Of a stretch of DNA of 64,000 nucleotides, positions 1 through 64,000 are shown piece by piece. Under the pieces are notes generated by a model. It was not told the DNA's origin. It made no database searches and saw only the letters and a list, made by a program, of their open reading frames with translations. The position numbers were made by a program, and so were the translations under genes. Source of the DNA: Flavobacterium sp. KACC 22763 (GTDB lineage: Bacteria > Bacteroidota > Bacteroidia > Flavobacteriales > Flavobacteriaceae); the NCBI RefSeq assembly GCF_028736155.1, contig NZ_CP117879.1, positions 2,232,001 to 2,296,000 of the forward strand. The letters are read 5' to 3'. Position 1 is the first letter of the stretch, and each line of letters starts with the position of its first letter.

Positions 1-1332
1 GAGCAACTTCATGATTTTGGTTTTCATCCGAATAAAAAATACAAATTCTGGGCAACTCCATTTTCTACTTATTCAAGCGAAAATTATACATTCGAAAAAG
101 CTTTAGAAAGTGCAAAATTGGCAAATCGCGTATACGAAGTAGCGTCAGGCTATGAAGTCCCTGACGTTAGCTATGTCGTAGAACCTATAGACGGACTTTG
201 GCTGATGGCTATTGACGGAAATGTCTATATACCGAAAAAAAATGCTTCTGCTGAAAAAGATTCTAAGAATTACAGCGAAGCCAGTACAGGTTATAACAAC
301 GTGCTTTCGAACAAAAAACATCTCATAAAATGGGTTGAAACTATTTCGGCGGAAGCCAAAAAACAAGGAAAAACTTTAATCACTTTCAGTCATTTCCCTA
401 TGATTGATTTTAATGATGACGCTTCCGCAGAAATAAAAGAATTGCTCGGTCCTAACAAATGGCAGTTAAACCGTGTTCCTGTTGAAGAAGTCGCACAAGT
501 TTTTGCAGATGCAGGATTAAAAATTCATTTTGGCGGACATATGCACATCAACGACACAGGAGTTAGAACTTCTGCAAAAGGAAACACTTTGGTTAATATT
601 CAAACGCCATCGCTTGCGGCTTATATTCCAGCTTACAAACTATTGACTTTCAAAAAAGATAACCTTGTAGATATTCAAACCATTACTATTGATGATGTTC
701 CGAGATACAACGAACTTTTTGATTTGTATAAAATGGAATATCAGTTTCTAGAAAGTCAGCATGCTCAAGACATTTGGAATATTGATATTTTAAAAATGAA
801 AAACTATCACGATTTTACCGATTTTCATTTGAAAGAATTGGTTCGACTTCGATTCTTGAAAGACGATTGGCCTTCTGCTTTCAAAGATTTTATATTGAAT
901 GTTTCGGCGAAAGATTTACTAGTTTTAGCCAATATGCAATCAGATCAAGATTTTGATTTTATTCTTAAAAATAAAGATCAATTTCAGAAAGAATGGAATG
1001 AAGCCGAAGCTAAATCAGAAAAAAATTTAACTCAGAACAATCTCAAAAAAGACAATTTCACTTGGTCTGGTTATGATCTTCTGGTAGATTTTTATCGTTT
1101 TAGAAGTGCAGATGAATTGGCTTTAGCCGATGTTGGAATTCAAAGAGCAAAAGAATACAAAGTTTTGTCAAATTTATTTTTAGAAGGTTCTAAAGCTGAT
1201 CTTTCGAAAGACACTGCGCTTCAGAAACAAATGAAATTATTTCTTATCATCTTCAATAAATTTATGCATGAAGTCCCAGCAGATCATTTTACAGTTAATT
1301 TGAAAAATGGTACGATTAAGAGCGTGAAATGA
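1..1332 (+). CDS. Metallophosphoesterase (calcineurin-like), 5' truncated by window
   Basis: The reading frame is open from base 1, so the gene begins before the window; the TTG at 118 is only an in-frame codon. The visible part is about 443 residues. The motif GGHMH near 537-545, after a conserved histidine in TFSHFPMID, is the C-terminal metal-binding block of calcineurin-like phosphoesterases, which use two metal ions to cleave phosphoesters. The C-terminal 200 residues are charged and helical and match no domain I can name. The substrate cannot be told from sequence. A long inverted repeat with a terminator-like inner hairpin follows the stop. Confidence 0.75.
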   Translation, partial: EQLHDFGFHPNKKYKFWATPFSTYSSENYTFEKALESAKLANRVYEVASGYEVPDVSYVVEPIDGLWLMAIDGNVYIPKKNASAEKDSKNYSEASTGYNNVLSNKKHLIKWVETISAEAKKQGKTLITFSHFPMIDFNDDASAEIKELLGPNKWQLNRVPVEEVAQVFADAGLKIHFGGHMHINDTGVRTSAKGNTLVNIQTPSLAAYIPAYKLLTFKKDNLVDIQTITIDDVPRYNELFDLYKMEYQFLESQHAQDIWNIDILKMKNYHDFTDFHLKELVRLRFLKDDWPSAFKDFILNVSAKDLLVLANMQSDQDFDFILKNKDQFQKEWNEAEAKSEKNLTQNNLKKDNFTWSGYDLLVDFYRFRSADELALADVGIQRAKEYKVLSNLFLEGSKADLSKDTALQKQMKLFLIIFNKFMHEVPADHFTVNLKNGTIKSVK

Positions 1333-1359
1333 TTTTTTTCTGTACAAGATGCATTTTTT

Positions 1360-1534
1360 AACGCAAAGAGCGCAAAGGTTTTTCGCAAAGTTCGCTGAGT
1401 ATTTTGAGTAAGATTTTACAAATCAAAGTTCGCAAAGATTTATGAATTTAACTTTGTGAACTTTTTTATTTTATAAAATTTAGCTTAAAAAAACCTTAGC
1501 GAACTTTGCGAAAAACCTTTGTGAACTCTGCGCT
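1360..1534. repeat. Long inverted repeat, GCAAAG word family
   Basis: The left arm (1360-1396) and right arm (1498-1534) pair over about 37 nt, and the inner 22 nt are nearly perfect. Each arm is itself made of degenerate GCAAAG-type words every 9-11 nt. A second hairpin of the same word family sits inside (AAAGTTCGCAAAG at 1425-1437 with CTTTGTGAACTTT at 1452-1464). It lies between the convergent ends of the phosphoesterase and GH18 genes. Confidence 0.85.
1425..1468 (+). terminator. Probable intrinsic terminator of the phosphoesterase gene
   Basis: A 13-bp stem with one mismatch (1425-1437 and 1452-1464) is followed by TTTTTTATTTT. This is the usual hairpin plus T-run on the plus strand, within the larger repeat element. 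Confidence 0.55.
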
Positions 1535-1629
1535 ACAAAAAAAAGGTCGTCAAAAAAATGACAACCTTTTCATCACATTAAAACCTAAAATTTAATGTAT
1601 CTAAAACCATTATGGCAAATGGGTTAGTA

Positions 1630-3255
1630 TTATTTTTTAATAAAACGTCTTACCGTTTTTATTCCGTTTTTTTCCACCGAAATAAGATAAATTCCTGTTT
1701 TTAAAGTTGAAACATCAATACTGTTATTGTTTACAGTTTGAGAAAAAACAGTTGCGCCGCCTTCTGTGTTGATGACATTTACATTCCCGCCAGAAACCTC
1801 TGTGCTAAAGTAAAGCTGACTTTCGGTTGGATTTGGATAAACTTCCAAACTTGCTATGGATTGTTCTGTAGTTGGTGCAGCTGCTCTTGCCGTTGAACCC
1901 GATTTAGTAATTTTAAACCAGTTTATATTGGCACCAGAAGCCTGAATGTAAATTCCGAAATTGTACGTTCCTGCATTTACGTTTACCGTCTGAGAAATCG
2001 TTTGCCAATTCTGCCATCCTCCCGTATTAGGCACATTAACAGCTCCAAGTTGAATTGCTCCAGCATTTAAATCAGAAGAAATTCTGGCACCGTTAACAGC
2101 ACTTGCCACGCGGTATTCAATTACATAAGCTCCAGATGTTGGGAAATTAATATTGTAATACGCCATCCAGTCGCCTGTATCACAATATCCAACGTTTAAG
2201 CCACCGCCTGTATCGGTCGTTGCTTCGGTTTGAACACCGCTCATTGTATTGTAATTTTCGGCCTGAATTGTAGTTCCAGTTGCAGGAGGGTTACTTCCTG
2301 TAATTACCTGATTAATGGCATTCAACAATGATTTAGTTCCTGTTGCATCCTGAGACAATTCCCAAATCATAACTCCTCCCGCATTCTGAATCGCAAAAGT
2401 TGTTTTTTGCTTAATGGTTGGAATTCCGTTATAATAAATTGTATTTCCAACCTGATCCAAGTTTTCAGCTCCTGGATATTGTGCTACGATATTAGCATAA
2501 GAAATTCCCTGATTGGCAGAAGCTCCAAAACCGTAACCATAAAACGGAAGTCCGATAATAGCTTTGCTAGCAGGCAATCCTCTTCCTGTCCAATAATTAA
2601 ACTGATTTACTGCCATGCTATAAGGAGAATGCTGACCCGGATTGTTTGGCGCCCAAGGCCCTGTTGCATCATAAGCCATGATATTGATCCAGTCGTAAGC
2701 CGCAAAAGTAGATGAAGGTACATTGGCACCACCATATCCTTCTGAAAGCGCTGCTGAAATCAATTTTCCATTGGCATGCAATTTATTAGCCAAAGCGATT
2801 ACAAATCCGCCGTAATCTCCATTAATTGCTGGACCTTCCAAATCAACGTCTACTCCATCAAAATTGTGAGCCACCACATAATCGTAGATTTTCTGGATAA
2901 AAGCCGTTCTGTTTGCTGGCGTAATCAGATTAAAATAATTGTCGCGAATTGCGCCGCCTTCTGAAACTGAACCTCCTCCAAGCGATACAAAAACTTTTAC
3001 GTTTTGCGCGTGCGCCGCATTGATAATAGCATTACTTCCTGAATTAAAACTTAAGTAACCATTGGCATCAGGATTTTCGAACGCAATATTAATATGCGTC
3101 AATTTACTGTACTGAATTGTACTAGAAAAAGCATTTAAATCAACCCAATTTGGGACATAAGCGACAACTTTCTTTTGGGCTGCCAAAAAATTAAAAACAC
3201 CCAGCATTAAAATAATCATGCATTTCTGCAGCATTCTTCGGTAATTGTTTTTCAT
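1630..3255 (-). CDS. Secreted GH18 chitinase-like enzyme with CBM6 and T9SS sorting domain
   Basis: 541 residues. An N-terminal signal peptide ends about residue 26 (FLAAQ). The GH18 barrel spans about 28-318, with the catalytic DxxDxDxE motif as DGVDVDLE at 133-140 (E140 the acid/base) and the barrel motifs FVSLGGG and IMAYD. A CBM6-type module follows at about 329-449, then a type A sorting tail (YPNP at 473 to KTVRRFIKK), so export through the type IX system is expected. It should cut beta-1,4-GlcNAc links in chitin; an endo-N-acetylglucosaminidase activity cannot be excluded. It is the last gene of a minus-strand set with GH64 and GH16. Confidence 0.88.
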   Translation of the reverse strand: MKNNYRRMLQKCMIILMLGVFNFLAAQKKVVAYVPNWVDLNAFSSTIQYSKLTHINIAFENPDANGYLSFNSGSNAIINAAHAQNVKVFVSLGGGSVSEGGAIRDNYFNLITPANRTAFIQKIYDYVVAHNFDGVDVDLEGPAINGDYGGFVIALANKLHANGKLISAALSEGYGGANVPSSTFAAYDWINIMAYDATGPWAPNNPGQHSPYSMAVNQFNYWTGRGLPASKAIIGLPFYGYGFGASANQGISYANIVAQYPGAENLDQVGNTIYYNGIPTIKQKTTFAIQNAGGVMIWELSQDATGTKSLLNAINQVITGSNPPATGTTIQAENYNTMSGVQTEATTDTGGGLNVGYCDTGDWMAYYNINFPTSGAYVIEYRVASAVNGARISSDLNAGAIQLGAVNVPNTGGWQNWQTISQTVNVNAGTYNFGIYIQASGANINWFKITKSGSTARAAAPTTEQSIASLEVYPNPTESQLYFSTEVSGGNVNVINTEGGATVFSQTVNNNSIDVSTLKTGIYLISVEKNGIKTVRRFIKK

Positions 3256-3432
3256 AATAATTGTTTTAATAGATTAATAAACTCGTAAACATGGGACGGT
3301 TATTTGAGTTGTATATTTTTTATTCTAGATTTCAGACTTTAGATTTTAGATTTAATTTGAAATCTAATTTCGTAGAACTAACACTACCTAAATTAGCATC
3401 TAAACTCTAAAGCCTGAGATCACTTTTTAAAA

Positions 3433-6084
3433 CTATTTCTTTATGAATCGCTTGATTGTTTGTTTGCCGTCTTTTTCAAAAACTATAAAATAGATTCCTT
3501 TTCTGAGGTGCGAAACATCAAAACTATTATTATTGATTTTTTGTGAAACTACAGTAGATCCCGTTTGAGAATCCACAATTTTTGCAGTTCCTCCAGAAAG
3601 ATCTGTCGTAACAAAAAGGGTGTTTTCAACTGGACTTGGATACACATTTAAAACCGTTTCTTCTGGTTCTTCTACTGTTTCAGTTGCGACCATTCTAGCT
3701 GTTCCTGCCACTTTTGTGATTTTAATCCAGTTAATGTTCATTCCGGTATTCTGAATGTAGATTCCGAAATTATATGCACCCGCATTTACATTTACGGTTT
3801 GCGAAACCGTTTGCCAGTTCTGCCATCCTCCTGTATTCGGAATATCAACATTTCCTAAAACGATGGCTCCAGCATTTAAATCTGCAGATAATCTTCCGCC
3901 TGTAACTGCGCTTGCTACTCGGTATTCAATTAAATAAGAACCTGTTGTTGGGAAATTAATGCTGTTATACGCCAGCCAATCGCCTGTTTCGGTGTAACCA
4001 ACATTTGATCCTCCGCCAGTATCTGTAGTCGCTTCAACTTGAATTCCGCTCATGGCTGAATAATCTTCGGCTTGAATTAAAATGGAAGTTTGAGAAGATG
4101 TTGCTGGAACTAGTTTCCATTGTCCACAAGTCTGATTGTTGTTATCCCATTGTTGCACAATTGCGCCAGAAGCCGTACTTGCTCCTGCTACCTCAACAAT
4201 TCTTCCGCTGTGACGAGCAACAATTTTGTAATAACCATCGCCAGTAGAAACTAAAATAAACTGCTGATTTGTAGTTGCATTGTATGGATATTGTTCTACT
4301 CTTGCACCATTGGCTTTATTGAAATTATTGATATCCATTGACATACCACTATGATTAGCAATGATTTTATACATTCCGTCGCCTAAATGCGTAAAAGTAA
4401 ATTTCTGATTGTTTCCAGAATTCAAAGCTCCCTGATTGATTCCTGCTCCATTTGACATGCTAGAATTCCAAACGTCCATGTATAAACCGCTATTTCTGTT
4501 TTGAAGAAAGAAAGTCTGATTTCCTAAAGTTGTCGTTCCGTTTGCAATAATTCTAATCGAACTCACTTTATCATTCCAAGTCGTATTCAAACAAGAATTA
4601 TCAGAATTGATTACTGTTGAAGCTCCGCCAAAATTATCATCTTGATATAAAATCGCTTGATAACCTTGAGTAATTTTTAGTGAAGAAATATCATCGTTTA
4701 AAACTCCTAAAGAATTTAAACGAGCCAGATTGTAATCTCCAATTGTCAAGCCTCCTGAAAATCCTGTATAATTGCAATCTTTATAAACTGTAATAACATC
4801 TGTTGTAGCTGGAACCGTAGGCGTTGTAAGTCCGTAATACCCCCCAAATGTTGCAATAACTTTGGTTGGCTGTGGCGAATGAAGCGACGGCGATTGATCT
4901 GCAACATCATCATACGCAAATCCGTAAGCCAAATTATCAATATTAATTCCTGGCAAATGCCAAAATTTAGAATAATGATTGGTTGGGTTTGTCTGATAAT
5001 ATTTTGATGCATCGTACCAATTCTGCTGTCCTGGATTTGCCGTTGTAGTATTTACAACATGTCGATTAATTGCGGCTGTCAATTGTGCCTGAATTACTAA
5101 ATCCAAATCTCCATCAACCAATCTTCTATCCAAAACACCTTTTCCTTCAAGAGCTTCTTGCGTAGTTGGTCGGTTTTGAACGCGTCCAGTTCTTCCAATA
5201 AAAGCTCCAGATTGTCCCACCATTTCTAATTGTTCTCCAATAACTCTTCCTTTAAAAACTCCTGCATCTCCTGCATAAAAGATCAAATCTTCATTTTTGT
5301 ATTTGTTCCAAATGGCATCGATATACGATTTTAAATAATTGGCGTATGGCCCTGATCCTTCAGCATAAGCTGGAGTTTTAGATGGAGCCGTAATTTCTCC
5401 CGTTGCATCGTTTACACAACCTTGAAATTCTGCTGGAACATTCGCTTTAAAAGCGGCAACAATATCAGCGTGTTTTTTCAAATCGCCTACTTTCTTTTGG
5501 TAGCCGTTTGCGCCTAACAGCTCCAATCCCATTGGATATTTGTATGAATCTACTCTTGTTGGATTTCCGAAGAAACCGTATTGATTATTAGTCAATTCGA
5601 TCATTTCATACAAAATTCCCTGATTAGGATCTGTAGCATTCTGCGGATTTGGCGATGCATATCCCGAGGGCGCACCGCTGGCACCGAAAAAGTAAAAATA
5701 CAATTGAGAGCCTTTAGAAATAAAAACTCTACAACCTGCAATTAAAGGTAAAGTGAAAGTTTTGTTTGGAATTTCACTCAGCTTGGTAAAACAGGCTGCG
5801 TATTTTGAGTTTTGCCCCGGACCTGTATTTCCGCCATAAGTTGGTCCTGTAACGGTATTGTAAGAAGCATTCATTGGCAAAACCTGACTTGTTTTGGCAT
5901 TTACCCAAACATGGTTTCCTGTGGTATAGTCAATTCCGACAATCGCCACATAAAGATCGCTGTCTGCGAAAGTGGAATTATTACTAATTGTAAATGGCAC
6001 AGGCCCTTGAGCATGCGTCAGGCTTGAAAACACTAAAAAGAGTGCTGTCAATAAAGAAAATCTTTGAAGTCTAATTTTTTTCAT
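3433..6084 (-). CDS. Secreted GH64 beta-1,3-glucanase with crystallin, ricin-type lectin, CBM6 and T9SS modules
   Basis: 883 residues. The signal peptide ends at about 26 (THAQ). Residues 28-415 match the GH64 / thaumatin-like beta-1,3-glucanase fold (PFTISNNS start, YFFGASGAP, YDDVADQSPSL). Next come a beta/gamma-crystallin-like module (430-513, VYKDCNYTGFSGGL and LYQDDNFGG), a ricin B lectin / CBM13 domain (522-662), a CBM6 (669-792) and a T9SS type A tail (812-883). GH64 enzymes release oligosaccharides from beta-1,3-glucan, as in fungal walls. The CBM6 plus tail is nearly the same as in the neighbouring GH18 protein. Confidence 0.88.
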   Translation of the reverse strand: MKKIRLQRFSLLTALFLVFSSLTHAQGPVPFTISNNSTFADSDLYVAIVGIDYTTGNHVWVNAKTSQVLPMNASYNTVTGPTYGGNTGPGQNSKYAACFTKLSEIPNKTFTLPLIAGCRVFISKGSQLYFYFFGASGAPSGYASPNPQNATDPNQGILYEMIELTNNQYGFFGNPTRVDSYKYPMGLELLGANGYQKKVGDLKKHADIVAAFKANVPAEFQGCVNDATGEITAPSKTPAYAEGSGPYANYLKSYIDAIWNKYKNEDLIFYAGDAGVFKGRVIGEQLEMVGQSGAFIGRTGRVQNRPTTQEALEGKGVLDRRLVDGDLDLVIQAQLTAAINRHVVNTTTANPGQQNWYDASKYYQTNPTNHYSKFWHLPGINIDNLAYGFAYDDVADQSPSLHSPQPTKVIATFGGYYGLTTPTVPATTDVITVYKDCNYTGFSGGLTIGDYNLARLNSLGVLNDDISSLKITQGYQAILYQDDNFGGASTVINSDNSCLNTTWNDKVSSIRIIANGTTTLGNQTFFLQNRNSGLYMDVWNSSMSNGAGINQGALNSGNNQKFTFTHLGDGMYKIIANHSGMSMDINNFNKANGARVEQYPYNATTNQQFILVSTGDGYYKIVARHSGRIVEVAGASTASGAIVQQWDNNNQTCGQWKLVPATSSQTSILIQAEDYSAMSGIQVEATTDTGGGSNVGYTETGDWLAYNSINFPTTGSYLIEYRVASAVTGGRLSADLNAGAIVLGNVDIPNTGGWQNWQTVSQTVNVNAGAYNFGIYIQNTGMNINWIKITKVAGTARMVATETVEEPEETVLNVYPSPVENTLFVTTDLSGGTAKIVDSQTGSTVVSQKINNNSFDVSHLRKGIYFIVFEKDGKQTIKRFIKK

Positions 6085-6150
6085 ATTTAAATAATTTGGG
6101 ATTAATAAATAGATTTTAAACCAAAGCCATTTTCAAATTAATGACTAAAT

Positions 6151-6198
6151 AATCCGTTAGGTGCAATTGGCATTTCGTTAAATTGCACCCAACGGATT
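6151..6198. terminator. Strong intergenic hairpin between GH16 and GH64 genes
   Basis: AATCCGTTAGGTGCAATT at 6151-6168 pairs with AATTGCACCCAACGGATT at 6181-6198, with one central mismatch and a 12-nt loop. It lies just after the GH16 stop and before the GH64 start. It could attenuate transcription or stabilise the upstream mRNA. The T-tract after it on the minus strand is poor, so full termination is uncertain. Confidence 0.6.
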
Positions 6199-6204
6199 TA
6201 AAAA

Positions 6205-9200
6205 TTACTTCTTAATCAGCTTCTTAGTCCAGTTTTTTTGATCTGATTTGAAGTTTAGAATATAAATTCCTCTACGAAGTTTACTTACGTCAATTACGCT
6301 TTCATTTCCTTGAGGTTTGTTCTGTAAAATCAAAGTTCCTGTGTTGTCATAAATGGTAATCACTTTATTGTCTAAGTTCTCAGGAGATGAAACTTGAACA
6401 TAATTATTCGTCGGATTTGGATAGACTGCAAAAACAGCTTCTTCCGTTTGAGGTTCTTCTTCAACATTCAAAGCCATTCTAGCTGTTGATGAAGATCCGT
6501 AAGCTTCAATTTCATACAATGAATATCCGTAAGGAGCCAAAGCTTTTGCTGTACATAAAATACGCAGATATCTTCCTGTTCCGCTTACCGCTAAATCATC
6601 AGTTCCGCCATCGCTTGCTGTTTGCGTATTGATAGTTTCACTTTCTGTAAAAACATTATCTGCAGACAACTGCACTTTGTATTGCGTTGCATAAGCTGCC
6701 TCCCATTTTAATACCACACGGTTAAGAGTATAGCTGCTTCCTAAATCAACATAAATCCATTCTGTAGCATTAGCAAAAGAACTTGCCCATCTTGATGCTG
6801 CGCCATCTCCGTCTGTAGCTTTACTAGCAGAAAGCGTTACATTTTCTTCTGTAGAAGCTGTTGCTGTTTTTCCTAAAGCTAAATTCACATTCGGGTTCGC
6901 TGTAATATTTCTAACCGTTACATCGCTGAAAACTCCTGTTGCTAATGTTCCGTTAGCGTGAGATGTAACTGCCATTCCCACATAAATTGTGTTCGCCATT
7001 GCAATTGTTTTTGGTGTTCCAACTTGTGTCCATGTAGTTCCGTTATCAGAAGCATAAGAAGTAAATACATTTCCAGATCTTACCAAACGAACCCATTTTG
7101 GAGCTGCTCCTGTTGTAACCGTAGCAGTCGTTGCTCCCGAAGTAGTATCGCGAGTTAAAAATTCAATTCCTGCTGCAGCGCTTGCATCTGTCATAGCATG
7201 TTTTGAAGTTGCTGTAAGTGTTTCACGGAACATTACACCTGCCTTTGCATAAGTGTTAGTGTTGGTTAACGAATTTACTTTAGCAATAATTTCAGCATCT
7301 CCCGTAATTGGCTGATTCACAAATTGAAATTGATCACTTGTGTCCCAAATATCATTTCCTGCTCCTTTGACGGTATAAGTTCCGCTTGAGTGTGTCGCTT
7401 CTCCTGCTGGCGTAACTGCACCTAAATCGGTACTAATCCAAGGCGAAGGCAATCCTGCCGGAGTTTCTGTAGACACTAAATTTAAAGCTCTTAAATTGTC
7501 AAAATAATAAGTGTTTCCAGAATTAGTTCCTGGTTCAAACAAGAAAACAAAACGGTTTACATCAGTATCTGGCGTCGAAGCATCTGGCGTACTTACATAC
7601 GTAAAAGTAATAGTATGCCAAGCATTGCTTTGTTTTACAACTCCCTGATAAATACTGTGTCTTCCAACAGGATAATTGGACGGAACCGAAGCGCTGCTTT
7701 CTGCCTGCCAAGAAATGATTGATCCAACTGGCGCAGAAGTGTAAACATCCATCGCGAATTTTTTTGTTCCTGCTTTAAAATCTCCAATGTTGTTTAGAGT
7801 CGTGTTGAATGAAAAATTATCATACAATTCAATCGATTTACGAACGTATTTTCCAACATTAGAAGAAGTATTGATTCCGCTTGCATTTGGATTTGCTGTG
7901 TTTGCTGTATAAGTTCCAATTGCATCTCTAAATGTAATATTGTGAATCGTTTGATAATCTTCATACACTACACCTGCCGTAAAAGTATCTGGAAGTTTGG
8001 TTGAGCCAATTCTGATGTTATCAAAATAGTATGTATCATTTGTAAACGATCCAGAATTAAACAATAAAACCATTTGGTTCACTGCTAAGTTTGAAGTTCC
8101 AGCATCCGGACTGGAATTATAGTAAAAAGTTAATGTTTCCCATTGGTTTTGTTTGGTTGTAATGGCTACGTAATTACTATTTCTTCCTGTCGGATAATTT
8201 GCTGGAAGCGAAGTGGCGCTGTTTTCAAAATTCATGCTTACAACCGTACCAATTGGTGCTGTTGTATAGACATCGATCATGATTTTATTCGTCTGATTTT
8301 TAAATAAACCAGCATCTTCAATCGATGTTTGCGTATTAAAGAAAAGCACATCGTATTGTTCTGATGCATTTCGAACATACTTCGCCACATTTGCAGATGA
8401 GTTAACAGAATTAGAACCCGGATTTGCCACAACAGAATATGTTCCTGTCGTAGTTCCTTTTATAATTTTATTTGCTCCATCATAATTTTGCAGAACATCT
8501 GTTGCAATAATTGGCTTTTCTGGTGCTGCTTTTGTCAGCAGATTATCAAAATAATACGTCGCTCCCGAATTCGAATTCGATTCAAAAAGAATCACTACGT
8601 TATTGATAGCCAAAGCACTCGTATTTGGATCGATTACTTTTTCAAATTCAAATTCAATCGTTTCCCATTTGTTCTGAACTGTTGTAGTAGCTTTAAAACC
8701 GCTATGTCTTCCTGACGGATAATTGGTTGCTGTCGTTACGTTGCTATTTTCCAGCTGCATTGAAATTTTTGTCCCAACCGGCGCCGAAGTATAAATATCA
8801 AACGAAAGTCTTTTTCTTCCGTAAACATAATCATTCGCATTAGTGATAGTTACGTTTCTGATATTCAAAACATCATACAATTCGCTTGAATTTCGAACAT
8901 ATTTCCCTACCAAAGCCGATGTGTTAATTCCAGTTGCAGAAGGATTCGCAACGGCTTCTGTCAAGACTCCCGTTTTTACAGGATACAATACATTTCGATT
9001 GCTTTGAAAATCTTCATGTATTTTTTCGACTGGCAAAGCAGCTTCTGTTGTAACCGCCAATTTATAAGTATTAACATTACAACCTGAAACTGTAGCAGCT
9101 ACAGAAACATCTCCACCAGAAGTTCCCCAATTTACAGTAATCGAATTTGTTCCCTGCCCTGATGCAATTGTTGCTCCTGCTGGCACAGTCCAGTTGTAGG

Positions 9201-10155
9201 TCGCCCCCGCAATTGCATTTACAGAATAGGTTTTACTAGTTTCATTTTGGTACACTTTGTTATCGCCTGTTACCGCATATTTAAAACTCCCATCGTAAAC
9301 ACGAACATAATCGACTTGTAATTTTGCTGGGAAATCACCCGGAACTGGCGCTACTCCAGCTCCATTTACACTGGTATAAGGCGTTCCTGCACTACCAACA
9401 GCAAGGTTTAAAATGATATAAAACTGACTATCGTTAAAAGGCCATCCGCCGTTAACTGTCGTATTTGGCGTTGCTGTATGAAATAAAACATCATCAACAA
9501 ACCATTTAATATAATTTGGTCCCCATTCTACTGCATAGACATGAAAATCTGAAGATAAATCTGTTGGAGAACTATAGCTTCTACCTGTAAAATGATATCC
9601 ATTTCCATCATAATGAATTGTTCCATCTACAGATTGCGGATTTCTGTGTTTGGCCTCCATAATATCAATTTCTCCAGTATACGGCCAGTTTCCATTAACA
9701 GGAAGCATCCAGAAAGCTGGCCACGCTCCTTGCCCGTTAGATAATTTCATACGAGCTTCAACTCTTCCGTATTTCAAAGAATACTTTCCTTCTGTTGTTA
9801 ATTTTGAAGAAGCGTACGGCTGATCTGGAAAGGAAGCATTCGGCTCATATTTTGCCTGAATGTTCAAATAGCTGTTTGCACCTTCTTTTACAATTGTCGC
9901 TTGATTAGGATCGTAGCGCTGTGCTTCAGCATTTCCAAATCCGCAGAGCGACGGGCATCCGTTTCCTGAAATACTTTGCCACTTGGTTAAATCTACTGTT
10001 GTGCCATTAAATTCATCTGACCAAACAAGCGTGTTACATTGGGCTTGGGTTTTGACAAATGGCAGCAGCAAGAATAAAACCGCTACACAAAATTGTTTAA
10101 ATAAATAAGAATTGCTTTTCGGTGGTCGGCCGAAAAAAAAGTCATTTTCCTTCAT
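6205..10155 (-). CDS. Very large secreted GH16 laminarinase-like multidomain protein
   Basis: 1316 residues. An unusually long N-terminus ends in a signal peptide (about 39). The GH16 domain is at 40-288 with catalytic EIDIME at 162-167, typical of endo-beta-1,3(1,4)-glucanases. A PKD-like domain (290-370) is followed by three tandem modules of about 165 residues (378-540, 552-717, 728-890), each with a YVR.S.ELYD block and ending in YYFDN. Then come a LamG/DUF1349-like domain (905-1085), an F5/8 type C (CBM32-like) domain (1090-1220) and a T9SS type A tail (1242-1316). It should attack laminarin-type beta-glucan outside the cell. It is the first enzyme gene after the propeller regulator. Confidence 0.87.
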   Translation of the reverse strand: MKENDFFFGRPPKSNSYLFKQFCVAVLFLLLPFVKTQAQCNTLVWSDEFNGTTVDLTKWQSISGNGCPSLCGFGNAEAQRYDPNQATIVKEGANSYLNIQAKYEPNASFPDQPYASSKLTTEGKYSLKYGRVEARMKLSNGQGAWPAFWMLPVNGNWPYTGEIDIMEAKHRNPQSVDGTIHYDGNGYHFTGRSYSSPTDLSSDFHVYAVEWGPNYIKWFVDDVLFHTATPNTTVNGGWPFNDSQFYIILNLAVGSAGTPYTSVNGAGVAPVPGDFPAKLQVDYVRVYDGSFKYAVTGDNKVYQNETSKTYSVNAIAGATYNWTVPAGATIASGQGTNSITVNWGTSGGDVSVAATVSGCNVNTYKLAVTTEAALPVEKIHEDFQSNRNVLYPVKTGVLTEAVANPSATGINTSALVGKYVRNSSELYDVLNIRNVTITNANDYVYGRKRLSFDIYTSAPVGTKISMQLENSNVTTATNYPSGRHSGFKATTTVQNKWETIEFEFEKVIDPNTSALAINNVVILFESNSNSGATYYFDNLLTKAAPEKPIIATDVLQNYDGANKIIKGTTTGTYSVVANPGSNSVNSSANVAKYVRNASEQYDVLFFNTQTSIEDAGLFKNQTNKIMIDVYTTAPIGTVVSMNFENSATSLPANYPTGRNSNYVAITTKQNQWETLTFYYNSSPDAGTSNLAVNQMVLLFNSGSFTNDTYYFDNIRIGSTKLPDTFTAGVVYEDYQTIHNITFRDAIGTYTANTANPNASGINTSSNVGKYVRKSIELYDNFSFNTTLNNIGDFKAGTKKFAMDVYTSAPVGSIISWQAESSASVPSNYPVGRHSIYQGVVKQSNAWHTITFTYVSTPDASTPDTDVNRFVFLFEPGTNSGNTYYFDNLRALNLVSTETPAGLPSPWISTDLGAVTPAGEATHSSGTYTVKGAGNDIWDTSDQFQFVNQPITGDAEIIAKVNSLTNTNTYAKAGVMFRETLTATSKHAMTDASAAAGIEFLTRDTTSGATTATVTTGAAPKWVRLVRSGNVFTSYASDNGTTWTQVGTPKTIAMANTIYVGMAVTSHANGTLATGVFSDVTVRNITANPNVNLALGKTATASTEENVTLSASKATDGDGAASRWASSFANATEWIYVDLGSSYTLNRVVLKWEAAYATQYKVQLSADNVFTESETINTQTASDGGTDDLAVSGTGRYLRILCTAKALAPYGYSLYEIEAYGSSSTARMALNVEEEPQTEEAVFAVYPNPTNNYVQVSSPENLDNKVITIYDNTGTLILQNKPQGNESVIDVSKLRRGIYILNFKSDQKNWTKKLIKK

Positions 10156-10284
10156 TTTTAAATAGGTTTTAGTTAGTAAATGTTATTTCTTCAATAAATA
10201 CTGCTTTTTTAAAAAACAGATTTATTTTCCGACAACAATAGGGCAATATTAACTAAAAAATCAGGCTAGACTTACATTTTGGAG

Positions 10285-10301
10285 TACGGTTTGACTACGG
10301 T
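10285..10301. promoter_or_regulatory. Direct repeat TACGGT-N5-TACGGT upstream of GH16 gene
   Basis: Two TACGGT copies lie 11 bp apart (10285-10290 and 10296-10301), about one helical turn, inside an AGTAC...GTACT frame. They are about 130 bp before the GH16 start. A poor minus-strand -7 match (CAACAATA read as TATTGTTG) is at 10233-10240. This could be the binding site of the LuxR-type regulator encoded next door. The link is inference. Confidence 0.35.
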
Positions 10302-10374
10302 ACTATCGAAGAAATGTAACAAATCATCGATGAAATGCATAAAATCACTTCAGATTTCACTTTTACGAGAAAAA

Positions 10375-13305
10375 TTAAAAATTAAGAATGAATTCGGTGA
10401 TGTTCACATCTGACGGAAGCTGTAATTTTTTTCGAATGCGATAACGGGTATCTTCAACACCACGAACAGAAATTCCTAAAAGCGGAGCAATTTCTTTTGT
10501 ATTAAAGTTCATTCGCAGATAAGCACACAAACGCATATCACGAGGAGTCAATTCTGGATAAGTCGATTTTAATCGTTGCATAAAATTGTCATGCAACTGA
10601 TTAAAGATTTCTTCAAACTCATTCCAATGTTTGTCTCCTTGCAATTCGTGATCAATCAATTTATTGATTTTCGTCAGAAGACTGAAGTTTACATTTGGAT
10701 CGTTTTTCTTATCGATTTGTCCTATCAAGTCTTTAATTGAAAGTAAAATTTCATTTAAATGAATCAAATTGACCGTATTTGAAGCTACTTTAGCATTTTT
10801 AAGATTTATGGTCGTTTGAAGATTCTCTCGAACAATCTCCATATTCTTCTGTTCCAATGTCAGTTTCTGTTCATTAAGTTCTGCACGGCTTCGAAGCAAT
10901 TCTTTTTCCTGATTCTCTATTAATTGACGGCGCTGACGTTCAGCAACAGATTTCTGATATCTCACAATTAAATAAATTACAATACTATAAAGCGCAAAAT
11001 AAAACAAGTAAGCCCAAAAAGTTCTATACCAAGGTGGCAAAACTTCAAATCTAAAAACCGCTTCTTCGCTAACCACATCATAAATATTTTTTGCTCTTAC
11101 GTGAAAAACATATTCGTTTTCAGGCAAATTGGTATATTCTTTTTCGGTCTGAAGACTATAATCTGACCAAGTTGGTTCGAAACCTTCCAGCCAATATTCA
11201 TACTTCGTTGCATCGGCGTCTTCAAAACAAAGCGATGCAAAAGAAAAATGAAGCGCATTATTAGAATATGAAAGTACGATTGAAAGTTTATCATTTATAG
11301 ATCCCGTTTTGTTTGGCAGAACATCATAACGGCTAGAAAACAACAAGCTATCTTTCGGAAAAATACATTTTACTTCAGAAATAACAGCTTTATATTTTGT
11401 TTGATATTTCTTGTTTTTAATGGCGCTATAATGAATCAGCCCTTCTTGCGTACCAAAAAAGACATCACCGCTTTTTGTAGTCTGAATATTTTCAAAACCT
11501 GGAACATACAAATATCCAAGCTTTCGAAAAGGTAGTTCTTCAATCTTAAAACTTCCATTTTTCTGTCTGCTCATTTTTCCAGTATTTTCGCCAGAAATGT
11601 ACCAGATATTATTCTGCTGATCTGGTTTCAATAATCGAATATGATTTTCTAACCCCAAATATTTTTTAAAAACTGGATCTGGAATCATTTTTTTCGAAGA
11701 CACATCCTGTCTATAAACGCCTTTTGTTGTGCCAAACAAAATCTGATTATCGACTTTAAAAGTATTCAAAAACAAACTAGAAGGAAAACCATTTTTATCA
11801 TTATAAAATTGAATATCAACAACAGAATCAAATGTTGCATTGAATTTGAGTTTATAAATTCCTTTGTATCCGTGCGCAATCCAAATGTTTCCTTGTTTAT
11901 CGGTTTCCATAATTCTGCTGCTTTCTTCAAAACCTTTTATTCGATGCTGAAAAACCCAAGAACCATTAATTTTCTTCAAGAGATACAATCCCGTATAACC
12001 GCCAACAAGCAATAAATCAGGATGATTCGGAATTAAAATTCCCTGCCAAGCGCCATCAATCTTGGCTAACGCTTTCGCGGAATTTCCACTGATTTCGAAT
12101 ATTCCGTTTTTTTCAAAAGCCAGCAACGAATTTCCAAAAACACCCACATTCCAAACCATTTCAGACATTCCAGAAATATGCTGAAAGCTTACGTTTTCTC
12201 TTTTTCCGCTTTTATAAGCTTCCCAATTCAGCCAAAATAAACCGTTGTCTGTACCGATATATAATTTATTTTGGTAAATCTGACTGCAATAAATTTTGGT
12301 TTCAGAATTAGTACCATCAATAATTTTAGATAAAGGAGAAGAAATCTGAACTAATGAAATCCCCCCTTTGAGCGTCACCCATAAATTTTCTTCTTTATCA
12401 ATTCTAAAATTAGTTACATACTCATTCTGAAGTCCCATTTGTTTGTCAATATGCTGAATCAAATGACCCTCACTATCTATAACTATCAATCCAGATTGAC
12501 GGGTTCCAATTCCGAAATATCCATCAGAGAGCTGAATTCCTGCCGAAATCTGATTCTGCTTTAACAAATGATCTACTTCTGTTACAAATGGTTTAATTTG
12601 GCTCCCGTCAAAAACCAAAAGGCCATTTTTTTGAGTGAATAATAAAAAGTCTTTTTTCGTTTGAAAAATCTTTCTAACCTGCATTCCAACAAACTGCTGG
12701 CCATTTTCTATAGGGATTAACGCATTGCCTTTTAGCTTTAGTAAGCCTTTTTCATTATCCGAAACATAAATTTCTTTTCCTACTTCGAAGAAATCATCAA
12801 AAGAAGTTTTTGCATTTATAACTTTTATTTGATTGCTTTTATAGATAAAAATTCTTTCGTAGGAGAAAAAAATCACTTCACCATTTCGAATGATCGTATG
12901 AAGCACATCTCCAAAATTTCGAGCCGCTTTAGGGAGCATTTTTACGAAAGAACTATATCGATACTGTCCGTTTGGAAGCCGAATCACAAAGCCAAAATCG
13001 CCTTGAGCGCCAACATAGATTTTATCATTTTGATCAATCGCCATAGAGCGAACCATACTGCGGTTTTCTGGCTGTGTCACAATGCCCCAACGCACACCAT
13101 CGAATTGCATGATTCCAAAATGATTGGCAAAAAACATCATACCTTTAGAATCTTGTAAAACATCCCAATTCTCTGATGCTGCTTTATAATCTTTCGGACT
13201 ATAATTGGCTATAAAAGGAACTCCAATCTTTTTGATTTGAGAATTGATAATTGGAGAAATAAATAAAAGTGATAGAAATAAAATCTTGATTTTAAGTTTC
13301 GTCAT
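10375..13305 (-). CDS. Membrane-anchored two-component-type propeller regulator with C-terminal LuxR HTH and no kinase
   Basis: 976 residues. A signal peptide or anchor (1-23) is followed by a long periplasmic beta-propeller (repeated phrases such as DKIYVGAQGDFGF and ENLWVTLKGGI), a Y_Y_Y domain (about 690-757), one membrane helix (about 761-783), a charged coiled coil (784-845) and a LuxR/GerE-like HTH (about 917-970, LTPRDMRLCAYLRM to VEDTRYRIRKKL). There is no histidine kinase, ATPase or receiver domain. It would sense a glycan fragment in the periplasm and act on DNA directly. Its position suggests control of the downstream GH16, GH64 and GH18 genes. Confidence 0.82.
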   Translation of the reverse strand: MTKLKIKILFLSLLFISPIINSQIKKIGVPFIANYSPKDYKAASENWDVLQDSKGMMFFANHFGIMQFDGVRWGIVTQPENRSMVRSMAIDQNDKIYVGAQGDFGFVIRLPNGQYRYSSFVKMLPKAARNFGDVLHTIIRNGEVIFFSYERIFIYKSNQIKVINAKTSFDDFFEVGKEIYVSDNEKGLLKLKGNALIPIENGQQFVGMQVRKIFQTKKDFLLFTQKNGLLVFDGSQIKPFVTEVDHLLKQNQISAGIQLSDGYFGIGTRQSGLIVIDSEGHLIQHIDKQMGLQNEYVTNFRIDKEENLWVTLKGGISLVQISSPLSKIIDGTNSETKIYCSQIYQNKLYIGTDNGLFWLNWEAYKSGKRENVSFQHISGMSEMVWNVGVFGNSLLAFEKNGIFEISGNSAKALAKIDGAWQGILIPNHPDLLLVGGYTGLYLLKKINGSWVFQHRIKGFEESSRIMETDKQGNIWIAHGYKGIYKLKFNATFDSVVDIQFYNDKNGFPSSLFLNTFKVDNQILFGTTKGVYRQDVSSKKMIPDPVFKKYLGLENHIRLLKPDQQNNIWYISGENTGKMSRQKNGSFKIEELPFRKLGYLYVPGFENIQTTKSGDVFFGTQEGLIHYSAIKNKKYQTKYKAVISEVKCIFPKDSLLFSSRYDVLPNKTGSINDKLSIVLSYSNNALHFSFASLCFEDADATKYEYWLEGFEPTWSDYSLQTEKEYTNLPENEYVFHVRAKNIYDVVSEEAVFRFEVLPPWYRTFWAYLFYFALYSIVIYLIVRYQKSVAERQRRQLIENQEKELLRSRAELNEQKLTLEQKNMEIVRENLQTTINLKNAKVASNTVNLIHLNEILLSIKDLIGQIDKKNDPNVNFSLLTKINKLIDHELQGDKHWNEFEEIFNQLHDNFMQRLKSTYPELTPRDMRLCAYLRMNFNTKEIAPLLGISVRGVEDTRYRIRKKLQLPSDVNITEFILNF

Positions 13306-13465
13306 TTTGTTACAGTCTGTAGGTTAATGCAGCGACTTTGGGAAATCACTTTCTAAAAAGGACTCTTTGGGAAAAATCATTCTTTAGGGCAAAAAACATT
13401 TCTTTTTAAATGTAACAATAACAATTATTCATTATTATCAAACCAAAAAAGAGAATATCGAAACT

Positions 13466-13494
13466 CAAATATATAAATTTTTACTTTAATGCAA
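13466..13494 (-). promoter_or_regulatory. Candidate promoter of the propeller regulator gene
   Basis: On the minus strand TATATTTG (13473-13466) matches the Bacteroidota -7 element TAnnTTTG, and TTG (13494-13492) lies 18 nt upstream. It would leave a leader of about 155 nt. Apart from this, 13306-13568 shows nothing but AT-rich sequence. Confidence 0.45.
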
Positions 13495-13568
13495 CAAATT
13501 ACATTTTAATAGAAGAATTTGATAATTAGAAAATGTATCAATTAGAAAATTAAACTTTGTCATACAAG

Positions 13569-13601
13569 AAACCCGACAGGTTTTAAAAACCTGTCGGGTT
13601 T
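13569..13601. terminator. Perfect 16-bp hairpin after the HAD gene
   Basis: AAACCCGACAGGTTTT (13569-13584) and its exact complement (13586-13601) are separated by one A. The hairpin lies 22 bp beyond the stop of the minus-strand HAD gene. The core CAGGTTTTTAAAACCTG is of the same type as the double palindromes at 19.1 kb. It may act as a terminator or be a single-hairpin member of that repeat class. Confidence 0.6.
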
Positions 13602-13623
13602 AACTTGAAACTTGAAACAAAAC

Positions 13624-14268
13624 TTAGATTCCCAGTTTTTCACTCAAATCCTCATACGAACTAAAAAGCTCTGCTCCTTCTTCTTGTAAATCTTCGTTAT
13701 TAAAGCCATTTGCAAAACCATACACTTTAAATCCGCCACTTACGCCAGCTTTTACACCAGCCTTACTGTCTTCAACCACAATACAATCTTTTACTTCAAA
13801 TCCCATTACTGCAGCCGCATGAAGAAATATTCCAGGTTCTGGTTTCCAGCTGCCAATTTGATACGAACTGAATATTTTATTTTCGAATCTATCCAACAGT
13901 CCTGCTACTTCAAGATTTAAACGAATTTTATCTACTGGTCCGCTTGATGCAACGCAATACGGAATTTTCAATTTTTCAATATTTTCGATAAAATCTACAA
14001 TGCCTTTCATTGGTTTAACTTGAGTTTTAAAAGCTTCAAAACTCTTTTCGCGATATTCTGTTTCAAAATTTTCAGGAAGTTTCTGATCGATTGCTTCTTC
14101 AATGTGTCTGAAACAATCTTTTAGATTTCGGCCATTAAAATGACGGTACGCATCTTCCAATTCCATTTCAAATCCATGTTCTTGTGCCATTTCCAGCAAT
14201 ATTCCGTTACCGATTTTCTCTGTATCGACCAAAACTCCGTCACAATCGAAAATAATACATTTAACCAT
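13624..14268 (-). CDS. HAD-superfamily phosphatase, beta-phosphoglucomutase-like / 6-phosphogluconate phosphatase-like
   Basis: 214 residues, complete. Motif I is DCDGVLVDT near the N-terminus (nucleophile and acid/base aspartates), motif II is the serine in YCVASSGP, and K with VVEDSKAGVKAG gives motifs III/IV. The helical cap between motifs I and II is typical of the beta-phosphoglucomutase / YieH subgroup, which dephosphorylates small sugar phosphates such as 6-phosphogluconate. The substrate cannot be fixed. It sits beside uronate catabolic genes, so a role in clearing sugar-acid phosphates is plausible. Confidence 0.78.
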   Translation of the reverse strand: MVKCIIFDCDGVLVDTEKIGNGILLEMAQEHGFEMELEDAYRHFNGRNLKDCFRHIEEAIDQKLPENFETEYREKSFEAFKTQVKPMKGIVDFIENIEKLKIPYCVASSGPVDKIRLNLEVAGLLDRFENKIFSSYQIGSWKPEPGIFLHAAAVMGFEVKDCIVVEDSKAGVKAGVSGGFKVYGFANGFNNEDLQEEGAELFSSYEDLSEKLGI

Positions 14269-14378
14269 TTCTGTTGATTTTCATTTAGTTATAAATTCCT
14301 CCTGAAGTAAAATCAGGAAATGTAAATTACGAAAAATAATCTATTTCATTTTCAAAGCTTTTCTGTTCATTTTCAAGT

Positions 14379-14390
14379 TTCTGTACAGAA
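14379..14390. promoter_or_regulatory. 12-bp perfect palindrome TTCTGTACAGAA upstream of DUF4861 gene
   Basis: The palindrome lies about 90 bp before the TTG start. A near -7 match TATTTTCG follows. It is a plausible operator, but no second copy was found by eye, so the regulator is unknown. Confidence 0.3.
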
Positions 14391-14482
14391 TTACTCCTAT
14401 TCTGTATTTTCGTTTAAGTTTTGATTTGTACTTTTATAATCCTATCAAACCTATTTTTTAAAATATTAAAACCCACAGAATT

Positions 14483-15646
14483 TTGAAAAAACATCTTTTT
14501 ATCATAACCATTCTGACAGCCAATTTTGCTGCTTTTTCTCAGAATAAAACCATCACTATTACCAACCATTTAAAAGTTGACAGAGAATTTGAAACCATAG
14601 AATTAACTAAAAAGTCTCTTGGATTAGCTGCCAATGCTAAACTCGAAGAGTATGTTGTAAAAAATGGAAATGCATTTTTAGAAACTCAAACCGTAGATAA
14701 CGATGGCGACGGAAAAGCAGATGTATTGCTTTTTCAGCCAAAAATTAAAGCTTCTTCAAAACAGGATTTTGAAGTATTGGTTAGCACAAATCCTAATGCT
14801 TCAAAAGTAGCTAGCTGTTATTCTCGCTTTGTTCCTGAACGTACAGACGACTACGCTTGGGAAAACAACAAAGTCGCTTTTAGAACTTACGGTCCTGTAG
14901 CTCAAAAAATGGTGGAAGATAAAATTCCCGGCGGAACTCTAACCAGCGGAATCGATGCTTGGCTAAAAAGAGTCGATTATCCGATTATTAATAAATGGTA
15001 CGAAAAAGCCACTAACGGAACAGGAACGTATCATAAAGATACCGGCGAAGGTTTGGATAACTTTCACGTAGGTGACAGCCGCGGTGTGGGCGGAATAGCC
15101 GTAAATGTTGATGGAAAATATTATTTTTCTAAAAATTTCATCAGCTGGAAAACCATTACAACAGGTCCAATCAGAACGAGCTTTATTTTGACTTATGCAG
15201 ATTGGGATGCAAAAGGCAATAAAATAACAGAATCTAAATTAATCAGTTTAGATTACGGAAGTCAGCTTTCTCGTTTTGAAATCAATATTACAGGAACTAA
15301 AGAAATTGCTGCTGGATTAACGCTTCATGAGAAAAAAGGAACTATTGGCACAAATGTAAAAGAAGGCTGGCTGAGTTATTGGGAGCCAATCGACGATTCT
15401 GAAATTGGAATTGGTCTTGTAGCTCCAAAAAACACTTTATTAAGTTTTGACAATCATGTAACAGACGAAAAAGACTTAAGTAATCTATACGGAAATATTG
15501 CTGTCAAAAACAACAAAGCTATTTATTACGTTGGTTTTGGATGGAAAAAAGGAAGTCCGTTTCAAACTAAACAAGAATGGGAAAAATATTTGAGTTCTTT
15601 TGCGGAGAAGATTAATAATCCTTTGATTGTAAAGGTTAAAAAGTGA
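14483..15646 (+). CDS. DUF4861-family secreted protein of a glycan-utilisation locus
   Basis: 387 residues from a TTG start. The frame has a TAA at 14459-14461 and no ATG before the signal peptide KKHLFIITILTANFAAFSQ, so TTG is the only sensible start. The body has the family features: a DNDGDGKADVLLFQ segment, an ENNKVAFRTYGP block and a GVGGIAV block. DUF4861 proteins are common in pectin- and uronate-type PULs and have no settled biochemical role; the fold is probably a carbohydrate-active beta-rich domain. A second, longer member lies at 59680-60969 beside a GH28 gene. Confidence 0.8.
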   Translation: MKKHLFIITILTANFAAFSQNKTITITNHLKVDREFETIELTKKSLGLAANAKLEEYVVKNGNAFLETQTVDNDGDGKADVLLFQPKIKASSKQDFEVLVSTNPNASKVASCYSRFVPERTDDYAWENNKVAFRTYGPVAQKMVEDKIPGGTLTSGIDAWLKRVDYPIINKWYEKATNGTGTYHKDTGEGLDNFHVGDSRGVGGIAVNVDGKYYFSKNFISWKTITTGPIRTSFILTYADWDAKGNKITESKLISLDYGSQLSRFEINITGTKEIAAGLTLHEKKGTIGTNVKEGWLSYWEPIDDSEIGIGLVAPKNTLLSFDNHVTDEKDLSNLYGNIAVKNNKAIYYVGFGWKKGSPFQTKQEWEKYLSSFAEKINNPLIVKVKK

Positions 15647-15690
15647 TTTTTTTTTGCCACTAAGGCACAAAGACGCAAAGTTTTTAAATA

Positions 15691-15766
15691 TAGCCCGTGG
15701 TTTCAACCACGGGAAACGAATTGATATTACACATTATTACGTTCCCGTGGTTGAAACCACGGGCTA
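15691..15766. repeat. Double palindrome (inverted pair of self-complementary hairpins)
   Basis: A 25-nt unit at 15691-15715 reads CCCGTGGTTTCAACCACGGG in its core, self-complementary apart from the central TC. Its exact inverted copy is at 15742-15766 and the spacer is 26 nt. It lies between the convergent DUF4861 and LacI genes. GCAAAG-type words (15661-15680) precede it and another short palindrome, ACCTGACAGGT, follows at about 15800. Confidence 0.85.
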
Positions 15767-15825
15767 TGATATCAAACCATTTGTAATTGTGTAACAATAC
15801 CTGACAGGTATAATAATTATAAAGT

Positions 15826-16857
15826 TTACTTCCTAACAGGAAAATAATTCTCCTTCAAAATAATCTCCAACGGAATATAATGTGTCTTTTCAGTTTCTTC
15901 TTGAAGAACTAATTTTTTATACAAATAATTAATTCCTAAATAGCCCTGTTCTTCTGGCCTTTGATTGATTAAGAAATCAATTACACCTTTGTTTAAGTAT
16001 TCTATATTTTCCTTTAGCAAATCAAAACCAATAATTCGAACACCTTTTATATTGTTTTTATTTAAAAAATCGGCCACAATGTAAGCTCTCGAATTGGGTA
16101 CAAAAACACTGTTTACTCCAGAAAACATTTCCAAATTCAGCTGATCGATTCCCGAATCTTTTAATGTCACTTCTGAGAATTTAAAATGAGTCAATTCATT
16201 ATGATCTTCAAAATAAGAGTAAAATCCTTTGATACGCTGCTGATACACAGAAGTACTTTCAATCTCTCGGGTGATTTTAAAAATTAGAACCTGTCTTTCA
16301 TTTTTCACTGCAAAACTGATTAATCTTCCTGCCAAATATCCGCTCTGAAAAGCATCTTGTCCCACATAAGCATGTTCATTTTCTTCAGAGATATTCGAAT
16401 CGATCATAACAACTGGAATATTTTTCTTTTCGTACTCCTTTAAAAACCGAACTGAATCATCATAAAAAATTGGAGCAAATAACAAACCGTCGCATTCAAA
16501 CTTCATTACTTTCTGCACCGTTTCTTTAAAAGACACCACATTATAATCGTAGAAAAAATAATCTAACACGATTCCGAATTTGCTGAACTCCAAAGCCGCT
16601 TTTTCAATACCATCTGCCTGACTTTTCCAATACTCTAAAGTTTCAGATTTTGGAAGAAAAACGGCAAAATGAAATTTCTTGTTCAATGCCAGATTGCTTG
16701 CCAGAATATTTCGCGTATAACCAAACTCTTCAATAATGGCATTCACCTTGTCAACAGTTTCCTGCGCCACTTGTCCGCGTTTGTGTATAATCCTGTCTAC
16801 TGTTCCAGCAGAGACATTCGCTAATTCGGCAATTTTTTTTATTGTTATGATATTGAT
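15826..16857 (-). CDS. LacI-family transcriptional regulator with a non-standard start codon
   Basis: About 343 residues. The usual HTH is fully encoded upstream of the first GTG (16770): ITIKKIAELANVSAGTVDR, then IIHKRGQVAQETVDKVN, followed by a Peripla_BP-type sensor domain (FHFAVFLPKSETLEYWKSQADG onward). The frame is open back to 16905 but has no ATG, GTG or TTG there, so initiation must use ATC, ATT, ATA or another rare codon; I placed it at ATC 16857. It is divergent from the uronate operon and is the likely repressor of 17018-20397. The sensed ligand is probably a sugar acid (inference). Confidence 0.8.
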   Translation of the reverse strand: MNIITIKKIAELANVSAGTVDRIIHKRGQVAQETVDKVNAIIEEFGYTRNILASNLALNKKFHFAVFLPKSETLEYWKSQADGIEKAALEFSKFGIVLDYFFYDYNVVSFKETVQKVMKFECDGLLFAPIFYDDSVRFLKEYEKKNIPVVMIDSNISEENEHAYVGQDAFQSGYLAGRLISFAVKNERQVLIFKITREIESTSVYQQRIKGFYSYFEDHNELTHFKFSEVTLKDSGIDQLNLEMFSGVNSVFVPNSRAYIVADFLNKNNIKGVRIIGFDLLKENIEYLNKGVIDFLINQRPEEQGYLGINYLYKKLVLQEETEKTHYIPLEIILKENYFPVRK

Positions 16858-16919
16858 TCTTTTTAAGTTAAAAATATAAAAGTAGTGAGGTAAAATTAAT
16901 TTATTTTATCACAAATAAG

Positions 16920-16949
16920 TTGTTTTACATCACATTTTGCATACATTTG
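16920..16949 (+). promoter_or_regulatory. Promoter of the uronate operon
   Basis: TTG at 16920-16922, a 19-nt spacer and TACATTTG at 16942-16949 match the Bacteroidota -33/-7 consensus exactly. The start point would fall near 16955, over the palindromes described next, leaving a 60-nt leader before the YhcH gene. Confidence 0.75.
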
Positions 16950-16953
16950 TAAA

Positions 16954-16970
16954 ACACCGTGTACGCACAC
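16954..16970. promoter_or_regulatory. Candidate LacI operator overlapping the start point
   Basis: The stretch ACACCGTGTACGCACAC contains two overlapping palindromes: ACAC-C-GTGT at 16954-16962 and GTGT-ACGC-ACAC at 16959-16970. It sits right at the predicted transcription start, where a LacI-type repressor would block initiation. Confidence 0.5.
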
Positions 16971-17017
16971 GCAAATATACACATAACATTAAAAAACCAA
17001 AATAAAAACCGTACAAA

Positions 17018-17467
17018 ATGATAATAGACTCATTGCATAATGCAGCAAAATACTATGGTCTGCATCCAAATTTCAAAAAAGCTTTTGATTATGTAAACCA
17101 AAATGACATTGCCAATCTTGAAGAAGGAGCATATGAAATTGGCGAAGGTTTAAAACTAATTGTAATTGTTGGCGAAGGAAGCACGAGAGAAGAAAGTATT
17201 AAAGGTTTTGAGTGCCACGACAAAAACATCGATATCCAGATTTCTATAATTGGCCCAGAAACTTTTGCATGGAAACCTAGAGAAAAATGCATCAGCCCAA
17301 ATGGAGATTATAGTGACGAAAGAGATGTTCGTTTCTTTCATGACAAACCAGATATGTTTTTTGAAATAAAAGAAAATCAATTTACAATTCTGTTTCCAGA
17401 AGATGTGCATTCTGCAATGATTGGAAGCGGACCATTGAAAAAAATTGTTATTAAAGTAAAAATATAA
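17018..17467 (+). CDS. YhcH/YjgK/YiaL family cupin protein
   Basis: 149 residues, full family length. The cupin core includes GFECHDKNIDIQISIIGPE and FTILFPEDVHSAMIG, with the histidines and glutamates that bind the metal in this family. Members (YhcH, YiaL, EbgC-like) sit in sialic-acid, gulonate and uronate operons and are thought to help sugar anomerisation or isomerisation; the precise reaction here is not known. It is the first gene of the operon, directly after the LacI-controlled promoter, and only 3 bases separate it from the aldolase gene. Confidence 0.85.
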   Translation: MIIDSLHNAAKYYGLHPNFKKAFDYVNQNDIANLEEGAYEIGEGLKLIVIVGEGSTREESIKGFECHDKNIDIQISIIGPETFAWKPREKCISPNGDYSDERDVRFFHDKPDMFFEIKENQFTILFPEDVHSAMIGSGPLKKIVIKVKI

Positions 17468-17470
17468 GTA

Positions 17471-18133
17471 ATGAGTACCATTCAGAACTCTATCGATGTT
17501 ATTTTAAAACAAGGAATGCTTCCTCTCTATTTTAATGCTGACGAAAGTAAAAGTATTGCCATTTTAAAAACGCTTTACAGTGCAGGAATTAGAGCTGTGG
17601 AATATACAAGCCGTGGCCCTGAAGCGCTTTCAAACTTCAAAAAATTAGTGGAGATCAGAAATGCTGAAATGCCTGAAATGCTTTTAGGAATTGGAACTAT
17701 CAAAAATTTAGCACAAGCTGAAACCTATTATTTAGAAGGAGCTGACTTTTTTATAAGCCCAGGATTTGTTCCTGAAATTGCTTCGTTTTCAATTGCTAAA
17801 GAAGTTTTGTACGCTCCAGGATGCATGACGCCAACAGAAATTATTGCAGCTGAAAATGCCGGAATAAAATTCATTAAACTTTTTCCTGGAAATATTTTAG
17901 GATCAGATTTTATGAGTGCCATAAAAGATGTTTTCCCTGATTTAATTTTTATGCCAACTGGAGGTGTTGACACTACGAGACAAAGCATTGAAACTTGGTT
18001 TAATGCTGGGGTTTCTGCTATTGGAATGGGCAGCAAATTAATTAGCAAAGAAGTAATGGAATACGGCGCTTATGAGACAATTGAAAAAGAAACTAAAAGG
18101 GTTTTGGATCTGATAGAAACTATCAGAAAGTAA
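17471..18133 (+). CDS. eda: 2-dehydro-3-deoxy-phosphogluconate (KDPG) aldolase
   Basis: 220 residues. A class I aldolase of the KDPG/KHG family: VEYTSR at 43-48 holds the catalytic glutamate (E44), and KFIKLFPG at 133-140 holds the Schiff-base lysine (K136). The glycine-rich phosphate site is MPTGGVD and AIGMGSKL. It splits KDPG to pyruvate and glyceraldehyde-3-phosphate, the last step of uronate breakdown. The KDG kinase that makes KDPG is not in the window. Confidence 0.92.
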   Translation: MSTIQNSIDVILKQGMLPLYFNADESKSIAILKTLYSAGIRAVEYTSRGPEALSNFKKLVEIRNAEMPEMLLGIGTIKNLAQAETYYLEGADFFISPGFVPEIASFSIAKEVLYAPGCMTPTEIIAAENAGIKFIKLFPGNILGSDFMSAIKDVFPDLIFMPTGGVDTTRQSIETWFNAGVSAIGMGSKLISKEVMEYGAYETIEKETKRVLDLIETIRK

Positions 18134-18253
18134 ATTCCAAATTTGAAAACCCAAATTCCAAATTCAGTTTGAACTAAAAGGCTAATTAAATCAAAAAAGT
18201 AAAAATTAATTATATAAAAATGTGCTTTATTTCCAAATTGGAATTTGGAATTT
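18132..18253. repeat. Inverted repeat built from AAATTCCAAATT words
   Basis: Two direct copies of AAATTCCAAATT-like words (18132-18145 and 18151-18167) face the complementary AATTGGAATTTGGAATTT (18236-18253). It fills the gap between the aldolase and oxidoreductase genes of one operon. Confidence 0.7.
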
Positions 18254-18278
18254 AAAGTATTGAAAATTTAAAATTAAA

Positions 18279-19091
18279 ATGGATTCGATATTTAATTTAA
18301 AAGGAAAAATTGCATTAATAACAGGTGGCGCTGGTGTTTTAGGAAGCAGATTTGCAAATGTTTTGGCGCAGCAAGGTGTTGTGGTCGGAATCGTTTCTCA
18401 ATCTTTAGAAAAAGCCGAAAATACAGTAAAAGACATTGAAGCAAATGGCGGAAAAGGTTTTGCTGTTCAAGCCAATGTTTTAAACAAAGAAGAATTAGAA
18501 AAAGCCAAAGATTTTATTGTTGAAAAATACGGACGTCTTGATATTCTAATCAATGCTGCTGGCGGAAATATGCCAGGCGCGACAATTCAACCAGACCAAG
18601 CTGTTTATGACATGAAAAGTGATGATCTGCAAAAAGTGGTCGATTTGAACATTATTGGAACCATGCTTCCTACTCAGGTTTTTGCGGAACTTTTTGCTAA
18701 ACAGAAATCAGGAAATATTATCAACATTTCATCGGCATCGGCACAAAGACCTTTAACAAGAGTTGTAGGTTATTCGGCTTCTAAAGCAGCGATTGATAAT
18801 TTCACACAATGGATGGCGGTTGAATTGGCTCAAAAATATGGCGAAGGTCTTCGTGTAAATGCTATTTCTCCTGGATTTTTTATTGGTGAACAAAATCGTG
18901 CTTTACTATTGACCCCAGAAGGAAAACTGACTCCAAGAGGTGAAAAAATCATTGATCATACGCCAATGGGAAGATTTGGAACTCCAGAAGATATTGACGG
19001 TGCGCTTTTATTTTTATGCAGCGACATGTCAAAATTCGTAACGGGAACAATCTTAAAAGTTGACGGCGGATTTGCCGCAACAAGTATTTAA
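18279..19091 (+). CDS. SDR-family D-mannonate oxidoreductase (fructuronate reductase)
   Basis: 270 residues. A classical short-chain dehydrogenase: the NAD(P) site TGGAGVLGSRFA sits near the start, then NAAGG, catalytic serine in NISSASA, YSASKAA with tyrosine and lysine, and ISPGFF. Between mannonate dehydratase and KDPG aldolase it most likely reduces fructuronate to D-mannonate, the SDR substitute for UxuB used by many Bacteroidota. A gluconate 5-dehydrogenase-like activity is the main alternative. The start is set by ATG 18279 directly after the repeat. Confidence 0.8.
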   Translation: MDSIFNLKGKIALITGGAGVLGSRFANVLAQQGVVVGIVSQSLEKAENTVKDIEANGGKGFAVQANVLNKEELEKAKDFIVEKYGRLDILINAAGGNMPGATIQPDQAVYDMKSDDLQKVVDLNIIGTMLPTQVFAELFAKQKSGNIINISSASAQRPLTRVVGYSASKAAIDNFTQWMAVELAQKYGEGLRVNAISPGFFIGEQNRALLLTPEGKLTPRGEKIIDHTPMGRFGTPEDIDGALLFLCSDMSKFVTGTILKVDGGFAATSI

Positions 19092-19107
19092 GAGTTAGTC
19101 CAATCTC

Positions 19108-19193
19108 TCCTGCAAGGTTTCCAAAACCTTGTAGGTATGTAATTTATAAAAACAACTAATTTAAACCTACAAGGTTTTGAAAACCTTGCAGGA
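19108..19193. repeat. Double palindrome in the operon gap
   Basis: A 29-nt self-complementary unit (TGCAAGGTTTCCAAAACCTT core) at 19108-19136 and its inverted copy at 19165-19193 are separated by 28 nt. The architecture is the same as at 15.7 and 37.4 kb. Confidence 0.85.
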
Positions 19194-19212
19194 AATAAAA
19201 AAAACATAAAAC

Positions 19213-20397
19213 ATGGAACAAACATTAAGATGGTTCGGACCAAATGATCCTGTTTCTTTACAAGATATCAAACAAACCGGAGCGACCGGAATTGTAACGG
19301 CTTTACACCATATTCCAAACGGAGAGGTTTGGAGCATTGACGAAATCATTAAACGAAAAGTTGAAATCGAACACGAAAACGGTGATCCTAAAAAAGGTGC
19401 TTCTGGATTGACTTGGTCGGTTGTAGAAAGTATTCCGGTTCACGAAGACATTAAAAAACAGACTGGAAATTATCTTCAATATATTGAAAATTATAAAGAA
19501 AGCATTCGCAATTTGGCTTTGTGTGGCATTAAATGCGTTTGCTACAACTTTATGCCTGTTTTAGATTGGTCAAGAACAGATTTGTCTTATACAGTTGAAG
19601 ACGGTTCAAAAGCTTTACGTTTTGATATCAATGCTTTTGCTGCTTTTGAATTGTTTATTTTGAAAAGACCAGGCGCAGAAAACGAATATTCTGAAGAACA
19701 GAAACAAAAGGCAAAAAGCTATTTTGAAGCCATGACTCCAGAAGATAAAATTAAATTGCAACAGAACATTCTGGCTGGACTTCCGGGTGCCGAAGAAGCT
19801 TATACAGTGGAAGATTTCTTGGTAACCTTAAGTGCTTATAATCATATTGATAGACAAGCATTAAAGAACAATTTATTTCACTTTTTAAAAGAAATTATTC
19901 CAGTTGCTGAAAGCAAGGGCGTATTGATGGCGATTCATCCAGACGATCCTCCTTACCCAATTTTAGGTTTACCAAGAGTGGTAAGTACTGAAGAAGATTT
20001 GATGGAATTAATGAATGCTGCTCCTTCTCCATCAAACGGATTTACAATGTGTACAGGTTCTTACGGTGTTCGTGCTGATAATGATCTGCCTGGAATTGTA
20101 AGACGTCACGGTGATAAAATGAATTTTATTCACTTGAGAAGCACACAACGCGATGAAGAAGGAAGCTTTTACGAAGCAAATCATTTAGAAGGCGATGTGG
20201 ATATGTACGAAGTTGTAAAAGCAATTTTGGAAGTTGAAAAAAGAAACAACAGCACTTTGCCAATGCGCCCTGATCACGGACATCAAATGCTGGACGATTT
20301 AAAGAAAAAAACAAATCCGGGGTATTCTGCAATTGGCCGTTTAAGAGGCTTAGCAGAACTACGCGGACTTGAAATAGGGATCAAACGATCCTTGTAA
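19213..20397 (+). CDS. uxuA: Mannonate dehydratase
   Basis: 394 residues, full length. The N-terminus [20 protein letters not shown] and the block [10 protein letters not shown] are hallmarks of UxuA. Metal-site residues are in [22 protein letters not shown] and the C-terminal [10 protein letters not shown]. It dehydrates D-mannonate to 2-keto-3-deoxygluconate in the glucuronate pathway. Third catabolic enzyme of the operon after aldolase and oxidoreductase; uxaC was not seen in the window. Confidence 0.93.
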
Positions 20398-20400
20398 AAA

Positions 20401-20467
20401 TTCACCGCAAAGTCGCAAGGAACGCAAAGTTTAATTTTCCTTGAGTACTTTGCGCCTTTGCGGTGAA
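20401..20467. repeat. Inverted repeat, GCAAAG word family
   Basis: TTCACCGCAAAG (20401-20412) pairs perfectly with CTTTGCGGTGAA (20456-20467), with further GCAAAGT/ACTTTGC pairing inside. A GTG at 20463 inside the right arm gives a false upstream start to the next gene. Confidence 0.85.
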
Positions 20468-20501
20468 AAAAAAACTAACTAACCACAAAAACCACAAAAC
20501 C

Positions 20502-22133
20502 ATGATTCGCCAAGCCATTCTTATATCCTGTGGCTTTTTTATAAACTCAATACTGGCGCAGGAAATACCCAAAATTTTAACTTCAAAAACCTATTATCTG
20601 CCTGATTTCAGTTATGCAGGATATCGCTTTGGCGAAAGTCAGATTCCTGACGCTAACGGTAAAGTTATAAATGCAGCAGATTTTGGCGTAAAAGCCAATG
20701 ATAATTTAGACGATTCAAAAGCACTTTTAAAAGCTTTTAAAGCCGCGAATGCTGTTGAAGGCAATGTAATTCTGCAATTACCTGCAGGGCGCATTATTCT
20801 AAGTGAAATTCTTTATATCGAAAGAAGCAATTTTGTACTTCGCGGTGCTGGTTCTAACGAAAACGGAACTGAAATCTATTGCCCAAGACCTATGATGTAT
20901 CTTAAAGATTCTGATGTTTTGGCTGAACTTCGCGAATACCTTACCACATTTGATAAAAGACAACGTGAACCAGAAAATAATATAGATCTTCCTTTTTCGC
21001 AATACGCATGGTCAGGCGGTTTTATTTGGACTCAGATTCCGGGTGAACGCGTAAAATCGTATTTGGATAAATACGAACCAGAATCTAATCCGTTGGCGAA
21101 AGTTAGTTCGGGAAAAATGGGCGAACATATTATCACGGTTTCTGATGTAAAAGGACTAAAAGTTGGTGATGTTGTCGAATTACAATTGTTTAATAAAGAT
21201 GGTGAAAATGGCGAGATCATCAAAGATTTATATCAGGGAGCTAAAGTAAAACCCGGTTCGCATCATTGGAAATTTCCAAAACTTCCAATTGTGAGACAGC
21301 AGGTAGAAATCATTAAAATTTCTGGTTCAAAAATCACTTTAAAAACGCCTTTGACAATTTCAATAAAATCAAGTTATCAGGCGCAATTGGTAGAATGGAA
21401 ACATTTAAACGAAGTCGGAATCGAACATCTTCGCTTTACTTTTCCAGATATTCCGAGAGTTGCACATCACGTTGAACCTGGAAATAATGGTATTTTCCTG
21501 ACTCGTCTTTTTAACAGTTGGGTTAAAGACATTAAAATCACCAATGCCGATAGCGGTATTCTTGCGGAAGAAGTTTCTAATGTAACCATTCAGGATATTA
21601 CAACAGATGGACCGCATTTAGCGCACTACACCGTAACTTTAGGTGGCGTGCACAATATTTTGGTTAAGAATCTGAAAATCTATAATTCGGCCGTTCATCC
21701 TTTAAGTTTCAACACTTTTGCTACTAAAAATGTGTATCAGAACTGCGAAATTTTTACAGATCCGGTTTTAGATCAACATTCAGGAGCCAATCATCAAAAT
21801 CTATTTGACAATATTACGGTTCACTTAAAAGCTGATAAAAATAATAGTTATGCCTTATTTGGCGGCGGAGGAGCCGATTACTGGAAACCTTCTCACGGAC
21901 CTTTCAGTACGTTTTGGAATTTAAATGTTCAGGTTGAGAATCCAGATCAATCAAAACCAGTTTTGTTGTACGGAATGAAAGATGGCGCTTTTGCCAGAAT
22001 CATTGGTGTTCACGGAAATGCAAAATTTGAAATTAAATACGATGTCGATCCATATATTGAACTTTTGAATAAGCCGATTGAAAAAATTCCGTCTCTTTAC
22101 GATTATCAATTAAATAAACGTTTGAAAAAATAA
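20502..22133 (+). CDS. Secreted right-handed beta-helix protein (pectate-lyase superfamily, DUF4955-like)
   Basis: 543 residues from ATG 20502; an in-frame GTG at 20463 lies in a repeat arm and is rejected. A signal peptide (IRQAILISCGFFINSILAQ) is followed by a Pectate_lyase_3-type opening (VINAADFGVKANDNLDDSKALLKAFKAA), the sign of a parallel beta-helix. The later half (SGANHQNLFDNI, YALFGGGGADYW) resembles the DUF4955 type. No catalytic set could be assigned. The context, GH88 and a glucuronate pathway, makes a lyase or hydrolase for a uronate-containing chain likely. This is one of the more interesting unknown enzymes here. Confidence 0.72.
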   Translation: MIRQAILISCGFFINSILAQEIPKILTSKTYYLPDFSYAGYRFGESQIPDANGKVINAADFGVKANDNLDDSKALLKAFKAANAVEGNVILQLPAGRIILSEILYIERSNFVLRGAGSNENGTEIYCPRPMMYLKDSDVLAELREYLTTFDKRQREPENNIDLPFSQYAWSGGFIWTQIPGERVKSYLDKYEPESNPLAKVSSGKMGEHIITVSDVKGLKVGDVVELQLFNKDGENGEIIKDLYQGAKVKPGSHHWKFPKLPIVRQQVEIIKISGSKITLKTPLTISIKSSYQAQLVEWKHLNEVGIEHLRFTFPDIPRVAHHVEPGNNGIFLTRLFNSWVKDIKITNADSGILAEEVSNVTIQDITTDGPHLAHYTVTLGGVHNILVKNLKIYNSAVHPLSFNTFATKNVYQNCEIFTDPVLDQHSGANHQNLFDNITVHLKADKNNSYALFGGGGADYWKPSHGPFSTFWNLNVQVENPDQSKPVLLYGMKDGAFARIIGVHGNAKFEIKYDVDPYIELLNKPIEKIPSLYDYQLNKRLKK

Positions 22134-22137
22134 ATTT

Positions 22138-22289
22138 AAACAGATAGAAACATAGTTTTTAGGAACGTAAAAAGGCATTTCACTTGCATAAACAATCATA
22201 AGGTTTGCGTGAAGCTATGTGTGAAAAACTAGTTTTTTTTTTATAATATCTTTTTTATAAAAAGAAAAAATCTATGTTTCTATGTGTTT
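22138..22289 (+). repeat. CACATAGAAACATAG repeat element, copy 1
   Basis: Arms AACAGATAGAAACATAG (within 22138-22155) and CTATGTTTCTATGTGTT (within 22272-22289) form an inverted repeat around an unpaired centre. The centre shares AAAAAGGCATTTCACTT (22169-22185) and AGCTATGTGTGAAAAAC (22213-22229) with the inverted copy at 29735-29873. Confidence 0.85.
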
Positions 22290-22303
22290 AAAAATTAATC
22301 TCC

Positions 22304-22360
22304 CAAAGTCGCTAAGACGCAAAGAGAAAATTTAAAAAACTTTGCGACTCTGCGACTTTG
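22304..22360. repeat. Inverted repeat, GCAAAG word family
   Basis: CAAAGTCGCTAAGACGCAAAG (22304-22324) faces its near-complement at 22340-22360. It lies directly behind the preceding element, just before the HTCS gene, so the 262-bp gap is nearly all repeat. Confidence 0.85.
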
Positions 22361-22395
22361 CGAGAAACTCAATTCACAACATAAATCTGTGCGCT

Positions 22396-25300
22396 ATGAA
22401 ACTTAAAATAGCTGTTTTATTATTTGTCTTTGTTTTCGGGAATTTGTTTTCCCAAAATAAATATCGTCTTAAAAATTTCTCTACGACAGACGGTCTTTCG
22501 CAGAGTTCTGTCATTGCCATTCATCAGGATAAATTTGGACAAATGTGGTTTGGCACACGTGATGGTCTGAATAAATATGATGGAAGCCGTTTTACGATTT
22601 TTAGGAATGATGCCGCAGATAAATATTCGATCAGCAACAATGATATTTTAGCCATTGAAGAAGACAACGTGGGAAAAATCTGGGTGGGAACTTATAATGG
22701 TTTAAACTGTTACGATCCTGTTTCTAATCGTTTTACGAGATATCTTCATACCAAAACGAATCATACGATAAGTAATAATGCTGTTTGGAGCATAAGAGAA
22801 ATTGGCGGTGAAATGTGGTTTGGAACTTCAAAAGGATTAACGATTTACAATAAAAAAACAGGATCGTTTACATCGGTTTTTCATTCAGATGATGATGCTT
22901 CTACTCTTCCGAGCAATAATATTCTCAGCATTTTAAAAACCAAAGAAGGTGAAATCTGGATTGGAACAACTAAAGGTTTATGCAAGCTCACAAATCGAAT
23001 GAACGGAAAATTATTCTTTAAAAATTATCCGTTAAACACAACTGATTTATTGAACGTTCAATCGGTTATTGAAGATAAAGACGGTAGTTTGTGGATTGGA
23101 ACAAAAAACAAAGGACTTTTAAAATTTGACCAAAAACAGAAAGCTTTTGTTTCTTTTTTACCAGCTGAAAAATACCGCGAAATCAATACCGACATTCGTT
23201 CTTTAGTTATAGACCAACAAGGTTCTTTATGGGTGGGAGCTTATGACGGAATTTATATTTTAGGAAAAGATAAAAGTCTTCAGAAAATCAATAATAGTAA
23301 TAATGCAAACGGAATCGACAAAGTAAAGTCGGTTTTTATGGATAAAAAAGGTTCAATTTGGATTGGCTGCTATTATAAAGGTGTAAATCTTTGGGATGTT
23401 TCTAATGTTAATTTCTCTAATTATAATCAGAATTCGAAAAAGATTCCGATGAGTTTTGATGTCGTGAGTTCGATCATTGCCGATAAAAACCAGAACATTT
23501 ATTTTGGAACTGAAGGCGGCGGAATTACAATTTATAATAGAAATAATGAATCTCTAAGTTATATTAACAGCAAAACTGGACAAACCAATAAAAATGACAT
23601 TAAAGCAATGTGCTTATCTGACGATCATATTTTATGGATTGGCACTTTTTCTAAAGGATTATCTGCTTACAATACCATTTTTAAAAGAATTGAAGATGAT
23701 AGAATTTCTTCAGATTTAAGTGAATTGCTAAAAGATAGTGGCGTTTATGCCCTTAAAACCGAAGGTTCGATTTTATGGATTGGAACTTTCGGAAAAGGTT
23801 TAATTCGCTATAATACAATCAGTAAAACTTTTGATGCTATTGGAAATGACAATACCAAACCCGTTTTCCTTACCAACAATATTCTTCGTACGATTTTAGT
23901 CGATAAACAAAACTTTCTCTGGGTTGGAACTCAAAATGGTTTAAATCGTATTCCGCTCAAAAATTTTAATCCGCAGAAATATGCTATTCAGCATTTCTTC
24001 TACGATCATTCGACTTTATCGGGCGCTGATATTCTGACTTTATTTCAGGATTCTCAAAACAAAATTTGGGTAGGAACAAAAGCAAAAGGACTGCATTATT
24101 TTGATGGAAAAAAATTCAATCCAATCAATCTTAGAATCGGAAACACAGTCATTACTTCTATCCATTCCATTTTAGAAGATGACGATAAAAACCTTTGGAT
24201 CAGCACCAATCAAGGAATTATAAAATACAATACCATTAAAAAAACGGTTGCTATTTATGATCAGAAAGATGGTTTGGCAAGCAATGAATTCAATGATAAT
24301 TCGGCTTTAAGATTAAGTTCAAATCAGTTTTATTTTGGAAGTCCGTCGGGAGCAACATTTTTTGATGCTACCAAAATTTCCTTAAACAAATATGCGCCAC
24401 AGGTTTTAATAACCGATTTGAAAATTAAAAACGAAACGGTCCACGCACATGATAAAGAAGGTATTTTGGAACAAAGTATTGGTTTTACCAAAACGATTAC
24501 TTTGGATTATGACAAGGCCAATTTCTCGATCAGTTTTGCGATTCCGAATTACATTCGATCTAAAAACAACCAATATAGTTATCGTTTAACAGGTTTAGAA
24601 AACAACTGGACAACAACTAAAAACAGCGAAGTCAATTTTGCGATTCAGAATCCGGGAACTTATACTTTTGAAGTTCGTGGCGCCAACAATGATGGCGTTT
24701 GGAATCAGAATCCAACCACTTTAACCGTAATCGTAAATCCTGCTCCGTGGCGCAGTATATGGGCATTTATGCTTTATGGAATCGTGATTGGATTAGGTTT
24801 ATACGGTTTGATCTGGATTATGAAATCTAAAGCTCGATTGAAGCAAAAGCTTGAATTGGAATATCTGGAAACACAGCGAATTGAAGAAAACAATAAACTA
24901 AAACTGGATTTCTTTACCAATATTTCGCATGAATTCAGAACGCCTTTGACTTTGATTTTAGGTCCATTACAGCAAATTTTAGCCGATTATAACGGAACTA
25001 ACGAAATGTACAAAAAGCTTCTGGTAATTGAAGGAAGCGCGAATCATTTGTTGAGTCTGATTAACCGATTAATGGATTTCAGAAAACTCGAAAATCATCA
25101 AGTTGCACTAGAATCGGCAAACGGAAACATTGTAAAATTCACCAAAGAAATCTTTCTTTCATTTATTGAATATGCCAAAGACGGCGGTTACGACTATTCT
25201 TTCGAAACTGAAAACGAAGAAATCTTGGTTTATTTTGACCGTTACAAACTCGAACGTGTATTTTACAACTTGATTTCGAATGCTTTTAGATATACTCCAA

Positions 25301-26487
25301 AAGGCGGTTCGATTAAGATTAAAATCAATCATGATCAGCAGAATCTGTTTATTGCTGTTGAAGATTCGGGCGTTGGAATTGCAGAAGAACATATTGATAA
25401 AATTTTTGATTTGTTTTTTGAAGTTCCAACTCATAATCAAGTTCAGAAAAACTATAATAAAGGAACTGGAATTGGGCTTTCAATCGTAAAAAATATTGTT
25501 GAACTTCATAAAGGAAAAATCGATGTTACCAATAAACCAACTGGCGGAGTTGTTTTTAAAGTGACTTTACCGCTTGGGCGCGAACATCTTTTGGACAGAG
25601 AAATTATTCCTGATTTTAAAATCAGTGACGACATTGAACAATATCAAGCGCAATTGGAGCCTTCGGAAGTTGTCGAAAATGAAGACATCGAAGATTTAAT
25701 TGTAAATGAAGAAAAACAAACAATATTGATTGTTGAAGATCATAAAGTCTTGAGAAAGTTCATGAAAAACCTTCTCAAAAAAGATTACAACATTATTGAG
25801 GCTGAAAATGGTAAAATTGCTTTGGAAAAAGCGTTGAAATTTGTTCCCAATTTGATTATTAGTGACGTTATTATGCCCGAAATGGTTGGTACTGAATTGT
25901 GTTCTAAAATAAAGGAAAACATCAAAACCAGCCATATTCCAGTTATTTTATTGACTTCGAGATCTTCATTGGTTTACAAATTTGAAGGATTGGAAAGCGG
26001 CGCCGATGATTACATTAGCAAACCATTCAATTTAATGGAATTCAGACTTCGCGTTAAAAACCTTCTGAACACTACAGAACGCTTAAAAATCAAGTTTTCA
26101 AGCGAAGACAGTTTTATTCCGTCAGAAATCACAGTTTCTTCATTGGATGAAGAATTATTGAAAAAAGCATTCAAAATTGTAGAAGAAAACATTTCAAACG
26201 AACAATTTGATATTCCGTTTTTCTGTTCTGAATTGGGTGTCAGCAGAACCATGCTGTTTCTAAAAATTAAAGCGTGGACCAATTGCACGCCAAACGAATT
26301 TATTCATGAAATTAGATTAAAACGTGCGGCTCAATTATTAGAACAAAACAAATTGACCGTTTCTGAAATCAGTTATAAAGTCGGTTTCAACAATCCGAAA
26401 TACTTTAGCAAATGCTTCCAGAAAAAGTATGGCGAGACTCCATCTCAATATGCCGACAAATTTTACAAATCTTCGGTCGTAATTTAG
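22396..26487 (+). CDS. Hybrid two-component system sensor/regulator (HTCS)
   Basis: 1363 residues from ATG 22396; the upstream TTG at 22342 is inside a repeat. In order: signal peptide (KLKIAVLLFVFVFGNLFS), two propeller sheets of about 14 repeats (WFGTRDGLNKYDG, WIGTTKGL and so on), Y_Y_Y domain, one membrane helix (about 780-800), HisKA with phospho-His in SHEFRTPL (about 844), HATPase (SGVGIAEEHIDKIF, GTGIGLSIV), receiver (about 1108-1225, aspartate in SDVIMPE about 1155) and AraC HTH (about 1255-1361). It senses an oligosaccharide in the periplasm and activates the adjacent SusCD genes. Confidence 0.93.
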   Translation: MKLKIAVLLFVFVFGNLFSQNKYRLKNFSTTDGLSQSSVIAIHQDKFGQMWFGTRDGLNKYDGSRFTIFRNDAADKYSISNNDILAIEEDNVGKIWVGTYNGLNCYDPVSNRFTRYLHTKTNHTISNNAVWSIREIGGEMWFGTSKGLTIYNKKTGSFTSVFHSDDDASTLPSNNILSILKTKEGEIWIGTTKGLCKLTNRMNGKLFFKNYPLNTTDLLNVQSVIEDKDGSLWIGTKNKGLLKFDQKQKAFVSFLPAEKYREINTDIRSLVIDQQGSLWVGAYDGIYILGKDKSLQKINNSNNANGIDKVKSVFMDKKGSIWIGCYYKGVNLWDVSNVNFSNYNQNSKKIPMSFDVVSSIIADKNQNIYFGTEGGGITIYNRNNESLSYINSKTGQTNKNDIKAMCLSDDHILWIGTFSKGLSAYNTIFKRIEDDRISSDLSELLKDSGVYALKTEGSILWIGTFGKGLIRYNTISKTFDAIGNDNTKPVFLTNNILRTILVDKQNFLWVGTQNGLNRIPLKNFNPQKYAIQHFFYDHSTLSGADILTLFQDSQNKIWVGTKAKGLHYFDGKKFNPINLRIGNTVITSIHSILEDDDKNLWISTNQGIIKYNTIKKTVAIYDQKDGLASNEFNDNSALRLSSNQFYFGSPSGATFFDATKISLNKYAPQVLITDLKIKNETVHAHDKEGILEQSIGFTKTITLDYDKANFSISFAIPNYIRSKNNQYSYRLTGLENNWTTTKNSEVNFAIQNPGTYTFEVRGANNDGVWNQNPTTLTVIVNPAPWRSIWAFMLYGIVIGLGLYGLIWIMKSKARLKQKLELEYLETQRIEENNKLKLDFFTNISHEFRTPLTLILGPLQQILADYNGTNEMYKKLLVIEGSANHLLSLINRLMDFRKLENHQVALESANGNIVKFTKEIFLSFIEYAKDGGYDYSFETENEEILVYFDRYKLERVFYNLISNAFRYTPKGGSIKIKINHDQQNLFIAVEDSGVGIAEEHIDKIFDLFFEVPTHNQVQKNYNKGTGIGLSIVKNIVELHKGKIDVTNKPTGGVVFKVTLPLGREHLLDREIIPDFKISDDIEQYQAQLEPSEVVENEDIEDLIVNEEKQTILIVEDHKVLRKFMKNLLKKDYNIIEAENGKIALEKALKFVPNLIISDVIMPEMVGTELCSKIKENIKTSHIPVILLTSRSSLVYKFEGLESGADDYISKPFNLMEFRLRVKNLLNTTERLKIKFSSEDSFIPSEITVSSLDEELLKKAFKIVEENISNEQFDIPFFCSELGVSRTMLFLKIKAWTNCTPNEFIHEIRLKRAAQLLEQNKLTVSEISYKVGFNNPKYFSKCFQKKYGETPSQYADKFYKSSVVI

Positions 26488-26510
26488 CGAATCCACTGTT
26501 TTAAAGGGTT

Positions 26511-26546
26511 AAAAAAGGGTATCTGTATTTTTAGATACCCTTTTTT
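26511..26546 (+). terminator. Intrinsic terminator after HTCS
   Basis: AAAAAAGGGTATCT (26511-26524) and AGATACCCTTTTTT (26533-26546) pair perfectly over 14 bp, and the stem ends in six Ts. It separates the HTCS transcript from SusC. Confidence 0.85.
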
Positions 26547-26571
26547 GTATTTCTATATCGTTTTCGGCGCA

Positions 26572-26579
26572 TACATTTG
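26572..26579 (+). promoter_or_regulatory. Bacteroidota -7 element before SusC
   Basis: TACATTTG is a perfect TAnnTTTG match. No TTG lies at 19-nt spacing (the nearest is 24 nt away), which fits a promoter that needs an activator such as the HTCS. The start point would be close to 26584. Confidence 0.5.
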
Positions 26580-26583
26580 CGAT

Positions 26584-26676
26584 ATGAAAATCAAAAAAAC
26601 GAGCTACTTATTGCTGCAAATTTTATTTGTCATTCTAATCATCGGAATGAGTCTATTGTTTTTTTACTTAATCTAA
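26584..26676 (+). CDS. Possible 30-residue membrane peptide before SusC
   Basis: ATG at 26584 opens a 30-codon frame ending at TAA 26674-26676. It reads MKIKKTSYLLLQ, then a run of about 18 hydrophobic residues (ILFVILIIGMSLLFFYLI). This is a lysine-rich start and one membrane helix, like small membrane proteins. The start codon falls near the predicted transcription start, so it would be leaderless. It could also be an untranslated leader of susC. No family recognised. Confidence 0.4.
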   Translation: MKIKKTSYLLLQILFVILIIGMSLLFFYLI

Positions 26677-26703
26677 CTTATTAACCCTAAAACCAAAAAA
26701 TGA

Positions 26704-29700
26704 ATGTTTACAAACCAAACAAACAAATCGTTTAAATGGTGTTTACTAGTATCTTTTTTACTGATAAATATCGTGATGCACGCACAAGAACGAAAAGTGA
26801 CTGGAAAAATAACTTCTAGTGAAGATTTACTTGGACTTCCTGGTGCTAATGTCTATATCAAAAATTCTTCTGTAGGTGCTTCTGCCGATATGGACGGGAA
26901 TTATACTGTGATTGTAGGAGAGAAAAATGCTGTTTTAGTTTTCAATTTCGTCGGATTTCAAACTGTTGAAATTCCAGTTGGAACGAAAAGTGTTATCAAT
27001 GTAAGTTTAAAACCAGATACAAAAGCACTAGACGAAGTTATTGTAGTAGGTTACGGAACTCGTAAAAAGAGCGATATAACAGGATCTGTATCTTCTGTTA
27101 CAGCAAAAGAGCTTACCGCTTATCCTGTTTTAAGTGCAGAGCAAGCTTTACAAGGTCGTGCAGCTGGGGTTTCGGTAATGTCTAATAATGGTGGCGAACC
27201 TGGTGCTCCAACTAAAATTAGAGTTCGTGGAGGAACTTCTATCAATGCCAGCGGAGATGCACTTATTGTTGTTGACGGTTTTGCAGGTGTTTCTATGCCA
27301 GCTCCTCAGGACATTGCTTCTATTGAGGTTTTAAAAGATGCGTCGGCTACTGCCATTTACGGATCAAGAGGTTCAAACGGAGTTATTATGGTAACAACCA
27401 AAAAAGGAAAAGCCGGAAAACCTGTAATTGAGTTCAGTAACTCGACTTCTGTTCAATCGGTAAACAACAAATTGCATCTTTTGAATGCCGATCAGTTTGC
27501 GGCTTACAGAAAAAGTTTTACTACTCACACGCAAGGTCCAGCAAATACAGATTGGCAAGATGTAATTTATCGTGACGGAATGATTTCTAATACGCAGTTG
27601 TCTTTCTCTGGCGGATCTGATAATGTGAGATATTATGTTTCTGGAACATACTTTAATCAAAATGGTGTGGTTATTAATTCAGGAATTGACAGATACACGA
27701 TCGTAGGAAATCTTGAGGCCGATTTATCTCCAAAATTTAAAGTGGGTTTAAATACTTTTACAAGCAAACAAAACAAAGAAGGAATTGTGAGCCAAACTAG
27801 CGCCGGAGGAACTGGTGCTGCGGGTGTAATTGCATCAGCTTACCGTTTTATGCCAGATAAAGGAATCTACAATGCCGATGGTTCTTATACGACAACAGCT
27901 CCAATTGGTGATGATATTGACAATCCGTATGCAACAGCAATGGAAAACATCTTAGAAATCGTTTCTGTAACAAACCGAAACAATTTCTTTGCCCAATACC
28001 AAATCACAAAAGATCTTGATTTTAAAACTACTTTAGGTTTAACTGATAGTAATTCGCAAACAGGAAGATTTATTCCTTCAACTTTAATTGCTGGTAAAAA
28101 CATCAAAGGAGAAGCTTCTGTAAACAATACAAGATTTTCTTCTTTCCTGACAGAGAATTATTTGACTTTCAAACGTGAAATTATCGATAAAGGAATTTTG
28201 ACGGTTCTTGGAGGATATTCATACCAAAAAAACAAAAACGAAAATTCGTATGCGGCTTCAAGAGGATTCTTAACAAATACAAACTCTTACAGAAATCTAG
28301 GTGCTGGAACTGTTTTCTTAAAACCTGATTCTGGTTTATCTGAAACGGAATTAATCTCTGCTTTCGGAAGGTTGAATTTTGATTATGCGGACAAATATTT
28401 ACTAACGTTTACAGCAAGACGAGATGGTTCTTCAAGTTTTAGTAAAAACTATAAATACGGAACTTTCCCTTCTGGTGCAATTGGATGGAACATTAGTAAA
28501 GAGAATTTCTTAAAAGATAATAAAACAGTTTCAAACTTAAAATTAAGAGCGAGTTATGGAGCAACAGGAAATCCTTCAATTGGTGCCTACTCTACTCTTT
28601 CTAGATTCTCTGAAATCTATTATGTAAGCGGAGACGTGATTACCAATGCGGTTCAGTTAACTTCATTAGATAATCCAAATTTAAAATGGGAAACGTCTTA
28701 TCAGCAGGATTACGGAATTGATTTAGGTTTATTTGATAACAGAATCAGCATTACAGCAGATTATTATAAAACGATTACTAAAGATTTATTGTTTAACAGA
28801 CCGCTTCCAGGAATTTCTGGAATTGCTTCTCAGCTTCAAAACGTGGGTGAGTTGGAAAATAAAGGATGGGAATTGGCTATTAATACCCGAAACTTTATTG
28901 GTGCAGATTTTACTTGGTCGACAAACTTTAATATTTCTTCAAACAAAAACAAAGTATTAAAATTGGCGGATAATAAAGATCTTTTAATCAATTCAGCTCC
29001 GGGACATTTCTTGGCAACTGAATCGCAAATTTTGAGAGTTGGACAGCCCGTTGGTTCTTTCTTCGGATTTATTTACGATGGTGTAATTCAGCAGGGAGAA
29101 ACTGTTGTGCCAGGAAACTTTGAAACAGCTCCGGGTGGCGAAAAATTCAGAGATGTAAATGGAGACGGAAAATTAGATTCTCAAGATAAAACGATTATCG
29201 GAAACCCGAATCCAGATTTCATCTTCGGATTCAACAATGATTTCACCTATAAAAATCTTGATTTGAATATCTTCTTTCAAGGTTCAGAAGGCGGTCAAAT
29301 CTTAAACTATACTTTGATGGAATTGGCTTCTGGAAATAACAACGCTACAACTGAAGTTTTAGATGCTTGGACACCAACTCATACTGATACTAATGTTCCT
29401 GCAAATGCGGCGAGAACCAAAAGAATCACTTCAAGATTTGTTTATGATGGAAGCTACATTCGTCTAAAAAACATCTCTTTAGGATATAGTTTAGATGAAA
29501 AAATTGTTTCTAAAATGGGATTAAGCAAAGTTCGTTTTTACATCAGTGCTCAAAACCTTTGGACGATTACAGATTATCCAGGTACAGATCCAGAAACGAA
29601 CTACTTAAACGATTCAAATGCTAGAAGTAATACTTATCTAGGATTAGATTACGGAGGATATCCAAACGTAAGAACGTTTACCGCAGGATTCAATTTAAAA

Positions 29701-29706
29701 TTTTAA
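26704..29706 (+). CDS. SusC/RagA-family TonB-dependent outer-membrane glycan transporter
   Basis: 1000 residues. A signal peptide ends about residue 28 (NIVMHAQ). A carboxypeptidase-regulatory-like domain (30-105) precedes the TonB box DEVIVVGYGT (about 110), the plug (SATAIYGSRGSNGVIMVTTKKG) and the 22-strand barrel ending FTAGFNLKF. It imports oligosaccharides across the outer membrane together with the following SusD lipoprotein, powered by TonB-ExbBD. The gene follows a terminator and a -7 element and is the first large gene of the induced transcript. Confidence 0.95.
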   Translation: MFTNQTNKSFKWCLLVSFLLINIVMHAQERKVTGKITSSEDLLGLPGANVYIKNSSVGASADMDGNYTVIVGEKNAVLVFNFVGFQTVEIPVGTKSVINVSLKPDTKALDEVIVVGYGTRKKSDITGSVSSVTAKELTAYPVLSAEQALQGRAAGVSVMSNNGGEPGAPTKIRVRGGTSINASGDALIVVDGFAGVSMPAPQDIASIEVLKDASATAIYGSRGSNGVIMVTTKKGKAGKPVIEFSNSTSVQSVNNKLHLLNADQFAAYRKSFTTHTQGPANTDWQDVIYRDGMISNTQLSFSGGSDNVRYYVSGTYFNQNGVVINSGIDRYTIVGNLEADLSPKFKVGLNTFTSKQNKEGIVSQTSAGGTGAAGVIASAYRFMPDKGIYNADGSYTTTAPIGDDIDNPYATAMENILEIVSVTNRNNFFAQYQITKDLDFKTTLGLTDSNSQTGRFIPSTLIAGKNIKGEASVNNTRFSSFLTENYLTFKREIIDKGILTVLGGYSYQKNKNENSYAASRGFLTNTNSYRNLGAGTVFLKPDSGLSETELISAFGRLNFDYADKYLLTFTARRDGSSSFSKNYKYGTFPSGAIGWNISKENFLKDNKTVSNLKLRASYGATGNPSIGAYSTLSRFSEIYYVSGDVITNAVQLTSLDNPNLKWETSYQQDYGIDLGLFDNRISITADYYKTITKDLLFNRPLPGISGIASQLQNVGELENKGWELAINTRNFIGADFTWSTNFNISSNKNKVLKLADNKDLLINSAPGHFLATESQILRVGQPVGSFFGFIYDGVIQQGETVVPGNFETAPGGEKFRDVNGDGKLDSQDKTIIGNPNPDFIFGFNNDFTYKNLDLNIFFQGSEGGQILNYTLMELASGNNNATTEVLDAWTPTHTDTNVPANAARTKRITSRFVYDGSYIRLKNISLGYSLDEKIVSKMGLSKVRFYISAQNLWTITDYPGTDPETNYLNDSNARSNTYLGLDYGGYPNVRTFTAGFNLKF

Positions 29707-29734
29707 TCTAATAACCTCTTTGGATTTAATAATG

Positions 29735-29873
29735 AAACACATAGAAACATAGATTTTATGTGTTTAGTAAAGAATACCAAAAGAAACATGGTTTCTAACA
29801 CATAGCTTTCTATGTGTGTTATAGATAAGTGAAACGCCTTTTTAAGAGTTTTAAACCTATGCTTCTATGTGTT
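29735..29873 (-). repeat. CACATAGAAACATAG repeat element, copy 2 (inverted)
   Basis: Arms at 29735-29752 and 29857-29873. On the minus strand its centre shares AAAAAGGCGTTTCACTT and AGCTATGTGTTAGAAAC with the element at 22138-22289 (16/17 and 15/17 matches). It sits between SusC and SusD. Confidence 0.85.
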
Positions 29874-29911
29874 AAAATTAATTACATCCAATTAGCTCTA
29901 ATAAAAATACT

Positions 29912-31432
29912 ATGAAAAAATATATAGCTCTTCTTTGCTTAGGAACAATGACTTTTTTCAGCTGTTCTGATCTAGAAGAAAAACCAGTAGGGATTATTCG
30001 TCCAGATAACTTTTTCAATAATACAGACGATTTGCAAGCTGCTGTAAACGGAGCTTTTGCCAACATTGCCCACAACAATTATTGGGGAAGAGAATTTACA
30101 ATTGCTCTAATGCTTCGCGATGACATGGCCGATATTGGCGATAGAACCACACAAGCTGCGCGTATTGACGTAAACGACATGTCTATGAACGATACAAACG
30201 CGCTTGTTGCAAACTTTTGGCCTCAATCATATGTCATTATAACGGCAGCAAATCAGGCCATTGAAGGTGCTAAAAAAACACCAGGTGATCCAGCAAAAGT
30301 AAATGCCATTGTGGCGCAGGCATATTTTGCAAGAGCATTTGCCTATTATCATTTAGTGCGCCTTTTTGGAGACATTCCGTATGTTGATTTTGTGGTGAAT
30401 GATGTATCGCAAGTAAACTCTTTAAGTAAAACCAAAGAAGCAGATGTTTACCCAAAAATCATTGCCGATTTAGAATTTGCCAAACAATGGTTGGATGATA
30501 AACCAAAAGTAAAAGCTGTTCCAGGAAAAGGGACTGCTGCAGGTTATTTGGCTTCTGTTTACTTGACTTTAGGAAATTTTCAAAAAGCATACGATGAAGC
30601 AAAATTTGTTATTACCAACGAAGCAAAATTTGGTTTAGGTTTGGATGCTGATTTTCAGGATTTATTCAATGCTACCAAAACAGCTTCATTAAAAGAACCT
30701 TTGTTTACAATTGACTTTAATAACTTAACATCTGGAAACTACGGTCAGGATTATACGGCATTTTTCACAGGATCTTTAAAAGATGACAGTTACAGTTATG
30801 GACAAGGTTTCTCGGTTGCTGTTCCATCATTAAAAGTATTCAATACTTGGGATCAGAGAGATTATAGAAGAGCGGTAAGTTTTGATACGATTATCAGAAA
30901 AAAAACAGGTCCAGGCGGATCGCTTCAGGTTTATCCATCGAGCGATAACGAAAAAGCGCCACGTCCGCATATTGCTAAGTATTTCCGTTTTCCGGGTAAA
31001 GCTGGAGCTAATGGAAGAACTTCGCAGCACAATTACATTACGATGCGTTTTGCTGAAGTTTTACTGACTGCTGCTGAAGCTTTAAACGAAATTAATCCCG
31101 GAACAACTGAGGCTAATGGTTATGTTAACCGTGTTCGTGCAAGAGCGAGAAATAAAGCTGGAAAACTGGTTTCTTTTCCTGCAAACGTAACTCCAGGATT
31201 ATCTCAAGCTGATTTTAGAAAAATGGTTATTGATGAAAGAAGATTAGAATTGGCGTTTGAATATGTGAGATGGTATGACATTAAAAGATTGAAAATCGGA
31301 CCAGAAGTGTTTGGTCCAAATGGTTTAGAACCGCATGCTAATTTTGATCCAAATAGAGATTATTTATGGCCTTTGCCAGGAACAGAATTGGCTATTAATC
31401 CGAATTTAAAGCCAAATAACCCTGGTTATTAA
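29912..31432 (+). CDS. SusD/RagB-family surface glycan-binding lipoprotein
   Basis: 506 residues. A lipoprotein signal MKKYIALLCLGTMTFFSC gives a lipidated cysteine at 18. The SusD-like N-terminal segment (PDNFFNNTDDLQAAVNGAFANI) and TPR-like part (AKVNAIVAQAYFARAFAYYHLVRLFGDIP) precede the RagB/SusD domain with its typical end (VIDERRLELAFEYVRWYDIKRL ... LWPLPGTELAINPNLKPNNPGY). It caps the SusC barrel and binds the oligosaccharide outside the cell. Ligand unknown. Confidence 0.94.
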   Translation: MKKYIALLCLGTMTFFSCSDLEEKPVGIIRPDNFFNNTDDLQAAVNGAFANIAHNNYWGREFTIALMLRDDMADIGDRTTQAARIDVNDMSMNDTNALVANFWPQSYVIITAANQAIEGAKKTPGDPAKVNAIVAQAYFARAFAYYHLVRLFGDIPYVDFVVNDVSQVNSLSKTKEADVYPKIIADLEFAKQWLDDKPKVKAVPGKGTAAGYLASVYLTLGNFQKAYDEAKFVITNEAKFGLGLDADFQDLFNATKTASLKEPLFTIDFNNLTSGNYGQDYTAFFTGSLKDDSYSYGQGFSVAVPSLKVFNTWDQRDYRRAVSFDTIIRKKTGPGGSLQVYPSSDNEKAPRPHIAKYFRFPGKAGANGRTSQHNYITMRFAEVLLTAAEALNEINPGTTEANGYVNRVRARARNKAGKLVSFPANVTPGLSQADFRKMVIDERRLELAFEYVRWYDIKRLKIGPEVFGPNGLEPHANFDPNRDYLWPLPGTELAINPNLKPNNPGY

Positions 31433-31450
31433 TTTAGCACAATTAGTATT

Positions 31451-31646
31451 GAACACGGATGAAACGGATTCTTTTAAGTCACGCATAATTGGTTTCCCGC
31501 AGATTTAACAGATTGAGCAGATTGAATTAAAAATATTTTTTAATCTGCGGGAAAGAAAAAAATCTGTCAAATCTGCCAAATCTGCGAGAGAAAAAAAATC
31601 TGTGTAACAAGTACATTCGCAATAGCGAATCCGTAAAATCTGTGTC
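31451..31646. repeat. Nested inverted repeats, CGCAGATTT word family
   Basis: The outer arms are at 31451-31471 and 31625-31646 (GGATTC / GAATCC ends). Inside, TTTCCCGCAGATT (31493-31505) pairs with AATCTGCGGGAAA (31542-31554), followed by three more AATCTG words. A short hairpin ATTCGC-AATA-GCGAAT is at 31615-31630. It fills most of the SusD-GH88 gap. Confidence 0.8.
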
Positions 31647-31690
31647 TAACATTTTAGTATAGAAACTAAAAATAAAGATTAATTAGTAAT

Positions 31691-32881
31691 ATGAATAAAA
31701 TTAGTTTCATTTTAATCCTTGGGTTTGCATCGCTTGCAACAGCGTGCAAATCTGGGGTTAATCCTCAAACAAAAAGCACAACGGCGGCAAATAATTTACT
31801 TGAAACACGTTACAAAATGTTGCTCGATTATCCTGTAGATTCTATGTCGATGCCAAGAAGCATGAATGTAAAAACTCTTGAGATTCGCAAAGTTCCGTCT
31901 AGAGATTGGACAAGCGGATTCTTCTCTGGAAACCTTTGGCAATTGTACCGATTAACAGGCGATTCAAAATTTAAAGAACAAGCTCAAAAATGGACTCCTT
32001 TCAGCAAAAAAGAAAGTGTCAACAGTAATTCGCATGACGTAGGTTTTAAAGTGTTTTGCAGTTTTGGAGAAGCGCTGAAAGTGGAAAACAAGAAAGAATA
32101 CGAAGCGGTAATTGTTAAAGGTGCCGAAACTTTATGCACAAGGTTTAATCCAAAAGTGGGTTCCATTCGCTCATGGGATTTCAACAAAGAAATTTGGGAT
32201 TATCCAGTAATCATTGATAATATGATGAATCTGGAATTGTTATTTGAAGCGTCAAAAATATCTGGAAATCCAAAATACCGTGACGTTGCTATCAAACATG
32301 CCAATACCACTTTAAAAAATCAGTTTAGAGCAGACAATTCGTGTTATCACGTTATCGATTATAATCCAACAACTGGCGAAGTTAGAAAGAAAACGACGCT
32401 TCAAGGATACGACGATGATTCTGTTTGGGCGCGTGGTCAAGGATGGGCAGTTTACGGATTTACTATGTCTTATCGCTATACAAAAGATCCAGCCTATTTA
32501 AAACAAGCCGAAGCGACTGCAAAGTTTTTTATGACGAATAAAAATCTGCCTGAAGACGGAATTCCGTATTGGGATTTTAAAGATCCTAGCATTCCAAATT
32601 CGGCAAGAGATGTTTCTGCTGCGATGGTTATGGCTTCTGCTTTATACGAATTGTACGGTTATACAAAAAATAATAGTTATTTGGCTTTCGCCGATAAACT
32701 GATGGCTTCTGTACAGACGGATAAATATATTTTAGATGCTAAAATTAAAGCGCCTTTCTTATTCGATCACAGCACAGGAAACTGGCCGAAACATGACGAA
32801 ATTGACGAACCAATAATTTACGCCGATTATTATTTTTTGGAGGCATTAATAAAGGCGCAAAGGCTCAAAGGTTCAAAGTAA
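31691..32881 (+). CDS. GH88-family unsaturated glucuronyl hydrolase lipoprotein
   Basis: 396 residues. A lipoprotein signal ends ASLATAC (Cys 19). The (alpha/alpha)6 barrel shows two aspartates in the positions used by GH88: D176 in IIDNMMNLELL, and GYDDDSVWARGQGW near 240. These enzymes hydrate the 4,5-unsaturated uronic acid left by polysaccharide lyases and release it, so a lyase should act upstream; the beta-helix protein at 20502 is the local candidate. The last residues QRLKGSK are encoded by a GCAAAG-family repeat arm, so the true ancestral C-terminus may be shorter. Confidence 0.88.
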   Translation: MNKISFILILGFASLATACKSGVNPQTKSTTAANNLLETRYKMLLDYPVDSMSMPRSMNVKTLEIRKVPSRDWTSGFFSGNLWQLYRLTGDSKFKEQAQKWTPFSKKESVNSNSHDVGFKVFCSFGEALKVENKKEYEAVIVKGAETLCTRFNPKVGSIRSWDFNKEIWDYPVIIDNMMNLELLFEASKISGNPKYRDVAIKHANTTLKNQFRADNSCYHVIDYNPTTGEVRKKTTLQGYDDDSVWARGQGWAVYGFTMSYRYTKDPAYLKQAEATAKFFMTNKNLPEDGIPYWDFKDPSIPNSARDVSAAMVMASALYELYGYTKNNSYLAFADKLMASVQTDKYILDAKIKAPFLFDHSTGNWPKHDEIDEPIIYADYYFLEALIKAQRLKGSK

Positions 32882-32954
32882 CAAAGGTTTTGAATCTTTA
32901 AACCCTTTGAGCCAGAAAAACCTTTGAACCTTTGTAACCATGAACCTTTGTAAC
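32858..32954. repeat. Repeat element overlapping the GH88 stop codon
   Basis: GGCTCAAAGGTTCAAAG (32862-32879) is answered by CTTTGAGCC (32905-32913) and CTTTGAACC (32922-32930), then two more CTTTGTAAC.ATG words run up to the next start. The left arm codes for the last GH88 residues. Confidence 0.75.
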
Positions 32955-32955
32955 T

Positions 32956-35367
32956 ATGAATAAAACGAATAAAACTTTTTCAATTTTTGCGCTTTTTGTT
33001 TTGTTTCAAATTTGTCTGAGCAGCAGTTTTGCTCAGACAAAGATGAACATTAATGACAACTGGCTTTATTTAGAAAATGACACTCAAAAATTAAGTGAAG
33101 CGCAGAAAGCATCCAACTGGACTTCTTTAAACTTACCACATACTTGGAACGCAGAAGATGCAACCGATTTATATCCAGGATACAGACGAGATGCTAGCTG
33201 GTATCAAAAGAAATTAAATATTCCCCAAATCGACAAAAACCGCGTTTATTCTTTATACTTTGAAGGTTCGAATGTAACTACAAATGTATATGTAAACGGA
33301 AAAGAAGCCGGATCGCATATTGGCGGCTACATTGGATTTTCTATTGATATTACCAATTTTATTAAAGAAGGAAACAACGATATTTTTGTTCGTGTTGATA
33401 ATAGTTATGATATTGAAATTATTCCGTCTCAAAAAAGTGATTTCTTTATTTATGGTGGAATCACACGCGATGTCTGGCTGGTTTCGAAATACAAAAATCA
33501 TATTGAGAATTTAAAAATTACAACTCCAGAGGTTTCGGCTAAAAAAGCTTCTGTACAGATTGTTTCTTCTTTTGTAAATCCTGATAATTCAAAGGATTTA
33601 TCTTTAACAGTAACGCTTAAAAATCCGAAAGGAAAAAAAGTAGTTAGCAAAACAATTCCGGTTACCGACAAAACTTCAACCATCACTTTTGAAAACATTA
33701 AAAACCCAGAACTTTGGGATACCGAAAAACCAAATTTATATAGACTTTCTGCTGTTTTATCAGAAAAAAATCAAATTAGAGATAGCGTTTCCGAAAAAGT
33801 AGGTTTTAGATGGTTTGAGTTTAAAGATCATGGCCCTTTTTATCTGAATGGAAAACGCTTATTGATTCGCGGAACACATCGTCATGAAGAACAAGCTGGA
33901 GTCGGCGCTGCCATGAGCAACGAACAGCATTGGGCAGATATGAAATCGATTAAAGAAATGGGTGCTAATTTTGTTCGTTTAGCACATTATCCGCAAGATC
34001 CTGAGATTTACAAAGCTTGCGACGAACTCGGACTTTTAGTTTGGGATGAACTTCCTTGGTGTCGCGGCGGAATTGGAAATGACGTTTGGAAAACGAATAC
34101 CAAAAACATGTTGGCGGAAATTATCAATCAAAATTATAATCATCCAAGTATTATCATTTGGTCTTTAGGGAACGAAATCAATTGGCTTCCTGATTTTCCT
34201 GACGGAGATAATGCTGATAAAACCAATGTCTTTTTAAGTGAATTAAATGATATCGCTCATAAACTAGATCCAACCAGAAAAACGGCAATTAGAAAATATT
34301 ATGAAGGATCTCATATTGTAGATGTCTTCTCTCCTTCTATCTGGTCGGGCTGGTATTCTGGAAGTTACAAAAGCTACCAAAAAGCAATTGATGTTTATAA
34401 AAAAGAATATAAACATTTTATTCATGCCGAATACGGTGGAGACAGCCATGTTGGGCGTCATAGCGAAAACCCTGTAACGGGTGAAAATGTTATAAAAGCC
34501 GAAGGCTGGGAAGAAGCTATTGTGCAGACCAAAGTTGCCAACATTGCACAAATTGGCGATTGGAGCGAAAACTATATAGTTGATCTGTTTGACTGGCATT
34601 TGCATATATCCGAGAATGATCCATCGTTTGTGGGAAATATTCAATGGGCATTCAAGGATTTTGCAACGCCTTTGCGACCAGAAGACGATATTCCGTACAT
34701 GAACCAGAAAGGATTAACAGACCGAAACGGAGTTCCGAAAGATGCCTACTATGTTTTTAAAAGCTATTGGGCAAAAGAACCTTTCACTTACATCGAATCG
34801 CATACTTGGACAGAACGCCAAGGACCTGAAAACACACCGAGAACAATCAGTGTTTTCAGCAATTGCGACAAAGTGACTTTTTTTCACAACGGAAAATCGT
34901 TAGGAGAAAAACAGCGAAATCTTGCTGTGTATCCAGCAAATGGTTTAACTTGGGATGTCAATTTTAAAAAAGGTGAAAACATCCTGATTGCCATTGGTAA
35001 AAGTAAAGATGGTAAAACGGTTTCTGATACATTGAAAGTCAATTATCGTTTCAATAAAAACGATACAGCTTCTTCACTGCAATTATCATCGGAAAAACTG
35101 AAAAACGGTAATTATCTGGTTACGGCAATTGCAATCGACAACAATAATTTACGCTGTTTAGACTATGAAGCCAGTGTTTATTTTCAATGTTTAAAAGGAG
35201 GAAAAACTTTAAAAAATCAAGGAACGCCAACGGGCAGCGAATCTATTAAAATGGCAAACGGAAAAGCTTCTATCGAAGTTATTCCTGATGGTTCTGGAAA
35301 ACCGATTGAAATGACGGCTTTGAATCAGAGCTTTAAGGGAGAATATTTGAAGATTCCAGTTGAGTAA
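32956..35367 (+). CDS. GH2-family beta-glycosidase, secreted
   Basis: 803 residues with a signal peptide (IFALFVLFQICLSSSFAQ). The GH2 order is sugar-binding, immunoglobulin-like and TIM barrel domains, plus a C-terminal DUF4982-like part from about 640. Catalytic residues are the acid/base E407 in WSLGNE and the nucleophile E492 in HAEYGGD. Family members are beta-galactosidases and beta-glucuronidases; the substrate is not certain. The same-strand gap to GH88 is filled by a repeat element and to the next GH2 gene by another. Confidence 0.9.
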   Translation: MNKTNKTFSIFALFVLFQICLSSSFAQTKMNINDNWLYLENDTQKLSEAQKASNWTSLNLPHTWNAEDATDLYPGYRRDASWYQKKLNIPQIDKNRVYSLYFEGSNVTTNVYVNGKEAGSHIGGYIGFSIDITNFIKEGNNDIFVRVDNSYDIEIIPSQKSDFFIYGGITRDVWLVSKYKNHIENLKITTPEVSAKKASVQIVSSFVNPDNSKDLSLTVTLKNPKGKKVVSKTIPVTDKTSTITFENIKNPELWDTEKPNLYRLSAVLSEKNQIRDSVSEKVGFRWFEFKDHGPFYLNGKRLLIRGTHRHEEQAGVGAAMSNEQHWADMKSIKEMGANFVRLAHYPQDPEIYKACDELGLLVWDELPWCRGGIGNDVWKTNTKNMLAEIINQNYNHPSIIIWSLGNEINWLPDFPDGDNADKTNVFLSELNDIAHKLDPTRKTAIRKYYEGSHIVDVFSPSIWSGWYSGSYKSYQKAIDVYKKEYKHFIHAEYGGDSHVGRHSENPVTGENVIKAEGWEEAIVQTKVANIAQIGDWSENYIVDLFDWHLHISENDPSFVGNIQWAFKDFATPLRPEDDIPYMNQKGLTDRNGVPKDAYYVFKSYWAKEPFTYIESHTWTERQGPENTPRTISVFSNCDKVTFFHNGKSLGEKQRNLAVYPANGLTWDVNFKKGENILIAIGKSKDGKTVSDTLKVNYRFNKNDTASSLQLSSEKLKNGNYLVTAIAIDNNNLRCLDYEASVYFQCLKGGKTLKNQGTPTGSESIKMANGKASIEVIPDGSGKPIEMTALNQSFKGEYLKIPVE

Positions 35368-35385
35368 AAAAGGTACTAAGTTGCT

Positions 35386-35504
35386 AAGGGACTAAGATGC
35401 TAAGTTTTATTGTTTCACGCAGATTTAAAAAAATTTAAGCAGATCAAAATTAAATCTGCTCAATCTGCAAAATCTGCGTGAAACAAAATCATTTTAGTCC
35501 TTAT
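35386..35504. repeat. Nested inverted repeats between two GH2 genes
   Basis: The outer pair is AAGGGACTAAGATG (35386-35399) with CATTTTAGTCCTTAT (35490-35504). The inner pair is TTGTTTCACGCAGATTT (35410-35426) with its perfect complement at 35470-35486. The inner one is of the CGCAGATTT family, the outer of the ACTAAG family. Confidence 0.85.
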
Positions 35505-35571
35505 AATCTGTGGCTATAAATAAAGTATTCATTCCAAAAAAATACAATTACAAAACAAATTAATACAAAAA

Positions 35572-37371
35572 ATGAAAAAACTATTAACCGCACTACTCCT
35601 AAGCTCTTCCGTTTTGGCGTCTGCGCAAAATCTAATCTCGAATGTACCAAACCGAAACATCACTTCGTTAAACGGAGTTTGGAATTATATTATAGATCCA
35701 TATCAAACAGGTTTTTACAGTTTTCACCTTGACCAATACGACAAAAGTGAAAAACCAGCAAAAGGAGCTTTTTTTACCAATTACCATGCTCAAAACAAAC
35801 AGGAACTGGTAGAATATGATTTTGATAAATCGCCTACAATCAATATTCCCGGCGATTGGAATTCGCAGGTTACAGAACTGAAATATTATGAGGGGAATGT
35901 TTGGTTTAAAAAGTCTTTCGATTACAATCTAGTAACTAATAAACGTCTGTTTTTATATTTAGGAGCTATCAACTACAAAGCTGATGTTTATTTAAACGGA
36001 AAAAAACTAGGAACTCACGAAGGCGGTTTCACTCCATTTAATTACGAAGTCACTTCGATTGTAAAACCAACAGGAAATTATTTGGTCATCAAAGTTGATA
36101 ATACACGTCATAAAGAAGATGTTCCGACTGTAAATACCGATTGGTGGAATTATGGCGGCATCACGCGCGATGTGACTTTAATTGAGGAAGAATCCTCTTT
36201 TGTAGAAGATTATAATATTCAGCTGAAAAAAGGCAATGCAAATGTGATTTCTGGGTTTATTAAAATCAATAATTTGGATGCATCAAAAAATCAGGTTTCA
36301 ATTTCTATTCCTGAATTAAAAATCAACTACAAAGGAAAAGCGGATAATAACGGAATTTTAAGCTTCGAAATCCCTGCGAAAAAGGTCTCGTATTGGTCAC
36401 CAGAAAATCCGAAATTATATGATGTTACGATTGACTTTAATGGAAAAAAGTTAAACGATCAAATTGGTTTTAGAACGATCGAAACAAAAGAAGATAAAAT
36501 TCTGTTGAACGGAAAACCAGTCTTCTTACGCGGAATTTCGATTCACGAAGAAAATGCAAAAGGTGGGCGCGCAAATTCTCAAGAAGATGCTTTGCGTTTA
36601 TTAAACTGGGCAAAAGAATTAGGTTGTAATTATGTTCGTCTGGCGCATTATCCACATAACGAGAACATGGTTAGAGAAGCTGATAAATTAGGTTTAATGG
36701 TTTGGGAAGAAATTCCGGTTTACTGGACAGTTGAATTTAAAAATGAAAATACATATAAAAATGCTCAAGATCAATTAACTGCTGCTATTACAAGAGATAA
36801 AAATAGAGCTAGTATTGTGATTTGGTCTATGGCAAATGAAACTCCAATTTCTGAAGCTAGAAATACTTTCATTAAAAATTTAGCATCTCACACCAGATCA
36901 TTAGACAATACTAGATTAATTAGCGCTGCTTTATTAACCAAAAAAGAAACTATTGATGATCCTATTGGAGAAGTTTTGGATGTTGTGGCTTTCAATCAAT
37001 ATTTGGGCTGGTATGGCGGAAACTTGGAAGATGCTGAGAAAATAACATGGAAATCTAAATACAACAAACCAGTTTTCGTTTCTGAATTCGGTGGTGATGC
37101 CAAAGCTGGATTTCACGGGGAGAAAAACGAACGCTGGACAGAGGAATATCAAGAATACTTATACATTCAGAACTTAAAAATGATTGAAAAGATTCCTCAC
37201 TTAAGCGGAACAAGTCCGTGGATTTTGGTTGATTTCAGATCGCCAAAAAGATTGCTTCCAGGTATTCAGGACGGTTACAATCGTAAAGGTTTAATTTCAA
37301 ATGATGGTGAAAAGAAAAAGGCGTTTTATATTATGCAGGATTGGTACGCTAAAAAGAAAAACGAATATTAA
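35572..37371 (+). CDS. GH2-family enzyme, probably beta-glucuronidase
   Basis: 599 residues, close to the length of E. coli UidA. Signal peptide MKKLLTALLLSSSVLASAQ. Acid/base E423 in WSMANE and nucleophile E505 in SEFGGD; the segment FGGDAKAGFHGEKNERWTEEYQ has the spacing of the beta-glucuronidase ITEYGVDTLAGLH...WSEEYQ block. It would release glucuronate from the glycan and feed UxuA and its partners. It is the last enzyme gene of the PUL, followed by a double palindrome and the DUF2911 gene. Confidence 0.86.
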   Translation: MKKLLTALLLSSSVLASAQNLISNVPNRNITSLNGVWNYIIDPYQTGFYSFHLDQYDKSEKPAKGAFFTNYHAQNKQELVEYDFDKSPTINIPGDWNSQVTELKYYEGNVWFKKSFDYNLVTNKRLFLYLGAINYKADVYLNGKKLGTHEGGFTPFNYEVTSIVKPTGNYLVIKVDNTRHKEDVPTVNTDWWNYGGITRDVTLIEEESSFVEDYNIQLKKGNANVISGFIKINNLDASKNQVSISIPELKINYKGKADNNGILSFEIPAKKVSYWSPENPKLYDVTIDFNGKKLNDQIGFRTIETKEDKILLNGKPVFLRGISIHEENAKGGRANSQEDALRLLNWAKELGCNYVRLAHYPHNENMVREADKLGLMVWEEIPVYWTVEFKNENTYKNAQDQLTAAITRDKNRASIVIWSMANETPISEARNTFIKNLASHTRSLDNTRLISAALLTKKETIDDPIGEVLDVVAFNQYLGWYGGNLEDAEKITWKSKYNKPVFVSEFGGDAKAGFHGEKNERWTEEYQEYLYIQNLKMIEKIPHLSGTSPWILVDFRSPKRLLPGIQDGYNRKGLISNDGEKKKAFYIMQDWYAKKKNEY

Positions 37372-37401
37372 AAATTATTTTCACACAACGTTAATCTGTA
37401 G

Positions 37402-37465
37402 AGACGCACTGCAGTGCGTCTACGCAACGATGGTTACAATACGTTAGACGCACTGCAGTGCGTCT
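37402..37465. repeat. Double 20-bp palindrome
   Basis: AGACGCACTGCAGTGCGTCT is a perfect 20-bp palindrome, present at 37402-37421 and 37446-37465 with a 24-nt spacer. The flanks GTAGAG and CTCTAC complete the inverted pairing. Similar GTAGAGACGC...-type palindromes are repeated in many genomes. Confidence 0.9.
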
Positions 37466-37600
37466 CTACGGAAAATTGGATCGGAAATAAAATTATCTTG
37501 TCAAAACTGTTACCAATTCATTAACAAAAAACAGGTGCCAAATTATATGATTTTTCTTCATTATTAATTTACTTTGTAGTTAATCTAAAAATTGTAAACC

Positions 37601-38164
37601 ATGAAAAAATTCTATTTACTAGCAGTTACTTTGTTTGCTGCTTTTACAGTTCAGGCTCAAGACATCGTAAAATTTGCTCCTCTTGATGCAAGTCCAGTTG
37701 ATATTTCGTATTTCCCAAACAAAGCGGTGAAATTCAAGAAAACAGACAATCCTAATCCGGTTGTTAAAGTGCTTTACGCAAGACCTTCTGTAAAAGGAAG
37801 AACTATTTTTGGTGACGTTGTAAAGTTTGGTGAAGTTTGGAGAGTTGGTGCTAATGAAAACACAGAAGTTAAATTCTACAAAGATGTAACAATTGGCGGA
37901 AAAAAAATTGCCGCAGGCACATACAGTTTATTTGCTATTCCTGAAAAAGACAAATGGACTATTATCATCAACAAAGAACTTGATTTATGGGGTTCTTATG
38001 CTTATGATGAAAGTAAAGATGTGGTAAGAGTTTCAGTTCCTGTAAAACCAGTTTCTACTGTTATCGAAGCTTTATCTATTGCATTTACAGCTCAAGGTAA
38101 TGTAGCAAATCTTGTTATTGGATGGGATAAAACAACTGTTGAGTTGCCAATTACGATAAAATAA
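37601..38164 (+). CDS. DUF2911-domain secreted protein
   Basis: 187 residues with a signal peptide (MKKFYLLAVTLFAAFTVQAQ). The rest is one DUF2911 domain: QNPNPVVKVLYARPSVKGRTIF-like core, GEVWRVGANENTEVKFYKDV, AGTYSLFAIP and VSTVIEALSIAF. The function of this family is not known; it is common in Bacteroidota envelopes. It ends in a strong terminator and is separated from the PUL by 229 bp, so it may be a separate unit. Confidence 0.85.
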   Translation: MKKFYLLAVTLFAAFTVQAQDIVKFAPLDASPVDISYFPNKAVKFKKTDNPNPVVKVLYARPSVKGRTIFGDVVKFGEVWRVGANENTEVKFYKDVTIGGKKIAAGTYSLFAIPEKDKWTIIINKELDLWGSYAYDESKDVVRVSVPVKPVSTVIEALSIAFTAQGNVANLVIGWDKTTVELPITIK

Positions 38165-38192
38165 GTTTTAATGATATATGCCACAAAGGCAC

Positions 38193-38232
38193 AAAGTCGC
38201 AAAGTTTTTTTAAGCTTTGCGACTTTTTTTTT
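38193..38232 (+). terminator. Intrinsic terminator of the DUF2911 gene, GCAAAG family
   Basis: AAAGTCGCAAAG (38193-38204) and CTTTGCGACTTT (38215-38226) form a perfect 12-bp stem followed by a run of Ts. It shows that some GCAAAG-family elements can end transcripts. Confidence 0.75.
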
Positions 38233-38312
38233 GCTACGAATTACACGAATTTTCACAAATTTAAATTATCAATTGGAAGAAAGAATTAGTGCAAATTCGT
38301 GTAATTCGTGGC
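38233..38312. repeat. Inverted repeat of ATTACACGAATTT words
   Basis: GCTACGAATTACACGAATTT (38233-38252) and AAATTCGTGTAATTCGTGGC (38293-38312) pair over 20 nt with one mismatch. It lies in the convergent gap before the molybdenum enzyme genes. Confidence 0.85.
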
Positions 38313-38355
38313 TATAAAAATCATTTTTAATCCTCTTTAATCTGTGGCTAAAAAT

Positions 38356-40557
38356 TTAAACGACAGTTTCTATAATTTTATCCAACGTAATTGGTAAATC
38401 TCTAACACGTTTTCCGGTTGCATTGAAAACAGCATTTGCAATTGCAGGCGCCATTCCGACCAAAGCTGTTTCTCCCAGACCTTTTGTTCCCATTGGGTTG
38501 CTGATTGGGTCTTTTTTATTGACGAAGAAAACTTCCTGTTTTTCAATATCAGCATTTACAGGAACGTGATAATCTGCAAAATTGTTATTAATTGGACGCC
38601 CAAAACGATGATCGATCTCTAATGCTTCCATTAATCCCATTCCGATTCCTCCTACTGCTCCTCCGAACATTTGTCCTGCAGAAGTTTTCTGGCTTATTAC
38701 GGTTCCAATATCAGCACAAGAAACCACATGAGCTAATCTTATTTTACCCAAATTCGGGTTCACCAATACTTTTACAAAATGAACCGAAAATGAATAAATT
38801 GAATATTTCTTCGCTTCTTCAGCAGCTTTAGAAAGATTTTCCACTTCAAAATCTTCTAATTTATTACTGCTTAAAAGCGCCGCTAAAGTAACCGACTTAG
38901 ATTTATCTTTTTTAGAAAAAACTGTTCCATTCTCAAAAGTTAAATCTGTTAGAGCGATTCCTTTTAAAGCAGGATTTTTACTTCCTAATTCAATTATTTT
39001 ATTCAATAATAAATTGCACGCATCATGAACCGCGGAACCAACAGATGAAGTCGTTGCCGAACCACCTTGCGTTGGGCCTTTTGGTAAACCGCTTTTTCCC
39101 ATTTCGATAATTACATTTTCTGATGGCAAACCTATTACTTCAGCTCCAATAGCAGTCATCATAGTAGCCGTTCCTGGCCCCATATCGTTTACGCTACATT
39201 GTAAGACTAAATCGCCATTCGCTAAAAATTTTGCCTTTACAGAAGTTGGGCTTCTATAACAGCCGAAAGTTCCTGTTCCCATTCCGTAACCAACCAACCA
39301 GTTTCCTTCTTTCACAGAACCTGGTTCATTTTTACGGTTTTTCCAGCCTATGCGTTCCATTCCGCCTTCGTAACATTCTAAAAGAAATTTACTGCTCCAA
39401 GGTTTATTTTGTTCCTGATCTTTTTCTGCATAATTCAGTTTACGGAATTCAATCGGATCTAAGTTTAATTTATATGCCATTTCATCCATTGCACTTTCTA
39501 ATGCAAAAGAACCTGTCGCCTCGCCTGGTCCGCGCATCCAGATTGGTGTGCAAGTATCTAAAGGCACAATTCTGTAACGTGTCGAAACATTGGCACAATC
39601 ATAAATAAATCGGGACATGTTTACGGTTCCTTCCATGAAATCTTCATAGCTCGAAGTCATTGCAGCAGCCTCGTGCGTTAAACCTGTCAGTTTTCCATCT
39701 TTAGTTGCACCAAGACCCATTTTCTGAATCGTGTAAGGTCTGAAACCAACGTTGGTAAACATTTGCTCACGATGCAAAACTAACTTCACAGGACGATTTA
39801 GTTTTTTAGCTCCAATTAAAGCTGCAATTTCATACGGCCAAGTATGCAATCCCATTCCGAATGCACCTCCAAGATATTCGGCATGAACCTCAACATCTTC
39901 GACAGGCACTCCAAAAACTCCTGCTACACTTCTACGTGTTCCTTCAACACCTTGACTTTTTGTATATAAAATCGGTTTATTACCGTCCCATTTCGCTATG
40001 ATGTTTGCCAGTTCCATTGGGTTATGCACTTCGGTTGGAATCGTATATTCGGTTTCTAAAACAACCTCAGCATTTTTATATCCGTCATGTTCACCACGAT
40101 GGTAATCATTTCCTTTATCGGTTTCTACCTTCTTTTCTTTTTCAGCTGCTTTTTTAAGTTCTGTCGAATGCTCTTCTTTAAGATAATCCGCTTTAATTAA
40201 ACTTGCTGCATAACGCATACGCTCAAAAGTATCGGCAATAACTAAAGCAATCGGCTGATCGTAATACAAAACCGAATCGTCTTTAAAAATCTGCAGAGGC
40301 TGACCAAAATTATGCTTGTCTTTTGCTTTTTCGTAGCCAGCAGGTTTATCTACATTCAAATGTGTAATAACCGCCAAAACTCCTGGTGCCCATTCTGCTT
40401 TTTTGGTATCAATGGTTTTAATTCTTCCTTTTGCAATAGTGCTTCCAACCAAACAGGCATAAACAACACCTGCCGTTTTATATTCTGCCGAATAAGTTGC
40501 TGAACCCGTTACTTTAGCAAATCCGTCAACTCTATTAATATTACTTGTCTTGCTCAT
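38356..40557 (-). CDS. Molybdopterin-binding subunit of a xanthine dehydrogenase-family enzyme (PaoC-like)
   Basis: 733 residues. The xanthine/aldehyde dehydrogenase N-terminal domain (VDGFAKVTGSATYSAEY) and the Mo-cofactor region (YLGGAFGMGLHTWPYEIA; MWMRGPGEATGSFALES; MGTKGLGETALVGMAP with the catalytic glutamate) are all present. As a separate subunit it matches the PaoABC / three-subunit aldehyde oxidoreductase type rather than long XDH. It follows the FAD subunit by 7 bp. The substrate may be an aldehyde or purine; it cannot be told here. Confidence 0.88.
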   Translation of the reverse strand: MSKTSNINRVDGFAKVTGSATYSAEYKTAGVVYACLVGSTIAKGRIKTIDTKKAEWAPGVLAVITHLNVDKPAGYEKAKDKHNFGQPLQIFKDDSVLYYDQPIALVIADTFERMRYAASLIKADYLKEEHSTELKKAAEKEKKVETDKGNDYHRGEHDGYKNAEVVLETEYTIPTEVHNPMELANIIAKWDGNKPILYTKSQGVEGTRRSVAGVFGVPVEDVEVHAEYLGGAFGMGLHTWPYEIAALIGAKKLNRPVKLVLHREQMFTNVGFRPYTIQKMGLGATKDGKLTGLTHEAAAMTSSYEDFMEGTVNMSRFIYDCANVSTRYRIVPLDTCTPIWMRGPGEATGSFALESAMDEMAYKLNLDPIEFRKLNYAEKDQEQNKPWSSKFLLECYEGGMERIGWKNRKNEPGSVKEGNWLVGYGMGTGTFGCYRSPTSVKAKFLANGDLVLQCSVNDMGPGTATMMTAIGAEVIGLPSENVIIEMGKSGLPKGPTQGGSATTSSVGSAVHDACNLLLNKIIELGSKNPALKGIALTDLTFENGTVFSKKDKSKSVTLAALLSSNKLEDFEVENLSKAAEEAKKYSIYSFSVHFVKVLVNPNLGKIRLAHVVSCADIGTVISQKTSAGQMFGGAVGGIGMGLMEALEIDHRFGRPINNNFADYHVPVNADIEKQEVFFVNKKDPISNPMGTKGLGETALVGMAPAIANAVFNATGKRVRDLPITLDKIIETVV

Positions 40558-40564
40558 AATTTAA

Positions 40565-41545
40565 TTATTTTGATGCTGCTATTGTAAGTGCTTCTGCTAC
40601 TGCATTCTCTCCAAGCGTTAGTTTAAAATTATTATCACCGAATCCCTTTGCACCTTTCATAGACAAATGGCCTGCTTGTTTAAATAGATCTTCTGAAATT
40701 GTTTTCCCTTTCAGGAATTTTTCTGTTTCTGTCAATCTCCAAGGTTTATGTGCCACACCGCCCATAGCCAATCTGACATCATTTATAGTATTATCTTTTA
40801 TATCTAAAGCCGCAGCAACAGATACCAATGCAAAAGCATAACTCGTCCTGTCACGAACTTTTAGATAATGAACATTTTTAGTAAAATTATTATCTGGAAT
40901 TTCAACAGCAGTGATCAATTCTCTACTGTCTAGCGTATTGTCTTTTTCAGGCGTATTTCCTGGAAGTCTATGAAAATCGGTGAAATCAATTTCTCGCTTT
41001 CCTTTTGGTCCTTCTACCAAAACCTTCGCGTCAAGTGCTGCCAAAGCCACACACATATCACTTGGGTGAACCGCAATGCAACTGTCCGAAGTTCCAAAAA
41101 CTGCTGCCATTCTATTAGAACCGCCAATCGCACCGCATCCACTTTTTGGAACACGTTTGTTGCAAGGCATATCGGTATTATAATAATAAGAACATCTTGT
41201 TTTCTGCAACATATTTCCTCCAACAGTTGCCATGTGCCTAATCTGTTGAGAAGCTCCAGCTGCTAAGGCTAATGCCAACAAAGGATATTTTTCTTTTATA
41301 GAAACATCTTCGGCAACCTGACTGTTTTTTGCCAAAGCACCAATCGAAACTTTTCCTTTTAAGAACTCTATTTTCTTTAAGTCTAATCCGTTAATGTCAA
41401 CCAATTTATCTGGAGCAACGATGTTCTTCTTCATTAAATCGACCAGATTCGTTCCTCCCGCAATAAACATAGAAGAATTATCTTTAGCTTTTCCCGTAAC
41501 TGCCGACGAAGAAGACAGCGCTTTAATTATCTGAAAGTTTTTCAT
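40565..41545 (-). CDS. FAD-binding subunit of the molybdenum hydroxylase (PaoB-like)
   Basis: 326 residues. The FAD-binding PCMH-type segment (FIAGGTNLVDLMKKNIVAPDKLVDI, LALAAGASQQIRHMATVGGNMLQ) and the CO-dehydrogenase flavoprotein C-terminal part (YAFALVSVAAALDI, RLAMGGVAHKPWR) are clear. It also has the cysteine-rich loop (TRCSYYYNTDMPCNKRVPKSGC) that binds an extra 4Fe-4S cluster in PaoB. Its ATG overlaps the stop of the 2Fe-2S gene by 4 bases (41542-41545), so the two are translationally coupled. Confidence 0.88.
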   Translation of the reverse strand: MKNFQIIKALSSSSAVTGKAKDNSSMFIAGGTNLVDLMKKNIVAPDKLVDINGLDLKKIEFLKGKVSIGALAKNSQVAEDVSIKEKYPLLALALAAGASQQIRHMATVGGNMLQKTRCSYYYNTDMPCNKRVPKSGCGAIGGSNRMAAVFGTSDSCIAVHPSDMCVALAALDAKVLVEGPKGKREIDFTDFHRLPGNTPEKDNTLDSRELITAVEIPDNNFTKNVHYLKVRDRTSYAFALVSVAAALDIKDNTINDVRLAMGGVAHKPWRLTETEKFLKGKTISEDLFKQAGHLSMKGAKGFGDNNFKLTLGENAVAEALTIAASK

Positions 41546-42180
41546 ATCTCCTTTCCTCCTTCCTTCACTTCAGTTATCGCGTCAACAATGTTATGATAAG
41601 CACCACATCTACAAATGTTACCGCTCATATATTCACTAATTTCTTCTCTACTATTGGCATGACCTTCTTTGATACAAGCAATTCCCGACATGATTTGTCC
41701 CGGTGTGCAATAGCCACACTGAAAACCGTCGTGTTTGATAAAAGCTTCCTGCATTGGGTGCAGTTTTTTTCCTTTCGAAAGTCCTTCGATTGTAGTGACT
41801 TGTGCGTTTTGCTGCATCGTTGCCAAAGACAGACACGACAAAATTCTGGTTCCATTTACGTGAACTGTACACGCACCACATTGTCCGTGATCGCAGCCTT
41901 TTTTAGTTCCTGTAAGCTGTAATTGTTCGCGAAGCAAATCCAATAAAGTTGTTCTTGGTTCAATATTAAGATTATGTTTTGTGCCATTTACTTCAATAGA
42001 AAGCGGTACTGTTTCTAAATATTCCGCTATTTTTTCATCCCATTTCTTATCTGAAGCCATAACCAATGAAGGTGGCGTCAGGGCAAGAGCGGTAAAAAGT
42101 CCTGATTTCTTTATAAAGTCACGACGGGAACTAGCATCTTCCGGTGTTACTTTATCCTGATTTGTTTTTTTAGAAGCCAT
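41542..42180 (-). CDS. 2Fe-2S subunit of the molybdenum hydroxylase with Tat signal (PaoA-like)
   Basis: 212 residues. The N-terminus SSRRDFIKKSG has the twin-arginine pattern, pointing to export to the periplasm as a folded cofactor complex. Two 2Fe-2S motifs follow: a plant-type ferredoxin set (CDHGQCGAC, with a later cysteine in RILSCLS) and the helical set (CGYCTPGQ, CRCGAYH). It passes electrons from Mo to FAD. First gene of the three; a minus-strand TAAATTTG at 42232-42225 could be its -7 element, with no clear -33. Confidence 0.88.
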   Translation of the reverse strand: MASKKTNQDKVTPEDASSRRDFIKKSGLFTALALTPPSLVMASDKKWDEKIAEYLETVPLSIEVNGTKHNLNIEPRTTLLDLLREQLQLTGTKKGCDHGQCGACTVHVNGTRILSCLSLATMQQNAQVTTIEGLSKGKKLHPMQEAFIKHDGFQCGYCTPGQIMSGIACIKEGHANSREEISEYMSGNICRCGAYHNIVDAITEVKEGGKEI

Positions 42181-42304
42181 TCAATCTATTTGTTAAATTA
42201 GCAAATTCGCTTTTGTCATTCTAACAAATTTAGCGATCTTATGTAAGAAAAAATTATAAAATTCAAACATTACTCTTATTTAGAATAATTTCAATTTTGT
42301 TTTT

Positions 42305-42533
42305 TTAACCGCAAAGGCGCAAAGGGTTTTCGCAAAGTTCGCTAAGTTATTTTTCTCTCGCAGATTTGGCAGATAATGCAGATTTTGAATACGATGAAAA
42401 GATTTACACAGATTCTTTATGATAGAAATAAATAAAAAATCTGTTTAAATCTGTAAAATCTGCGAGAAACAAAAAATTATACACATTAAAATTTTGCGTT
42501 CTTTGCGAAAACCCTTTGCGCCTTTACGGTTAA
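42305..42533. repeat. Outer GCAAAG-family inverted repeat of a nested pair
   Basis: The arms at 42305-42337 and 42501-42533 pair over 33 nt with one mismatch (left arm begins TTAACCGCAAAGGCG). The 163-bp interior holds a second, complete inverted repeat of another word family (42356-42467). Together they take up most of the 408-bp gap between the divergent Mo-enzyme and desulfurase genes. Confidence 0.9.
42356..42467. repeat. Inner CGCAGATTT-family inverted repeat
   Basis: TCTCGCAGATTTGGCAGAT (42356-42374) and ATCTGTAAAATCTGCGAGA (42449-42467) pair with two mismatches. It lies completely inside the outer repeat, as though inserted there. Confidence 0.88.
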
Positions 42534-42588
42534 TTCTTTCACGTAGATTAATTCTGAAATTGTATTTTTACTAAATTAAGTCCAAATT

Positions 42589-43740
42589 ATGCCACAACAA
42601 GAAATCATTTATCTTGATAACAATGCCACAACTCGTGTTGATGAAAGAGTTTTGAATGCGATGCTTCCGTATTTTACTGATTTTTATGCGAATTCAACGG
42701 GAACACATTTGGCGGGATTAACGGTAAAAGAAGCTGTTGAAAATGCTGCATGGCAAACGGCAGATTTAATAAATGCTGATGCAGATGAAATCGTATTTAC
42801 TTCGGGCGCAACTGAAGCTATAAATCTGGCCATAAAAGGTCTTGTTGATCAGGATCGAAAACATATCGTTACCATTCAAACTGAACATAAAACGGTTCTG
42901 GAAACCTGTCGATTTATGGAAAGTATTGGTTTTGAAGTGACTTATCTTCCAACTAATTCTGATGGACTTTTAAATCTTCAACTTTTAGAAGAAATAATTA
43001 CAGATAAAACACTGGTTTTCATTGGAATGCTTTCTAATAACGAAACGGGTGTCATACAAAATATCAGCTCAATTTCTAAAATATTGAAAGCCAAAAATGT
43101 GCTTTTTATGTGTGATGCAACTCAGGCTGTTGGTAAAATTTCTGTTGATGTAAAAAAACTCGGAATTGATCTTTTGACTTTATCTGCACATAAATTTTAT
43201 GGCCCAAAAGGAATTGGCGCTTTGTATATTTCGGCGAAAGCCAAAATAAAATTGTCTCCTCAAATTCTTGGAGGCGGACAACAAAGAAAATTACGAAGCG
43301 GAACGCTAAATGTTCCCGGAATTATCGGTTTAGGAAAAGCATGTGAAATAGCTGTAAATGAATTAGAAAAAGATCAAAATAGAGTTTCTCTATTACGAGA
43401 CAAACTTGAAAAAGGTTTATTACAGTTTGAAGGTTCTTTTGTAAATGGAAATACAGAAAACCGAATTTATAATACTTCAAACATTTGCTTTCCAAACGTA
43501 AATTCAGAACAGCTTATTCTCGCTTTAGGAAATATTTCTGTTTCCAACGGAGCTTCTTGCTCGGCAGTAACTTCTCAACCTTCTCATGTCTTAAAAGCAA
43601 TGGGATTATCTGATGAAGATGCTTTGAGTTCGGTTCGTTTTAGTTTGGGAAGATTTACTACTTCTGAGGAAATTGATATTGCTGTTAAGCGGGTTTTAGA
43701 ATTGGCTAGGCAGTTTGCCTCTAAGACACAAAGACTCTAA
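42589..43740 (+). CDS. Cysteine desulfurase (NifS/IscS family), probably for Mo-cofactor sulfuration
   Basis: 383 residues. PLP lysine K202 in LLTLSAHKFYGPKG, with YLDNNATT at the start and TEHKTVLE, CDATQAVGK as other PLP contacts; the active cysteine is C324 in NGASCSAV. It makes protein-bound sulfane sulfur from cysteine. Its place between the Mo hydroxylase and XdhC/MocA genes fits supply of the terminal sulfur on molybdenum, as NifS4 does for xanthine dehydrogenase in Rhodobacter. The C-terminal KTQRL is coded by the edge of a GCAAAG-type repeat. Confidence 0.86.
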   Translation: MPQQEIIYLDNNATTRVDERVLNAMLPYFTDFYANSTGTHLAGLTVKEAVENAAWQTADLINADADEIVFTSGATEAINLAIKGLVDQDRKHIVTIQTEHKTVLETCRFMESIGFEVTYLPTNSDGLLNLQLLEEIITDKTLVFIGMLSNNETGVIQNISSISKILKAKNVLFMCDATQAVGKISVDVKKLGIDLLTLSAHKFYGPKGIGALYISAKAKIKLSPQILGGGQQRKLRSGTLNVPGIIGLGKACEIAVNELEKDQNRVSLLRDKLEKGLLQFEGSFVNGNTENRIYNTSNICFPNVNSEQLILALGNISVSNGASCSAVTSQPSHVLKAMGLSDEDALSSVRFSLGRFTTSEEIDIAVKRVLELARQFASKTQRL

Positions 43741-43798
43741 GTTTTTTTCTTTATTTTTAATCTCGCAGAGTCACGGAGACGCAAAGATTTTATGAATT

Positions 43799-43917
43799 AC
43801 CTCCAGTTTTAACTGGAGGTATGATATTTAAATAGAATTAAGGCTTTAGCCAAACAAGTCTTAATTTGGCTAAAGCATTTTCTGTATGCTGTCTTTTTTC
43901 ATCCAGCTAAAGCTGGA
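43799..43917. repeat. Run of three hairpins after the desulfurase gene
   Basis: Three palindromes follow one another: ACCTCCAGTT-TT-AACTGGAGGT (43799-43820), GCTTTAGCCAAA with its complement (43843-43854, 43865-43876) and TCCAGCT-AA-AGCTGGA (43902-43917). The words CCAG and CTTTAGC recur between them. GCAAAG-type words lie on either side (43770-43790, 43980-44010). Confidence 0.8.
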
Positions 43918-44020
43918 CGCAATTCAAATTAAATTTCATAACTAATCTTTACAACTTTGCAAGATTAATTGATATGAAAAACCTCTAGACCTTTGCAACT
44001 TTGAACCTTTGTCCCTTTCT

Positions 44021-44638
44021 TCAAGAAATCAACTTAAAATAATCTTCGTCTGTATCAATATCGATATGTCCTTTTTCAAAAGGAACTGAGGCCACATCTT
44101 CAGTATATTTTTTAATGATTTTTTTTGCCCCTTCCTGTCCTTTCAATTCTAGAAGTTCTTGAAAGTATTTTTTATGAAATAAAACTGGTGTCCCTAAAGT
44201 TTCCGAATAAGCTGAGGCTGCAATTCCTTTTTTGGTTCTATTTGCTTCAATAATTAAATTTTCAAAAATGGAATGAGTTACAAAAGGCTGATCGCAAACT
44301 GCTAAAATACATCGTTCACAATCAGGATTTTGATGTAATAATTGGCTGATACCTTTTACGATTGAAGAAGACATTCCGTTTTCCCAGTCAGAATTGAAAG
44401 AAAATGTTATTTCAGGCAAATTAAGCTCTTTTTCGATTAAATCACGGTTTGAGCCTGTCACGACTATTATAAACGAATTTTCGACTTTTAAAACTTCCGA
44501 AATGGTGTTTTTCAGCAAAGTTGATTCTTTATATTGCAACAATTGTTTTGGTCTGCCTAATCTAGAGGAATTACCTGCAGCCAAAATAATAATACCTGTT
44601 TTATTTTGAAATCTAGTCTCCATAATGAATTTCATCAT
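44021..44638 (-). CDS. MocA/MobA-like molybdopterin nucleotidyltransferase
   Basis: 205 residues. The nucleotidyltransferase P-loop-like motif LAAGNSSRLGRPKQLL opens the protein, and AVCDQPFVT holds the Mg aspartate. Such proteins link CMP (or GMP) to molybdopterin; next to XdhC and a xanthine dehydrogenase-family enzyme, cytidylation as in MocA is the best guess. The frame overlaps the XdhC gene by 26 bp; starting at the later METRF (44623) would shorten this to 11 bp. Either way they are coupled. Confidence 0.82.
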   Translation of the reverse strand: MMKFIMETRFQNKTGIIILAAGNSSRLGRPKQLLQYKESTLLKNTISEVLKVENSFIIVVTGSNRDLIEKELNLPEITFSFNSDWENGMSSSIVKGISQLLHQNPDCERCILAVCDQPFVTHSIFENLIIEANRTKKGIAASAYSETLGTPVLFHKKYFQELLELKGQEGAKKIIKKYTEDVASVPFEKGHIDIDTDEDYFKLIS

Positions 44639-45743
44639 GTATTTTGCCTTCTTTATATTTCAGCGAAGTTCCTATTCTTCCTGAAGCCACAGCTTTTATT
44701 TCAGAAACAATTGATAAAGCGATTTCTTCTGATGTTTCTGCGCCAATATCGAGACCAATTGGAGTATGAATTCTTTTCATCTGCTCTTCGCTTACTATGA
44801 TTCCTTCTATCAAAAGATCGTTCAGCATTCGGTTGAATTTTGATTTTGGACCTAGAATTCCGATATAATGGAAATCGATTCTTAACAACTCTTTTAAAAC
44901 CGCTAAATCGTATTTGTAATTGTGCGTCATCAAAGCAAAATAGGTCTGATCGTCAATTACAATATTCTCTAAAAAATGTCCTGGATTTACTACCGAAACT
45001 TGATCGGCTTTCGGAAAACGTTTCTTAGTTGCATGCGTTGCACGTCCTTCAAAAATACTGGTTTTCCATCCTAAAACAGAAGCCATTTTTACTAATGGCT
45101 GAATATCATTTCCTGCTCCAGCAATTACGAGTGAAATTGATGGTTTTATATATTCAATTAAAGCTTCGCTGTCATTTTCTTTCTGAAGTTTTTTTACTGC
45201 CGAAGTTTTATTTTTCAAAACCTCTTTCACTTCCGAAATCAAACTTAAAGCTTCATTATCATGAGTTAAAACGGGACTATCTTTTCTGAAAAACAAAGTT
45301 GTTCCTATCTGAAAAGCGTTTCTTTTTAAAGAGAAAACCGTTACTATTACTGCTTCTTTTCTTTCTAATTCGAGTTGTTGCAAAAGCTGAATCGGATTGT
45401 TTTCGATCTCCTCATTTATGTATTCAAAAAGAATATGGACAATTCCGTTGCAACCAAGCTGTAAACCAACTTCTGCATCGTCTTCATTACTTGTATTATA
45501 CGTTACAAGTTTATTTTGCTTTTGATTAATGGAAAGAAGCGCTTTCCGTAATGCATCACCTTCTAAACAGCCTCCACTTATTGCGCCCGTCAGCATGCCA
45601 TCTTCGGTAACCAACATACGCGCACCAGGCTGCCTGTATGACGAACCTTCGACTTTTACTACAGTTGCCAAAGCTGTTTTCTTTTCTTCTGCTTTAGCTA
45701 CTGAATATGCTTTAAGGATTTCGCTGATTTCTTTCATAGGCAA
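44613..45743 (-). CDS. XdhC-family Mo-cofactor insertion/sulfuration protein
   Basis: 376 residues. The XdhC N-terminal part (ALATVVKVEGSSYRQPGARMLVTEDG, GAISGGCLEGD with its conserved cysteine) and the C-terminal Rossmann domain (LVIAGAGNDIQPLVKMA, YIGILGPKSKFNRML) are both present. XdhC binds sulfurated Mo cofactor and delivers it to the apo-hydroxylase, together with a cysteine desulfurase such as the one at 42589. It lies upstream of the MocA gene in one transcript. Confidence 0.88.
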   Translation of the reverse strand: MPMKEISEILKAYSVAKAEEKKTALATVVKVEGSSYRQPGARMLVTEDGMLTGAISGGCLEGDALRKALLSINQKQNKLVTYNTSNEDDAEVGLQLGCNGIVHILFEYINEEIENNPIQLLQQLELERKEAVIVTVFSLKRNAFQIGTTLFFRKDSPVLTHDNEALSLISEVKEVLKNKTSAVKKLQKENDSEALIEYIKPSISLVIAGAGNDIQPLVKMASVLGWKTSIFEGRATHATKKRFPKADQVSVVNPGHFLENIVIDDQTYFALMTHNYKYDLAVLKELLRIDFHYIGILGPKSKFNRMLNDLLIEGIIVSEEQMKRIHTPIGLDIGAETSEEIALSIVSEIKAVASGRIGTSLKYKEGKIHDEIHYGD

Positions 45744-45798
45744 TTATTCACCAATAGAAATAAGCATTGATGATTTTGTTTAATAGTTTAAAAATAAA

Positions 45799-45849
45799 AA
45801 AATATTATAAACTTAAATACAAGGAGGCTCTTTAAGTTTATAATATTTT
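45799..45849 (-). terminator. AT-rich 19-bp hairpin with GGAGG in the loop
   Basis: The arms 45799-45817 and 45831-45849 are perfectly complementary (19 bp, almost all A/T). The 13-nt loop carries AAGGAGG. On the minus strand it is followed by T-rich sequence, so it probably terminates the NlpE transcript, 39 bp after its stop. Confidence 0.65.
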
Positions 45850-45887
45850 CTTATTTATAAGTAATTCTATTAATATAAATGAATTAG

Positions 45888-46361
45888 CTATTCATTTAAT
45901 TCTAAAAAATAATTCAATTTAGATTTTATTACTTTTTTGTTTCTATCAAGTAGATAAAGTTTTTCAGGGTTTTTACTGTAATAACCATAATAGAGCTGGT
46001 CTTTTTCTGGCTTATCCCAGTTTAGGATAAAAATAGTCCCATTTATATCATTTTCTAAACCTCTTTCGGTATTAAAATTACCCTTCTCTTTAAATTGCTT
46101 TTCAGGTGATTTTCCTTGGTAAATATTGGACAACTCAAATTTATTATCTAGCTGATTAATTTTAAGAACTGTTAAGATACCGCTACAGTCCGCACAAGGC
46201 AATGTTCCTTCATAAACCATAGTACTATCGACTTCATCTTTTTCTGTCGGAATCTCTGTAGAATCTGATTCAACTGCTTTATCAGTATCTTGTTGTTTTT
46301 TAAAGTTACATGAAGTGAGGTGAATCAAAATAGCTGTTGCAAGAATTAGTATTTTTTTCAT
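45888..46361 (-). CDS. NlpE-like copper-resistance / envelope stress lipoprotein
   Basis: 157 residues from the ATG at 46361 (MKKILILATAILIHLTSC); an in-frame upstream ATG at 46409 would put 16 extra residues before a clear lipoprotein signal and is rejected. The lipidated Cys is residue 18. After a charged linker comes the NlpE N-terminal type core (YEGTLPCADCSGILTVLKINQ, with the CxxC motif). NlpE binds copper and signals surface stress in enterobacteria; in Bacteroidota the role is less clear. A -7-like TATCTTTG lies at 46377-46370, so the leader would be very short. Confidence 0.8.
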   Translation of the reverse strand: MKKILILATAILIHLTSCNFKKQQDTDKAVESDSTEIPTEKDEVDSTMVYEGTLPCADCSGILTVLKINQLDNKFELSNIYQGKSPEKQFKEKGNFNTERGLENDINGTIFILNWDKPEKDQLYYGYYSKNPEKLYLLDRNKKVIKSKLNYFLELNE

Positions 46362-46536
46362 TTTTTTAGCAAAGATAAAGAATATTCTTACTTGTTTAAA
46401 AAACTCCAACTAATATCTTAATAATTCATCCTTATTTTAATAATCATTTTTTCAAACTGACGTATGATTTATATTACTAAGTTTTGTATTTTTATCAATA
46501 GCAAAATTTATACACCTAACTTTAAAAGTAAACTAC

Positions 46537-46869
46537 ATGGGAAAATTTGTAATCACTACTAGAGCCAACGGAGAGTTCCAATTCAATTTAAAAGCTGGTA
46601 ATGGTCAGACCATTCTAACGAGTGAAGGCTATACAACAAAAGCAGCCTGCAATAATGGTATCGAATCTGTTAAAAAAAATGCACCAGACGATGATCGTTA
46701 TGATCGATTAGAATCTAAAAGCGGAAAACCTTATTTTAATTTAAAAGCAGGAAACGGTCAGATTATTGGTTCTAGTGAAATGTACGAAAGCGTAGCAGCT
46801 AGAGAAAACGGAATCGAGTCTGTTAAAAAAAATGCTCCTGATGCAACCATAGATGATCAAACGGCATAA
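46537..46869 (+). CDS. YegP-family protein (two DUF1508 repeats)
   Basis: 110 residues. Two tandem DUF1508 units: GEFQFNLKAGNGQTILTSEGYTT at 11-33 and KPYFNLKAGNGQIIGSSEMYES at about 66-87, each followed by a NGIESVKKNAP block. The family is widespread and of unknown function; some members rise in stationary phase or stress. Single gene with its own intrinsic terminator. Confidence 0.9.
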   Translation: MGKFVITTRANGEFQFNLKAGNGQTILTSEGYTTKAACNNGIESVKKNAPDDDRYDRLESKSGKPYFNLKAGNGQIIGSSEMYESVAARENGIESVKKNAPDATIDDQTA

Positions 46870-46890
46870 TTGAAAACTGTTATAAAATAA

Positions 46891-46916
46891 AAAAGCGAGG
46901 AATGTTCCTCGCTTTT
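46891..46916 (+). terminator. Intrinsic terminator of yegP-like gene
   Basis: AAAAGCGAGG and CCTCGCTTTTT pair around an AATGTT loop, 22 bp after the stop. The stem is A-rich on one side and T-rich on the other, so it can work for the convergent LutC gene too. Confidence 0.85.
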
Positions 46917-46943
46917 TCGTTATAAATATATTTATAATACAAT

Positions 46944-47531
46944 TTAATCCAATAAAAATACAATCAATCCTCTTGCGCCATGCGCTCCAAGAACTAAAGA
47001 CTGTTCAATATCTGCAGTTTTTGATGGCCCAGCTATAAAAGTTCCGAAACCATATTCCATTTTACCAATTCTGTCATAAGCTTGCTGCATCGTAGGAACC
47101 AGATCTTTTTTATGAACTATAATAGCCAAATATTGTGCAATGAAAGGCGCAACACGCTGACCTAAAATATCATCAGTTACCCAAAGTCCGCTATTTTCTG
47201 CTACGCCAAAATGTGCTTTTACAACCGTCAATTCAACATCTTGCAATGAATGCGGATCTACTGTTTTCCAATCTAACGAAGCAATCTCAGAAAGTTCTGG
47301 AAGTGTTGTAATTAATCGTTTCTCCAAATTATAATTGGATTTGATGTAATTGATGATTTCGTTATAATCGGCAACTTCGACTGGATCACCACCAATTCCT
47401 TTTAAAACCGTTTTGTAGGTTTCTAAAACATCAAATTGCTCAGAACCTAAAAGATTTAAATCTGGTAGTTCTGAAACCAATTGGGGCTGATTTGCTTTTA
47501 TTCTTTTTAAAATTTCGCCTTTACTACTCAT
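46944..47531 (-). CDS. lutC: Lactate utilisation protein C (LUD domain)
   Basis: 195 residues from the ATG at 47531 (MSSKGEILKRIK); the frame runs further up to 47597 but that part lies in LutB. The LUD (YkgG) domain shows VADYNEIINYIKS, SGLWVTDDIL, LAIIVHKKDLVPTMQQAYDRI and the end GPSKTADIEQSLVLGAHGARGLIVFLLD. With LutA and LutB it forms the iron-sulfur L-lactate dehydrogenase complex that makes pyruvate. Overlaps the 3' end of LutB by 8 bp. Confidence 0.88.
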   Translation of the reverse strand: MSSKGEILKRIKANQPQLVSELPDLNLLGSEQFDVLETYKTVLKGIGGDPVEVADYNEIINYIKSNYNLEKRLITTLPELSEIASLDWKTVDPHSLQDVELTVVKAHFGVAENSGLWVTDDILGQRVAPFIAQYLAIIVHKKDLVPTMQQAYDRIGKMEYGFGTFIAGPSKTADIEQSLVLGAHGARGLIVFLLD

Positions 47532-48924
47532 TTCCTTTTTCTTTAGATTCTCGCGAATTTTTCTTGTACCATTCTCTAAAAGATTCTTCTGGAACATCTG
47601 GCATTTCGCGCTGATCGTACCATTTATTCATCTTATTATTAACCATTCCTGGAATGTTCTTCATTACAAATCGTCCTGATTTTCCAGCAATATTAAAAAC
47701 TGTGGGATTTGCTAAAACAGTCGCCATCGTTTTCATCGCAACCGTTTTTGCTTTTGGCGTATGTCCTTCTTTTACCAAAACCTGACGCCATTTGTACAAT
47801 TGATCGTGAATATCAATTTTAACTGGGCAAACGTTAGTACAAGAACCGCAGAGTGTACTGGCAAAAGGCAGATCGGCATTTTTGCTCATATCTAAATTTG
47901 GCGCTAAAATAGAACCAATTGGTCCCGCAACCGCATTATGATAACTGTGTCCGCCGCTTCGTCTGTACACTGGGCAAGTATTCATACACGCTCCACAACG
48001 AATACATTTAAGTGAATTTCTAAAATCTTCTCTTCCTAATTGTGTACTTCTACCATTGTCTACAATTAGGATATGCATTTCTTTGCCATCTCTTGGTTTC
48101 TTGAAATGACTTGAAAAAGTAGTAATAGGCTGACCAGTTGCGCTTCTTGCCAATAATCTCAAGAAAACACCTAAATGTTCTCTTTTCGGAATCAATTTCT
48201 CAAATCCCATACAAGCGATATGAACATCTGCTAAATGCGCACCCATATCAGCATTTCCTTCATTGGTGCAAACTACAAATTCACCTGTTTCTGCAACAGC
48301 AAAATTGACTCCTGTCAGCGCTACTTTTCTAGTCAAAAAAGTATTTCTTAAGCTCTGACGCGCCGATTCTGTCAAATATTGCGGATTGAAATTTCCTTTT
48401 TCTGTACCTAAATGTTCGTGGAAAGTTTCACTTACATCTTCTTTCTTTAAGTGAATCGCTGGAAGCACGATATGGCTTGGCGGTTCTTTTCGAAGCTGAA
48501 CAATATATTCACCTAAATCAGAATCGATTACTTCTATTCCTTTTTCGGCTAAATAATCATTTAAATGACATTCTTCTGTAAGCATCGATTTGGATTTTAC
48601 CATTTGCTTTACATCATGTTTTGCCATGATCGAATGCACAATTTCGTTGTGTTCTTTGGCATCGGCTGCCCAATGCACAATTATTCCGTTTCGTTGCGCA
48701 TTCGCTTCAAATTCGACTAAATAATCGTGAATATTCGAAAGCACATTAAATTTGATTTGAGAAGCCGTTTCGCGAAGCAATTCCCAATCTGCTATTTGAT
48801 GCGCTGATTTATCTCTTTTAGCCCGAACAAACCAAAGTGTTTCATCATGCCAATTGACACGCTCTACGTCTTTATTGAATTTTGCTGCGGCTTCGCTGTG
48901 CTGTATTATTTTTTCTGATGACAT
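47524..48924 (-). CDS. lutB: Lactate utilisation iron-sulfur protein B
   Basis: 466 residues. An N-terminal LUD domain (SKSMLTEECHLNDYLAEKGIEVIDSDLGEYIVQL) is followed by two 4Fe-4S motifs, CIRCGACMNTCPVYRRSGGH and CGSCTNVCPVKID, and a C-terminal DUF3390 part. It is the electron-carrying subunit of the LutABC lactate oxidation complex. Second of three lut genes; the 182-bp gap to LutA holds an inverted repeat. Confidence 0.92.
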   Translation of the reverse strand: MSSEKIIQHSEAAAKFNKDVERVNWHDETLWFVRAKRDKSAHQIADWELLRETASQIKFNVLSNIHDYLVEFEANAQRNGIIVHWAADAKEHNEIVHSIMAKHDVKQMVKSKSMLTEECHLNDYLAEKGIEVIDSDLGEYIVQLRKEPPSHIVLPAIHLKKEDVSETFHEHLGTEKGNFNPQYLTESARQSLRNTFLTRKVALTGVNFAVAETGEFVVCTNEGNADMGAHLADVHIACMGFEKLIPKREHLGVFLRLLARSATGQPITTFSSHFKKPRDGKEMHILIVDNGRSTQLGREDFRNSLKCIRCGACMNTCPVYRRSGGHSYHNAVAGPIGSILAPNLDMSKNADLPFASTLCGSCTNVCPVKIDIHDQLYKWRQVLVKEGHTPKAKTVAMKTMATVLANPTVFNIAGKSGRFVMKNIPGMVNNKMNKWYDQREMPDVPEESFREWYKKNSRESKEKGNE

Positions 48925-48941
48925 CTTATAAAAGTTGTTTT

Positions 48942-49097
48942 TACCATTAAGACATTAAGTAAATTAAGCCAAACTTTATGAACTTAATTTCTTAATGATT
49001 ACAAGAAAATTAAGTTTTTTAAAATCACTTAAATCTCTTATTTTTTTACCAATTAAATATTTAAACCAAGCTTTAGGAACTTAATATCTTAATGGTA
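48942..49097. repeat. Inverted repeat of ATTAAG words between LutA and LutB
   Basis: TACCATTAAGACATTAAGT (48942-48960) faces ACTTAATATCTTAATGGTA (49079-49097) with one mismatch. More CTTAAT/ATTAAG words in the middle allow further pairing. It takes up nearly all of the gap. Confidence 0.8.
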
Positions 49098-49106
49098 GAA
49101 AAAAAA

Positions 49107-49847
49107 TTAATTTTCGAGTGAATTTAATATTTCAGCAATATGGATGGTTTTAATTCTGCTTTTCTGTCTTTTCAGAATTCCGTCCAAATGCATTAAGCAA
49201 GACATATCTCCACCTGTAATATAATCCACATCGTGACTTTCGTGATCTTTAATACGATCTTGTCCCATTTTTACAGAAACGGCTTCTTCGGTTACACAGA
49301 AAGTCCCTCCAAATCCGCAGCATTCGTCTTTTCTGGTTAAAGCAACTAAATCAAGATCTTTAATACCGTGAAGCAACTGTTCTGGTTTAGAGAAAAACGG
49401 CGCATTTAATTCAGACATTTGCGAAAGCTTTAATCCACGCTGACCGTGACAGCTTACGTGCATTCCGACTTTATACGGAAATCTTCCGTCGATGTGGTCG
49501 ATTTTTAAAACATCTGTAATAAACTCTGTAAGTTCGTAAACTGTATTTCGTATTGCTGTCGCTTTTTCTTCTTGTTTTTCGTCATGTAAATGGTCTTTTA
49601 CATGCAAAACACAACTTCCAGAAGGACAGACTATGTAATCAAATCCAGAAAAATTGGCAATAAAATTGGCGTCGCATCCTTTTGTTAAATGCGCATAACC
49701 GCTATTGGCCATTGGTTGTCCGCAACAGGTTTGTCCCATCGGAAATTCGACGTCACAACCTAATTTTTGAAGTAATTCGTAGGTTGCAATTCCTACTTTT
49801 GGGTAAAATTGGTCGACATAACAAGGTATAAAAAGTCCAATTTTCAT
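49107..49847 (-). CDS. lutA: Lactate utilisation protein A (cysteine-rich Fe-S oxidoreductase)
   Basis: 246 residues from the ATG at 49847 (MKIGLFIPCYVDQFYPKVG); the 69 bases upstream in frame do not look like protein. Two CCG-type cysteine-rich domains of the GlpC/heterodisulfide reductase kind: GQTCCGQPMANSGY and DECCGFGGTFCVTEEAVSVKMG. It is the third part of LutABC. It follows the rhamnose genes in the same direction with a 95-bp gap, which fits use of lactate produced from rhamnose. Confidence 0.9.
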   Translation of the reverse strand: MKIGLFIPCYVDQFYPKVGIATYELLQKLGCDVEFPMGQTCCGQPMANSGYAHLTKGCDANFIANFSGFDYIVCPSGSCVLHVKDHLHDEKQEEKATAIRNTVYELTEFITDVLKIDHIDGRFPYKVGMHVSCHGQRGLKLSQMSELNAPFFSKPEQLLHGIKDLDLVALTRKDECCGFGGTFCVTEEAVSVKMGQDRIKDHESHDVDYITGGDMSCLMHLDGILKRQKSRIKTIHIAEILNSLEN

Positions 49848-49942
49848 ATTGTAGTATTTAGTGTGTTGTTCATTTGGCGTGTAGAGTAAAAATGTAAAAA
49901 ATACGTTTCTCAGCAAATTTACAACATACAGACCGTTTTTAC

Positions 49943-51304
49943 CTAATGTTTATAGAATTTCAAGTCAATTAAATCGTTCTGAATTGGTTTCGGATTCCAA
50001 TTATCATGAATCGCCAACGCTGCACCCAAAGCACTCGCCTGTGCCATCGAAGCGGCGTACACTTCAACGTCTGGAAAAGCTTCTGCCAATAAATTCATGT
50101 AAATCGAATTTTTACTGAAACCTCCATCTACAAAAATCTTTTTTACAGGACTGTTATGAATGACCAAATTGGTTGAAAAAACTTGCTGTTCTACCAAATC
50201 TAACATTAATTGATGATAGGCTGTTTCGTAATCTTTATAATGCGAAAGATCTCTATCTTGAAAAGGGCATTCTTTCAAAATATCAAAATTGTACTTTTTA
50301 GGATAAATGATTTGAAAATTGAGAGCTCGCAAATTGGCTACAATTTTCTTATCAAAATAAACTTCTTTGTACGTATCAACAGGAACATTAAAATGCTGCG
50401 CCAAACGTTTAGTCTGTACTTCATGTTCGTTTCCTGCAAACAATCTTGCCGCTTTTACAGGCTTTTCTGTGTACTGCATGTAACATAGACAATCGTTTTG
50501 CGATTCGTCAAACGTCAGGGGTTTATTGTTGAACGGATTTAAAGAAATACTCCAAGTTCCCGTAGACAATAATACAAAAGGTTCCGTAAAGTTGATTGTA
50601 TATGGTATAATCGCCGATGAACTATCATGAAGACCTACTCCAATTGCGATATTTTCGCGGGTCATAATTACATCTTTACCAAAATGGATTGGCGGTATTT
50701 TTCCTGAAATACCTTCTTCTTTCAGCCATTTATGATATTTCATTTTTTTGAAATTCCACAAATTGGTATGACAGCCAATACTTGTAATATCAGCGTATGC
50801 TGCATTCGTTAAAAGAAAACTCAAAAACTGTGGCAAATGCAGACAGTGTTTTACTTTTTCAAATATTTCGGGCTTTTGTTCTTTTAATCGGTAAATCTGC
50901 ATTCCCGAATTTAAACTCCCCAAAACCGGAGAAGCTGTTTTTACAGCAAACTTCTTCTCTCCTTTGTATTTTTCATAGAAATCAGCTTTTAAATCCTCTG
51001 GATAATCTTTTAAGTAATTATACAGAGGAGTTAAAACTTTTCCGTTTTCGTCTATATAAACAAAACTAGCGCCGTAAGTGCTAAAATTGATCGCTTTTAA
51101 AACATAATCTTTAAGCTCTTTTATTTCAGATAATCGATCTAAAATCCAGTTTTTCAATACTTCGATATCTTCGCACGGAAATCCATCTTCGTCTGTGGTT
51201 TCCTCCAGATTAACCGATTTTTCCCAAACAATTTTATAATTTTCGTTAAATAAAAAAACCTTTTTGTTTGTTTTACCAATATCAAAAATCGCAACTACAT
51301 TCAT
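49943..51304 (-). CDS. FGGY-family carbohydrate kinase, probably L-rhamnulokinase
   Basis: 453 residues. The N-terminal phosphate motif VAIFDIGKTNKKVFLFNEN is of the FGGY type and the C-terminal half has LLSTGTWSISLNP and IFVDGGFSKNSIYMNLLAEAFP. It should use ATP to make L-rhamnulose-1-phosphate. Placed between the rhamnose isomerase and lut genes. L-fuculokinase is the other possibility, but the isomerase and RhaT next to it favour rhamnose. Confidence 0.85.
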   Translation of the reverse strand: MNVVAIFDIGKTNKKVFLFNENYKIVWEKSVNLEETTDEDGFPCEDIEVLKNWILDRLSEIKELKDYVLKAINFSTYGASFVYIDENGKVLTPLYNYLKDYPEDLKADFYEKYKGEKKFAVKTASPVLGSLNSGMQIYRLKEQKPEIFEKVKHCLHLPQFLSFLLTNAAYADITSIGCHTNLWNFKKMKYHKWLKEEGISGKIPPIHFGKDVIMTRENIAIGVGLHDSSSAIIPYTINFTEPFVLLSTGTWSISLNPFNNKPLTFDESQNDCLCYMQYTEKPVKAARLFAGNEHEVQTKRLAQHFNVPVDTYKEVYFDKKIVANLRALNFQIIYPKKYNFDILKECPFQDRDLSHYKDYETAYHQLMLDLVEQQVFSTNLVIHNSPVKKIFVDGGFSKNSIYMNLLAEAFPDVEVYAASMAQASALGAALAIHDNWNPKPIQNDLIDLKFYKH

Positions 51305-51317
51305 TTTTTTAATTGTA

Positions 51318-51356
51318 AATTGTTAATTATCAATTGTCAATTTATAATTAACAATT
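51318..51356. repeat. AT-rich inverted repeat between kinase and isomerase genes
   Basis: AATTGTTAATTAT (51318-51330) and ATAATTAACAATT (51344-51356) are perfect complements. More AATTGT/ACAATT words flank them, filling most of the 64-bp gap. Confidence 0.7.
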
Positions 51357-51368
51357 AATAATTTATAA

Positions 51369-52643
51369 TTATAATCCCGTTGCCATTGTTTTTAAACCTC
51401 TTTCTTCGATAAGATTTTGTCTTACTTGAAGCGAACGGTATAATGCTACAGGGTTTAACGCAGCTCCAGAACGAAGACGAGCTTCTGCTACAAGCGCGCG
51501 AACATCTGTACGGAATGCATTTTGAAGAATTTCCTGTGCTTTTACCACGTCATTTTCTTCTTGCGCTTTTTCTAATGCTTTTCTGTCCACAGAAAGTGCT
51601 TGTGCATAAGCAATCATTATCGCTTCAACAGATTGCAATAAATCTTCTAACGGATCTTTGATGTTGTGAGAAGCATCAATCATCCAGCCTAAATCTTTGG
51701 CGTGATTCATTCCTCTGGCATCCATTCCTTCCACTAATTCATTAAAAATCAAGAATAATTGATATGGTTTTAATGCTCCAGCCGTTAAATCGTCATCACC
51801 GTATTTTGAATCGTTAAAGTGGAATCCTCCTAGTTTATTTTCCATCAACAATAAAGAAACAATCTGCTCGATATTGGCATTTGGAAGGTGGTGACCTAAA
51901 TCAACCAAAGTCTGCGCTTTGTCGCCTAACTTTTTAACATACGAATAAGACTGCCCCCAATCTGCTACAGTCGTAGAATAAAAGTTAGGCTCAGCACATT
52001 TATATTCTAAAAATAATTTCCAGTTTGAAGGTAATGCATCGTAGATTTCCTCTAAACTTTCTAATGTATTTTGATACGCTTTTCTAAAATTTAATTGCCC
52101 AGGGAAATTAGATCCGTCTGCCAGCCAAACTGTTAAAGACTCAGATCCTAATTCGATTCCGTGTTTAATAACTTCTATGTTGTGAGCGATTGCCTGTTTG
52201 CGAACCGCTTTGTTTACATTTTGCAATGAACCGTACTTGTAAGTATGCTCCGCACTTGCCTGATCTTGAAATGTATTTGAATTCATCGCATCAAACTTCA
52301 ATCCGTGCTGATTTGCTAGTGTTTTGATCGCTTTGTAATCAGTCGGGATATCCCACGGAATATGAAGTGAAATAGCTCCAGATGCATTGTTTAACTTATG
52401 AAGTAAACCAACATCTTCGATTTTTTCTTCTAATGAACGAGGTTCTCCTCCTCCAGCGAAACGTCCGAATCTTGTTCCTCCTGTTCCTAAAGCCCAAGAT
52501 GGAATAGCAATTTGAAAGTCGATTAATTTTTGAATAATCGCTTCTGTATCATTTATTTCTGATGCTGTAAAAACTAATTTATTTTGGTGTTTTTTTAATA
52601 AATCTTCGTTATGAGATTCGATGTGGTTTGATCCGATTAACAT
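51369..52643 (-). CDS. rhaI: L-rhamnose isomerase, RhaI (Pseudomonas/Bacteroidota) type
   Basis: 424 residues. TIM-barrel isomerase of the P. stutzeri type: IPSWALGTGGTRFGRF at about 50, FDAMNSNTFQD, LEYKCAEPNFY (metal glutamate), DLGHHLPNANIEQI and GGFHFNDSKYGDDD (metal His/Asp). It converts L-rhamnose to L-rhamnulose with two divalent metal ions. Its upstream region (52644-53070) contains a terminator, repeats and no other gene. Confidence 0.9.
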   Translation of the reverse strand: MLIGSNHIESHNEDLLKKHQNKLVFTASEINDTEAIIQKLIDFQIAIPSWALGTGGTRFGRFAGGGEPRSLEEKIEDVGLLHKLNNASGAISLHIPWDIPTDYKAIKTLANQHGLKFDAMNSNTFQDQASAEHTYKYGSLQNVNKAVRKQAIAHNIEVIKHGIELGSESLTVWLADGSNFPGQLNFRKAYQNTLESLEEIYDALPSNWKLFLEYKCAEPNFYSTTVADWGQSYSYVKKLGDKAQTLVDLGHHLPNANIEQIVSLLLMENKLGGFHFNDSKYGDDDLTAGALKPYQLFLIFNELVEGMDARGMNHAKDLGWMIDASHNIKDPLEDLLQSVEAIMIAYAQALSVDRKALEKAQEENDVVKAQEILQNAFRTDVRALVAEARLRSGAALNPVALYRSLQVRQNLIEERGLKTMATGL

Positions 52644-52740
52644 AGTTATTGATATTTTAATAGAGTTTTACAAGGTATAAATTTTATACATTTAGTATAT
52701 TTTTTTAACACATAAGGCCACCTCTTTGGTGCCGAATTTT

Positions 52741-52867
52741 AGACGCTGATTTTACGGATTCGCTATCGCGAAGACGCGGAAAAAAACGGATTTTTAAAAA
52801 AGGTAATTAAAAAAAATCAGTGTCAATCAGCGTTTTCGCGATAGCGAATCCGTTTTATCTGCGTTCT
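52741..52867. repeat. Inverted repeat with GGATTCGCTATCGCGAA core
   Basis: The left arm 52741-52772 and right arm 52835-52867 pair, with a 19-nt perfect core (52754-52772 with 52835-52853). CTGATTTTACGG words put it in the CGCAGATTT class, and a related GCGAATCCGT unit occurs at 31625. A hairpin GGCCACC/GGTGCC at about 52718-52735 and the ends AACACATAA/TCATGTGTT lie outside it. The 427-bp gap 52644-53070 is otherwise featureless apart from the next terminator. Confidence 0.85.
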
Positions 52868-52987
52868 ATAATTTTCATGTGTTTACTATTTTTCAACTTA
52901 AAAATTTAATATCAGTTAAACTCTGGTTGTACTTCACTTTTTTGTTAAGTTTTCTTTGTTAAAGCGAATTGTTATATGCTAAAAAAT

Positions 52988-53015
52988 CTAACGTTCGAAA
53001 GAATTCGAACGCTAG
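52988..53015 (-). terminator. Intrinsic terminator after the rhamnulose aldolase gene
   Basis: CTAACGTTCGAA (52988-52999) pairs with TTCGAACGCTAG (53004-53015), one mismatch. On the minus strand the stem is followed by ATTTTTTAG. It would end the rhaT-aldolase transcript before rhaI, or reduce read-through. Confidence 0.75.
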
Positions 53016-53070
53016 ACCACAAAAAACCACTTTTGCTTAAACAAACTTATATAAAAAACCTAAACAATCT

Positions 53071-55215
53071 TTATCTATAAAAGCCCATGGCTACGCCACC
53101 GTCTACGTTTAAGGCATTTCCTGTAGATTTACCAAGTAAACCTCCAACAAAAGCATAACAAGCGTTAGCAATATCATCAGGCAATATGATTTCATTTAAC
53201 AACGTACGTTTTGCATAGTAAGCCGGAAGTTCTTCAACTGTAATTCCGTATGCTTTTGCACGACCTTCTGCCCATCCTCCAGACCAAATGTTTGAGTCTG
53301 AAATTACAGCATCAGGATTTACTGTATTTACACGAATTTTATCAGCTCCAAGTTCTGCCGCCATTAAACGTGTTAAGTGCGCCTGAGCAGCTTTTGCCGA
53401 ACCATAACCAGGATTATTCGGACCAGCAACAACAGCATTTTTAGAAACGATATTTACTATATCTCCTCCAAAACCTTGCTTGCGCATTACTTCGATTCCG
53501 GCTTTAGAAACAATAAATTGTCCTTTAACCAAGATATCGTACAATCTATCCCACTCTTCTAAAGTGTGTTCTGCAATAGATTTTGAAATACTGATTCCAG
53601 CATTGTTTACAATAATATCTACACCTCCAAAAGCTAAACAAGCTTCGTCTAATGCTTTTTCTGTGCTTACTTCGTCAGTAACATTCAATAAAGTGCTAGA
53701 AACGGCATCTTTACCAAAAGCTTTTACAAACTCAGTCGATGCGCCTTGCAAACGTTCTTCGTTGATATCATTAATTACAACACAAGCACCTTCCTGAGCA
53801 AATTTCTTAGCGATAGCTTTACCAATTCCGCCTGCAGAACCAGTGATTAAAGCCACTCTTCCAGACAATGCTTTTGGTTTTGGCATACGCTGTAATTTTG
53901 CTTCTTCTAGTAACCAATATTCAATATCAAAAGCTTCTTGGTGTGGTAAAGAAGTATATTCTGAAACTGCTTCGGCACCTTTCATTACATTTACTGCATT
54001 GATATAATATTCAGATGCCAAACGCGCCATTGTTTTATCTTTAGCAAAAGTGAACATACCAACTCCTGGATATAAAATAACCACTGGATTTGGGTCACGC
54101 ATTGCTGGTGAATTTGATTTTTTACATGCATTGTAATAGTCTTTGTACATTGCACGATAAGCTTCGAATGCTGGAGCTAATTTTGCTTTTACAGCTGCAA
54201 CATCAGATAAATCTTCATTTGGATCTAATTCTAAAACCAAAGGACTGATTTTAGTTCTCAAGAAGTGATCTGGACAAGAAGTTCCTAATGGAGCTAATTT
54301 CGAAAGATCATTAGAATTGATGAATTCCAAAACTCTTGCATCGTCTGTATAGTGACCAATCATTTGGCGTTCTGATGAACAGAAACCTCTTAAAATTGGA
54401 GCTACTTTTGCTGCTTTCAATTTACGGTCTGCTTCTGGAAGACTGTCGATTTTTTTACCTCCAAAAACTGGACGTGTTTTTCCATAATTATCTTCTAAGT
54501 AAGTCGCACATTTCTCGATTACTTCCAGCGTATTAATATAACTATCAAACGCAGTGTCTCCCCAAGTAAACAAACCATGAGAACCTAACATGATTCCGCG
54601 TAGTTTTTTACCGTTTTTCTCAGCTTCTTCTAAACAAGCTCTCAACTGAAGACCAAGATCAAATCCTGGACGCTGCCAGCCCACCCAACCGATTTCTCCG
54701 TTGAATAATTCTTCTGTGATTTTCTTTCCATCTTTCGCCGCAGCGATAGCAATTGCTGCATCTGGATGCAAGTGATCAATATGTTTGAATGGAAGAAAAC
54801 CATGTAAAGGTGTATCGATAGAAGGCGCTTTTGAAGCTAAATCGAAAATACAGTGGTTGAACAATTCTACCATTTCATCTTCAAACTCAATACCTCTGTA
54901 AACATTCTCAAGGTTACGAAGTCTGTCCAAATACAAAGCTGCACAACCTGATTTTGTCAACGTTCCAATATCACCGCCAGAACCTTTAATCCACATTACT
55001 TCAGAAGATTCCCCAGTAAGAGGGTCTTTATCAGTAATTTTTACAGACGTGTTTCCACCTCCGTAGTTGGTCAATCTTAAATCAGCTCCTAACAAGTTAG
55101 AACGATAAATAAAAAGCGCTACTTCATCACCTGCTAATGCTGCTGCCTTAGCCTCATCCCAAAGGTAGCTTACATGCTTAAAATTCATATTATTAATTGT
55201 GTTTGTATTCGACAT
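53071..55215 (-). CDS. Bifunctional rhamnulose-1-phosphate aldolase / lactaldehyde dehydrogenase
   Basis: 714 residues. N-terminal class II aldolase half (to about 430): GGGNTS at 52-57, KGSGGD at 77-82 and HIDHLHPDA for the metal. C-terminal SDR half (about 455-714): TGSAGGIGKAIA, NNAGIS, and YGSAKAA. The fusion splits rhamnulose-1-P to DHAP and L-lactaldehyde and oxidises the latter to lactate (the RhaE/RhaW type seen in Bacteroidota, Bacillus and Chloroflexi). The start could also be MNFKHVSY at residue 10. Confidence 0.9.
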   Translation of the reverse strand: MSNTNTINNMNFKHVSYLWDEAKAAALAGDEVALFIYRSNLLGADLRLTNYGGGNTSVKITDKDPLTGESSEVMWIKGSGGDIGTLTKSGCAALYLDRLRNLENVYRGIEFEDEMVELFNHCIFDLASKAPSIDTPLHGFLPFKHIDHLHPDAAIAIAAAKDGKKITEELFNGEIGWVGWQRPGFDLGLQLRACLEEAEKNGKKLRGIMLGSHGLFTWGDTAFDSYINTLEVIEKCATYLEDNYGKTRPVFGGKKIDSLPEADRKLKAAKVAPILRGFCSSERQMIGHYTDDARVLEFINSNDLSKLAPLGTSCPDHFLRTKISPLVLELDPNEDLSDVAAVKAKLAPAFEAYRAMYKDYYNACKKSNSPAMRDPNPVVILYPGVGMFTFAKDKTMARLASEYYINAVNVMKGAEAVSEYTSLPHQEAFDIEYWLLEEAKLQRMPKPKALSGRVALITGSAGGIGKAIAKKFAQEGACVVINDINEERLQGASTEFVKAFGKDAVSSTLLNVTDEVSTEKALDEACLAFGGVDIIVNNAGISISKSIAEHTLEEWDRLYDILVKGQFIVSKAGIEVMRKQGFGGDIVNIVSKNAVVAGPNNPGYGSAKAAQAHLTRLMAAELGADKIRVNTVNPDAVISDSNIWSGGWAEGRAKAYGITVEELPAYYAKRTLLNEIILPDDIANACYAFVGGLLGKSTGNALNVDGGVAMGFYR

Positions 55216-55241
55216 ATACTATTTTAAATTATTTCTTGTAT

Positions 55242-56291
55242 TTATAATGAGTTACCAATTCCTACCAAAACGATTGCAAGCATAATAAGCCCGATTCCCC
55301 AGAAAAAAGTTCTCATTGTTTTTTTAGAAACTCCTTTCCATTCTTTCAAATAAAATCCCCAAAAGTTTGCTGTTAAAATGATGGTTGCCATGTGCAAAAT
55401 CCATGAACTTGCACCATTTCCTAATTTGCTTTCTCCCATTCCGTAAAAGAAAAACTGTAAAAACCACATGGTTCCCGCAAGAGCAGAAAACAGAACATTT
55501 TTAGTTATTGGAGTAGATTTATCTGTATAATTTTTAATTGATTTATTTTTGAAATTCAAATAAAGGCACCAGATGAAATTGGTGGTTAAACCTCCCCATA
55601 ATAAAACAACATAAGTCACATTATTTTGAAACAACGGATTAGCTCCATTTACAACAGCTTGCTCAGCCATAGATTTTCCTGCTTCGATTCCGTAATTAAA
55701 AAATGAACTTAAAATTCCTGAAATCACCGCTACAATCAGACCTTTTACGAGATTGAAGTCTTTGTCTTTATCTTCATGACCAGTTGCAAAATCTTTCTCT
55801 TTCAGCATTCCTGCTTTTCCAGAAATGGCAATTCCAATTAGATATACCACCACACCCAATAAAACGATCTGACCACCAGTATTAGTAAGCATGTGAGAGA
55901 ATGAAACTTTTCCTTCTGTTGGAACAATATCATAATAAATGGATGGCACTAAAGCCCCAAATGCAGAGCAGAACCCTAATGTAATTGAATTTCCTAAAGA
56001 CATTCCTAAGTAACGTACTCCCAAACCATATGTCAAACCGCCAATTCCCCAGATCAACCCCATTGTAAAAGTGAAGGTTTTTATTGATGGAGAAGCTGCT
56101 GCAATAATTACTGTAAAATTTGGAATCGTTAAGTAGGCTGCAATAGGCGGAACAATCAGCCAAGAGAAAAATCCTCCTACTAGCCAATAGCTTTCCCAAG
56201 CCCAGTCTTTTACTTTTTTAAAAGGCATATAAAAACTACCTGAAGAAAATCCTCCGATAGAATGAAAAATGATTCCTAATAATGATTCCAT
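55242..56291 (-). CDS. rhaT: L-rhamnose/proton symporter
   Basis: 349 residues with about ten membrane helices. The N-terminus (GIIFHSIGGFSSGSFYMPFKKVKDWAWESYW), LTYGLGVRYLGMSLGNSITLGFCSAFG and NFIWCLYLNFKN match RhaT. It brings L-rhamnose across the inner membrane with protons. First gene of the minus-strand rhamnose set, 26 bp before the aldolase gene. Confidence 0.92.
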   Translation of the reverse strand: MESLLGIIFHSIGGFSSGSFYMPFKKVKDWAWESYWLVGGFFSWLIVPPIAAYLTIPNFTVIIAAASPSIKTFTFTMGLIWGIGGLTYGLGVRYLGMSLGNSITLGFCSAFGALVPSIYYDIVPTEGKVSFSHMLTNTGGQIVLLGVVVYLIGIAISGKAGMLKEKDFATGHEDKDKDFNLVKGLIVAVISGILSSFFNYGIEAGKSMAEQAVVNGANPLFQNNVTYVVLLWGGLTTNFIWCLYLNFKNKSIKNYTDKSTPITKNVLFSALAGTMWFLQFFFYGMGESKLGNGASSWILHMATIILTANFWGFYLKEWKGVSKKTMRTFFWGIGLIMLAIVLVGIGNSL

Positions 56292-56365
56292 TTAATAAAT
56301 TTTAGTTTTTGGTTTGTTAGATAGTGATTTGGTTTTGTAAAATAAGAGAATGTCAAAAAGAAAAC

Positions 56366-56372
56366 TGTCCTG
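56366..56372. promoter_or_regulatory. TGTCCTG half-site before rhaT
   Basis: The 7-mer is shared with the better inverted repeat at 56641-56662. It lies 75 bp from the rhaT start and could be a weak or half operator for the GntR protein. No clear -7 element for rhaT was found in the 383-bp divergent gap. Confidence 0.25.
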
Positions 56373-56640
56373 TACTATCCTTTACGGATTTTATATTTTT
56401 TGTTAAAACTAAAGATTATTAGAAATAACGACTTGTAATTATTGGGTAAATAGATTTAAAATGGCTATTTTAGCAATCGATTTCGCAATTATTAATTCCG
56501 CATTCGGGTTAAAATTCATAAATCATAAAAAAAAGATTACAAGCCTTGTCAATTTCTCTTTTTTATTAGTAAAATGATACTGCTTAACAGCTTCCCTTTT
56601 TAAAGAAGAGATTTTTTTAAATTATTTAGAATTAAAAAAG

Positions 56641-56662
56641 TGTCCTGCAGAAATACAAGACA
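56641..56662. promoter_or_regulatory. Candidate GntR operator TGTCCTG-N8-CAAGACA
   Basis: The 7-bp arms are inverted with one mismatch, just 12 bp before the ATG of the GntR gene. That position suits autoregulation. It is likely to be bound by the product of the next gene, by inference. Confidence 0.4.
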
Positions 56663-56674
56663 AATTTCCTCAAA

Positions 56675-57721
56675 ATGAACATGATTAAACTTATTAAAAT
56701 AGATGAAGATTCTCGAGTTCCTAAATACAAGCAGATTGTTGACTCTATTCTTCAGAACATCGCCAACGGAAATTTAAAAATCAATCAAAAAATTCCCTCT
56801 ATTAATAGTTTCAGTGAAGAATTTTATATGTCTCGTGATACTGTTGAGAAGGCTTATAACATTTTAAAAGAGAGAAAAATTATTTCTTCCATTAGAGGAA
56901 AAGGCTACTATATTACCCGAACAAAGTTGGAATCTAAAGTCAATATTTTGTTTTTGACTAACAAATTGAGTTCGTATAAAATGAAAACTTATAGCTCCTT
57001 TATTGATACGTTGGGAGCAAATGCGCATGTTGATCTTCAAATTTATCACTGCGATGAAACTTTATTTTTGAACATCTTAGATAAGTTTGAGGGCGCTTAT
57101 GATTATTATGTTATTACAACACACTTTAAAACTGACGAATTAAAACACTTAAGTTTTACTGATGATGTTGTAAATGCTATTAAAAAAATTCCACAAGAAA
57201 AACTAGTTGTTTTAGATAATATCAAACTGGGCACAGGAGATGATGTAATTAAAATTTATCAAGATTTTGAAAATGATATTTATAATGCCCTAAAAGAAGG
57301 TCTTTCTAAAATTGCAAAATATAAACGTTTGATTTTGGTATATCCAGACAAAGCAGTTTATCCGTATCCACGAAGAATTTTACACGGATTTAGAAAATTC
57401 TGCGTTGAGCATGAAATTAACTTTGAAATTCTGAGTGAAGTTTATGACGATATGATTCTTAAAAAAGGAGATTTATTTATTACAATAGAAGAATCTGATT
57501 TGGTGAATTTAGTAAAACAGATTCGCGATGAAGAATTTGTTTTAGGAAAAGATATTGGTGTTATATCTTATAATGACACTCCTTTAAAAGACTTACTTGG
57601 CATTACTGTAATGTCGACCGATTTTAATGTAATGGGGGAAACTGCTGCGAGAATGATTTTAAACAAAGAAAAAGGTCATGTAAAAGTTCCTTTTAATTTT
57701 ATTGATAGAAATTCTATTTAG
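56675..57721 (+). CDS. GntR-family regulator with periplasmic-binding-protein-like sensor domain
   Basis: 348 residues. The winged-HTH (DSRVPKYKQIVDSILQNIANGNLKINQKIPS ... MSRDTVEKAYNILKERKIISSIRGKGYYI) is followed by a LacI-type sugar-binding domain (VNILFLTNKLSSYKMKTYSSFIDTL to the end). This HTH plus Peripla_BP_3 form is frequent in Bacteroidota as arabinose or rhamnose regulator. It diverges from rhaT, so control of the rhamnose genes by L-rhamnose or a derivative is likely. Confidence 0.85.
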   Translation: MNMIKLIKIDEDSRVPKYKQIVDSILQNIANGNLKINQKIPSINSFSEEFYMSRDTVEKAYNILKERKIISSIRGKGYYITRTKLESKVNILFLTNKLSSYKMKTYSSFIDTLGANAHVDLQIYHCDETLFLNILDKFEGAYDYYVITTHFKTDELKHLSFTDDVVNAIKKIPQEKLVVLDNIKLGTGDDVIKIYQDFENDIYNALKEGLSKIAKYKRLILVYPDKAVYPYPRRILHGFRKFCVEHEINFEILSEVYDDMILKKGDLFITIEESDLVNLVKQIRDEEFVLGKDIGVISYNDTPLKDLLGITVMSTDFNVMGETAARMILNKEKGHVKVPFNFIDRNSI

Positions 57722-57725
57722 GAGG

Positions 57726-57790
57726 TGCAAAGGCTCAGAGTTTCTGAGGGACAAAGGTTTCTTCTCTTTGTCTAAAAGTCTACGCCTTTT
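57726..57790. repeat. Remnant GCAAAG-family element after the GntR gene
   Basis: GCAAAGGCTCAGAG is followed by CTGAG and by GACAAAG (57750-57756) with CTTTGTC (57766-57772). The arms are short and broken, so it looks like an old or partial copy. Confidence 0.5.
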
Positions 57791-57808
57791 TGCTGATAAT
57801 TTATTCTA

Positions 57809-57836
57809 TAAAAAAACCTCGTCTTTTGGACGAGGT
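57809..57836 (-). terminator. Intrinsic terminator of the Hc1 gene
   Basis: ACCTCGTC (57816-57823) and GACGAGGT (57829-57836) form the stem; on the minus strand it is followed by seven Ts. It lies 11 bp after the Hc1 stop. Confidence 0.85.
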
Positions 57837-57846
57837 CTTAGTTGTA

Positions 57847-58023
57847 TTATTTTTTTGATTCTTCGATAGAAACTTTTCTGAACTCTTTTAAAAGTTTTTC
57901 AATTTCTAAAGTTGATTTACGTGCTCTTGGTCCAGCAGCTTTAATTCCTTTTTCAGTCAAAGATTCAGCTTCAGCTTTGAATGTTTCAATTTCGGCGTTG
58001 ATTTTTACTAATAAATCTTTCAT
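57847..58023 (-). CDS. Histone H1-like (Hc1-type) small DNA-binding protein
   Basis: 58 residues, lysine-rich: MKDLLVKINAEIETF, then KGIKAAGPRARKSTLEIEKLL and a KK end. Length and the central AGPRARKSTLEIEK motif match the Hc1-like mini-histones of Bacteroidota. It probably binds DNA as a nucleoid protein. It has a textbook promoter and terminator of its own and is often highly expressed in this group. Confidence 0.85.
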   Translation of the reverse strand: MKDLLVKINAEIETFKAEAESLTEKGIKAAGPRARKSTLEIEKLLKEFRKVSIEESKK

Positions 58024-58048
58024 GCTTATATATTGTTAAATTAAGCCA

Positions 58049-58078
58049 CAAAAATAAAAGTTTGTGTGATAGTTACAA
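58049..58078 (-). promoter_or_regulatory. Promoter of the Hc1 gene
   Basis: On the minus strand TTG (58078-58076), a 19-nt spacer and TATTTTTG (58056-58049) match the Bacteroidota consensus exactly. The leader would be about 20 nt. Confidence 0.8.
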
Positions 58079-58294
58079 CAATTTTGCTGTTAAATTTAAT
58101 GCAGTTTTTCATTCATTTTCTTTACAATAAATTGACTTCTGCCCTATACTAAAAACCAGTAAACACAACACATTAACAATCAAAGACTTACTTTACAAGT
58201 GTTTTTACAACAATAGTTTTAAAGCTTTGTAGAAAGTATCCAATTAAAAGTAATTTCATTTAAAAAGAAGGCTTATACGTCTTCTATTTGTTAA

Positions 58295-58321
58295 TTTTTG
58301 AGCGGAAAAACTCCTCAAAAA
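58295..58321 (-). terminator. Weak terminator-like hairpin after the GH28 gene
   Basis: TTTTTGAG (58295-58302) and CTCAAAAA (58314-58321) pair; another 7-bp hairpin, AGAAGGC-TTATAC-GTCTTCT, is at about 58267-58286. Between 58079 and 58266 nothing else was seen. Confidence 0.45.
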
Positions 58322-58330
58322 AGGAAAATT

Positions 58331-59659
58331 TTACTCAATAAGAGTCTTATTAAGGTAAACATTCTTTAAAACAAGTCCATCTATAATGCTTTTATCCATC
58401 TTAGCTTTTACAGACTCGATATTCAAATTTTCAAATCTAAAATTGCTCAATCTAACATTGGAATCTTTTTCTACACCGTAAAAATTGGTGCACTTAAGTG
58501 TGATATTTTTCAAAGTAATTTGATCTCCATAAGATAACGGAATATCATGGCGATCTTTTAAATCATAAAACTGTCTCCATGCAAAAATAGCCAAACCTGT
58601 CTCGGCTTTACCTTTTATATTTTCAAGCAAAATATATTCGTAACGCTGTGGTGTATCTGGTCTCATTTTTAGCCAGAGCAACCGAGAAGCTCCATCAATC
58701 TTGCTATTTCTAAAAATGATATTTCGGTTATGAATAGCCTCACTCCCATTGGTTAAAGTCGAATGGCAAAATCCAAAAGCACAATCTTCAATTATGATAT
58801 TCTTATTAGGGCCGTTATTTGAGTCTTTATCTGCATAAGGTCCTTTCCCGCCTTTTAAGGCAACTGCATCGTCATTAACCGACATGTAACAGTTTTTTAT
58901 CAAAACGTTTTCGCAGACATCAAGATCAATGGCATCAGTACTTGGTGCTTTAATGCCAATATGTGGCGAGAAAATATAAAGATTTAGCAGTTTAACATTA
59001 TTGCATTTATAAAAATGATTGGTCCAAAAACCTGAATTAATCAATTTTACATCTTGAAACTGAACATCGTTCGAATTCCACACAAATATTAATCTCGGCC
59101 GAGAAACTTCAAGGTTTGTACATTCTGGATTTTCACTTCGTCTTTTCCAGAAAGCTTCCCAAAACTTTTTTCCGTTTCCGTTTATAGTTCCCTCTCCCGA
59201 AATAGAAAAATGATCTACTCCATACACATTGACCAGGGCGGGAAAATAATCCAGATTTTGCCCTTCCATTCTCGAAGCCATAATCGGATAATCAATAATA
59301 TTATCTGAACCTTTTAATATTGCCCCTTTTTCTAAAAACAAAGCAGTCTTTGGCTTAAAAAACAGAGCGCCACTTAAAAACACACCTTTAGGAATCACAA
59401 CTACACCACCACCTTTTTCTGATGCCTGATCAATCACTGCTTGGATGGCTTGTGTCTGAACAATTGTACTATCTTGTTTGACCCCAAAATTGGTTATACG
59501 ATATTGTTTTCCTAAGTTTTTTAATTGTATTTTTTGATACTCTTTAAACCAATTGCTAATCGCTGTTCCATCAGGAAAAGAGGATACATTTTGCTGAGGA
59601 AAAACAAAAGTCAAATTCCCAAAAAGCGTTAAAATCGCAAGAACTTTTCTTATTTGCAC
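58331..59659 (-). CDS. GH28-family polygalacturonase-like enzyme, secreted
   Basis: 442 residues. Signal peptide ends about 22 (FVFPQ). The GH28 beta-helix has the expected acid residues: D242 in STDAIDL, D263/D264 in NDDAVALKGG and H299 in GFCHSTLTNGSE. GH28 covers endo- and exo-polygalacturonases, rhamnogalacturonases and xylogalacturonan hydrolases. Beside rhamnose genes and with DUF4861, a rhamnogalacturonan substrate is an attractive guess. It follows the DUF4861 gene by 20 bp, so both are one transcript. Confidence 0.87.
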   Translation of the reverse strand: MQIRKVLAILTLFGNLTFVFPQQNVSSFPDGTAISNWFKEYQKIQLKNLGKQYRITNFGVKQDSTIVQTQAIQAVIDQASEKGGGVVVIPKGVFLSGALFFKPKTALFLEKGAILKGSDNIIDYPIMASRMEGQNLDYFPALVNVYGVDHFSISGEGTINGNGKKFWEAFWKRRSENPECTNLEVSRPRLIFVWNSNDVQFQDVKLINSGFWTNHFYKCNNVKLLNLYIFSPHIGIKAPSTDAIDLDVCENVLIKNCYMSVNDDAVALKGGKGPYADKDSNNGPNKNIIIEDCAFGFCHSTLTNGSEAIHNRNIIFRNSKIDGASRLLWLKMRPDTPQRYEYILLENIKGKAETGLAIFAWRQFYDLKDRHDIPLSYGDQITLKNITLKCTNFYGVEKDSNVRLSNFRFENLNIESVKAKMDKSIIDGLVLKNVYLNKTLIE

Positions 59660-59679
59660 AACAGTCTATAGTTTAAAAA

Positions 59680-60969
59680 TTATTTTATTTCAACTTTTAC
59701 TTTTGCAGAAAGCTGTTTAGCCAAATTTGTTACATAATTGGTAAAAAAAGTGGAGTCATTAAATCCTTTATCTGCACTCAGTTCCCAAGCGGCAATTGCA
59801 TAATAGCTAATCTGTTTATTGTTTTCAACTTTTAATTTTGCTAAATACGAATCTGTCAGCTGCCCCGTTTTTGGTGCTTCAATATAACCTTGATAAATAT
59901 TTGCTGGAACTAAAATCGCTGTACCTAAAATCCACTGGCGTTCATAAGTCAAATAATCATGTTGGATTAGACAAACCCAATCACCAGCTTCGATAACCTG
60001 AAGCGGATTTTTATTATTTAAATTAGAAAGTGCTGCCAGAAAAGTTTCTTTTCCTTTAATGCCACTTATTGAAACTGTGTTTTTGTAAGCGTACATTCCT
60101 GGCCAAATTGAAGTGGTTTCCTGTACTTGATACAAATTTCCAGAAGCATTCCAGTTTTGATAATGATAGCTTAAAACCGAATTTACTGGCCCTTCTGTTA
60201 CAATTTTAAAAGTGGTCTTTTCAACATTATTAATAGTGTCATTTCCTAAAATTCCTAGTCTATTTATTTTGTTATCGATAAGCAATGCATATCCTCCTAA
60301 ACCAACTGAATTGCCAACAGGAAAAATGTCTCTTCCCCAATCATACATTACATGATAATTATCTTCAACCGCACCTTTACTGTTTATACCTACGTTTTCA
60401 GGAGTAATTCCTGGAAGTTTTTTTCCGAAAACATCTTTAGAGTTTCTTCCATCCAAATAATGTCTAAAACCAACCTTGTCATTTTCCCAAGTTGGACCAT
60501 CTGTTTGATATTTTTGATAACCCAATTTTTTATGAACCTGATTGGCCATTAAGACTTCCTGCGTATCTGGATGAACAGGCAAATTTTTTCCCTCTCTTTT
60601 CCCAAAACGCACACTTGTTTTTATGGTGAATTTTGGATCTGTATTGGACCATTTTAATTGAATATTTTTTTCTTCATTGGGCAAAAAATCAGCAGTGAAG
60701 AAAATTTCATCCCATTTTCCATCACTATTAAGATCATTAGTTTGCGCCGGAATTGTATCTGCCTTAAAAAGCAAAATAGGAAAAACTCCCTTAGTATTGT
60801 TTTCTCCAAGATTTTCTCTTTTTATAGAAATTGCCTTCTGAGTGAGCTCCAAAGAACTGTTATTCTTTAAAACAATAATTTTTTCAGATACATTTTGAGA
60901 AACTTTACAACTAATTAACAATCCTGTAACTAAAGTGATTGAAAGATAAAATGATACTCTTTTTTTCAT
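59680..60969 (-). CDS. DUF4861-family lipoprotein, longer paralogue
   Basis: 429 residues. A lipoprotein signal (SFYLSITLVTGLLISC, Cys about 21) sets it apart from the 14483 paralogue, which has an ordinary signal peptide. Shared family blocks are DLNSDGKWDEIFFTADFLPNEEK, TWENDKVGFRHYLDGRNSKDVFGK, YHVMYDWGRDIFPVGNSVGLGGYAL and a C-terminal WELSADKGF. It is cotranscribed with the GH28 gene. Function unknown; the pairing with uronate enzymes at two places in this window supports a pectin-type or uronic acid role. Confidence 0.8.
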   Translation of the reverse strand: MKKRVSFYLSITLVTGLLISCKVSQNVSEKIIVLKNNSSLELTQKAISIKRENLGENNTKGVFPILLFKADTIPAQTNDLNSDGKWDEIFFTADFLPNEEKNIQLKWSNTDPKFTIKTSVRFGKREGKNLPVHPDTQEVLMANQVHKKLGYQKYQTDGPTWENDKVGFRHYLDGRNSKDVFGKKLPGITPENVGINSKGAVEDNYHVMYDWGRDIFPVGNSVGLGGYALLIDNKINRLGILGNDTINNVEKTTFKIVTEGPVNSVLSYHYQNWNASGNLYQVQETTSIWPGMYAYKNTVSISGIKGKETFLAALSNLNNKNPLQVIEAGDWVCLIQHDYLTYERQWILGTAILVPANIYQGYIEAPKTGQLTDSYLAKLKVENNKQISYYAIAAWELSADKGFNDSTFFTNYVTNLAKQLSAKVKVEIK

Positions 60970-61157
60970 TATTTCTTATTCTTTTTTTTTCCGAACAATT
61001 TAAGAGTTTTAATTGTTATAATAACACTTAAAAACAAAAACTTTATTTAGAAAATGCAATCAGAAACTAAAAAAAGCAGGATAAAGAACAACATTTATCC
61101 TGCTTTTATGGAGCACATTTTATGTTAAATGTGCGGCGAAAAAAAATAAAAAATAAA

Positions 61158-61595
61158 TTACATTAGAAAGTATATAGCTTTGTAATACTCTAAGAATCTT
61201 TTCCGAGAAACTTTTGAAGACTTAAATGATTCTTTCTCCGATGTAAAATCCAATTTACTGCGGAAAAATTTCTTTAATTCTTTTAAAATTTCAGTTCTTG
61301 TTTTCGACTCATCAAACAAAATGAAATTATATGTTTCTTCTAAAAATGATATACTCCTATAGAGATGGATATCAAATAAGCAGACCAAAGCATGCGAGTC
61401 ATTTTTTTTCTGTGATAAAAAGTTGAGCAATTCTTTCCTATCATTTATTACATAAATTACATGATCAAATTCTTTTCTTCTTCTATCATTCAATAATAAT
61501 TCTTCAAAAAAGTCAAACTCTTCTTTAAATTTTCGTTTAAACATCTTTAAGAAAGTTGCGCTGTTATCACACACTAAAACCTTTTCCTTTTGCAT
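61158..61595 (-). CDS. Unknown protein, possibly a degenerate receiver domain
   Basis: 145 residues, no family recognised. The start KVLVCDNSATFLKMFKRKF looks like the first strand and acidic site of a response-regulator receiver, and ALVCLFDIHLYRSISF like the third strand with an aspartate, but the fourth and fifth strands with Thr and Lys are poorly matched. It is rich in lysine and phenylalanine. It lies near a kinase/regulator pair and has its own promoter, so a signalling role is possible but not proven. Confidence 0.5.
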   Translation of the reverse strand: MQKEKVLVCDNSATFLKMFKRKFKEEFDFFEELLLNDRRRKEFDHVIYVINDRKELLNFLSQKKNDSHALVCLFDIHLYRSISFLEETYNFILFDESKTRTEILKELKKFFRSKLDFTSEKESFKSSKVSRKRFLEYYKAIYFLM

Positions 61596-61617
61596 CTTAT
61601 CTCATTAAAATATATCA

Positions 61618-61645
61618 CAAAGCTAAGCGACTTAAAAAAAAGCAA
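61618..61645 (-). promoter_or_regulatory. Promoter of the 61158-61595 gene
   Basis: On the minus strand TTG (61645-61643) lies 17 nt before TAGCTTTG (61625-61618), a perfect -7 element. The leader would be about 15 nt. Confidence 0.6.
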
Positions 61646-61695
61646 TTACCTTTAAAAGTCAGAAAATTAACATGATAGGGCAATTTTAAGCAATT

Positions 61696-62238
61696 TCAAA
61701 CTTTCATAATGTGTATAACATTTTGTTCTACAAAGGCTAATAGTTCTTCCATCTTTCTATAATCATAGTCTTTTCTAGAAATAGAAATAATATAATTGTT
61801 CTCTTCTTTTATATACAGAAACAGGAAATTTTTGGTTAGAATTGCTTTTTCTATTGTGGTCCATTTATGAGTTAATCTGCCTAAAGGAAATCTAATGCAG
61901 ACTTTAGAATTGGTAAAGACAAACTTATATCTGCTATTTAGCTTCTTAAACCTCAATAATCGTTTTGTTATTTGAAAAGTAAATTCTGAAACAGTATCAA
62001 CAAAAGAATTTTCGATAATAACAAAAAAAACAATTATCCCTAGGCTTCTTATCAGCCAGGGAAAAAAATCATCTTCGAAATTAATATTGATTAAATCAGA
62101 AAAAATAAGAAGTAATAAAATCAATATTGAAACAAAAATAATATGTTGTTTAAACAAATGTTCAAAATACATCTTGTTTATTTTTCTTATTTCAGAAAAA
62201 TTTAGCGGAAACTCTAAAGAAAAATTTGTGGTATTCAT
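61696..62238 (-). CDS. Unknown two-helix membrane protein, YcxB-like
   Basis: 180 residues. Two membrane segments are visible (HIIFVSILILLLLIFSDL and WLIRSLGIIVFFVIIEN), followed by a cytoplasmic part with the YcxB-like pattern (HKWTTIEKAILTKNFLFLYIKEENNYIISISRKDY). YcxB-like proteins have no known role. A minus-strand -7 match, TAATTTTG, is at 62272-62265. Apart from this and the kinase promoter, the 332-bp gap 62239-62570 is AT-rich without a visible feature. Confidence 0.55.
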   Translation of the reverse strand: MNTTNFSLEFPLNFSEIRKINKMYFEHLFKQHIIFVSILILLLLIFSDLININFEDDFFPWLIRSLGIIVFFVIIENSFVDTVSEFTFQITKRLLRFKKLNSRYKFVFTNSKVCIRFPLGRLTHKWTTIEKAILTKNFLFLYIKEENNYIISISRKDYDYRKMEELLAFVEQNVIHIMKV

Positions 62239-62504
62239 GGTTTAGTCTCGGATTAATCTGAATACAAAATTATCTTTAAGATTTCCTATACTGTAGACCT
62301 TAAAGTTTTTAAACTATCATAATAAGACTTTTTAAATATTGCTTTGCAACGTTCTATTTTGGAATAAACAAAAAGTACGATTTTTTATATAAAAATTTAA
62401 TATTAAAAACAGCTACTAAAAGACAAAAAAGCAATAAAATAAGACACAAAAAATAGCTTTATTTAGTTTATTTTCAAATAGTTACCATAAGACAAAGTTT
62501 TATT

Positions 62505-62533
62505 TTGAGGTTTAAATTATTTAGCTACTTTTG
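62505..62533 (+). promoter_or_regulatory. Promoter of the kinase/regulator operon
   Basis: TTG (62505-62507), an 18-nt spacer and TACTTTTG (62526-62533) fit the Bacteroidota promoter. The leader would be about 30 nt. Confidence 0.6.
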
Positions 62534-62570
62534 AAATTAATTTATTTTTTTTTGAGAATAATTTCCTACA

Positions 62571-63662
62571 ATGCAGCCACACTCAACAGAAGAGGATTTA
62601 AGAGAAAAAATAAAAGAACTTAGCTGTCTTTATACTATCTCGAAAATTATCTCCAAATCGAATTCGATAAATATCCAGACTCTTTACGATATCATTATTA
62701 GCGTAAAAAGTGCATGGCGCTACTGTACAGACAATGTGGTAGAACTCCACATAAAAGATTATCATTTATCTACATCTGAACAAATGGAACCCACCATCTT
62801 TCAGTCTAGTATCATAATAGTAAACAAAATATATTATGGACACATTAAGGTACACTATCCATCAAAAAAATACAATTTGAGCGATTTTACTGAAGATGAA
62901 CAGTTGCTTTTGGATACTATTGCGATAGAAATTGGAAATTATGTTGAAAAATATCAAACCTTAGAAAGAAAAGCAGCACTGAGACGAACTGTTGAACGCA
63001 TGGAGCGACTTTCTTTACTAGGAGAAATGACTGCTGGGATTGCTCATGAGCTAAATACACCTTTGGGCAATATTTTGGGTTTTGCTGAACTGATAAAGGA
63101 ACAAAATTCAGATCCGGAAATTAGTGCTGATATCTCTATTATAATCAATTCAGTCATCTATTCCCGTGAAATTGTTAAAAAACTCATGTTCTTTTCGTGC
63201 GAAATTCCTCAAAAATTAGAACTGCAAGAACTGAAACCTATTATTGTTTTTGCTTTATCATTTTTGAAATCTAATTTTCAAAAAAAAGCAATAAGACATG
63301 AATTATTTTTCAAAGATGATACTATTATGGCAAGAGTAGATTCTGTTCAAATTACCCAAGTCTTATTTAATCTGCTTATAAACGCCATATATGCTTCTCC
63401 AGAAAAAAGCACTATTAAAATAATAATCGATCATGATAAAACCAATTTATATTTGAGAATTGAAGACAACGGAACAGGGGTCCCAGATTCTATAAAAGAA
63501 AAAATATTTGAACCCTTCTTTTCAACCAAGCCTGTCAATTATGGATGCGGACTTGGTTTAAGCGTGGTACACGGAATAATTAAGAATCACAACGGAGAAA
63601 TTATACTTCAAGATAATTTTCCGACCGGATCGATTTTTACTGTTCGAATTCCTTTATCATAA
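62571..63662 (+). CDS. Soluble sensor histidine kinase
   Basis: 363 residues with no membrane helix. A GAF-like N-terminal part (about 10-125) leads by a coiled coil to the HisKA-like helix with H159 in GIAHELNTPLGN. The ATPase has N box NLLINA (267-272), G1 DNGTG (299-303) and G2 GCGLGLS. It resembles NtrB-type kinases. It probably phosphorylates the response regulator encoded 6 bp downstream. The signal is likely intracellular. Confidence 0.87.
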   Translation: MQPHSTEEDLREKIKELSCLYTISKIISKSNSINIQTLYDIIISVKSAWRYCTDNVVELHIKDYHLSTSEQMEPTIFQSSIIIVNKIYYGHIKVHYPSKKYNLSDFTEDEQLLLDTIAIEIGNYVEKYQTLERKAALRRTVERMERLSLLGEMTAGIAHELNTPLGNILGFAELIKEQNSDPEISADISIIINSVIYSREIVKKLMFFSCEIPQKLELQELKPIIVFALSFLKSNFQKKAIRHELFFKDDTIMARVDSVQITQVLFNLLINAIYASPEKSTIKIIIDHDKTNLYLRIEDNGTGVPDSIKEKIFEPFFSTKPVNYGCGLGLSVVHGIIKNHNGEIILQDNFPTGSIFTVRIPLS

Positions 63663-63668
63663 AATAAC

Positions 63669-64000
63669 ATGACTTTTAAAAAAGAAAATATCTTGGTTGT
63701 CGATGACAATAATGACATGCTGGACTTGATTCAAAGACAACTAAAATCTTTCAATTACCGCACTTATAAGGCATCTTCTGTAAATGAAGCCATAGATGTC
63801 TTAAAGAATTCAGAGATAGATTTACTAATAAGCGACTTAAATATGCCAAATATTAATGGCATTGAACTGTTAAAATACGCTGAAGAACATTTTCCCGCAA
63901 TACCAAAACTTGTCATATCAGGCATTCCATCTGTCTACAATATTGTCAATGCAATGAAATCTGGAGCTTTAGATTATTTAACAAAGCCATTTACTAGTGA
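63669..64000 (+). CDS. Response regulator, 3' cut by window end
   Basis: 111 residues visible. Receiver domain with acidic pair D12-D13, phospho-acceptor D56 in LISDLNMPNINGIEL, the switch serine in VISG and the lysine in YLTKPF. The receiver is followed by further unseen sequence; with an NtrB-like kinase partner an NtrC-type sigma-54 activator is the best guess, but only the receiver can be confirmed here. Confidence 0.85.
   Translation, partial: MTFKKENILVVDDNNDMLDLIQRQLKSFNYRTYKASSVNEAIDVLKNSEIDLLISDLNMPNINGIELLKYAEEHFPAIPKLVISGIPSVYNIVNAMKSGALDYLTKPFTS

Follow-up and report, generated by a model that had tools for sequence, protein, structure and literature searches.

A dispersed hairpin, hereafter called A, probably settled in one intergenic gap of the Flavobacterium sp. 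KACC 22763 genome and was later entered by a different dispersed hairpin, hereafter called B, a reading to which we assign a probability of about 0.65. The gap lies in a stretch of 64,000 nucleotides (the window; 34.7% G+C), corresponding to positions 2,232,001-2,296,000 of a single 5,561,005-base contig. The nested inverted repeat found there was confirmed as a real, non-chance structure, and its parts and flanking genes are as follows.

41542..42180, - strand: left flanking gene, a [2Fe-2S] protein (Fer2, Fer2_2), from domain annotation
42181..42588, no strand: divergent intergenic gap of 408 bases with the nest, compared across 50 genomes
42305..42348, + strand: left arm of outer hairpin A, with CGCAAAG words, 44 nt at 89% against the right arm, from the sequence and an inverted-repeat search
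42356..42467, + strand: inner hairpin element B, with CGCAGATTT words, from the sequence and an inverted-repeat search
42390..42440, no strand: loop region of B, with one ACAGATT word and 98-100% identity in G109, G306 and G077
42490..42533, - strand: right arm of outer hairpin A, from the sequence and an inverted-repeat search
42589..43740, + strand: right flanking gene, a cysteine-desulfurase-like class V aminotransferase, from domain annotation

The outer repeat was borne out as initially annotated, with arms of 33 nt and one mismatch that can be read directly from positions 42305-42337 and 42501-42533. B does lie between these arms, as had been claimed, but the 19-nt arms ascribed to it are found only if mismatches are allowed. 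Its arms at 42347-42374 and 42449-42476 pair over 28 nt at 82%, and the perfect outer stem at 42356-42367 and 42456-42467 extends over 12 bp. Positions 42290-42550 were predicted to fold with an energy of -95 kcal/mol as RNA (z -11.3) and -64.4 kcal/mol as DNA (z -10.9), and in both cases none of 200 shuffled sequences was equally stable.

Several other identities for the structure were considered and rejected. The gap is divergent, and the sole terminator-like site detected in 41500-43800 by a scan for loops of 3-8 is intragenic (41749), which disfavors an intrinsic terminator. No Rfam family matched at its gathering score in the window, and the gap had no match at E <= 1e-5 among 50,697 phage and 72,556 plasmid records. 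A scan of viral_contigs with CGCAAAGNCGCAAAG was left unused as evidence because, with 14 fixed bases, chance matches are expected.

Both hairpins belong to repeats that are dispersed in the genome. A BLAST search of positions 42200-42650 against the source genome returned 55 matches, the query itself included, and the arms are therefore multi-copy. The double word of A, CGCAAAGNNCGCAAAG, occurs exactly 25+23 times and that of B, CGCAGATTTNGCAGAT, 24+22 times in the same genome, with no occurrence of the reversed control pattern in either case. By BLAST and by word counts alike, then, neither repeat is single-copy, the state that in the initial annotation would have spoken against insertion. 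Among 395 genomes of the phylum, CGCAAAGNNCGCAAAG was present in 109 and CGCAGATTTNGCAGAT in 31. A further search, in which no word was preset, looked for 6-mers repeated at a spacing of 8-10 and present again in inverted form within 260 nt; it gave 125 finds in 171 gaps of the window and of hit-centred stretches, versus 2-6 in five shuffles, and recovered CGCAAA/GCAAAG, CAGATT/GCAGAT, ACATAG, ACGAAT and other words.

The ends of B carry a further signature. Outside the B word stand three variable bases, and the full trio is complementary to that at the opposite end in 18 of 30 B elements, versus a mean of 7.8 and a maximum of 15 in 500 shuffles; orthologous copies from relatives are included in this count, which is hence not one of independent elements. 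The ends of A showed no such excess over shuffles (15 of 87; shuffled mean 10.2, maximum 19). A perfect palindrome, TCCCGATAGCTATCGGGA, was seen by eye to replace about 4-6 nt within A arms at several loci (L142, L143 and L147, the 43.7-kb gap in G109 and G306, and the 48.9-kb gap in G077), several times at the identical spot of the arm.

The history of the focal gap was examined in related species. Of 398 same-genus genomes, 53 carried a match to the right-hand gene at E <= 1e-150, and the gap was readable in 50 of these; L167, L168 and L201 were left out because no left-hand gene was detected in their stretches. Each gap was assigned by eye to one of five states (E, A, AB, AT and B). No element was present in 17 of the 50 gaps, which are 163-235 bases long and include that of G091 (L160), counted as empty with a possible remnant of A. 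A stood alone in 18 gaps, four of them with repeated A arms, and was accompanied by B in 10; in three gaps an A-type hairpin was combined with a third one made of ATATAAG words, and two gaps had B alone. Each repeat thus occurs without the other, and the constant pairing that had been named as evidence against insertion was not found. The initial annotation had also proposed a search of sister genomes for the outer repeat without the inner one, and the A-alone gaps are such cases (21 if those with the third hairpin are counted). A was also found within A at this site, with 2+2 left and right units in G183 (L183), 3+3 in G079 (L156) and 4+3 in G265 (L174). A inside B was not seen at the focal gap in any of the 50 genomes.

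A maximum likelihood tree of the two flanking genes, rooted at its midpoint, was used to order these states. The presence of A required three changes on the tree and that of B at least seven, and the five states together required 11 changes, versus a mean of 26 after shuffling, with none of 200 shuffles that low. A at the focal gap fits a single gain in the ancestry of a 33-species clade, followed by two losses, and 16 of the 17 empty gaps lie outside this A-bearing clade. B is found inside A in at least three lineages. The 12-species clade of the source genome contains eight species with A and B, three with A and the third hairpin and one with A alone. G323 has A with B and its sister G042 has A alone (support 100); likewise, G374 has A with B, and G230 and G340 have A alone (support 96). 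Because A fits one gain, whereas B requires at least seven changes and lies inside A in separate lineages, A came first and B later, repeatedly. B therefore entered A later and more than once, in an order that depends on the midpoint root: with this root only, the succession from empty gap to A to A with B rests on the outlying position of the empty gaps. One genome with A alone, G049, falls within a clade with A and B, so B or the whole element has also been lost or exchanged. The two gaps with B alone likewise speak against the preferred history. The earlier proposal that palindromes insert into one another is upheld by the 50 gaps and the tree insofar as one repeat came to lie in another; its further implication, a clean transposable-element insertion, is not.

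The junctions show what accompanied the gain of B. Where B is present, part of the interior or right arm of A is usually gone, and the position of B in A varies by lineage among G323, G374 and the source genome. By eye, B is placed in the right half of A in G323; in G374 it replaces the inner right arm of A and part of the outer right arm; and in the clade of the source genome the usual inner stem of A is absent. G049 and G077 have the left flank and the first A word in common and then diverge, as if one whole element had been exchanged for another. A search for clean insertions between relatives gave 33 candidates, of which many were tandem or end effects and none was a clear insertion of A or B with a target duplication. 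The empty sites are too diverged for target-site duplications to be compared, and pairwise comparison yielded no clear-cut example. Among the relatives compared, the closest of which are about 91% identical in nucleotides, no clean insertion could be matched to a known empty site; a further search found no closer relative. A clean mobile-element insertion with both repeats intact, as initially annotated, is not supported: part of A is missing beside B, the site of B varies, and no enzyme was tied to either repeat.

The same junctions suit an account without transposition, in which shared words let hairpins exchange their contents by ectopic gene conversion or template switching, and microhomology seeds new sites. 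Replacement in place of clean gain, the whole-element switch between G049 and G077 that begins in the first A word, the repeated A units in G183, G079 and G265, and a reversed loop at 52.7 kb all point in this direction. Reversal, exchange and replacement speak for template switching or gene conversion no less than for insertion. This account explains poorly, however, how hairpins reached gaps that lacked them (18.1, 29.7 and 37.4 kb) and how a triple A-type word came to be present in at least 12 phyla; it is possible, with the odds against it.

Arrival of B in an existing A, the reading that we prefer, was considered alongside other sites in the window, at three of which similar nesting had been noted. 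The claim was upheld at 31.45 kb, where B elements at positions 31433-31690 are enclosed by a shell of ACGGATT/TTCGC words; this shell can be recognised in each of the six relatives compared (86-91% identity over aligned nucleotides), and its contents vary. At 35.39 kb it was upheld only in part: a B element does lie beside CTAAG words, but their right-hand partner was not seen in the source genome; in G306 and G077 a TTAG-type right side surrounds other contents. The possible nest at 52.7 kb is a hairpin with TTCGCTATCGCGAA arms (52743-52864) and no second family in the source genome, and its arms were not found in G109 or G057. In G077, however, a B element lies inside its loop, and the loop is reversed relative to the source genome and G306, with 21 of 24 and 21 of 23 end bases matching the reverse complement. 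Self-complementarity values for this hairpin were set aside because they mixed both strands of the stem. A shell of GCTAAG-type words at 20.4 kb surrounds differing contents in five of the six relatives; in the sixth, G049, the right side consists of N. A GTAGAGACGCACTGCAGTGCGTC palindrome pair at 37372-37600 was present in the source genome, G109 and G057 and missing in G306, G049, G077 and G217. This pair and the elements at 18.1, 19.1 and 29.7 kb, each present in only some of the six relatives, favor the preferred reading.

Sequence identity across the nest is high. Its segments are 96-100% identical in G109, G306 and G077, versus 73-81% at fourfold sites of the flanking genes. Among 24 gaps comparable with G109, seven reach 89% identity or more, 11 do not exceed 51% and six fall between; other gaps in a shared state are about as conserved, and the identity of the nest is therefore not special. 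Judged from these alignments, it may reflect either constraint on gaps or the exchange of gap alleles. If homologous recombination had carried whole gap alleles, nest included, from species to species, few local events would be needed, and high identity in the nest beside low fourfold identity would follow; elements at 18.1, 19.1, 29.7 and 37.4 kb, whose presence and absence among the six relatives runs against the flanking-gene tree, also suit such exchange. The clustering of focal-gap states on the tree and the different places of B in A in G323, G374 and the source genome are evidence to the contrary, and we regard this explanation as rather unlikely. A role under selection, with the nest kept as a regulatory double hairpin or an insulator between the divergent genes, could likewise draw on the high identity of the nest relative to fourfold sites. 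It is harder to reconcile with the 17 gaps that have no element and with the equal conservation of other shared-state gaps, and it also conflicts with the distribution of inverted repeats by gap type. Among the gaps sampled from the source genome, 28 of 35 convergent ones had such a repeat, as did 84 of 152 codirectional and 18 of 43 divergent ones; the corresponding figures in G109 were 21 of 28, 59 of 120 and 9 of 34. They are thus rarest in divergent gaps, which makes the focal gap one of a less usual kind, and we consider selection for the nest quite improbable.

Nesting in itself had initially been taken as a sign of insertion. The sample for this comparison consisted of 20 spread stretches of the source genome and the window itself, with G109 treated separately. 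Inverted repeats numbered 170 in 230 gaps, versus 25 after shuffling. Nested pairs made up 6 of the 50 pairs found within one gap in the source genome (4.2 expected from random placement) and 8 of 34 in G109 (3.0 expected), or 14 of 84 versus 7.2 in these less biased samples pooled. A word-based count in the hit-centred sample was higher (6 of 12 pairs versus 1.8 expected), but it is biased, with three pairs coming from the focal gap, and the less biased sample is preferred. Nesting is therefore only mildly above random and a weaker sign of insertion than had been claimed, although a preference for hairpin loops as a landing place is possible. The case is carried by the sister genomes.

An enzyme that might move A or B was sought among Y1 transposases. 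Four genes for Y1 (RAYT-like) transposases (PF01797) are present in the genome (L222-L225); from motifs compared by eye, at least two of the proteins resemble subclass 1.2 and one subclass 2.6 as given in excerpts of PMC6006769. The palindromes near these genes belong to other families, for example CCACGGTTTCAACCGTGG and AACATCTTTAGATGTT. One of these, CCACGGTTTCAACCGTGG, also occurs in the window at 15647-15825. None of the four 3.3-kb stretches around the Y1 genes contained a double word of A or B, a weak test because only 3% of random stretches would contain one; single A or B words were present in three of the four, with a background of 72% of random stretches. No transposase could be tied to A or B in the four stretches examined, and a RAYT for these repeats may since have been lost from the genome.

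Several known systems resemble the nest in part. According to excerpts of PMC3116915 and PMC6006769, REPs and REPINs are, like A and B, short, palindromic, intergenic, dispersed and gene-free, they are likewise rare between divergent genes, and Y1 genes are present in the genome here as well. Relative to these excerpts, A and B differ in having arms made of repeated 8-9-nt words, in an element length of 80-300 nt and in having no linked transposase shown; a GTAG or CGTC tag at one end was not noticed in an unsystematic look at the copies. REPs or REP dimers that lie inside other palindromes are described in excerpts of PMC3733652, and there too a palindromic repeat sits within a longer palindrome of another family; the host palindrome of that system is fixed, whereas host and guest vary by species in A and B and the order of gain is visible. 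The idea that A and B are REP or REPIN elements moved by the genome's own Y1 transposases draws on that precedent and on the four PF01797 genes with palindromes around them, but those genes have palindromes from different families beside them, and in none of the four cases does a double word of A or B lie nearby; we consider it very unlikely. Insertion sequences that target REPs, reported in PMC1525189, similarly use palindromic repeats as landing places, but the incoming B is a gene-free hairpin and not an insertion sequence. MITEs are comparable in being gene-free with terminal inverted repeats, as A and B are, but A and B have neither a target-site duplication that could be shown, with empty sites too diverged, nor a known parent transposon. 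The small dispersed repeats of cyanobacteria that Elhai et al. are said to have described in 2008 are reportedly very short, gene-free and thought to be mobile, all of which recalls A and B; A and B are longer. We file the nest of A and B with small dispersed palindromic repeats, as a novel variant.

Words of the A type extend well beyond the genus. The triple word CGCAAAGNCGCAAAGNCGCAAAG was found in at least 117 stretches in genome_contigs; with 21 fixed bases, about 0.1 occurrences are expected in 257 Gb by our own estimate from base counts. Among 80 titles listed, many of them metagenome assemblies, at least 12 phyla could be assigned from the titles (Chloroflexota, Desulfobacterota, Pseudomonadota, Myxococcota, Cyanobacteria, Bacteroidota, Planctomycetota, Verrucomicrobiota, Acidobacteriota, Nitrospirota, Latescibacterota and Spirochaetota), a spread suggestive of an element class that reaches well past the genus. 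An inverted partner lay within 300 nt for 63 of the 117 matches listed, versus 45 of 585 random placements, and several cyanobacterial copies had no inverted partner within this distance. In a Verrucomicrobia sequence (L264:4411-4553) an A hairpin whose arms are 30 nt long encloses a different hairpin with arms of 26 nt, the same design as in the window. A Dolichospermum sequence (L268:5513-5940) contains six A triple words in a tandem array with 81-base spacing, for which an inverted partner was not found. A literature search, with subscription papers mostly outside it, found nothing on the A or B words or on a triple-word element class.

From these observations we infer that A and B, both non-coding and non-autonomous, belong to a larger set of word-arm hairpins spreading in the intergenic DNA of the genus. 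New copies might arrive as single-stranded foldback DNA or through copying at the replication fork, with an existing hairpin serving as a tolerated landing place. After arrival, shared arms would permit template switching, by which the interior could be swapped, trimmed or inverted. If an enzyme takes part, hairpins would be fitting substrates for a Y1 (HUH) nuclease, although no such nuclease was tied to A or B. More tentatively, and with the chances against it, these elements could form one class of gene-free foldback elements that occurs across bacterial phyla and grows by nesting, with arms in which an 8-9-nt word (CGCAAAG, GCAGATT, ACGAATT, ACATAG and others) stands two to four times and with existing hairpins as preferred landing pads. 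Intergenic regions would then resemble Russian dolls, their contents turning over species by species. At the focal site, related species with the outer repeat only, the inner only, both or neither indicate that such repeats pile up in one another over time. This one site, viewed in 50 species, provides a graded series of empty gap, A, A with B, A with another hairpin and A in A, and the spread of gene-free palindromic repeats, along with the attraction of further hairpins by their loops, therefore becomes testable.
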